Positions 1 through 34,610 are shown, counted from the first letter of the stretch. The stretch is 34,610 bases of DNA from Bacteroidota bacterium (GCA_028873925.1 JAPPNA010000107.1:1-34610), one strand, 5' to 3'. Numbers and translations are program-made. The notes: generated from the sequence alone by a model not told the origin.

Positions 1-55
1 ACACCAGATCCACCTCAAAAGGTTTTACTAGGCCATAACTTGGGGTAAGGGCAGG

Positions 56-280
56 TCTTGCCACCGCATCTACAACCTGACTCGGCTGGACGAAACACCC
101 GATATGACCGCGGAAACTGTCGGCCCCATCTGCGAAACCGGCAACATCCTGGGCCACGCACGCCGACTCCCCCACAGCACCACGGAACAGGATGTGCTGC
201 TTTTCGCCACCGCAGGCGCTTACGGACGCGTTATGAGCTCAACCTACAATATGCGGTCACCCGCCGCTGAAATCGTAACT
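56..280 (+). pseudogene. lysA: Diaminopimelate decarboxylase (lysA), C-terminal remnant
   Basis: The reading frame gives a stretch that matches the C-terminal barrel of LysA: HRIYNLTR, then GPICETGN (the active-site Cys motif supplied in trans to the neighbouring subunit), then AGAYG followed by MSS-YN. LysA makes lysine from meso-diaminopimelate with PLP. Upstream of about base 56 the similarity stops, and an in-frame TAG lies at 29-31. The other two forward frames of bases 1-55 show no LysA-like sequence either. Similarity fades after AAEIVT at about 280, inside the end of the K+ channel gene on the other strand. The PLP-binding N-terminal barrel is missing, so I read this as a decayed fragment and not a gene cut by the window edge. 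A functional lysA would have to lie elsewhere. Confidence 0.72.
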
Positions 281-1123
281 GTCCCGCCTGAAAAGCGGGC
301 TGCCGCAGGACTTGCAATAACGGGCCTCTGCGGAATGCACAGTGTCTCCGCACTTGCAGCCGACAGGGCCCTCTGCACGACCGGACTGCTCCTTCGCCAG
401 CCCTTCTAGGAAGGTCATTTCAGCGGTCACAATCCCGGTCGGTACCGCAATGATACCGTAACCGATTATCATCACAATGGCGGCAATAAACTGCCCGGCC
501 GGCGTTACGGGAGCAATGTCACCGTAGCCCACCGTAGTGAGCGTCACTATGGCCCAGTAAATGCTCCTAGGTATGCTGTCAAATCCATGATCCGCCCCCT
601 CCACCAGATACATCAGCGACCCCAGCACGGTGACCAGCGCCAAGACTGTTACCAGAAATACCGTGATCTTCGGGCGGGCCAGTACCAGCGCCTCCCAGAT
701 TTTGGTGCTCGCCGCAGAAAACTTGACGAGCTTGAATACGCGGAACACCCGGATAATGCGCAGTAGCCGGATAATGATGAGCGCCTGCGCCCCCGGCAGC
801 AGAATGCTGATGTAGGTCGGCACCACAGACACCAGGTCCACCACGCCAAAGAAACTCCGCGCATACTGGAGCCGCCGCCTGGAACAATAGAGTCGCAGAA
901 TGTACTCGATCGTAAAGAGAATCGTGAATCCCCATTCTAAGCCGTACAACAGGTCTTGATGCTGCGCATTGATCTCCTCAATGCTCTCCAGCATGACCGC
1001 CGCGACGCTGGCCAGGATGACCATGATCTCAATGCGGTCAAACATATAGGCGGCTTTGGATTCGCCACCCAGAATTGTCTGACTGATCAGCGTGGTGAGC
1101 GAGCTCCTCCTCGCTGAGCCCAT
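257..1123 (-). CDS. Voltage-gated-type potassium channel with C-terminal zinc ribbon
   Basis: This 288-residue protein has the six-helix layout of the Kv/ion-transport family: S1 about 27-48, S2 61-80, S3 91-110, an S4 with arginines every third residue (R119, R122, R125, R128), S5 151-174, and S6 after the pore. The selectivity filter TTVGYGD (residues 186-192) predicts K+ selectivity. After S6 there is a short cytoplasmic tail with Cys pairs C246/C248 and C260/C263, a small zinc-ribbon pattern that could sense metal or redox state. No RCK or cyclic-nucleotide domain is present. It is the last gene of a four-gene operon, starting 4 bases after the Nudix stop. The final residues (RDSYDFSGG) are read from DNA antisense to the lysA remnant, so the C-terminus may be a recent replacement. 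Confidence 0.9.
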   Translation of the reverse strand: MGSARRSSLTTLISQTILGGESKAAYMFDRIEIMVILASVAAVMLESIEEINAQHQDLLYGLEWGFTILFTIEYILRLYCSRRRLQYARSFFGVVDLVSVVPTYISILLPGAQALIIIRLLRIIRVFRVFKLVKFSAASTKIWEALVLARPKITVFLVTVLALVTVLGSLMYLVEGADHGFDSIPRSIYWAIVTLTTVGYGDIAPVTPAGQFIAAIVMIIGYGIIAVPTGIVTAEMTFLEGLAKEQSGRAEGPVGCKCGDTVHSAEARYCKSCGSPLFRRDSYDFSGG

Positions 1124-1127
1124 ATCC

Positions 1128-1673
1128 CTATTCGGTCTGCTGAAACATCATAAAGTAGCAGAGTGCGGCGACAATTATACCGCTGCGGATCACACCGGTC
1201 TGAATCAGCGTCGGCACCTCATCCTGGTCCACCAGTACGACGGAAATCGCTTCACCCGCATCCAGCTCCTGCTTGTGGGACAGGCAGGCATCAAAAGCCG
1301 CGAAAAAATGGCACTGATTGGAGAGAATCGCCGGATTGGGAGCCATCGTACCCAAGTGTGTCAGCGCACTTGCCGTATACCCGGACTCCTCGCGCAATTC
1401 CCGCGCAGCCGCATCCATGGGCGACTCGCCCGCATCCACAAGCCCGCCCGGAACTTCCAACTCTATCTGCTGCGTTCCGGGGCGCCATTGACGGATACAG
1501 ACAATTTGGCGGTCGCGAGTCACCGGGATTACATTCACCCAGTCCTGGCTATCCAAGACGTAGAATGAATGAGGCTGTCCGGTGCGCGGCGACCGGCAGA
1601 CCAGTTCGCGAAGGTCAAATACCCTGAACGAGCCGCGTGATTTAGCCTCAATACATTCCCAGGGGGCATCCAT
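1128..1673 (-). CDS. Nudix hydrolase (ADP-ribose pyrophosphatase-like)
   Basis: The 181-residue protein carries a complete Nudix box: G77, then E83, then REL-EE-G at residues 91-98, which binds the Mg2+ ions that hydrolyse a nucleoside diphosphate linked to another moiety. The preceding strand (WVNVIPVTRD, RQWRPGTQQIELEVPGG) is typical of the ADP-ribose/NDP-sugar pyrophosphatase group, which has a domain-swapped N-terminal sheet. The substrate cannot be fixed from sequence; ADP-ribose is the usual one. It sits between the JmjC oxygenase and the K+ channel, with 14 bases upstream and 4 downstream, so all three are probably co-transcribed. Confidence 0.88.
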   Translation of the reverse strand: MDAPWECIEAKSRGSFRVFDLRELVCRSPRTGQPHSFYVLDSQDWVNVIPVTRDRQIVCIRQWRPGTQQIELEVPGGLVDAGESPMDAAARELREESGYTASALTHLGTMAPNPAILSNQCHFFAAFDACLSHKQELDAGEAISVVLVDQDEVPTLIQTGVIRSGIIVAALCYFMMFQQTE

Positions 1674-1687
1674 CTGTAAAGCACCGC

Positions 1688-2845
1688 TTACTTCTCCCTG
1701 CAGTACAGAACCAATCGCCGCACCAAGTCCGCCAGCACCTCCAGCGCTTCCGGGTCGTGCCAGTAGGGAGCCAAGGCCGCCGCATCCAACAACGCCGTGC
1801 CGGTGATCATCTGCACAAACGGCCGCAACCTGTGTGGGAGACCATACTCCCGGCCCGCCGCGTACAGGCGCACTTCAGTGCCGAACTCGCGGTACATAAG
1901 GTAAGGTGCCGCCGTCCGCTCAACAACAGCACAACCTTTGCGGACATAATCCAAGTCTTTCTCCAGTCCGGGCATCGGGTCCTCAACAAAGTACACACCT
2001 TCCGGTCTGGACAGATAAAGGCAGACCATCTGCTCAAGGTTGTAGCGGTCAGCCAGCAGAGCCCGCAGCATGCGGTCGAACCAGGATAGTATTTCATCGT
2101 CAATGCGTCCCGGATCTTCCGCCGGCTTACAGCGCGTATCCGGGTACTTTACATCCTCCGGCAGCCGTTCAACCATTCCCTCTACCACACCCATGAGCAT
2201 GTCTCCAAAGTTCGGTGCCCGAAAGCCCACGCTGCAGGTCATACACTCATCCACAGCAATGCCCCAGTGAGGGACGCGAGGTGGAAGATAGAGGATATCC
2301 CCGGGCACCACGGTATATTCCACATCCGGGTGAAAGTCCTGCAGCACCGCTAGGTCCAATCCCGGTTGCACCGGACGATCCCCGGCGGCCGGCTCCGACT
2401 CCAGCTGCCAAACGCGATGGCCGTAACTCTGAATCAGAAATACGTCGTACTGGTCAATGTGGGGACCGGCACTCCCGCCGGGAGCAGCCAGGCTGATCTG
2501 CAGGTCATCGAGCCGCCAGTTGGGGATAAACCGGAAGCGATTCATGATAGAATTGAGTTCCGGTGTTCCACGATCGGTCTGCTGCACAAGCAGCGTCCAG
2601 TTGCGATCCGGCAACTCTGTAAAGTCCTCAAAAGGCCCGAATTCCACCTCCCATGCGCCGGATCTGCCATCTCCGGTGATGAGGCGGGAGACACGTTCCG
2701 GTTCGCGCGCCATCTGCAGCAGTTGCCCCGCATCCACCGGAAACTCGCACCCGGCCAAGGCACCCCGCAACAGCACCGGCCTACGGTGCCAGTAATCGCG
2801 CATGAACACCGTAACGGGCAGATCTCCCAATAAGTCGGCTGGCAT
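1688..2845 (-). CDS. JmjC/cupin ribosomal oxygenase, RoxA (YcfD)-type
   Basis: This 385-residue protein matches the bacterial RoxA/YcfD family of Fe(II)/2-oxoglutarate oxygenases, whose E. coli member hydroxylates an arginine of ribosomal protein L16. The iron facial triad is visible as H129 and D131 (in GPHIDQYDVFLIQ) and H193 (in RVPHWGIA). The N-terminus (MRDYWHRRPVLLRGAL) is the family's usual opening, and a helical C-terminal dimerisation and winged-helix part fills residues about 215-385. The length fits the family. It begins 3 bases after the stop of the small zinc-ribbon gene and leads into the Nudix gene. L16 as the substrate here is inference from the family. Confidence 0.9.
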   Translation of the reverse strand: MPADLLGDLPVTVFMRDYWHRRPVLLRGALAGCEFPVDAGQLLQMAREPERVSRLITGDGRSGAWEVEFGPFEDFTELPDRNWTLLVQQTDRGTPELNSIMNRFRFIPNWRLDDLQISLAAPGGSAGPHIDQYDVFLIQSYGHRVWQLESEPAAGDRPVQPGLDLAVLQDFHPDVEYTVVPGDILYLPPRVPHWGIAVDECMTCSVGFRAPNFGDMLMGVVEGMVERLPEDVKYPDTRCKPAEDPGRIDDEILSWFDRMLRALLADRYNLEQMVCLYLSRPEGVYFVEDPMPGLEKDLDYVRKGCAVVERTAAPYLMYREFGTEVRLYAAGREYGLPHRLRPFVQMITGTALLDAAALAPYWHDPEALEVLADLVRRLVLYCREK

Positions 2846-2848
2846 GGG

Positions 2849-3019
2849 TCAGTCAAACAACAGACCGATCAGTTCAAACACCGGCCAGGCCAGCAGGGCT
2901 GCCATCACCCAAGCCATCCAAATGCGCGAAGCGGGCTGGGTCGGGAATTCATAAGCGCAGTACGGACAGACGGATTCAGTTCGGCGGACTTCCAGCGCAC
3001 AGCCGGGACACTCTTCCAT
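2849..3019 (-). CDS. Small zinc-ribbon single-pass membrane protein
   Basis: A 56-residue protein with two Cys pairs, ECPGCALEV and VCPYCAYEF, forms a rubredoxin-like zinc ribbon at residues 4-21, followed by one hydrophobic helix at about 33-54 (WMAWVMAALLAWPVFELIGLLF). The topology is probably cytoplasmic ribbon, then membrane. The open frame extends upstream, but that extension is antisense to the acetyltransferase gene and has no such pattern. I chose the ATG directly before EECPGC; an ATG at 3062-3064 would add 15 residues. There is no clear Shine-Dalgarno. As the first gene of the operon with roxA-type, nudix and K+ channel genes it may mark the promoter end. The function is unknown. 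Confidence 0.72.
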   Translation of the reverse strand: MEECPGCALEVRRTESVCPYCAYEFPTQPASRIWMAWVMAALLAWPVFELIGLLFD

Positions 3020-3125
3020 GAAAATCTGCACCGATGATCCGCCGTTTACGCCTATCCGCTTCATACGTTCAATGAAACAGGTTCGGTGCTCAGGCATTGC
3101 ATTTGTTTGCCTTTTTTGGAAACAC

Positions 3126-3716
3126 GTGCTCACAACTGAAGAAATCCCCGTGACTGCGGTCATTGATCCGCATGCGATCAGCGTCATGGTGGCGCGCGAG
3201 GAACACCTCCGATTTGCAGGAGTGATCTGCGAGCTTATTGAAACCGCCGCGCGCGCGCGCGGGACCGGTATCGCAAAGCGGGATCCAGAGTACATCCGGG
3301 ACAAAATCCGTCAGGGTAAGGCTGTCATTGCGCTGCACGATCTGGAGGTGGCCGGGTTCTGTTATATTGAAACCTGGAGCCACGGACGATACGCCGCCAA
3401 CTCCGGCCTGATTGTCTCCCCCCGATTTCGCAAACAGGGCTTAGCCACCCGTATTAAGCGATGCGCTTTTGAGCTTTCCCGGCAGAAATACCCTGATGCC
3501 AAGCTGTTTGGCATTACGACAAGCCTGGCGGTGATGAAGATCAATTCGCAACTCGGCTACAAACCGGTCACCTTCAGCGAGCTGACCGAAGACGATGTGT
3601 TCTGGCAGGGATGTCGGACATGCCCCAATTACGATGTGCTGACACGGATGAAGCGAAAAATGTGTCTCTGTACGGGCATGCTGTATGATCCCAACGCTGA
3701 GGACACGCAGGACTAG
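3126..3716 (+). CDS. GNAT acetyltransferase, Bacteroidota N-acetylglutamate synthase-like
   Basis: The 196-residue protein is a GNAT-fold acetyltransferase: the acetyl-CoA loop follows GLIVSPRFRKQGLATR (motif A, R-x-x-G-x-A). The rest closely recalls the small acetyltransferases that in Bacteroidota lie beside argG and are thought to make N-acetylglutamate for arginine synthesis. Shared features from memory are ARGTGIAKR, FCYIE-W-HG, NSGLIV, and a C-terminal segment with GCRTCPNYD and MCLCTGMLYDP. The tail therefore carries four cysteines in C-x2-C and C-x-C pairs. The GTG at 3126 is chosen because residues upstream are not family-like; the frame also opens at 3018. An ATG near 3186 would cut into the fold. 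Here the neighbour is priA, not an arg gene, so the substrate is inferred. Confidence 0.8.
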   Translation: MLTTEEIPVTAVIDPHAISVMVAREEHLRFAGVICELIETAARARGTGIAKRDPEYIRDKIRQGKAVIALHDLEVAGFCYIETWSHGRYAANSGLIVSPRFRKQGLATRIKRCAFELSRQKYPDAKLFGITTSLAVMKINSQLGYKPVTFSELTEDDVFWQGCRTCPNYDVLTRMKRKMCLCTGMLYDPNAEDTQD

Positions 3717-3734
3717 GCGGACCGGGGAGGGCCA

Positions 3735-6203
3735 ATGCAGGTTGGCATCGCCCTGCCGCTGCCGGTTGAGTCAACTTATTCCTATGCCGTGCCGGATGCC
3801 TGGCAGGACTTGGTTCAAATCGGATCAATGGTGCTGGTGCCGGTGCGGGATCGGCGAATGAGCGGGGTGGTTACCCGCTTTGAAAAGAAAGCCGAGGATC
3901 CCCCCTTTAGAATCAGGCCGATCCTGGAAGTGCTGGATGCCGAGCCGGTCATGGACCAGGCACTGCTGGATTTGACTCGCTGGATTGCGCAATACTATGT
4001 CTGCGGATGGGGTGAGGCCATCCGTGCCGCCTTGCCAGCGGGCATTCAGCGTCGCGAATTTTCACGCATCCATCTCGTTGACGAAGCCGCCACGCTGTGG
4101 GACAGGCTGCCTGACGGTCTGCTTGCCTACTTTGCCCGGCATGACAACACCGCGACACCACGCGGCTTACGGATGGCAGGGCTGCGGATCAGCCGCCGGG
4201 ACCTGCTCAAAGCGCAGCGCCAGGGCATTGTCCGTATTGAAAGCAAACTCGAAAAGCCCCGGGTTCGCCCACAATTTGTGAAGCATGTCCGCTTTGTACC
4301 GCCCTTTGATACCATCGCGTCCTTGAAGGACCTCAAGCTACAGCTCCGGGGAGTTCGCCAGAGGGCGTTGTTGGACGTACTCATCGTGTGCCTTGCTTCC
4401 CAGGAAACCGAGCCCGCGCTGAAAGATGTGCTCGCGCGCGCCCAAGCCACTTCAAGCAGCTTCAGCACGCTGGTCCACAGAGGCATGGTGTCCGTCATTG
4501 AAAAAGAACGCATTCGCCTGCCTTCGTGGCTGACCCCCCTGGCTGCAGCCTCCTCAAAGCCGCCCGACTACCATCCTGCACAGCAGGCCGCACTGGAAAC
4601 GCTCAAAGCCGCCGTGGAGGCGCAGTCCTACAGGACGTTTCTGCTGCACGGGGTTACCGGCAGCGGCAAGACGGAAGTCTATATGGCCGCACTGCAACAT
4701 GCGCTCAAGCGCAATCGGACCGGCATTATCCTGGTCCCCGAAATCTCACTCACACCTCAGACCGTGGATCGCTTTCGCGGCAGGTTCGGCGATCAGGTGG
4801 CGATCATGCACTCACGCATGAGCCGTGGTGAACGTTATGATATCTGGCGCCAGGTGCGCAGCGGTCATTACAAGATTGTCGTCGGCACGCGAAGTGCCAT
4901 TCTGGCACCCCTAGACAATATCGGTCTGATTGTGGTGGATGAAGAACATGACATGTCCTACAAGCAGCAGAACCCCGCGCCCCGATACCACGGCCGGGAT
5001 GTGGCTGTAGTAAGAGCAAAAATGGCTGACGCGGTGTGTGTGCTGGGCTCAGCCACGCCCGCCCTTGAATCTCTGGCCAACGTACAATCCGGCAAGTATC
5101 AGCTGCTTTCGCTGCCCGAGCGCGTACCCATTCCAGGATATGGCGCTGCTCCGTTGCCCCGCGTATGGGTGGTGGACATGAGTCGCGAGGAGTACCAGGG
5201 ACGCCGCACGGCCAACCTGTCCGCACGGCTCGCCGATGGCATCCGAACCCGGCTTGCCAATCGTGAGCAGGTGATCCTGCTGCAGAATCGTCGCGGATTT
5301 GCGCCGGTCTTTCAGTGCCGGGAGTGCGGATTTGTACCGGAATGCCAGGACTGCTCCGTCTCAGTGACCTACCACAAAGCCTACGGCGAACTGCGGTGCC
5401 ATTACTGCGGCCTGGCTCGGCTGCCGATTACCAGATGCCCGCTATGTAATTCGGACCAGTTCAGGAAGCTGGGTGCCGGCACACAACGCATTGAAGAAGA
5501 ACTGGCCAGAAACTTTCCCAGCGCCCGGATTCTACGCCTGGACACGGACTCAACGCGCCAGTCTCGGGCCCATTTTGATATCCTGTCGGCCTTTGGCCGA
5601 GGAGAAGCCGATCTGCTGATCGGCACACAGATGGTTGCCAAAGGCCTTGATTTCAGTCGGGTTTCCCTCGTGGGGGTTGTAAACAGTGATATCGGTCTCC
5701 GCCTGCCGGATTTTCGCAGTGAAGAGCGCATTTTTCAGCTGCTGATGCAGGTGGCCGGACGGGCCGGACGGGCTGAACTGGGCGGCGAAGTGATCCTGCA
5801 GACACGGCAACCTGATCATCCGGCGTTTGACCATCTCATCAGACACGATTTTGACCAGTTTGCCGCGTATCTGCTCAAGCAGCGCAAAGCTTTGTCTTAT
5901 CCGCCGTACGGCCGGGTTGTCGGGGTGGTGTTCAAGGGTCCGAACGAAGAGGCCACCGCGGAACTCGCGGACAAGTGGCTGGAAATTTTGAAGTGCACGC
6001 TACCCGCATCCATTCAGATTCTCGGTCCGCAGGCCGCCTCAGTAGTCCGGGTCAAGAACCAGTACCGCTACCATATGCTGCTCAAATCGCCCCAGGGATT
6101 CTTCCAGCTCCAGGGGCTGCTGCGTCAGGCGACGCGCCAGGCGGGCCAGCCGGCCGAGGGCTACCAGGTCTTCATTGATGTGGATTCGTACGGGCTGTTG
6201 TAA
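3735..6203 (+). CDS. priA: Primosomal replication restart helicase PriA
   Basis: This 822-residue protein is a full-length PriA, the 3'-to-5' superfamily 2 helicase that recognises stalled forks and reloads the replisome. It has the N-terminal DNA-binding domain (VGIALPLPVESTYSYAVP), Walker A GVTGSGKT at residues 306-313, and DEEH at 402-405. A cysteine-rich zinc region inserted in the helicase core (CRECG from C528, CQDC, CHYCG, CPLC) gives the eight cysteines expected for two zinc ions. Motifs V and VI follow (GTQMVAKGLDF, QVAGRAGR). A strong Shine-Dalgarno (GGGGAGG at 3724-3730) precedes the ATG. It lies 18 bases after the acetyltransferase stop, so the two are likely co-transcribed. Confidence 0.97.
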   Translation: MQVGIALPLPVESTYSYAVPDAWQDLVQIGSMVLVPVRDRRMSGVVTRFEKKAEDPPFRIRPILEVLDAEPVMDQALLDLTRWIAQYYVCGWGEAIRAALPAGIQRREFSRIHLVDEAATLWDRLPDGLLAYFARHDNTATPRGLRMAGLRISRRDLLKAQRQGIVRIESKLEKPRVRPQFVKHVRFVPPFDTIASLKDLKLQLRGVRQRALLDVLIVCLASQETEPALKDVLARAQATSSSFSTLVHRGMVSVIEKERIRLPSWLTPLAAASSKPPDYHPAQQAALETLKAAVEAQSYRTFLLHGVTGSGKTEVYMAALQHALKRNRTGIILVPEISLTPQTVDRFRGRFGDQVAIMHSRMSRGERYDIWRQVRSGHYKIVVGTRSAILAPLDNIGLIVVDEEHDMSYKQQNPAPRYHGRDVAVVRAKMADAVCVLGSATPALESLANVQSGKYQLLSLPERVPIPGYGAAPLPRVWVVDMSREEYQGRRTANLSARLADGIRTRLANREQVILLQNRRGFAPVFQCRECGFVPECQDCSVSVTYHKAYGELRCHYCGLARLPITRCPLCNSDQFRKLGAGTQRIEEELARNFPSARILRLDTDSTRQSRAHFDILSAFGRGEADLLIGTQMVAKGLDFSRVSLVGVVNSDIGLRLPDFRSEERIFQLLMQVAGRAGRAELGGEVILQTRQPDHPAFDHLIRHDFDQFAAYLLKQRKALSYPPYGRVVGVVFKGPNEEATAELADKWLEILKCTLPASIQILGPQAASVVRVKNQYRYHMLLKSPQGFFQLQGLLRQATRQAGQPAEGYQVFIDVDSYGLL

Positions 6204-6250
6204 GCTGCCAAGCATCATGATTGAACTAGGACACAGGTAACTTCAGCTCT

Positions 6251-6270
6251 GAATACACAATTGTGTATTC
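6251..6270. repeat. Perfect 20-bp palindrome at IS end
   Basis: GAATACACAA is followed directly by its reverse complement TTGTGTATTC. The right half is the tip of the IS21-like end that starts at about 6262, so the left half is an inverted copy of that tip. It may be the scar of a head-to-head insertion, or it may serve as a hairpin after priA. There is no T-tract. Confidence 0.7.
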
Positions 6271-6499
6271 AGATGAAAGTGGCCACCCATTCAGATTGAT
6301 GGTGGCCACCCTGAGGGGCCTGGATTTCTGCAGGATTCGGGTCCAATTTGCGGTTCAAGATTCGGCGCTGGTGCTTGATTTAGTTCTGAGGCCTTTACTG
6401 CTCTTTTTCACAAAGGAGCGAACGATGCCACAAGAACGAGTTGCTGCGCGAAGAATCCGAGACCTGTTGCGGTACTACTACGGCGAGGGCCACGGCCTC
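6262..6499 (+). mobile_element. IS21-family left end and start of istA (relic)
   Basis: The tip TGTGTATTCAGATGAA is followed by two GTGGCCACC motifs (6279-6287 and 6302-6310) spaced 23 bases apart, the multiple transposase-binding-site layout known for IS21-type ends. A leader follows, then a Shine-Dalgarno AAAGGAG (6413-6419). From ATG 6425 the peptide starts MPQERVAARRIRDLLRYYY, which matches the opening of IstA transposases just before their helix-turn-helix. The frame then loses similarity after about 6499 and stops at 6547-6549. No IstA catalytic domain or IstB follows. A second copy of the same end, with three motifs, lies at 34484-34610. Confidence 0.72.
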
Positions 6500-6740
6500 A
6501 ACTGTAGGCCAATCGTTTTCCGCTTGATGGGAAATCTGCTTGGATGTTGACCCAAGATAGCGGCAATACCCCGAAATTCGGGAAGAATCGGGCGAACTCG
6601 ACCGAATCCAAACCACATACGCAAAAACTGCCCGCAAGACCTATCAGGCACATACTGCCGTAACTCCTTGTCACAGCTAGAGAAACCGGCCGGAATCCTC
6701 ATGTCCGACCCAGTGGCTATTTTTCGGGCAAGCACTATCT
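6500..6740 (-). pseudogene. Decayed IS30-like transposase fragment (possible)
   Basis: Read on the minus strand, bases around 6505-6575 give FRGIAAILGQHPS followed by IKRK. This resembles the N-terminal helix-turn-helix of IS30-family transposases (FREIAAILGRHPSTISREIKRN). The gap between HPS and IKR fits small deletions in the underlying DNA. No catalytic DDE part is visible and the surrounding frame is not clearly coding. It abuts the istA scrap on the other strand. The call rests on about 25 residues, so confidence is low. Confidence 0.38.
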
Positions 6741-6931
6741 TGTAAAATGAACGGCCACGGAGTACCTGCTCACCAGCCGGTGTGCGGTTACGCTATATCT
6801 CACCGCCCGCTCAGGGCGCATGTCGGATCGCCCGTGAGTGAAATTCCCCCAGACGACCCGGCGAATAGATTGCGGTATAGTCCGAGGTAACGGCAGGAAC
6901 CGTTCTGCTGCGGGCTTGTTGTACGGCTGCG
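6741..6931. other. Non-coding leader between IS relics and SRP RNA gene
   Basis: No coding frame is credible here. A TATAGT hexamer at 6875-6880 could be a -10 element for the SRP RNA gene, but no good -35 partner is seen at 17 bases. Nothing else is recognised. Confidence 0.4.
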
Positions 6932-7032
6932 AAGGGTGAGTCCCGCACGGTCAGCTCCCTCTGAACCCCGTCAGGGCCGGAAGGCAGCAGCGGTAGGAGG
7001 TCGTAGCGACGCGATGCGGGTCGCTTACCCTT
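6932..7032 (+). ncRNA. ffs: Signal recognition particle RNA (4.5S, small type)
   Basis: The domain IV core that binds the Ffh M domain is plain: GTCAGGGCCGGAAG followed by GCAGCAGCGG (about 6970-6992), with the asymmetric loop and GGAA tetraloop. The outer stem pairs AAGGGTGAG (6932-6940) with CTTACCCTT (7024-7032), and the next stem pairs CCCGCA with TGCGGG. About 100 nucleotides with no Alu domain makes it the short bacterial form. A short T-rich run follows the outer stem (7031-7040) and may aid termination. It lies just upstream of yajC, another protein-export gene. Confidence 0.92.
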
Positions 7033-7054
7033 CTTTGTTTGTATTAATCGCGTC

Positions 7055-7366
7055 ATGATGGCAATACTCTTACTGGCAGCGCAGAATGCACCGGCGGCTA
7101 ACCCGTTTGGCGGGTTCGGCATGATCCTGCCGTTGCTTGGGATCTTCCTGGTCTTCTATTTCTTCATTATCCGGCCTCAGCAGAAGCGGGAAAAGCAGCG
7201 CAAAGCCATGATTGCAGCCGTTGCCAAGAGTGATCGCGTCATTACCGCCGGCGGAATTCACGGGATCGTAACACAGGTCCAAGAATCCAGTGTCCTGGTG
7301 GATGTGGGCGGTGTTAAACTGCGCGTGGAGAAGAATTCTCTCGCAAACGTGGTCAACAAGCAGTAA
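7055..7366 (+). CDS. yajC: Sec translocase accessory subunit YajC
   Basis: A 103-residue protein with one N-terminal transmembrane helix (MILPLLGIFLVFYFFIIRP, about residues 23-41), then the hallmark RPQQKREKQRK stretch and a small soluble domain (DRVITAGGIHGIVTQV, VKLRVEKNSLANV). This is the usual length and pattern for YajC, which associates with SecDF-SecYEG and YidC in the inner membrane. Two ATG codons are adjacent at 7055 and 7058; no Shine-Dalgarno separates them. It starts 22 bases after the SRP RNA and is followed by ribBA after 35 bases. Confidence 0.95.
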   Translation: MMAILLLAAQNAPAANPFGGFGMILPLLGIFLVFYFFIIRPQQKREKQRKAMIAAVAKSDRVITAGGIHGIVTQVQESSVLVDVGGVKLRVEKNSLANVVNKQ

Positions 7367-7401
7367 GTCCGGGGGCAAACCGGACTCGGTAGGCCGCATA
7401 T

Positions 7402-8646
7402 ATGGCATCCGCAATCCAGTTCGACCCTGTTGACGACGCAGTCGCCGACATCCGGGCAGGCCGCCTGGTCATTGTGGTAGACGATGAGGATCGCGAAAAC
7501 GAAGGTGACTTTGTCGGGGCGGCCGAATCCATCACGCCTGAACTGGTCAACTTTATGGCCAAAGAGGGGCGCGGTCTGATCTGCGTACCCATGGCACCCG
7601 ACCGTGCGCGTGATCTGGGTCTGGAACTGCTGGATCCGCAAAATACCGGGACCTCCAGTACCCCCATGGCCACACCCGTGGACTACCGGCATCACACAAC
7701 CACCGGAATCAGTGCCGCAGACCGGGCACGTACGATTCAGGCACTGGCCGATTCAAGGTCCCGCTTAAGTGATTTCCGACGTTCCGGCCATGTGTTCCCG
7801 CTCATTGCGCGCAGCGGCGGGGTGCTGCGCCGAACCGGCCACACCGAAGCTACGGTAGATCTGGTCACACTCGCCGGACTCAGCCCGGTGGGGGTGCTGG
7901 TGGAAATCATGTCTGAAGATGGCACGATGGCCCGCGTCCCGGAGCTCAGGCAGCTGGCCGACACCCACACAATGCGGATGATCACCATTCGTGATCTGGT
8001 CGCGTTCCGGATGGCGCAGTCCCGCATGATTGACCGGGTCGCTGAAGTTAGGCTGCCGACCATCTACGGTGAATTCAGGCTGATCGCCTTTGAGGATACA
8101 TCCAACAATGATGTGCATTTTGCCCTGGTGAAGGGATCTTGGAACGCAGCCGAGCCAGTATTGACACGCGTACACTCGCAGTGCGTCACCGGCGATTTGT
8201 TCGGATCACTACGATGTGACTGCGGAGATCAGTTCCACACGGCCCTTCAGCGGGTCGAGGCCGAAGGTTGTGGTGTGGTCCTGTACATGAAACAGGAGGG
8301 GAGAGGTATTGGACTGGTCAACAAACTCCGTGCCTATGAGCTGCAGGAAAAAGGCCTTGACACCGTGGAGGCGAACGCAGCCCTCGGATTTGACATGGAT
8401 CACCGCGATTACGGTATCGGGTGCCAGATTCTGCGGGATCTGGGGGTGCGCAAGCTTCGTCTGATGACCAACAACCCTAAGAAACGGGTGGGCTTGGGTG
8501 GATACGGGCTGGAAATCTCAGAATGTGTTCCCCTTGAAGTGCCGCCGAATCACGAGAACATAGCCTACCTGCGCACCAAACGGGATCGGATGGGACACAC
8601 CCTGAAAAATCTGGGCCCATTGCATCCGCCGCGCGGCAAACTCTGA
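7402..8646 (+). CDS. ribBA: Bifunctional DHBP synthase / GTP cyclohydrolase II
   Basis: The 414-residue enzyme catalyses both entry steps of riboflavin synthesis. The N-terminal RibB half (about 1-205) makes 3,4-dihydroxy-2-butanone 4-phosphate from ribulose 5-phosphate: DDEDRENEGD at 27-36 holds the metal and substrate acids, with the SAADRART and GHTEATVDL motifs downstream. The C-terminal RibA half opens the GTP ring: its zinc ligands C261, C272 and C274 lie in CVTGDLFGSLRCDC, followed by MKQEGRGIGL and the late MTNNPKK loop. Both active sites look intact. The 35-base gap to yajC is too short for an FMN riboswitch, so control of this kind is not evident. Confidence 0.97.
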   Translation: MASAIQFDPVDDAVADIRAGRLVIVVDDEDRENEGDFVGAAESITPELVNFMAKEGRGLICVPMAPDRARDLGLELLDPQNTGTSSTPMATPVDYRHHTTTGISAADRARTIQALADSRSRLSDFRRSGHVFPLIARSGGVLRRTGHTEATVDLVTLAGLSPVGVLVEIMSEDGTMARVPELRQLADTHTMRMITIRDLVAFRMAQSRMIDRVAEVRLPTIYGEFRLIAFEDTSNNDVHFALVKGSWNAAEPVLTRVHSQCVTGDLFGSLRCDCGDQFHTALQRVEAEGCGVVLYMKQEGRGIGLVNKLRAYELQEKGLDTVEANAALGFDMDHRDYGIGCQILRDLGVRKLRLMTNNPKKRVGLGGYGLEISECVPLEVPPNHENIAYLRTKRDRMGHTLKNLGPLHPPRGKL

Positions 8647-8705
8647 GGCTCAAACAGGGTCAGCCCATTGTGGTAATTTTCGGGGCATAACCAAGTTGCC
8701 CCATC

Positions 8706-10535
8706 ATGACCATCCGCGGACTCCTTGTTGGTGCCCTATGCCTGACTGCGCTTCCGGCCGAAGCCCAGCGCACCAACAAACCTGTCCTACACGGCCGACA
8801 CTGGGTCGCCATCACCGGGAAACCTCTGGGGGCCACGGCGGGAGCCATGATGTTTGCCAAAGGCGGCAATGCCATTGATGCCGCCTGCGCGATGCTGGGG
8901 GCCACCAGCACCATGTGGGATGTCCTTAGCTGGGGCGGCGAGACCCAAGCCCTGGTATTCAACCCCAATACCGGCAAAGTAGTCGGCATCAATGCTCTCG
9001 GCACCGCGCCTACCGGCGCTACCGTAGATTTTTTCAAGAATAAAGACCTCAAGTATCCGCCCGAATACGGCCCGTTGGCGGCCGTAACCCCGGGTACACC
9101 GGGTGGGCTGATGGTCATGCTGGCCGAATACGGTACACTGTCGCTGGAAGATGTGCTGATGCCAAGTGTCCAGATGGCCGAGGGCTATCCCATTGAATCC
9201 TCCGCCGTGGGCAGCATTGGGCAGGAAAAGGACCGCATCAGGGAATGGCCCTACTCCGCAGCCGTGTTCCTGCCACATGCGGGAGAAGAGCGGGAAACTC
9301 CTGTGGCTGGTGAGATTTTCCGGCAGTCGGATCTGGCACAAACGCTACGCAAGCTTATAGAAGCGGAAGCTGACGCGCTTGCGGCCGGCATGTCCCGCAA
9401 GGAAGCCATTTATGCGGCCTATGACCGGTTTTACCGCGGTGACATCGCCGAAGAGCTGGTGCGCGGCACCCAGGAGCAGGGAGGACTCATCACCATGGAG
9501 GATCTGGACCGGTGGCAGGTCTACATTGAAGAGCCTGTGATGACCGGTTACAAGGGCATTCAGGTTTACAAACTCACCAGTTGGGTTCAGGGACCGGTCA
9601 TGCTGCAGGCCCTCAACATGCTTGAGTCCATGGACCTGAAGGCCATGGGCTACAATAGTACGCGATACATCCATGCGCTCTACCAAGTTATGAACATGAC
9701 GTTTGCAGACCGGGATTTCTATTACGGGGATCCCTACTTCCCACCCGCTGAGCCGATGGAGGGACTGCTTTCCAAGGAATACGCCAACGCCCGCGCGGCG
9801 ACCATTGACTGGACGCAGAACGATCCTAACATCGGTCCGGGCGATCCGTATCCGTTCCAGGGAGAAACCAATCCCTTTGCCGAGTATCTGGAGCAGTGGT
9901 CCGCTATTAACCCTCCCGCCGGCGGCGACGCTGCTGATATGGAGGATTTCTATGCGGGTACGACATCCATTCAGGCTGCAGATGCGGAAGGATGGGTGGT
10001 CTCCGTTACCCCCAGCGGCGGCTGGATACCCGCTGTCATCGCTGGCAATACCGGTATCGGACTGAGTCAACGGATGCAGAGTTTTGTGCTTGATCCGGCC
10101 GAGAATCCGTACAACCTGGTGGAGCCGGGTAAGCGGCCCCGGGCTACCCTCACCCCGGGCATGGCGCTGAAGGACGGAAAACCGTACTTATCCTTTGCCG
10201 TTCAGGGAGGCGACAGCCAGGATCAGAATCTGCTACAGTTCTTCCTCAACATGGTTGAGTTTGACATGAACGTGCAGCAGGCTGTGGAAGCAGCCAATAT
10301 CAACAGCTTTCAGCTTAAAGGCTCCTTTGGGGATCACGAAAGCCGCCCCGGACGGCTGCTGCTGCAGGATGGCGTACCGGACTGGGTCCGGCGCGAATTG
10401 CGTCAACTGGGCTATAGCCTGACCTTCAGTGCCCGGACATCCGGCCCGATCACCGCCATCTACTTTGATCGGGAGCATGGCACCCTGTGGGGTGCCGCCA
10501 GTGACCACGGCGAGGACTACGGCATTGCATGGTGA
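8706..10535 (+). CDS. Gamma-glutamyltransferase-family Ntn hydrolase, secreted
   Basis: A 609-residue exported protein with a signal peptide (MTIRGLLVGALCLTALPAEA, cleavage before Q21). The fold is that of gamma-glutamyltranspeptidases: GGNAIDAACAM in the large subunit, an autoprocessing site in the sequence YAGTTS, and a small subunit starting at T419. T419 would be both the cleavage-site and nucleophile residue. The family's usual TTH is TTS here, and the oxyanion stretch reads TPSGGW. The late RPRATLTPGMALKDGKP and FAVQGGDSQDQ match the small-subunit core, though the classical SGGGD loop is altered. It may cleave gamma-glutamyl or acyl amides in the periplasm; the substrate is not inferable. 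The stop overlaps the next start by 7 bases. Confidence 0.88.
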   Translation: MTIRGLLVGALCLTALPAEAQRTNKPVLHGRHWVAITGKPLGATAGAMMFAKGGNAIDAACAMLGATSTMWDVLSWGGETQALVFNPNTGKVVGINALGTAPTGATVDFFKNKDLKYPPEYGPLAAVTPGTPGGLMVMLAEYGTLSLEDVLMPSVQMAEGYPIESSAVGSIGQEKDRIREWPYSAAVFLPHAGEERETPVAGEIFRQSDLAQTLRKLIEAEADALAAGMSRKEAIYAAYDRFYRGDIAEELVRGTQEQGGLITMEDLDRWQVYIEEPVMTGYKGIQVYKLTSWVQGPVMLQALNMLESMDLKAMGYNSTRYIHALYQVMNMTFADRDFYYGDPYFPPAEPMEGLLSKEYANARAATIDWTQNDPNIGPGDPYPFQGETNPFAEYLEQWSAINPPAGGDAADMEDFYAGTTSIQAADAEGWVVSVTPSGGWIPAVIAGNTGIGLSQRMQSFVLDPAENPYNLVEPGKRPRATLTPGMALKDGKPYLSFAVQGGDSQDQNLLQFFLNMVEFDMNVQQAVEAANINSFQLKGSFGDHESRPGRLLLQDGVPDWVRRELRQLGYSLTFSARTSGPITAIYFDREHGTLWGAASDHGEDYGIAW

Positions 10536-13500
10536 TCAGGCGAATCGGCTTCGGGTGCGGCGGGCTGGCAGTGCTACTGCTGTTCGGTGGCTGCAGGCAG
10601 ATGGCTGACCGCCCGGTGGACTACAACTATGATGTGCGTCCGATTCTTGCAGATCACTGCTATAGCTGCCATGGCCCTGACCCGGAAAGCCGTCAGGCCG
10701 ATGTGCAGCTGCATACGCAGGACGGGCTGTATGCCCCCCTGCGGGACGACACCTCCCGCAAGGTCATCGTACCCGGCAATGCAAGCACCAGCGAACTGGT
10801 CCGCAGGATCACCCATTCGGATCCCCTGCAGCGGATGCCCCCGCCCGAAGCTCCACACGCCCTGACCCCGGAGGAAATCACAACCCTGACCCGATGGGTC
10901 AACGAGGGCGCTGTCTGGAAGCCGCACTGGTCCCATATACCTGCGCAGCTGCCCGCATTGCCGGACGTGTCCCGACCCTCGTGGGTCCGTAATCCCATTG
11001 ACCGGTTTGTGCTGGCCCGACTGGATCAGGAGCAGCTAAAACCTTCGCCAGAAGCCCACCGCCGGACCCTGATCCGGCGGTTGTATCTGGATCTGATCGG
11101 TCTTCCACCGCCGGTGAGTGAAGTCCGCGACTTCGCGGCAGCTTCTGATCCTGATGCCTATGAGCAGCTGGTTGATCGGCTGCTTAAGTCGGCTCACTTT
11201 GGAGAGCGTATGGCCCAGCACTGGCTGGACCTGGCCCGCTATGCCGACACAAACGGCTATTCCATTGATGGCGGTCGCCATATGTGGCTTTGGCGGGACT
11301 GGGTGATTGATGCCTTCAACGCGAATAAGCCTTTTGACGAATTCGTCATTGAGCAAATGGCCGGGGATCTGCTCCCGGATGCCACGGAAATCCAGCGCAT
11401 CGCTACCGGATTCCACCGCAATCACATGATCACGCACGAAGGCGGCACAATACCGGAGGAAAACCTGGTCAATTATGTGGCAGACCGGGTCAAGACCACC
11501 AGCGAAGTCTTCCTTGGATTAACGTTTGCCTGCGCTCAGTGCCACGATCACAAGTACGACCCCATCTCGCAGCGGGACTACTACCGGTTCTTCGCGTTTT
11601 TCAATAGTGTACCGGAGCGCGGGCTGGACGGGGATGGCGGCATCAATGCGGTGCCGGCAATCGAGGCGGTTACGCCGCTGGCCACAAAATCCGAAATCCG
11701 CCGGATCCGCGCAGGCCTTGACAGCTTGCAGGAACTGCAGCAACAACCCCATCCCGCGGAATCCAATTGGCGGCAGACCGAGCGGGCGGACCTAGCTTTG
11801 CTGGGCAAAGACCTGCGGCTTTATCCGCTGCCCGCGTTGAAAGTGACCACGCCGAATTCCGGCTTCACGGGCAACACATTGTCCGATGGCACCGTGGCCA
11901 TTGACCTGCCGGGTTGGCTGGCCGCCTACAATGTACTCCACCGCATGCCTGAGGATATTTCCGGCCTCATCACCGGGCTGCGGCTGGTGTTTTACCCGGA
12001 TGATGAATCAGGAGAGCTGGGATACGGCAACGATCTGCTACCGGGATCCTTTGCCATCACCAGCGTCCATGTGCAGGCTGGTGGACTGCCGGCCGATCAG
12101 GTTGACTACCACAACGCGGCTGCCGTAGCACAGGTAACAGCCTCCCATTTTCATCCCGACTATCCGCCTGAACAAATCCTTGATGACCGACGCCAGTCCG
12201 GCTGGTCTCCGGGCACGGTGCGATCGCGCCCTACACACCTGACGCTCACCTTCCAAACCCCGCTGGACGCGTCAGAAGTGTCCTATGTGACGGTCATGGT
12301 GAATTTTGGCATGGGTCAATCGATGGTGGCCCGACAGTGGAAGGCGTTTGCCATGACCGGTCATGATGATCGAGCCGTTTATTCGGATGCTGTACACCGG
12401 GCCCTGACCGGTGAGCTCGTTGATGACCAGCTGCTCCGGGACACCTTTTACCAGCGGTCCGAAGCGGCGGCCCCGATTCGCCATGCCATAGCCAACCTGG
12501 AAGAACGTCTGTCGGTGCTCACCGAGACCTACCCAACCATGGTCATGGCCCCAAGCGAGGATCCGCGGCCCACCCATGTTCTTTATCGCGGTCAGTATGA
12601 TCAGCCGCTGACCTCTGTTGAGCCTGGTGTACCGGTATGGATGCCGCAGCTGCCGGACAGCGCCGGGCGGCTAGCTCTCGCGCACTGGCTCATGGATCCG
12701 TCCCATCCCCTGACGCATCGTGTGACCGTGAACCGTTTCTGGCTGCTGCTGTTTGGTCGGGGCCTGGTAAGCACGCCGGCCGATTTTGGTGCACGCGGGG
12801 CCCTGCCTTCCCATCCTGATCTACTGGATTGGCTTGCATTTACCTTTGCCCAAAGTGGCTTCGATACCAAGGCCCTGCTCAAGACCATCGTAATGAGTGC
12901 CACCTACCGCCAGCAGAGTCATTCCTCCGGTGCCCTGCAGCAGCGTGATCCTCATAATGCGCTTTTGGCTCGCGGGCCACGCTTCCGTCTGCAGGCGGAG
13001 TTTATTCGGGACCAGGCGCTGGCCATCAGCGGACTTCTGGTCCGACATCTGGGCGGACCAAGTGTGCATCCTTACCAGCCCCCGGGACTTTGGAAAGAGG
13101 TCAGCCATTATGGCAGCACGCCGGCAACCGCACAGTCCTTTGCCCAGGATCACGGGGAAAAGCTGTACCGCCGCAGCCTGTACACATACTGGAAGCGCAC
13201 CGCACCGCCGCCGGGTATGATGATTTTTGACAGTCCGACCCGGGAGGTTTGTACGATCACCCGTGAACTGACCAACACGCCCCTGCAGGCCTTGGTGCTG
13301 CTCAATGACCCTCAGTTTGTTGAGGCCAGTCGGGCATTTGCGATGTTTCTGCTGGATGAAGTACCGCATAAGGAACGGATCTCGTATGCGTTTGAAGCCG
13401 CCACCGGCCGGCTCCCGGACGCGGAAGATGTACAACGCCTACAGGCACGCCTGGAGGAGGAGTTACAGGTCTTCACCAGGGACCCTTCGCGGGCCAAGGC

Positions 13501-13618
13501 GCTGCTGAGCGTGGGAGAGTCACCCGTAAGCACGCGGCATGATATTGCCGCGCAGGCAGCGTGGACGCTGGTTGCCAGTGCTCTGCTTAATCTGAGTGAA
13601 ACCATTACGCGCAGCTGA
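10529..13618 (+). CDS. PSD1-type cytochrome c lipoprotein (DUF1549/DUF1553)
   Basis: This 1029-residue protein begins with a lipoprotein signal (LLLFGGC, lipidated at Cys22). It has the planctomycete cytochrome c domain with heme motif CYSCH (C44, C47, H48), then DUF1549 (about 135-350), whose conserved [11 protein letters not shown] at 335-345 supplies a second C-x2-C-H, and DUF1553 near the end (about 715-990, with NRFW, DFG and [13 protein letters not shown]). Such proteins are abundant in Planctomycetes and occur in marine Bacteroidota/Rhodothermota. Roles in polymer breakdown or electron transfer are suggested for the family, but none is proven. Start ATGGTGA overlaps the GGT stop, a classic coupled junction. 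The DUF1501 partner follows. Confidence 0.93.
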
Positions 13619-13622
13619 AAGG

Positions 13623-15056
13623 ATGCACCCGCTTTGCGACTACGAGCGCACCATTACACGCCGTACATTCCTCGGGCAATCCGCCCGTGGAATTGGCCGT
13701 ATGGGACTGGCATCGCTGTTGTTTTCGGGGTTCATGCGGCAGCCGCGCGGCCCGCATTTTGCCCCCAAGGCACGCCGCATCATTTATCTGTTCCAGTCCG
13801 GCGGACCTTCTCATGTGGATCTGTTTGACTACAAGCCGCGCCAGCGGGATTTACATGCGACGGAGTTGCCCGATTCGATCCGCGGAGGTCAGCGCCTGAC
13901 CGGCATGACCGCCAGCCAGGCATCGTTCCCGGTGGTGGCCCCACACTGGCCGATGCGTCAGTGCGGCACACATAAGACCTGGATCAGCGACCTGCTTCCC
14001 CATACGCAATCTATTGCGGACGAAATCTGCATTGTAAAGTCGATGGTCACAGAAGCCATCAACCATGACCCGGCGATTACATTCATCAACACCGGCTCAC
14101 AGCAGATCGGTCACGCCAGTCTTGGGTCGTGGCTCAGCTATGGGCTGGGCAGCGAAAATGAGAATCTCCCCGCCTATGTTGTGCTGCTGTCGCAGGGCTC
14201 CGGCAAAAATCCGGGGCAGCCGATTTTTGCCCGTTTATGGGGCAGCGGCTATCTGCCAAGCAGCCATCAGGGCGTGCTGCTGCGGCCCGGGGTGAACCCC
14301 GTCTTGTATCTCAAGGACCCGCCCGGTGTCACCCGAGATCAACGCCGACGCATGCTCAATGATGTCGTTGAGATCAACCGCAAGGAGGCCGAGCAGGTCG
14401 GAGACCCCGAAATTCTCGCACGGATTGAAGCTTATGAAATGGCTTACCGCATGCAGAGTGCGGTGCCGGAACTGACTGATTTTTCTGATGAATCGGATGA
14501 AGTCTTTGCACTATACGGGGCCCAGTCCCGGCGGCCCGGCAGCTACGCGGCCAACTGCCTGCTGGCCCGCCGTCTGATTGAACGTGGCGTGCGATTTGTG
14601 CAGCTGTTCCATCGGGGATGGGACCAGCACATTGCGCTGTTCAAGCAGCTGCCCGCTCAATGTCTGGACGTGGACCAGGCTTCTGCGGCCCTGGTCAAGG
14701 ACCTCAAGCGTAGGGGACTGCTGGAGGAAACGCTGGTAGTGTGGGGCGGTGAATTTGGCCGCACCGTCTACAGTCAAGGCGAGTTGGGCCATCCCAGCAG
14801 CGGGCGCGACCATCATGGCCGCTGTTTCACTTTATGGATGGCAGGCGGCGGCATTCGGCCGGGATTTGAATACGGGCGTACGGACGAATTTTCCTACAAC
14901 ATCGTCGAAAACGCGGTACATATCCGGGACCTGAACGCCACGCTGCTCCATCAACTCGGCATCGACCACACCCGGCTCACGGTTAAGTTCCGGGGGCTGG
15001 ACCACAAACTAACCGGCGTGGAGGAGGCGCATGTCGTCCGCGACATTCTAACGTAA
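13623..15056 (+). CDS. DUF1501 family protein, probable Tat substrate
   Basis: The 477-residue protein belongs to DUF1501, an alkaline-phosphatase/sulfatase-like fold that nearly always travels with DUF1549/DUF1553 proteins. It starts with a twin-arginine-type signal ([13 protein letters not shown], then a hydrophobic stretch). Family motifs are [15 protein letters not shown] near residue 60, GSWLSYGLG, a late [10 protein letters not shown], and [17 protein letters not shown]. The ATG at 13623 is preferred over an upstream in-frame GTG at 13596, which overlaps the end of the preceding gene. It lies 4 bases past the PSD1 stop. The reaction is unknown; export across the membrane in folded form is inferred from the RR signal. 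Confidence 0.9.
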
Positions 15057-15748
15057 CCCCGCGCTTATCACACGCCCGTAACCATTGTGTGGTTAGCCCT
15101 GGCCGGACCACCAGACTCAACCGGAGGTGGGATAACCAGCCGGACACTGCTGGTGAAGTTGCCCGTCCTGGCCCTCCCGCCGGCTCGCCTGAATTCCCGG
15201 CAAGGACCGTGATGGGGCATCTTTGCGGCAAAAGGTGCGGGCAGGAGTTTGCTGCCGCCATACACTGCCTCTTTACACGCTGTTGCCCCATCTGCCTTGT
15301 GGGATACTTTGAATTGGTGTGACCTGTTGCCTACACTGGCGCAGCGCCGATTCGCTCGCGCGGTGGTTGGTGATCCTCCAGCCATAATCCAAACGCGGTG
15401 ACCCTCTTTCTGCTGTAACCCGTCATGCACCTCGCCCTTCCCAACCTGGCGGTCCCTCCCGGGCGCGAATCCTACCGTTTCGGTGGCTGCTGGCAGCACC
15501 GCATTGCTGCAGGACGGGCCCCTACACATGCCGGGGCAAATCAAGCGCAGGTGCGCCCGTGTGTGCGTACGTCGATCTTGGGGAATCAGAAGAGGAGAAT
15601 GTGATCATGCTCCAACAATTGCCGGGGGATCACCGCATGGCGGCACTCAAAACTGGCGGAGTTTCAATTCCATAGCTCTTCGAACAACTGCGGTTTCGTG
15701 GTCACATCAAGCAAGGACGTATGAACTCCAGATAGCCCTTGCGCCGGG
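15057..15748. other. 690-base region without a recognisable gene
   Basis: Frames are open on both strands for up to 158 codons, but the peptides are rich in Arg, Pro, Gly and Cys and show no family motif. No tRNA, rRNA, IS end, terminator hairpin with T-tract or riboswitch was found. It separates the end of the plus-strand GGT operon from the end of the minus-strand MMPL operon, so it need not hold promoters. Confidence 0.5.
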
Positions 15749-16957
15749 CTAATTGCTCTCCGACATGCCCGCACAGGCCTGTACCTCTTCAACCTTTTCC
15801 ATCTGATTGGTCTGGGCATAAACCTGGTACAAGGCAAAGCAGATCTGCTCCAGGTTGTCTGCCTCTTCGTTTTGGGCCACCTGCCGAGCCTGTTCCAGAG
15901 GCTCTTGCGCCTGCTCGTACAGGGCGACGCGGGTTGCAATCATCCCATCCAGCTCTTCGGTTTGTGTGGTCACCTCCTCTTCAGTTAAATCGTTTCTGGC
16001 CGCTCTGAGCGCGTCATCCTTCTCATTGATGTCCTGCTGAAGATCGTTGGCCTTGTTTATGTAAGCCGCCCCAAGATTGTACAAGGCATCCGTATAGCCA
16101 CCATCAATACCCACCGCAACGATCAACTGCGCAATGGCCTCATCATACCGCTCCGCCTGCAGCAGCAGAGACCCGTAATTGTACCGGTATATCTGGTTGT
16201 CCGGGCTGCCCATGACAGCGTTCTCATAGGTGGCCAAAGCCCGCTCCGCATTCCCAGTCTGAGCATACGCATTGAGGAGAAAGTCCTGAAGATCGGGTGC
16301 CTCCAGACTGTCTGTAAATAGCGCCCGCTCCAACAGCGGCACCGCCTCCTCCGCACGATCATTGGTCAGCATAATGCGGGCCAGCAGCGAATAGCTGTCC
16401 GCGTCAGGTCCCCCAAGAACCAGGGACTTCGTCAGCGGATCAACGGCACCCACATCATCTCCGGCACCCATCAGCGCATAGGCCCAGTTGACATACGAAT
16501 CCGCCGAATCAGGCTGCGCAATGGAGCTGGCCTCAAAATGCGCTGCCGACATGAGATAGTACCACTCAGCCGAGTCAGCCGCCGCCGCACGCGCACTGTT
16601 GAATTCCGCAATGCCGGCGTTGAATTCCGTCACCCATTTGTTGATCATCAGCAGATTTATCTTCTGCTCCTCACGCGGCCGCAGCTCAATGACCCGGTCA
16701 TAGGCGCTCTTCATCTCACGGATGTGCCCCACATACTCCGCTGGCGGTGTACCGGCAGCCATGGCTTCATGAATCCGGGCCAACACATCATGCACGCGGT
16801 GATCGTCCGGGTCGCTCTCAAGGACTCCGTTGGCCTGCGCCATAGCTTCCGACAGCTCACCCGATCTCAACGCGCGTTCTGCGCGCCGCAGATTCTGAGC
16901 CGAGGCATCAATCGCAACCCCCAAGAGTAATGTTAGACTCAACAATAAGTATCTCAT
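15749..16957 (-). CDS. Periplasmic TPR-repeat protein
   Basis: A 402-residue protein with a cleavable signal (MRYLLLSLTLLLGVAIDASAQ). About seven tetratricopeptide-like helix pairs follow, for example EAMAQANGVLESDPDDHRVHDVLARIHE, YDEAIAQLIVAVGIDGGYTDALYNLGAAYINKAND trimmed to its TPR spacing of W/Y/L, A and P positions. A charged, coiled-coil-prone insert sits near residues 315-345 (INEKDDALRAARND, EEEVTTQTEE). The ATG at 16957 is chosen because it starts the signal; an upstream ATG at 16999 adds 14 non-signal residues. It is the last gene of the operon, 42 bases after the MMPL stop. TPR proteins usually scaffold complexes, so a partner role for the exporter is inferred. Confidence 0.85.
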   Translation of the reverse strand: MRYLLLSLTLLLGVAIDASAQNLRRAERALRSGELSEAMAQANGVLESDPDDHRVHDVLARIHEAMAAGTPPAEYVGHIREMKSAYDRVIELRPREEQKINLLMINKWVTEFNAGIAEFNSARAAAADSAEWYYLMSAAHFEASSIAQPDSADSYVNWAYALMGAGDDVGAVDPLTKSLVLGGPDADSYSLLARIMLTNDRAEEAVPLLERALFTDSLEAPDLQDFLLNAYAQTGNAERALATYENAVMGSPDNQIYRYNYGSLLLQAERYDEAIAQLIVAVGIDGGYTDALYNLGAAYINKANDLQQDINEKDDALRAARNDLTEEEVTTQTEELDGMIATRVALYEQAQEPLEQARQVAQNEEADNLEQICFALYQVYAQTNQMEKVEEVQACAGMSESN

Positions 16958-16999
16958 GGCCGCCTTGCAGTAAATGGTACACAGGTTCAATATAATCAA

Positions 17000-19522
17000 C
17001 TAGTTCTCGCTGTTCCACAATCGGCCTACGTCCTCCAGCCACTGGATCAGCGCTGGCAGCAGGATCAACGCCGCCAGAATTGTGGCCCCGATGCCAGCTA
17101 TAGCCAATGATCCCACGGTGTTCAGGCCGGGGTGAAAGCTCAACAGCAGTCCGCCGAAGCCTACCATTGTCGTAAGCGCCCCAATTGAAACATGTTCTCC
17201 GGTCGAACGCAGTACGCCCCGCATCTTCAAGCGTCCCTCCTCCCGGTAGCGATGCACAAGATGCGCTCCCGCATCGTTGCCGATCCCGATAATGGCCGGT
17301 ATCACCACCAAATTGTAGAAATTCAGGCGCATCTCAAACAGCTCCATAAACAGGATCATCCAAATGACACCGATCACCAAGGGGGTCATCGCCAGGATGG
17401 ACCATCGCAGTCGGACAAAGTTGACCCACATTAGCAGCCACACCACAATCAGCGTGGCGACCACCATAAAGGGGCTTTCCTGCCGCATAAGTCGCAGCAC
17501 ATCCGCAGCCACAATGGAAGAAGAACCGGCATGATGCGTCTTGCCATCCGGGGTCGTGACCGAACCGACCTGCCGGGCAAACGCCATTGACTTGCGACCA
17601 TCTGACAATCCGACCGCCGGAATGATCGTGATGAAGTTGCCCAGCTCACCAGTCTTGGAGGTGAATCGCCTGCGGAGCAGCTCCGGTACATCCTCAATTG
17701 CAATTCGTGTGCGTGTCTGCGCCGCCCGGCTGAGCCGCGCCAGATCAGGATCAGATTCCAGGCTCAATATCGGATCCGCCAAGAGCGTGTCCCGGATGTA
17801 CGCAAGACGCGCCAGCCTCGCCCGGGCAGCGGGCTCATCCATGGCAAACCGCTCCTGCAGCGTTTCAATCACCCGCACGGTAGAGCGAAATGTGTCTGCA
17901 TCAACCACTTTTTTCGTGGTATCCGAAGCCAGCCTACGCCGCAGCACGGCCGCCACGGCCGGAGCCTCCGCCGGATCATCTACTACGATATAGGCCGGAT
18001 TACGTCGGTGAAAATCACTCCAGGCACTGGCTACCTTGGCGTTGATCGGAATCCAGTCCTCGTATTCCGGCTCAAGCTCGGCAAAGCGATACTCAAACTC
18101 CACTCCCGGAGCCAGTACCAGTGCCAGCAGTGTCGCTCCCACACTGGTTACAAGCGACACCCGCACACCCCGAATCCGACCCCCCACAGCCGCCAGGACC
18201 GGTTTTTTCACCTCAAAACGCAGCAGGCCGTACCGCTCCGCCAAAATCAGCACGCACGGCAGAACGTGCAGCATCGCCGCCAGGGCGAACAGAATCCCCG
18301 TGCCTGCCAGGAATCCGAACTGACTGAATCCCTTAAAGTCCGCCACCATCAGGATGTACAGTGCGGCAGCCGTCGTCAGTGCTCCTACAGCAATCGCCTG
18401 GCCCGTACTCATAAAGGTACGCTCGGCTGCGCCGTGCGGATCGTGTCCCTTTCCGCGCTCCTCAATGTAGCGGGCGTAAAAGTGGATGCCGTAATCAATG
18501 CCTAATCCAAACAGAACCAGACCCAGCGTGGAGCTGAGCAGATTCAGCGTGCCAAAGGCCAAGTATCCCACGCCCGCGGTCCAGGTCAGACTCATAAGCA
18601 GCGGCAAACCAATGACAACTGCGGTCAGGGGCGCACGCAACAACTCCGCTCCAAAGGCCTGCCGTCCGCGTACCTGAAGGGCCTTGTAGAAAAAATAGCC
18701 CGTTACCACGAAGAGCACCGCCAGCAGCCCCGCCCCGAATGACCGCCCTATGTCATCGGTAATGGCCCGTATCTCAATCCGCTGACGCCACAAGCGCCCC
18801 GCCAGATAGGTCTTCATGTCCGCATGGAATACCTGGGGCTCAGTATCCCTGATCAGCTGCTCCAGCAACCCGTAAATCCGCTCTATGTAGGTCACATCAG
18901 TAGCCGAGCCGCTCACAAAGAATCGCGCCACCAGAATGGTGCTGTCAGGATTTACGAGATACTCGCGCCCCACAATCTCATCATAGGTCTGCCGAAGATC
19001 CGATGCCCGGTCGTCATGATCAGCGGACTCCTCGTCTTCATCAAGGCTGAAGTAAAACGGGTTTGCCTCCAGTTTGGCCTCGGTTATCAGTTCCTCCAGC
19101 CAGCTCTCCAGGTCGTCCAATTCCCGATCCGTCGCGAAATACAACCCGTTGTCGCGGAGAAACTCGGTGTCCCGGCGCAGCTCTGACCTCAGGAACAACC
19201 GCTCACCCGTAGATGCGTCCCTAAGGCTGTCAACCTTCGGCAGAAGTGCCTCTCCAAATGCCCTGTTCGCTGCAAATGAAGGGCTTTCAATGGCCAGATC
19301 CACCGATACCTCTCCGGCACCCAAGGTCTCGCGTATCCGCTCGGCCGCCTGCACACTCGGATAGGACTCCGGCAACAGATGGGCAAAATCCGGGTCAATA
19401 ACCAGATGCGAGGCCAGATATACGCTGCCCACTGTTACCCCCGCGGCGATAAGCAGCACCAGCCATGCCCGCCTGAGTACGAGCTCAAGCCACGGTCTGA
19501 GCTGGCTGAAAATGTATGCCAT
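17000..19522 (-). CDS. MMPL/RND-superfamily exporter (HpnN-like)
   Basis: The 840-residue membrane protein has the RND two-fold layout: TM1 (about 20-38), a large periplasmic loop (40-240), TM2-6, TM7, a second loop (about 470-660), and TM8-12. The duplicated TM4/TM10 motif is visible as FGLGIDYGIHFYARY and GIGNDAGAHLVHRY, matching the MMPL branch that includes HpnN hopanoid transporters and mycobacterial lipid exporters. The second loop carries a helical segment (ARARLARLAYIRDT). RND proteins of this kind are proton-driven and move lipids or hydrophobic molecules out of the inner membrane. The lipid cannot be told from sequence; no hopanoid genes are in the window. It begins 12 bases after the DUF3047-like gene. 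Confidence 0.9.
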   Translation of the reverse strand: MAYIFSQLRPWLELVLRRAWLVLLIAAGVTVGSVYLASHLVIDPDFAHLLPESYPSVQAAERIRETLGAGEVSVDLAIESPSFAANRAFGEALLPKVDSLRDASTGERLFLRSELRRDTEFLRDNGLYFATDRELDDLESWLEELITEAKLEANPFYFSLDEDEESADHDDRASDLRQTYDEIVGREYLVNPDSTILVARFFVSGSATDVTYIERIYGLLEQLIRDTEPQVFHADMKTYLAGRLWRQRIEIRAITDDIGRSFGAGLLAVLFVVTGYFFYKALQVRGRQAFGAELLRAPLTAVVIGLPLLMSLTWTAGVGYLAFGTLNLLSSTLGLVLFGLGIDYGIHFYARYIEERGKGHDPHGAAERTFMSTGQAIAVGALTTAAALYILMVADFKGFSQFGFLAGTGILFALAAMLHVLPCVLILAERYGLLRFEVKKPVLAAVGGRIRGVRVSLVTSVGATLLALVLAPGVEFEYRFAELEPEYEDWIPINAKVASAWSDFHRRNPAYIVVDDPAEAPAVAAVLRRRLASDTTKKVVDADTFRSTVRVIETLQERFAMDEPAARARLARLAYIRDTLLADPILSLESDPDLARLSRAAQTRTRIAIEDVPELLRRRFTSKTGELGNFITIIPAVGLSDGRKSMAFARQVGSVTTPDGKTHHAGSSSIVAADVLRLMRQESPFMVVATLIVVWLLMWVNFVRLRWSILAMTPLVIGVIWMILFMELFEMRLNFYNLVVIPAIIGIGNDAGAHLVHRYREEGRLKMRGVLRSTGEHVSIGALTTMVGFGGLLLSFHPGLNTVGSLAIAGIGATILAALILLPALIQWLEDVGRLWNSEN

Positions 19523-19534
19523 AACTGTCGCCTG

Positions 19535-20239
19535 CTAGTTTTCCGGCAAGAGAACCAAATTGTCAAAATACACCTCCGATTCCCCCTCGGTGGTATCCGA
19601 ATCCCCCCAGAGCATGATGAAGCGCGGGTTGCCCGGCGGATCCTCTCCAAACAACGACCTGTAATCTTCACCAACATCACGCTCAACGGTCTGCCACTGT
19701 CCAATACCCTCCGCACCGCTGGAAACCACCAGTACACGCAGCCTGCGGTAATGGGCCGTTGTGCCTATTTCCAGAGAGGTGCTGTAAACATACTTGATGA
19801 TACAGGGCCGCCGAAGCCAGTCCGCACAGTCAAAGGCCACATACAGCGCGCCTCCGGTGTCGTTAGTCTCGGACCGCGTCTCCAGTGCCTCTTGCGGCAG
19901 CCGCAGCGCCTTCCACTGCCATGACAGGCGAGGATGCGCACGCAGGTCCCATTTCAGCTTTTCTCCATCAGCCGGCAGCAATATCTGAACGGACTCAGCA
20001 CGGGTATAGACCTGCAATACCTGGCCGCTGCCGTCCCGAATGACCCTCACAAAGTCACCCGGTCGGGCGTGATTCGGCGGAATCGGTGTCAGCACGTTTG
20101 AACCCCGGCTTGAAACAAACCACGCCGTGGGCAGGCCCCCGACCGCATACCCTTCAAAATCCTCTAACACCACCGCCTGCTGGGCAAGCGCAGTTCCTTG
20201 GCCCAGCGCCAGCACTACCAGAAGAGCCCTGTGCATCAT
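19535..20239 (-). CDS. DUF3047-type secreted protein
   Basis: A 234-residue exported protein with signal MMHRALLVVLALGQGTALAQ. The mature part resembles DUF3047: an LSWQWKALRLP strand, a cluster of acidic residues, ALYVAFD, then VVSSGAEGIGQWQTVERDV, DYRSLFGEDPP, and a terminal WGDSDTTEGESEVYFDNLVL, a jelly-roll-like pattern with conserved Asp residues. The function of DUF3047 is unknown to me. The ATG at 20239 overlaps the TGA of the upstream flippase-like gene (bases 20234-20239 read ATGATG), so translation is coupled. An in-frame ATG at 20275 lies inside that gene and is less likely. Confidence 0.78.
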   Translation of the reverse strand: MMHRALLVVLALGQGTALAQQAVVLEDFEGYAVGGLPTAWFVSSRGSNVLTPIPPNHARPGDFVRVIRDGSGQVLQVYTRAESVQILLPADGEKLKWDLRAHPRLSWQWKALRLPQEALETRSETNDTGGALYVAFDCADWLRRPCIIKYVYSTSLEIGTTAHYRRLRVLVVSSGAEGIGQWQTVERDVGEDYRSLFGEDPPGNPRFIMLWGDSDTTEGESEVYFDNLVLLPEN

Positions 20240-21210
20240 GGCTGCGTCACCTTTTTCGCCAGATGTCGCGGCCATGCCGACAGCGTCACAAAAAACAGCA
20301 GACTGATCAGGCGATGCAGCACCACGACAGCCCCGAACATAGCCAGGATTTCCGGTTCAGGCACGCTTAGCGTACCGGCGAGCCCTACCGCCATCCCCAT
20401 GGTCATCAGATCGTGATTGGGTACCAGCGGTATGCGTGTCACGATAATGGAGATCGCTGCGTACGTAAACCAGACGGCCAGCGGGATCTCCGGCAACGCT
20501 ACATGCCACATGTAAATCTCCATCACCTGCCGCACCAGCTGCCGGCCCACATGCAGCCCGAACACCATGGCAGCCGGCCTGCGGGGCATCGAAAACAGGT
20601 ACTTTCGCAGCCGCATGACCACCAGAATCAGCACCACGGTAAACGCTGCGGCTGCGACTATTCCGGCCATCTCGGTATCCCCTATCAGATCACGAATGTT
20701 CAGCTGTCCGTTGAGGGCAAAAAGCGTCACCAGTACAGCCGCCACACCGGTCGATGCGGCCGCTGACAGAATATTCATGTCGCGGACGGTCTCCATCAGA
20801 GCCCGGTCCGACAGCCCGATATGGTGCCGTGCCCAGGCATAGATGTATACCTCGCCGGAATACCCCAGGACATCCTTATTCAAGATACGCTTAACGACAA
20901 ACGCCCCGGCTGCCTCATGCATGGAGAACGGCCAGACGATCCGGTAGGCGGTAAGCTGCATCGCTGGCAGCAGGAAGTATATCACTACCGCCAGCCCGTA
21001 AAAGCCCCATTCCAGTGGTAGAGCCCGCAATACATCCGCCACATCCAGTTCAACGAGCTTGTAGACCAGGTACCCGACCACTCCGAGGGTCAGGCCGTAT
21101 CTGCCCACCTGTACCATCCGCGCCCCCCTGGGGGACTGTGCAAAGGCGTTCGCCTGGCCCGGCAGCGCCGCGATCTGCTGCCAGCGAGCCTTCCAAAACC
21201 GGTCGGGCAT
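20236..21210 (-). CDS. Flippase-like (LPG synthase TM-domain) membrane protein
   Basis: The 324-residue protein has seven or eight predicted membrane helices, starting near residue 38 (GLTLGVVGYLVYKLV). The pattern is that of the lysylphosphatidylglycerol synthase transmembrane / UPF0104 group: helix pairs around a conserved LNKDVLGYSGEVYIYAWAR stretch and a late VTRIPLVPNHDLMTMGMAVGLAG. Members of this group include flippases and glycan-lipid translocases, often with no catalytic domain. No synthase domain follows. It is first in the operon, facing the MaoC gene across a 115-base intergenic region that should hold its promoter. A lipid substrate shared with the MMPL exporter is inference from context. 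Confidence 0.75.
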   Translation of the reverse strand: MPDRFWKARWQQIAALPGQANAFAQSPRGARMVQVGRYGLTLGVVGYLVYKLVELDVADVLRALPLEWGFYGLAVVIYFLLPAMQLTAYRIVWPFSMHEAAGAFVVKRILNKDVLGYSGEVYIYAWARHHIGLSDRALMETVRDMNILSAAASTGVAAVLVTLFALNGQLNIRDLIGDTEMAGIVAAAAFTVVLILVVMRLRKYLFSMPRRPAAMVFGLHVGRQLVRQVMEIYMWHVALPEIPLAVWFTYAAISIIVTRIPLVPNHDLMTMGMAVGLAGTLSVPEPEILAMFGAVVVLHRLISLLFFVTLSAWPRHLAKKVTQP

Positions 21211-21258
21211 CAGATTTGCGGGGTCATTTGGACAGGTCCGAGTGTGTTAACGCGCCGA

Positions 21259-21291
21259 TTTGTTTTTTTCATGCCCCTAATCCGTATTTTG
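21259..21291 (+). promoter_or_regulatory. Possible Bacteroidota-type promoter for the MaoC gene
   Basis: TTTG at 21259-21262 and TATTTTG at 21285-21291 sit about 22 bases apart. The Bacteroidota consensus is TTTG, about 19-21 bases, TAnnTTTG, so the second box is one base short. It lies in the divergent intergenic region. This is a weak match. Confidence 0.28.
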
Positions 21292-21325
21292 CCTGCTGAC
21301 CAGCCGTTTCGCATAGCCGCCATTG

Positions 21326-21769
21326 ATGACTGACCATCCGGTAAAGACTGCCTACACATTTGAGACCATCCAGAAGGGCGCTGAGTACTCCAACACCCGC
21401 TTCATAAGTGACGACGATGTGGCCCTGTTCGCGCAGGTTACCGGTGATGACAACCCCATCCACCTGGACAACGAGTATGCGCGCACGACAAGATTCGGGG
21501 ACTGTATTGTACATGCCGTATTCCTGCTCGGTCTGATTTCCAAGGTGCTGGGGCGGGATTTCCCGGGACCCGGCAGCGTAGCTGTTACGATTTCGTGCCG
21601 GTTTTTGCGCCCGGTCCCTGTCAATTCCCATGTACGCGTCGATGTCAAGATTGTCGAAAAGCTGGAGGCCCGAAGACTCGTACGTGCCAAAACCTACGTC
21701 TATCTGGAGGGCAACAGGATGGCAGTAGCGGGCGAAGTTACCTTCATGGCACCTGGCGAGGTGCTGTGA
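21326..21769 (+). CDS. MaoC-type (R)-specific enoyl-CoA hydratase
   Basis: A 147-residue single hot-dog-domain protein. The hydratase signature TGDDNPIHLDNEYA supplies the catalytic pair D41 and H46, as in PhaJ and MaoC-type (R)-hydratases, and the later GPGSVAVTISCRFLRPV is the usual central strand. Such enzymes hydrate trans-2-enoyl-CoA to (R)-3-hydroxyacyl-CoA, linking beta-oxidation with other lipid or polyester pathways. A TTG at 21323 precedes the ATG, which is the better start. Its 3' end overlaps the recF 3' end by 26 bases on the opposite strand, so no terminator lies between them. Confidence 0.88.
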   Translation: MTDHPVKTAYTFETIQKGAEYSNTRFISDDDVALFAQVTGDDNPIHLDNEYARTTRFGDCIVHAVFLLGLISKVLGRDFPGPGSVAVTISCRFLRPVPVNSHVRVDVKIVEKLEARRLVRAKTYVYLEGNRMAVAGEVTFMAPGEVL

Positions 21770-22880
21770 CCCGCCCCTCTTCCACCCGAAGACCTGTTGC
21801 TTGGGCTCCAGACATTCGTGCCAGATATGGAGTCGCATCCGTTGTGGTGACGACGCTCTGGCCGGTGCCCGCCGCCTGCAGCAGTTCCAGGATCGCCTCG
21901 ATGCGCGGCGCATCCAGCGAGTCGAAAATATCATCCAGCAGCAGAATGGGCGACTCATCGGTCTGATGACGCAGGTACAAGTATTGTGCCAGCTTCAATG
22001 CGATCCCAAACGCCCGGTGCTGACCCGTTGAGGCAAATCGCCTGAGGGGCTGCCCGTTCAGCTTCAGCACGAGTTCATCCCGGTGAGGCCCTACCCGGGT
22101 AAGTCCAAGTGCCTGCTCCCGCTCTGCGGTGTCGCGGAGCGCCCGGGCAAAAGCCTGTTGTATGTCCGCTGGTACCGCTTCCTGACTGTCGTTCCGAATG
22201 AGGCCCACATAATTCAGGGCTGGCTGCTGGTGGTCAAGGCGCAGATGCGAACAGGCCTCCTTGAAAAACGGAGCTAACTCCCCCAAAAACTTCTTCCGCG
22301 CGGCAATTACTCGCGTGCCGAGTTCAACCAGCAGGCTCGTCAGGGATTCCAGCACGTCCGTGCCGATGCCGCGATAGCGCCCCAACAGCTCATTGCGCTG
22401 GCGGAGTGTACGCCGGTAACGGATCAGATCTTCCATGTAGGCAGGCCGGGCCTGACTGAGCATATTGTTCAGGTATTGACGCCGATACTTCGGCCCGCCC
22501 ATCGTCAGTCTGCTCACACCAGGTTCCATCACCACGACCGGCAGACGACCGACAATTTCCGCCTGACGATCCAACGCAGCCCCGTTTACGAAAATGCGTT
22601 TGCCCTCGCCCGGCATAAAGGCCGCGCGTACTACCAGCCTGCGCCCCTGATCACTTTCAAAGGCACCAACAGCCTCAAAGAACCTTGCCCCCTTGCGGAG
22701 AACGTCGCGGTCCCTGACCGCCATGAAACTTTTGGTAAGGCACAGGTAATGGATCGCTTCCAAAATGTTGGTCTTGCCAGCCCCGTTGGGCCCTTCAATC
22801 AGATTGATACCCGGCCCCAGCGCAAGGTCGGTTGAGGCATGGGCTCTGAAATCCCTCAGCTTCAGGGTGTGCAGCGTCAT
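21744..22880 (-). CDS. recF: DNA replication/repair protein RecF
   Basis: The 378-residue SMC-like ATPase loads RecA at gaps with RecO and RecR. The N-terminus is typical (LHTLKLRDFRAH), Walker A is GPNGAGKTN at about 30-38, the signature region reads RFASTGQHRA near 280, and Walker B is PILLLDDIFDSLD. The length matches the family. The chosen ATG (22880) begins at LHTLKL; an upstream ATG at 22907 would add nine atypical residues. recF is usually origin-proximal, in keeping with the rnpA/mnmE cluster to the right, but here it is away from dnaN. It diverges from murQ across about 130 bases. Confidence 0.96.
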   Translation of the reverse strand: MTLHTLKLRDFRAHASTDLALGPGINLIEGPNGAGKTNILEAIHYLCLTKSFMAVRDRDVLRKGARFFEAVGAFESDQGRRLVVRAAFMPGEGKRIFVNGAALDRQAEIVGRLPVVVMEPGVSRLTMGGPKYRRQYLNNMLSQARPAYMEDLIRYRRTLRQRNELLGRYRGIGTDVLESLTSLLVELGTRVIAARKKFLGELAPFFKEACSHLRLDHQQPALNYVGLIRNDSQEAVPADIQQAFARALRDTAEREQALGLTRVGPHRDELVLKLNGQPLRRFASTGQHRAFGIALKLAQYLYLRHQTDESPILLLDDIFDSLDAPRIEAILELLQAAGTGQSVVTTTDATPYLARMSGAQATGLRVEEGRVTAPRQVP

Positions 22881-22905
22881 GGGGAACCCCTTAAAGTGGC
22901 CAGAC

Positions 22906-22919
22906 ACAGGAGGTCCTGT
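22906..22919. repeat. Short inverted repeat between recF and murQ
   Basis: ACAGGA and TCCTGT flank a two-base centre GG in the divergent recF/murQ interval. It could be an operator-size dyad, but there is only one copy and no known consensus is recognised. Confidence 0.3.
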
Positions 22920-23010
22920 CCAGGTTTTTCATATTTCTTCGCAAATTCATCCTAGCAGATGCCTCTGTTTCAGATTGATACCCCGTAAGTTCGCATTTTT
23001 GCCGAGTCCC

Positions 23011-23943
23011 ATGTCAGAATCTTCCAAACTTTTCGCACAATTGCAACGCCTCGTCACCGAGCAGCGCAATCCGCGGTCCGCCGATATTGACGCGGCCTCG
23101 ACCGAAGACATTCTGCGTATTATCAACGCGGAAGATGAGGGCGTACCGCATGCGGTAGGGCTGGAACTGGAATACATTGCGCAGGCCGTGGACCTGGTTA
23201 CCGACGTTTTCCGCGCTGGCGGAAGACTCTTCTATGTGGGGGCCGGTACCAGCGGCCGGCTCGGCATATTGGATGCCTCAGAATGTCCGCCTACCTTCGG
23301 GACTCCCCCTGAAATGGTTCAGGGCATTATCGCCGGCGGTCCCGCCGCCGTTTTCCGGTCACAGGAAGGGGCCGAAGACAGACCGGAAAATGGTGCCCGT
23401 GCCTTGCACCAAGCCGGGGTCACCAACCATGATGTGGTCTGCGGTATTGCAGCCAGCCGCCGAACACCGTTCGTGGTCGGCGCGGTGGCGGAAGCACGCC
23501 GGATGGGATGCAAAACACTTTATGTGACCTGCAATCCTCGGTCTGAATTTGACCTGAAGGTGGATGTCGCCATCTGCGTTGTGGTCGGCGCAGAAGTCAT
23601 TATGGGATCCACCCGAATGAAGAGCGGAACCGCACAGAAACTGGTACTGAACATGATCACTACCGCTTCCATGATCCGGCTCGGAAAAGTGTACGAGAAC
23701 ATGATGGTGGACCTGCAGATGACTGCGGAAAAACTGGTTGAACGATCCCGGCGCACCGTAATGATGGTTACCGGACTGAGTTATGAAAAGGCCCAGGAAG
23801 TGCTCAAGGCGGCCGGCGGGCACGTAAAGACCGCACTCGTGATGACCCTGGCCAATACCTCCGCCGAAAATGCCGGACAACGCCTGATGGCGGCCAATGG
23901 CTTTGTTCGGGGAGCCCTTGAGGCTGCCGAGCGACCTGACTGA
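23011..23943 (+). CDS. murQ: N-acetylmuramic acid 6-phosphate etherase
   Basis: The 310-residue protein is MurQ, which cleaves the D-lactyl ether of MurNAc 6-phosphate during peptidoglycan recycling. The SIS-domain phosphosugar site is VGAGTSGRLGILDASECPPTFG, containing the catalytic Glu, followed by GAEDRPENGARA and ITTASMIRLGKVYENMM, both family hallmarks. The start is the ATG at 23011; the open frame extends to 22765 but that part is antisense to recF. No other recycling genes (anmK, nagZ, amgK) are nearby. It ends 12 bases before mfd and so is probably co-transcribed with it. Confidence 0.96.
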   Translation: MSESSKLFAQLQRLVTEQRNPRSADIDAASTEDILRIINAEDEGVPHAVGLELEYIAQAVDLVTDVFRAGGRLFYVGAGTSGRLGILDASECPPTFGTPPEMVQGIIAGGPAAVFRSQEGAEDRPENGARALHQAGVTNHDVVCGIAASRRTPFVVGAVAEARRMGCKTLYVTCNPRSEFDLKVDVAICVVVGAEVIMGSTRMKSGTAQKLVLNMITTASMIRLGKVYENMMVDLQMTAEKLVERSRRTVMMVTGLSYEKAQEVLKAAGGHVKTALVMTLANTSAENAGQRLMAANGFVRGALEAAERPD

Positions 23944-23955
23944 CCGGTCCAGAGA

Positions 23956-26900
23956 ATGTTTCGCGTGAAACAATCAGACTTGAACATGGCCGATTCTTGG
24001 CTGATTTCGCTGCAGCGGCAATTGCAGACTGCAGCTGGGTTCCGCAAACTGATCGAATGGGCGCGTACCTGTTCGGCCGGCGATAAGCTCCAGGTCACTT
24101 CCGCGTCCGGCTCACTTCCCGCGTTGCTGTTGGCCCACCTGTTCCAGGTGCGTCGCAGGACTGTTCTGTGTGTGTCCGTGGATCTGGATGTGGCCCGCTG
24201 TCTGTACAGCGATCTGCGCGCCCTGGAGGTGGAGGCGCTATACTTTCCTGCGAGCGGGTGCATGCCGTATGATCCGGATCAGGTGGCCAACACTGCCCCG
24301 ATGGTTCGCCGGCAGGATGTCCTCCAGCAAATGGCTGAGAGCGCCCCAACCCTGGTGATAGCCAGTCTGGAAGCCCTGCAGGAACTTATGCCGCAGCCTG
24401 CCGCGACACAGGGCCAGTCCCGCACCGTGCGGGTTGATGAAGAAATTGCGCCCGCAGACCTGGTGGCAGAGCTTTCCGCTCGCGGATTTGAACGAGTCTC
24501 ATTTGTGGCGGAGCCTGGCGAATTGGCCTGGCGCGGGGGCATCCTGGACATTTTCCCTTTTTCCGGAGGCTGGCCGGTGCGGCTGGAGTACTACGGCAAT
24601 CAGATCGAATCCATCCGGGAATTTGATGTCACCTCTCAGCGATCGGTCAGCCAGCTGTCGTCCGCCCGACTCGTACCCCGACCGGAGGATGTGAAGGATT
24701 CCGGTCCCTGGGTATCCCTGCTGGACTGTCTGTCCGCCGATGCGCTGTTGTCGGTATTCGGGGATGCCCTCCTGAAGGCGGAAGCCCGATCACGCTATGA
24801 ACATGCGCTGACCCGATACCAGGCGACCGGCCCCGACGCGGCACCGCCGGAATCGCGATTCCTGGATGAGGACACCCTGGTAGATCGGGTCTCCGGCTTC
24901 GCCCGGGTGGTTTTCAATACGGCGGCACCGGATTCCACGCCTGACAAGCTCGCCATAGGCGGGCGACCGCAACCGGCCTTTGGCGGGCGACTCAATCGAT
25001 TCAGGGCTTATCTGGGCGAACATAAGTCCTGGCGCATTCACATCCTGTGCGACAGTGAAGGACAAAAGAAGCGGCTTGAGGCACTGCTGGAGGATGCGCA
25101 ATCCGATGGGACTGTGCAGCTGCATGTCGGCACCGTTCACCGCGGCTTTCAGCTGCCTGAACTCCTCCTGGCCATCTATACCGACCATGAATTCTTCGGC
25201 CGCCATTACCGGCCGCGTACCCGCAAACTGGCGCGCTCCGGCGGCCTGCGGCTCCATCAGCTCAACAGTCTGCGTCCGGGGGACTATGTGGTGCACACCT
25301 CGTTCGGCATCGGGCGGTTTGCCGGATTCAGGAAAATCCGTGTCACCGGTCAGCTGCAGGAATGCGTTGAGGTCACCTATGCGAACGACGACACCGTTTA
25401 TGTCAATGTCAACGCGCTGCACAAACTGCATCGGTACAGCGGAAAAGAAGGCCAGACACCCGCACTGACCCGACTGGGCAGCGGCCAGTGGGAGCGGGCC
25501 AAATCCCGGGCCAAGAAACGGATCAAGGATATCGCACGTGATCTGATCCGCCTCTATGCACAGCGCAAAGCCTCCAAGGGCTACGCCTTCGCCTCCGATT
25601 CCGTGTGGCAACAGGAAATGGAAGCCAGCTTTGAATGGCAGGATACCCCCGACCAGTATGCCGCTGCCGAGGCTGTCAAGCGGGACATGGAGGCGGAGGC
25701 CCCTATGGATCGCCTGATTTGCGGGGATGTGGGCTTTGGAAAGACAGAAGTGGCCATCCGCGCCGCCTTCAAGGCAGTCTGTGAACACCGCCAGGTTGCC
25801 ATACTGGTGCCGACGACGGTCCTGGCGCGTCAGCATTACCATACGCTCCGCAGGCGCCTGACGAATTTTCCGGTGCGCGTGGAGGTGCTGTCGCGCTATA
25901 TCACCGGCAAAGCCGCAAAATCCACCGTGAAGGATTTGGCCGAGGGGCGCATTGACATCATTATCGGTACCCACCGCCTGGTATCCGGCGATGTGGTCTT
26001 TAAGGATCTGGGACTGCTGATCATTGATGAAGAGCAGCGCTTCGGCGTTCGGATCAAGGAAAAACTGCGTCAGCTACGCGTCAATGTGGACACGCTTACG
26101 CTGACCGCCACCCCCATTCCGCGAACGCTGCAGTTTTCACTTATGGGAGCGCGGGACCTCTCCATCATCAACACTGCACCCCCAAACCGGCAGCCTATCC
26201 AGACGGAAATTCATTCCACCACCTGGTCTGTGGTGCGCGATGCCATTGAGTATGAAATCAGCCGCGGCGGACAGGTGTTCTTTATTCACAATCGCGTGCA
26301 GTCCATAGGAGAGATTGCTGACAAACTCCGCAATCTGTTGCCCGGCGTACGCCTCGCCGTGGCGCACGGACAGATGAAGGCCCGCGAGCTTGAAAAGGTC
26401 ATGACTGCCTTTGTAGCGCATTCTGTTGACCTGCTGGTGTCCACATCCATTGTTGAAAACGGACTGGACATCGCGAACGCCAACACCATGATCATCCACA
26501 ATGCGCACCGGTTCGGGCTGGCCGAAATCCATCAGCTGCGCGGACGCGTCGGGCGCAGCGATCGCAAGGCCTTCTGCTACCTTCTGGTCCCTTCCGTATC
26601 CGATCTCACCCGACGGGCCCGACAGCGCCTCCAAGCTGTAGAGCAGTTGAGTGATCTGGGCAGCGGGTTTGATATCGCCATGCGGGATCTGGACATCCGG
26701 GGTGCCGGCAATGTGCTGGGCGGAGAGCAGAGCGGCTTTATCGCCGACCTGGGGCTTTCCACCTATCATAACCTCCTGGAACAGGCCGTGCACGAACTCC
26801 GCAGCGAGGAGTTTGCCGAACAGTTCAGGAATCTCCCCACACAAACCGCCATTGAAACCGTGGTTGATGTTGCCGTGAATGCCTGCCTGCCGGAGGAGTA

Positions 26901-27324
26901 TATCAGCCACATGCTTGAACGGCTCAGTTTATACCGGCAGATTGCCGGAGCCAGCAGCCCGGAGGAACTTGACGCGGTACGAACCGAAATCATCGACCGG
27001 TTCGGCCCCCTCCCTAAACCTGCTGAGCAGCTTTTTCGCGCAGCCGGTTTGCGGTTGTGCGGCCAACGCCTGCTGCTGGCCCGCATTCGGTACCGCAACC
27101 GGCGCCTGTTCCTGCATTTTCCAGACCCCGAGGTGCATCCCGGCTTCCAGCGCAATCTGCTGCCGCCTTTACTGGATGCCCTCCAGGCTTCCGGGCGCAC
27201 CTTGTATCTGAAAGAGTCCGACGACAAGCGGATGCGCGCCATCGTGCAGAACGTAACCACCCTGGACGAAGCCCGGGCGTTGCTTGAAGATATCGCGGGC
27301 CGGGTGACCCTCAAGACCGACTGA
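23956..27324 (+). CDS. mfd: Transcription-repair coupling factor Mfd
   Basis: The 1122-residue protein is a full-length Mfd, the translocase that removes stalled RNA polymerase and recruits UvrA. The order is: N-terminal UvrB-like domain (about 20-330, with WRGGILDIFPF), the RNA polymerase-interacting CarD-like domain (LRPGDYVVHTSFGIGRF, from about 440), the RecG-like motor with Walker A GDVGFGKT (K596) and DEEQ at 691-694, then TATPIPRT and QLRGRVGRS, and the C-terminal TRCF domain. The start ATG is the first base pair of a parS-like palindrome, so the protein opens MFRVKQ. Its last 14 bases overlap the 3' end of rsmG on the other strand. Confidence 0.97.
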   Translation: MFRVKQSDLNMADSWLISLQRQLQTAAGFRKLIEWARTCSAGDKLQVTSASGSLPALLLAHLFQVRRRTVLCVSVDLDVARCLYSDLRALEVEALYFPASGCMPYDPDQVANTAPMVRRQDVLQQMAESAPTLVIASLEALQELMPQPAATQGQSRTVRVDEEIAPADLVAELSARGFERVSFVAEPGELAWRGGILDIFPFSGGWPVRLEYYGNQIESIREFDVTSQRSVSQLSSARLVPRPEDVKDSGPWVSLLDCLSADALLSVFGDALLKAEARSRYEHALTRYQATGPDAAPPESRFLDEDTLVDRVSGFARVVFNTAAPDSTPDKLAIGGRPQPAFGGRLNRFRAYLGEHKSWRIHILCDSEGQKKRLEALLEDAQSDGTVQLHVGTVHRGFQLPELLLAIYTDHEFFGRHYRPRTRKLARSGGLRLHQLNSLRPGDYVVHTSFGIGRFAGFRKIRVTGQLQECVEVTYANDDTVYVNVNALHKLHRYSGKEGQTPALTRLGSGQWERAKSRAKKRIKDIARDLIRLYAQRKASKGYAFASDSVWQQEMEASFEWQDTPDQYAAAEAVKRDMEAEAPMDRLICGDVGFGKTEVAIRAAFKAVCEHRQVAILVPTTVLARQHYHTLRRRLTNFPVRVEVLSRYITGKAAKSTVKDLAEGRIDIIIGTHRLVSGDVVFKDLGLLIIDEEQRFGVRIKEKLRQLRVNVDTLTLTATPIPRTLQFSLMGARDLSIINTAPPNRQPIQTEIHSTTWSVVRDAIEYEISRGGQVFFIHNRVQSIGEIADKLRNLLPGVRLAVAHGQMKARELEKVMTAFVAHSVDLLVSTSIVENGLDIANANTMIIHNAHRFGLAEIHQLRGRVGRSDRKAFCYLLVPSVSDLTRRARQRLQAVEQLSDLGSGFDIAMRDLDIRGAGNVLGGEQSGFIADLGLSTYHNLLEQAVHELRSEEFAEQFRNLPTQTAIETVVDVAVNACLPEEYISHMLERLSLYRQIAGASSPEELDAVRTEIIDRFGPLPKPAEQLFRAAGLRLCGQRLLLARIRYRNRRLFLHFPDPEVHPGFQRNLLPPLLDALQASGRTLYLKESDDKRMRAIVQNVTTLDEARALLEDIAGRVTLKTD
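23957..23972. promoter_or_regulatory. parS-like centromere site at the mfd start
   Basis: TGTTTCGCGTGAAACA differs from the perfect palindrome TGTTTCACGTGAAACA, the widely conserved ParB-binding parS consensus, at one base (position 7, G for A). The preceding A makes the ATG of mfd. The genomic setting, beside the rnpA/mnmG/rsmG cluster near the origin, is where parS sites are expected. Confidence 0.72.
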
Positions 27325-27928
27325 CATGCACCAGTTTCCCGCTGCCGGCCGGTATCAGTTCCACCATCAGCCCGTCAAACCGCCCATGCAATTTGGACAG
27401 CTCCCGGCTTAAGTCGCCTCCCTTGCGACACAAAAGACCGGCAGACCATTGCTGGGATCCGGTAGCCGTAAATTCCCGGGCCGCGCGCGCATGCCAACTC
27501 CACAGGATATCAAGGTCGGCTGTCGCCCGGGATACGGAATAGTCAATTCCATGCGGAAATGCCTCCGCACGCCCGTGCCAGGGATGCAGGTTGTCAAGCC
27601 CGAGCTTTCTGACAAAATGCCGAAGGGCAAAGTGCTTTTTTCGATTAGCATCTACCGCATAGAACTCCACCAGCGGAAACACCACCGCTAAGGGAACTGC
27701 CGGCAGTCCGCCTCCGGTGCCCCAGTCCACCACCTTCGCACCCGCCGGCAACTCCCGTTGAGCCATCACCAGGCAGTCCCACAGGTGCGCCCTTCGGAAC
27801 CGGTCAGCCGAGGCGCGCGATACTAGGTTGACCGCCGCGTTTGCCTCCAGAAACAGCTGCTCAAAGTCCCGCAGCTGGTCCTGCTGCTCAGGTGTCAGCC
27901 GACCGAAAAACTGTTTCCCGTGAAACAT
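27311..27928 (-). CDS. rsmG: 16S rRNA (guanine-527-N7) methyltransferase RsmG
   Basis: The 205-residue protein matches RsmG/GidB, which methylates G527 of 16S rRNA using S-adenosylmethionine. SAM-binding motif I reads VVDWGTGGGLPAVPLA at about 67-82, followed by FYAVDANRKKHFALR and the later ISRATADL-type stretch (VSRATADLD), with N-terminal NLVSR and HLWDCL. The ATG and next residues MFHGKQ come from a parS-like site. It overlaps mnmG by 41 bases upstream, as is common for gidA-gidB pairs, and ends inside the mfd 3' end on the opposite strand. Confidence 0.95.
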   Translation of the reverse strand: MFHGKQFFGRLTPEQQDQLRDFEQLFLEANAAVNLVSRASADRFRRAHLWDCLVMAQRELPAGAKVVDWGTGGGLPAVPLAVVFPLVEFYAVDANRKKHFALRHFVRKLGLDNLHPWHGRAEAFPHGIDYSVSRATADLDILWSWHARAAREFTATGSQQWSAGLLCRKGGDLSRELSKLHGRFDGLMVELIPAGSGKLVHVSRS

Positions 27929-29795
27929 CTGCGCGCAACATTACCATCAGGACTGACAGATCCGCGGGCGTGACTCCGCTGATGCGTGATGCCTGCCCCA
28001 GGGTTTCAGGTTTGATTCGCGACAGTTTTTCCCGGGCCTCCATACTGATGTTGGACAGGTCTGCAAATTCCATGCGGCGCGGAATCCGCCAGTTCTCCAT
28101 ACGCGCCAGCCGGCGAACCTCCTCCTTTTGGCGATCCACATACCCGGCGTACTTCAGCTCAATTTCAGCCAGATCGGCGACCGGCTCCATTCCGGGCGCG
28201 GGCACCAGCACGGTGTCGGCAACGCCCGCGGCCGCCAGCAGCTGCCACAGTACCACTTGGGGCCGACGGGCCAGCCGATCGGCCCGTACCGGGTGACTGA
28301 TTGCGGAGGATCCCACGGACTCCAGATACCCGTTAACCGCATCCGGTTTCAGCAGGGTGCGCTTCAGGTTGTCCACGGTGACCTCAATAGCGCGACTTCT
28401 GGCCTGCATCCGTTCGTATCGCGCTGCTGAAGCTAAGCCCAACTGATACGCGCGTTCGGTCAGGCGCGAATCAGCATTGTCTTGGCGCAGCAGGATGCGA
28501 TGTTCGGCGCGCGAGGTGAACATGCGGTAGGGTTCCTCGGTGCCTTTGGCGATCAGATCATCAATGAGCACGCCGATATAGGCCTCACTCCGCTTAAGGA
28601 CTACCGGATCCTGGCTGCTCAGGCGGCGCACCGCATTAAGGCCGGCGATGAGGCCCTGTGCCGCCGCCTCTTCGTACCCGGTCGTCCCGTTGATCTGCCC
28701 GGCAAAAAACAACCCCTCCACCCGTTTGGTCTCCAGGGAATAGCGCAGCTGGTAGGGCGGAAAATAGTCATACTCAATGGCGTACCCGGGACGCAGCATA
28801 TGCACCTGCCCCATTCCCGGCACCCGCTGAAGCGCCCGTTGCTGCACCGCCTCCGGGAGACTGGTCGAAAATCCGTTCACATAAACCTCATGCGTGCGCC
28901 ATCCTTCCGGCTCCAGAAACAGCTGATGCTGTCTCTTGTCCGCAAACCGTTCCAGCTTATCCTCTATGGACGGACAGTATCGGGGGCCCCGGCCTTGGAT
29001 CCGTCCCGCAAACATGGGGCTGTCAGCAAATCCCTCCTGCAGCTCCCGATGCACGGCCGGTGATGTCCAGGTGAGCCAGCAACTGAGCTGCTGGCCGGGG
29101 AGTGCATCTGTCATGTATGAGAAGCCTCTGGGATCCGAATCCCCCTTCTGCTGCTGCAGTGCGTCATAGTCAAGAGTTCTTCCGTCGACGCGCGGCGGCG
29201 TACCCGTTTTGAGGCGTCCGCTTTCAAAGCCCAGTTCGTGGAGACATCCGGTAAGTCCGGTGCTCTGGCGCTCGCCCATACGTCCACCGCCAAACCGGCG
29301 CTGACCCACATGAATTACGCCATTCATGAACGTACCGTTGGTCAGAATCACACACGGTGCCCTAAATTCGCGGCCCAGACGGGTAGACACGCCCTGCACG
29401 CGACCATCCATGACATGCACAGACATCACCATGTCCGCCCGCATATACAGGTTTTCGGTGTTTTCCAGCGCTTCCCGCATGCCGGTAGCATAGAGGACGC
29501 GGTCGCACTGTGCTCGGGGTCCCCACACGGCAGGGCCCTTTCGCCGGTTGAGCATTCTGAACTGGAGGCCAGCCTGGTCGGTAACGCGACCCATCAGGCC
29601 GCCCATCGCGTCAATTTCCCGCACAATGTGCCCTTTGCCGATCCCGCCAATGGCCGGATTGCAGGACATGCGGCCTATGGCCTCCAAGCTCATGGTGACA
29701 AGCAGTGTGCGTGCGCCCAGGGTCGCGGCCGCTGCAGCCGCTTCGGTGCCGGCGTGTCCGCCTCCGACCACGATCACATCATACTGGTGAGACAT
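27888..29795 (-). CDS. mnmG: tRNA uridine-5-carboxymethylaminomethyl modification enzyme MnmG
   Basis: A 635-residue FAD protein that works with MnmE to install the carboxymethylaminomethyl group at wobble U34 of certain tRNAs. The dinucleotide-binding motif is VVGGGHAGTEAA at residues 9-20, followed by the family signature MSCNPAIGGIGKGHIVREIDA trimmed here to CNPAIGG, and the second conserved block GTPPRVDGRTLDYD. The C-terminal helical domain that contacts MnmE and tRNA is present (SGVTPADLSVLM). It follows mnmE after 3 bases and overlaps rsmG, forming the standard mnmE-mnmG-rsmG order. Confidence 0.97.
   Translation of the reverse strand: MSHQYDVIVVGGGHAGTEAAAAAATLGARTLLVTMSLEAIGRMSCNPAIGGIGKGHIVREIDAMGGLMGRVTDQAGLQFRMLNRRKGPAVWGPRAQCDRVLYATGMREALENTENLYMRADMVMSVHVMDGRVQGVSTRLGREFRAPCVILTNGTFMNGVIHVGQRRFGGGRMGERQSTGLTGCLHELGFESGRLKTGTPPRVDGRTLDYDALQQQKGDSDPRGFSYMTDALPGQQLSCWLTWTSPAVHRELQEGFADSPMFAGRIQGRGPRYCPSIEDKLERFADKRQHQLFLEPEGWRTHEVYVNGFSTSLPEAVQQRALQRVPGMGQVHMLRPGYAIEYDYFPPYQLRYSLETKRVEGLFFAGQINGTTGYEEAAAQGLIAGLNAVRRLSSQDPVVLKRSEAYIGVLIDDLIAKGTEEPYRMFTSRAEHRILLRQDNADSRLTERAYQLGLASAARYERMQARSRAIEVTVDNLKRTLLKPDAVNGYLESVGSSAISHPVRADRLARRPQVVLWQLLAAAGVADTVLVPAPGMEPVADLAEIELKYAGYVDRQKEEVRRLARMENWRIPRRMEFADLSNISMEAREKLSRIKPETLGQASRISGVTPADLSVLMVMLRADVSRETVFRSADT
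27912..27927. promoter_or_regulatory. parS-like centromere site at the rsmG start
   Basis: TGTTTCCCGTGAAACA on the plus strand (TGTTTCACGGGAAACA on the minus strand) has one mismatch to the palindromic parS consensus. On the minus strand the base before it completes the ATG of rsmG, giving MFHGKQ. The second such site lies 3.9 kb away at the mfd start. Confidence 0.72.
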
Positions 29796-29798
29796 TGC

Positions 29799-31151
29799 CT
29801 ACTTGCCGATGCAGAACCGGGAGAAAATTGCCCCAAGTACCTCCTCACTAGTAATAGCCCCGGTGATCATGCCAAGTTCCTGAGCCGCCGCCCGCAGATC
29901 CAGTGTGAACAAATCCGGTGGAAGATCTGACTGAACCGACTCCAGTGCGGCCGACAGATGCTTCCCGGCCATGTGCAGGTGCCCTTGGTGTCGGCTGTTC
30001 ATGACCGTGCGTGATGTGTCAGGGTCGGACCACCAGTCGATGGCCAGGCGGGCGATGTGCGCTTTGAGCGGAGCGACAGCATCCGGCCCATCAATAGCGC
30101 ACAGCTGTATATGATCGCCACCTTCCCTCCCGATTTCCACCAAATCCCGCTTATTACCTATCACGACCACCGGCACCGTCGTCCATTCGGCCACCATGTC
30201 GCGCTCCGTCTGTGTGAGACCCTGGGTAAGGTCAAAGACATACAGGATCATATCCGCCCGTCCAAGCAGCTTCTGCGCACGCTCAACCCCCAACTTTTCT
30301 ATCTCATCGGCCGTCTCGCGCAGTCCGGCGGTATCCATAAGCCGATACCTCAGCCCGCTGATTTCCACATCGGCTTCCAAGGTGTCCCGCGTAGTCCCCG
30401 GCTGAGCACTTACGATCGCCCGATCGCGCGCGCATAAACTGTTGAGGAGGGTGGACTTTCCGGCATTGGGCCGTCCGGCGATAACCGTACGCACCCCTTC
30501 CCGAACAAACTCGCCCAGCTTACAGGAATCCAGCAGCGAAGACACGAGTGCACGCGTTGCCTGAATTTCCTGCTGCAGTTGGACGCGGCTGGCAAATTCA
30601 ACATCTTCGTCGGTAAAATCAATCTCCAGTTCCGCCAAAGCGCACAACTGCAGCAGTGAGGCCCGCGCGTTGCTTAGGAGCTTGGAGTAGTGTCCTTCAA
30701 GAGCGGCGACGCTCGTCCGATGCGCCCGGGCGCTCACTGCCCCAATCAGGTCTGCTACTGCCTCGGCCTGCGCCAGGTCAATTTTTCCGTTCAGAAACGC
30801 CCGCTGGGTGAATTCTCCCGGGCGGGCCAGCGTGGCACCCCTACGCACCATGCTCGTGAGAATCTGGCCGGTCACATACTCTCCGCCATGGCAGCTGACT
30901 TCAACCACATCTTCCCCGGTGGCGGAATTCGGCCCACGAAATACCGTGGCCACCACCTGATCGGTCCGCTTTCCATCAGCCCCCTCCCAGTATCCTACAT
31001 GGGCCGTATGCGTTGCGGCCTCCCGCAGATCGCTTCCGTGGAAACAACGCGCCGCCACATCCAGCGCCTCGGGGCCCGACATACGAACAATGGCCAAAGC
31101 GGCCTGCCCTCGCGCGGTAGCGATGGCGGCAATGGTATCCGAGCCTGACAT
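29799..31151 (-). CDS. mnmE: tRNA modification GTPase MnmE
   Basis: The 450-residue protein has the N-terminal folate-binding domain (DTIAAIATARGQAALAIVRMSG), a helical domain, and an inserted G domain: G1 GRPNAGKST at about 226-234, DTAGLR, and NKRD for guanine specificity. The last residues are CIGK, the invariant MnmE ending with the functional Cys. It partners MnmG in wobble-uridine modification. The ATG at 31151 is preferred; a TTG at 31163 would add four residues. It begins 12 bases after the yidC stop. Confidence 0.97.
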   Translation of the reverse strand: MSGSDTIAAIATARGQAALAIVRMSGPEALDVAARCFHGSDLREAATHTAHVGYWEGADGKRTDQVVATVFRGPNSATGEDVVEVSCHGGEYVTGQILTSMVRRGATLARPGEFTQRAFLNGKIDLAQAEAVADLIGAVSARAHRTSVAALEGHYSKLLSNARASLLQLCALAELEIDFTDEDVEFASRVQLQQEIQATRALVSSLLDSCKLGEFVREGVRTVIAGRPNAGKSTLLNSLCARDRAIVSAQPGTTRDTLEADVEISGLRYRLMDTAGLRETADEIEKLGVERAQKLLGRADMILYVFDLTQGLTQTERDMVAEWTTVPVVVIGNKRDLVEIGREGGDHIQLCAIDGPDAVAPLKAHIARLAIDWWSDPDTSRTVMNSRHQGHLHMAGKHLSAALESVQSDLPPDLFTLDLRAAAQELGMITGAITSEEVLGAIFSRFCIGK

Positions 31152-31163
31152 TAGGTCGGTCAA

Positions 31164-32927
31164 TCAGCGGCGCTTCCTGGACCGGGGACGAGACTTAACG
31201 GCCTTTCTGGGTGGCTTGTGACCACGCGGTGACGTTTTCTTTTCCTTGATGTCCTCCTTAACCCCGGTGGACATGAGTTTCTGCTGCACCACCGAAAAGA
31301 TGTTGTAGCACAGGTAGTACAAGCTCAGCCCCGATGGGAGGCGGTTAAACACCACCAGCAGTACAACTGGCATGACATACATGAAAATCTTGCCCTGCAT
31401 CCCGGCCGCGGGCGTGGCCTGCAGCCTCATCTGGAGGACCATAGATGCTCCCATCAGGAGCGCGAAGCCGGCAACGAAGTCGCCGTAGAACGGCAGGGTG
31501 AAGGGTAGCTCCAGAATGGCATCCGGGGCGGACAGGTCAGCAGCCCACAGGAACCCCTGCTGCCTGATTTCAATGGACTGCTGCAGAAACTGCCAAAGCG
31601 CGATAATGATTGGGTACTGGAGCAGCATCGGCAGGCAGGATCCCAGCGGATTGACACCTGTTTCGCGATACATCTTGATGGTCGCCTGCTGCTGTTTTTG
31701 CGGGTCGTCTTTGAATTTCTCGCGGATTTCCTGCATTTTCGGCTGCAGTTCACGCATCCGTGCCATGCTCTTGTACGAGCTGCGGGTCAGCGGAAACAGC
31801 AGGACCTTGATCCCGAGGCAAAGCACAATAATGACCAGCCCGTAATTGGAGATGAAGCTGCTGAGCAGATTGAAGGCCGGAATGAAGACTATCGTGGCCA
31901 ATGGCCGGGTCATCCACTCAAAGGCATCCCAGCCATAGTCCACCATTTGGTAGACACCATCGTACTGGCGTATCTGGCGGTAATCCATCGGTCCGATATA
32001 GAGCGCGAACTGATCGCTCTCCGCCTGCGTCTGCCCCATAAACAGGCTCGTTCGGAAACTCACCGCTACAGACGGCTCATCCGCATCCCCGATGCGTTCA
32101 CCCCAGAGCTCCGCCTCTTCGGCCAGCCGGGAGGTCAGCACGACTGCGCCGAAATACTTGGATTTCACTCCCATCCAGGACACATTGCCCCGCAGCGTGG
32201 TCCCGGCATCCGTGTTCCGGTTCAAGTTGATGCCATCGACATCATCGCCGCTGCGCGCATAGGCTCCGACTTTGGAGATCTCCTCCTGGCGGTTTTCTAT
32301 GTCTTCACTGAACGGTATAGCCCCGTTCCAGACTATTTCATAGCCATCGGCCGACTGGAAGACGGAGGCGTTCCTGTGGTCCACGCGAAGCCCGATTTCG
32401 TACGAGCCCGGCATAAAGGTGTACGTCAAAGCGAGCGTTCCGGTGCCCAGCTGCGTTTCAAACACCAGCTCTTCCGGTGCTGAAGTCGCTTCAATCCGGT
32501 CGAACGTACGGGCCGTTGTAAACACCAGATCCCGCGAGTCAATATTGCGTCCATCGGGCGACTGAAATTCAATACCGAGTGCGCCCTGAAGCGTGGTGTC
32601 CACCAGTTGAACCTGCGAAACCTGATCAAACTGGAGGTATTCGTTGAGTGCAAATCCTACGAGCGTGCCGCCGAGATCGGACAGCCGGGCGGTGTACAAG
32701 TCCGTTACCACCTCGATAATCCGGGTCTCATGACGCATATCCTGCCGTGTTTCCAGCCCCGTTCCAGGTGTCTGCTGCCGGGGGGCCTCAGAAGCCTCCT
32801 GCTCCATCAGGTCGGTGTCGGGCAACACCTCTTCTACCACCGGTTGCGGAGGCGGCGGCATCATGTACATCCAGATCACGAGAATGCCCGTGATCAGGAT
32901 GATGGCGATCACTACGTTACGATCCAC
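31164..32927 (-). CDS. yidC: Membrane protein insertase YidC
   Basis: The 587-residue protein is a long Gram-negative YidC: an N-terminal anchor (VVIAIILITGILVIWMYMM), a large periplasmic beta-sandwich (about 25-350), then the five-helix insertase core (from about 360: FNLLSSFISNYGLVIIVLCLGIKVLLFPLT, trimmed to its hallmark FPLTRSSYKSMARM and GVNPLGSCLPMLLQ-PI). A basic tail rich in Lys and Arg (last 25 residues) can dock on the ribosome. The start is a GTG; it overlaps the rnpA stop by 11 bases, so the two are translationally coupled. No yidD lies between rnpA and yidC, unlike in many bacteria. Confidence 0.96.
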   Translation of the reverse strand: MDRNVVIAIILITGILVIWMYMMPPPPQPVVEEVLPDTDLMEQEASEAPRQQTPGTGLETRQDMRHETRIIEVVTDLYTARLSDLGGTLVGFALNEYLQFDQVSQVQLVDTTLQGALGIEFQSPDGRNIDSRDLVFTTARTFDRIEATSAPEELVFETQLGTGTLALTYTFMPGSYEIGLRVDHRNASVFQSADGYEIVWNGAIPFSEDIENRQEEISKVGAYARSGDDVDGINLNRNTDAGTTLRGNVSWMGVKSKYFGAVVLTSRLAEEAELWGERIGDADEPSVAVSFRTSLFMGQTQAESDQFALYIGPMDYRQIRQYDGVYQMVDYGWDAFEWMTRPLATIVFIPAFNLLSSFISNYGLVIIVLCLGIKVLLFPLTRSSYKSMARMRELQPKMQEIREKFKDDPQKQQQATIKMYRETGVNPLGSCLPMLLQYPIIIALWQFLQQSIEIRQQGFLWAADLSAPDAILELPFTLPFYGDFVAGFALLMGASMVLQMRLQATPAAGMQGKIFMYVMPVVLLVVFNRLPSGLSLYYLCYNIFSVVQQKLMSTGVKEDIKEKKTSPRGHKPPRKAVKSRPRSRKRR

Positions 32928-33318
32928 CAGGCTGCGCGTCTGCGAGTGTGTCGTTAAGCCGCCGCATCACTCGGGTCATATCCCTGCGTATTGACATTTC
33001 ATCGGCCGGGGGTCGGCTAAGCGCCATTACTATCAGTGTGCTGGTGCTGTTGATGCTGCCTGTATCCAGTACATGCTGGTTAATCCGCCAGGTTTCGCGC
33101 ATGATTCGGCGCAGCCGGTTCCGTAAGACCTTCGTTTTCTGGCGATTCGGGGCAAATCCGACCTGAACAGGCGAATCGGTCCCTGTGCTGCTCCGGGGCA
33201 CGATGGCGTAATGCAACCGTATGCATCCGCATCGGATGACGGATGAGGCATGGCGGTCAAAAAGCAGCTTGATCAGCCGGTGCCGCTTGAGCCGGCGGCT
33301 GCGGGGGAAAGATCTCAC
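32917..33318 (-). CDS. rnpA: Ribonuclease P protein component
   Basis: A 133-residue basic protein with the RnpA fold: FPRSRRLKRHRLIKLLFD at the start, a central VQVGFAPNRQ-KTKVLRNRLRRIMRE carrying the RNR motif that contacts pre-tRNA and P RNA, and a helical tail. It activates the RNase P RNA in 5' maturation of tRNA. The start is GTG, 10 bases after the rpmH stop, and no in-frame ATG sits better. rpmH-rnpA is the classic co-transcribed pair. Confidence 0.94.
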   Translation of the reverse strand: MRSFPRSRRLKRHRLIKLLFDRHASSVIRCGCIRLHYAIVPRSSTGTDSPVQVGFAPNRQKTKVLRNRLRRIMRETWRINQHVLDTGSINSTSTLIVMALSRPPADEMSIRRDMTRVMRRLNDTLADAQPGGS

Positions 33319-33328
33319 CAGTCATTCC

Positions 33329-33484
33329 CTACTTGCCGACATATCGGTCACTAACAGTAAGACTCCGCCGCCGCTTCCGGCGGCGACGAGCCAAGACTCG
33401 GCGGCCGTCCTTGTCGGACATCCGCGCCCGAAACCCATGCTTGTTGCGCCGCTTTCTCCGGCTGGGCTGATAGGTACGTTTCAT
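33329..33484 (-). CDS. rpmH: 50S ribosomal protein L34
   Basis: A 51-residue, strongly basic protein that begins [21 protein letters not shown] and is the standard L34, including the MKRTYQPS opening and [15 protein letters not shown] block. It was too short to stand out among longer open frames. A cluster of Arg and Lys near the C-terminus (RRRRKRRRS) and the extra ending SDRYVGK make it a little longer than the E. coli form. It starts the rpmH-rnpA-yidC-mnmE-mnmG-rsmG run. Confidence 0.95.
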
Positions 33485-33556
33485 GTGCGCAAGAAAGTAG
33501 CGTCAAACCTTTCAATATAGGCCATTGGCTGCTCTGAATTGAGACTTTGCTTACTT

Positions 33557-33568
33557 TATACGCGTATA
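33557..33568. repeat. 12-bp palindrome in rpmH/tRNA intergenic region
   Basis: TATACGCGTATA is a perfect palindrome midway between the divergent rpmH start (33484) and tRNA-Gly (33595). It may overlap both promoters, for example as a shared -10-like segment or operator; this is inference. Confidence 0.4.
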
Positions 33569-33594
33569 CGGACTGTATAGGTTCGTTCTGTCAC

Positions 33595-33667
33595 GCGGGA
33601 ATAGCTCAGGTGGTAGAGCGTTAGCTTCCCAAGCTAAATGTCGCGGGTTCGAGTCCCGTTTCCCGCT
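33595..33667 (+). tRNA. tRNA-Gly (anticodon CCC)
   Basis: A complete cloverleaf folds by eye. The acceptor GCGGGAA pairs with TTCCCGC, the D arm is GCTCAGGTGGTAGAGC, and the anticodon stem TTAGC/GCTAA closes loop TTCCCAA with CCC at 33628-33630. The T arm is GCGGG-TTCGAGT-CCCGT. The discriminator is T and no CCA is encoded. It is followed two bases later by tRNA-Val. Confidence 0.95.
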
Positions 33668-33669
33668 CC

Positions 33670-33744
33670 GGGCGGTTAGCTCAGCAGGTTTAGAGCGTCT
33701 GCCTTACAAGCAGAAGGCCGGGGGTTCGAATCCCTCACCGCCCA
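33670..33744 (+). tRNA. tRNA-Val (anticodon TAC)
   Basis: The acceptor GGGCGGT pairs with ACCGCCC. The anticodon stem TCTGC/GCAGA closes loop CTTACAA with TAC at 33705-33707. The T arm is GGGGG-TTCGAAT-CCCTC and the discriminator is A, with no encoded CCA. It forms a two-tRNA unit with the upstream glycine tRNA. Confidence 0.95.
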
Positions 33745-33746
33745 CT

Positions 33747-33800
33747 GGAGAGCCGGTCGTACGCGGTACCTGTGCACCTGCCGGGCATTCTCCCTTTTTT
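33747..33800 (+). terminator. Probable intrinsic terminator after the tRNA pair
   Basis: GGAGAGCCGG (from 33747) can pair with CCGGGCATTCTCC (33781-33793), followed by a T6 run at 33795-33800. It directly follows tRNA-Val, the expected place. The stem has an internal mismatch. Confidence 0.58.
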
Positions 33801-34483
33801 CCGGCGTTTTGCGTATACCGGGCGTTTCATGGCGAACTTGGGATCCGATAAGGCTGCCGCCATTGCGCTTGGGGTGGAACGATTTTGAGCATTCCGTAAC
33901 CTGCTGCCAGGAATTGGTGTTCAGGGCGGGCCGCGGGGGAGGGGAGTCGATCCCAATCAGAGCAGATCCTCAGATTCCGGCGGATGGCGCGTTATTGTCA
34001 ACCTCATTGAATCCTGCTGATTCCGGTCGGTGTGAGTCAGATGAAGGCGTTGGCTTCCAACCTTATAACGGCATCGTCTAAGGTAGTGCTGCTCTTCGTG
34101 CTCGGTGCGGCGGCTGGTTTGCTTCAACCCAGCCCGGCGAACGAGCCGGATGGTTGTCAGAAGAAAATTGCGAGCGGGACCCCACTGCGCCCGATTACGG
34201 CACCTGCGTATCCACAAGGCGCTCATTTAAGGGCCAGATGGCTGGCGATGACCACGGCTGCGCCGAAAGATGCTGAATTTCTGTGGAAAAGCTTCACCGC
34301 GCTTGTGCTCCGAGGCAATCCTCCGAAAGCGACAGGCGTATTCTGTAACTTATCGTGCGGCGAACCGGCTGCTGCTGTTCTGTGTGATAGTCTTCACATC
34401 TTCCTGTCACGGACGGGGTGCTGGCAGGATAGTTAGTCATCCCCTGCCCGGCGCGATTCCTGGTTATGGTCAGGAGCGCGCAG
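33801..34483. other. 680-base region without a recognisable gene
   Basis: No frame here gives a family-like protein. One 134-codon open frame (34032-34436) begins with a hydrophobic stretch but then loses any pattern. Two near matches to the DnaA box TTATNCACA are present: GTATCCACA at 34208-34216 and TGTGGAAAA at 34282-34290 (TTTTCCACA on the other strand). They are too few and too weak to call an origin. Confidence 0.45.
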
Positions 34484-34610
34484 TGTGCATTCGGATGACA
34501 GTGGCCACCCATTCAGATTCAAAGTGGCCACCTAATGAGATTGATGGTGGCCACCCTGAGGGGCCTGGATTTCTGCAGGAATCTGCAGGATTCGGGTCCA
34601 ATTTGCGGCT
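34484..34610 (+). mobile_element. IS21-family end running off the right edge
   Basis: The tip TGTGCATTCGGATGACA is followed by three GTGGCCACC motifs at 34501-34509, 34524-34532 and 34547-34555, spaced 23 bases. The next bases (CTGAGGGGCCTGGATTTCTGCAGGA) and GGATTCGGGTCCAATTTGCGG match the copy at 6262-6355. A nine-base duplication around CTGCAGGA appears only here, and the middle motif is absent from the other copy. The transposase genes, if present, lie beyond the window. Confidence 0.75.

Follow-up and report, generated by a model that had tools for sequence, protein, structure and literature searches.

The partners of the hopanoid pump HpnN include HpnL and HpnM, the latter an MlaC/Ttg2-like protein that is possibly a hopanoid carrier, and to our knowledge DUF3047 proteins are not part of hpn clusters. 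HpnN itself is an RND/HAE-3 pump that carries hopanoids to the outer membrane (cited in PMC12583986). The sterol transport system BstABC of Methylococcus pairs an HpnN-like RND pump with two periplasmic lipid-binding proteins (PMC10942540), of which BstB is PhnD-like and BstC TRAP T-component-like; no flippase is described for this system. In the flippase MprF of R. tropici the core of subdomain 1 consists of two inverted motifs and LysPG-binding cavities are present (PMC8131360). An annotated lysylphosphatidylglycerol synthase (BT_1521 homologue) is found near both inositol-lipid clusters of Bacteroides/Prevotella, one of which contains an NTP transferase proposed to make CDP-inositol (PMC9246714). 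MmpL3 and its relatives are likewise RND lipid exporters, but these are Actinobacterial and their sequence similarity to the pump considered here is weak. For Bacteroidota-like bacteria we know of no described route that takes inositol lipids or glycolipids to the outer membrane.

The window (the whole stretch of DNA analysed, 34,610 nucleotides) carries four tandem ORFs on its minus strand (21210-15749), referred to here as FLIP, DUF3047, MMPL and TPR (Table 1). An initial sequence-only reading took all four to be a single lipid-transport unit and knew of no named system with such a composition. The latter statement is fair, although the components have counterparts in the export of hopanoids (HpnN with HpnM) and of sterols (BstABC). 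As in the HpnN system, an RND/HAE-3 lipid pump presumed to serve the outer membrane is present, and several relatives have an MlaC-type carrier next to FLIP or DUF3047; the differences are that MMPL lies far under the HpnN cut-off and that the order contains no above-cut-off hopene cyclase. The combination of a pump with candidate periplasmic lipid binders is shared with BstABC, and BstC resembles a TPR-like protein, but neither BstB nor BstC is of the jelly-roll type. If the export reading developed below is correct, the locus would help to explain how inositol-bearing lipids reach the cell surface.

Gene structure and conservation of the locus

The four ORFs are considered to be genes because homologues of all four occur in related genomes, with ~40-72% identity for the better conserved ones. 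The tandem arrangement and spacing reported in the initial reading are confirmed in the sequence: FLIP and DUF3047 overlap at an ATGA, which is likely to reflect translational coupling, DUF3047 and MMPL are separated by 12 bases, and MMPL and TPR by 42 bases if TPR starts at the ATG at 16957 (with the TTG at 16999 as start, the two genes would abut). The promoter and terminator scan was uninformative, with counts no higher than in shuffled sequences, and it detected no sigma-70-like promoter on the operon strand. A divergent MaoC-like gene and recF lie upstream of FLIP. The source genome comprises 3.93 Mb in 185 contigs, and among named relatives the closest DUF3047 proteins are encoded by MAGs labelled Rhodothermales.

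Table 1. Features of the four-gene locus in the window
Feature	Coordinates	Strand	Description
FLIP	20236..21210	-	324 aa; multi-helix inner-membrane protein with predicted fold of the MprF lipid-flippase/scramblase domain
ATGA overlap	20236..20239	-	FLIP stop shares bases with the DUF3047 ATG (from sequence)
DUF3047	19535..20239	-	234 aa; secreted all-beta jelly roll, carbohydrate-binding-module-like (Pfam PF11249, model)
MMPL	17000..19522	-	840 aa; RND-superfamily lipid exporter, HpnN-like (Pfam, NCBIfam, PDB)
TPR	15749..16957	-	402 aa; signal peptide; several Pfam TPR families

Co-occurrence was analysed in 94 Rhodothermales genomes, each at least 85% complete, in which the family labels (f1 and so on) are nameless designations given by the tool. 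FLIP, DUF3047 and MMPL are all present in 73 of the 94 genomes and all missing from 8; MMPL occurs alone in 9, so that FLIP and DUF3047 are both absent from 17. Three genomes retain DUF3047 and MMPL without FLIP (which is present in 74/94), one has FLIP and MMPL without DUF3047, and none of the 94 contains FLIP or DUF3047 without MMPL. The co-occurrence of FLIP and DUF3047 has a Fisher p of 9e-15 over the 94 genomes, but owing to kinship the genomes are not independent cases and this value exaggerates the significance. Where the genes share a contig, DUF3047 and MMPL are adjacent on the same strand in 46/58 genomes, and FLIP and DUF3047 are adjacent in 31/59 and no more than 12 kb apart in 57/59.

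Many Rhodothermales families share the order and orientation of FLIP-DUF3047-MMPL, and the usual surroundings are UvrA, GT4b and GT4a, followed convergently by MMPL, DUF3047, FLIP and, after an interval, MAOC, M48, RecF and MurQ. At L182, which comes from a family without the module, the conserved neighbours GT4a and MAOC have none of the three genes between them. None of the three is found in one member of the window's own family (G015), but this is likely to be a gap in the assembly, since the contig stops ~2 kb beyond TPR. FLIP and DUF3047 move, persist and vanish jointly, even away from the ancestral locus (L065, L198). It is therefore likely that FLIP, DUF3047 and MMPL act together; this is the best-supported statement that can be made about the locus, and the proposal of one functional unit is supported for these three genes by conserved order, co-occurrence and co-loss. 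Separation of the genes in relatives had been put forward as evidence that would count against such a unit: MMPL does lie apart from FLIP and DUF3047 in some genomes, including several that are Salinibacter-like, where it is at least 200 kb from DUF3047, yet all three genes are kept there. Two genomes (G070, L192 3743-7466 and L193 5373-10373; also G071) possess two FLIP copies, one directly upstream of MMPL and the other near DUF3047, as if MMPL and DUF3047 had each kept its own flippase.

The fourth gene does not belong to this unit, contrary to the initial proposal. It is only within the window's own family that TPR neighbours MMPL, ~0.05-5.2 kb away and sometimes with a beta-propeller gene between the two, whereas in other families the best TPR homologues are weaker and lie elsewhere in the genome. 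We therefore rule out TPR as a core gene and regard it as a lineage-specific neighbour with a possible accessory role. In the source genome the GT4 pair is located on another contig (L170, G000:C155), and a DUF1501 gene, with a 1029-aa ORF before it, lies instead 3' of TPR on the opposite strand (window 10529-15056); a rearrangement has thus replaced the usual neighbour in this genome.

Predicted properties of the three proteins

FLIP has no sequence match in Pfam, NCBIfam or PDB. Among 22 FLIP members, none matched LPG_synthase_TM in Pfam or NCBIfam at E up to 5, and no link to HpnL or solved structures was detected at the sequence level. An AlphaFold2 model built from the window protein and 21 relatives (pLDDT 86) nevertheless aligns with six MprF entries over 255-275 residues, nearly its full length, at Z 15.4-16.9 (VIA structural alignment), compared with Z 5.2 for the best match other than MprF; MprF is also the top Foldseek match, at a weak E-value (0.06). 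The predicted structure thus has the fold of MprF flippase subdomain 1, which upholds the earlier description of the first gene as flippase-like at the level of a lipid-flippase fold. FLIP differs from the MprF flippase domain (LPG_synthase_TM/UPF0104 type) in that its ~320 residues correspond to subdomain 1 only, with neither a synthase domain nor a match to the LPG_synthase_TM sequence profile. Judging from this fold, FLIP is probably a protein of loose specificity that passes lipids from one leaflet to the other.

DUF3047 matches Pfam PF11249 with 96 bits (cut-off 27), and its N terminus is signal-peptide-like, ending in ALAQ, in agreement with its initial description as a secreted, signal-bearing protein. 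The AF2 model (pLDDT 91.7) is an all-beta jelly roll, most similar to the beta-sandwich of D-glucuronyl C5-epimerase (Z 14-15) and to axonemal jelly-roll proteins (Z 13-14), followed by a complex I assembly factor (Z 11-12) and by CBM families 11, 16, 29 and 30 (Z 10-12). Given the jelly-roll fold and the signal-peptide-like N terminus, the protein would suit a role in the periplasm as a binder of a head group that bears a sugar or polyol, although the fold is common and its ligands vary. Fold resemblance is no demonstration of function for FLIP or for DUF3047, and in the case of FLIP it comes without a sequence-profile link to MprF.

MMPL scores 103 bits against the Pfam MMPL family (cut-off 20.5). 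Its hydropathy profile shows TM1, a large loop, TM2-7, a second large loop and TM8-12, and at least 97% of the 34 orthologues compared retain D343 (TM4) and N749-D750 (TM10), as would be expected of a proton-coupled RND pump. The Pfam score, the two halves with large periplasmic loops and the charged TM4 and TM10 residues place the protein in the MMPL/RND superfamily and substantiate its initial identification as an RND-type lipid pump. The nearest named family is HpnN, with HAE-3 next (NCBIfam), but the scores fall well below the cut-offs (243 bits against 752 for TIGR03480 and 135 against 1100 for NF052374), as does that for the BstA sterol transporter (NF045600; 110 against 1400). The closest PDB matches are also HpnN structures (5khn and 6wu0).

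We suggest that FLIP-DUF3047-MMPL is an envelope-lipid export module whose cargo is most likely an inositol (glycero)phospholipid, a reading to which we assign about an even chance overall; that the module moves lipid outward is, taken separately, probable. The direction of transport, energy source, DUF3047 ligand and cargo are all inferred. Judging from the neighbouring genes, the lipid, which would have a bulky polyol as its head group, would be made at the inner leaflet of the inner membrane. FLIP, with its MprF-like fold, would transfer it to the outer leaflet of that membrane, from where MMPL, as an HpnN-like RND pump, would lift it at the expense of the proton gradient. The fold, secretion and gene neighbours of DUF3047 are consistent with a periplasmic protein that grips the lipid by its head group and assists in handing it on, possibly alongside an MlaC carrier in some lineages, with delivery to the outer membrane by analogy with HpnN.

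Cargo and alternative explanations

The genomes that are informative with respect to the cargo are those in which FLIP or DUF3047 is found outside the usual locus or in an additional copy. In four families (f2, f5, f7 and f14) the computational comparison places myo-inositol-1-phosphate synthase (MIPS) and/or NTP_transf_3 beside DUF3047 or FLIP. For example, in one genome (G087, L198) a single strand encodes DUF3047, NTP_transf_3, MIPS, a Glyphos_transf-like protein, FLIP and MlaC, the last two overlapping, and in another (G043, L065) FLIP, Glyphos, MIPS, NTP and DUF3047 likewise share one strand. The order DUF3047-NTP-MIPS is found in G021 (L190) and L051, and is extended by Glyphos in G074 (L221), where FLIP and MlaC follow ~6-8 kb further on. 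The arrangement is MIPS-NTP-DUF3047 in G075 (L223, L222), with FLIP beside MlaC, and is divided between separate contigs as NTP-DUF3047 and Glyphos-FLIP-MlaC in G086 (L225, L226); in G030 FLIP lies ~2 kb from MIPS-NTP (L237) and MlaC overlaps DUF3047 (L111). The presence of MIPS within ~3 kb in at least 5 of 77 genomes has a probability of ~8e-6 under random placement of one MIPS per genome, a value that is weakened by kinship and comes from inspection of part of the genomes. MIPS was found beside the module in no member of the window's own family, nor in the ~0.9 of 3.9 Mb of the source genome that was read, and MMPL was never seen beside MIPS.

The Bacteroides/Prevotella inositol-lipid clusters resemble these loci in possessing MIPS, an NTP transferase and an MprF-type annotated neighbour; their description (PMC9246714) mentions neither DUF3047 nor MlaC, both of which are additional components in the Rhodothermales, as is an RND pump. 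The candidate cargo is an inositol (glycero)phospholipid that would be made via myo-inositol-1-phosphate and probably CDP-inositol, perhaps with further glycosylation. The synthesis of inositol phospholipids from CDP-inositol was described in Rhodothermus, and R. marinus was reportedly studied by Jorge et al. in 2015; our literature search for Rhodothermus inositol phospholipids found nothing useful. Two Rhodothermus loci (L124 and L126) carry FLIP-DUF3047, the former with MMPL as well. We consider the odds that the lipid moved is inositol-based to be roughly balanced. In Rhodothermus and Roseithermus (L124, L122, L126) the interval between MAOC and FLIP contains genes for a Wzi-like capsule assembly protein, an HTTM protein, an unclassified membrane protein and a GT2, which suggests a link to surface polysaccharide.

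The main rival explanation, possible though unlikely, is that the same machinery transports a glycolipid made by the GT4a/GT4b pair, such as a glycosyl-diacylglycerol or a glycosylated phospholipid, rather than a plain inositol lipid. GT4b is convergent to MMPL and within 6 kb of it in 52/65 same-contig genomes; it resembles lipid glycosyltransferases, matching GlcNAc-phosphatidylglycerol synthase best (162-177 bits, cut-off 480), and MshA-type inositol-phosphate glycosyltransferases also score highly. At L119, L127 and L067 FLIP and GT4b lie on one strand and overlap or abut, some f5 genomes have FLIP on one strand with both GT4b and GT4a, and the carbohydrate-binding-type fold of DUF3047 would fit such a cargo. 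Against this, the pair, of which GT4b is present in 91/94 genomes, is mostly convergent to the module rather than co-transcribed, sits on a different contig (C155) in the source genome, and remains where the whole module has gone (f4, L182). We have therefore set aside the GT4 pair as proof of cargo; its position is weak evidence, because UvrA, RecF and MurQ share the synteny without a functional link.

The genes might instead encode three separately acting envelope proteins held together by synteny, FLIP being a general phospholipid scramblase, MMPL a hydrophobe efflux pump and DUF3047 an unrelated secreted protein. The syntenic housekeeping genes around the module, the nine genomes with MMPL alone and the distant MMPL of the Salinibacter-like genomes are compatible with this explanation, but the joint relocation, persistence and loss of FLIP and DUF3047 (L065, L198), and their absence wherever MMPL is lacking, render it improbable. 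Because MMPL persists without FLIP and DUF3047 in those nine genomes, it may serve another cargo too. Transport of a hopanoid or other triterpenoid by an HpnN-type pump is rejected as highly improbable: HpnN is the nearest named family and solved structure, and triterpene-cyclase-like matches of 244-266 bits occur in seven genomes (G008, G010, G012, G013 and G014 of the window's own family, G029 and G095), but the hopene cyclase cut-off of 431 is exceeded in 0/94 genomes, the source genome has no match at all, and MMPL scores far below the HpnN and BstA cut-offs, so that hopanoid genes, which the initial reading had named as a potential refutation, do not account for the pump.

Returning to the export of inositol lipids, DUF3047, for which the literature searched yielded a single paper, could tentatively represent an unrecognised family of periplasmic inositol-lipid carriers, forming a dedicated outer-membrane route in the Rhodothermales together with an RND pump and a stand-alone flippase of the MprF fold, and operating with MlaC in other phyla; we regard this broader proposal as rather doubtful. 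In Latescibacterota (L135, L138; ~3.1-11.3 kb) DUF3047 is preceded by a gene that looks like that for an outer-membrane efflux protein and followed by MlaC, with an NTP_transf_3/CDP-alcohol phosphatidyltransferase fusion gene some 5 kb from DUF3047; this other phylum may thus possess an export system related to the one proposed here. The module provides DUF3047 with a concrete role that is testable in the cultivable relatives Rhodothermus, Salinibacter and Roseithermus.

The window protein belongs to a DUF3047 subfamily that matches positions 20-197 and is distinct from a full-length type present at other loci of the order. This second type scores 237-265 bits at L002-L012 (G024, G027, G028, G036, G038, G044-G047, G052 and G053) and also occurs in families without FLIP; neither FLIP nor MMPL was found among the neighbours examined at L072-L078. 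A DUF3047 gene is also present in a record titled as a Klebsiella pneumoniae MAG (L136), which is probably a mis-binned or mislabelled contig.
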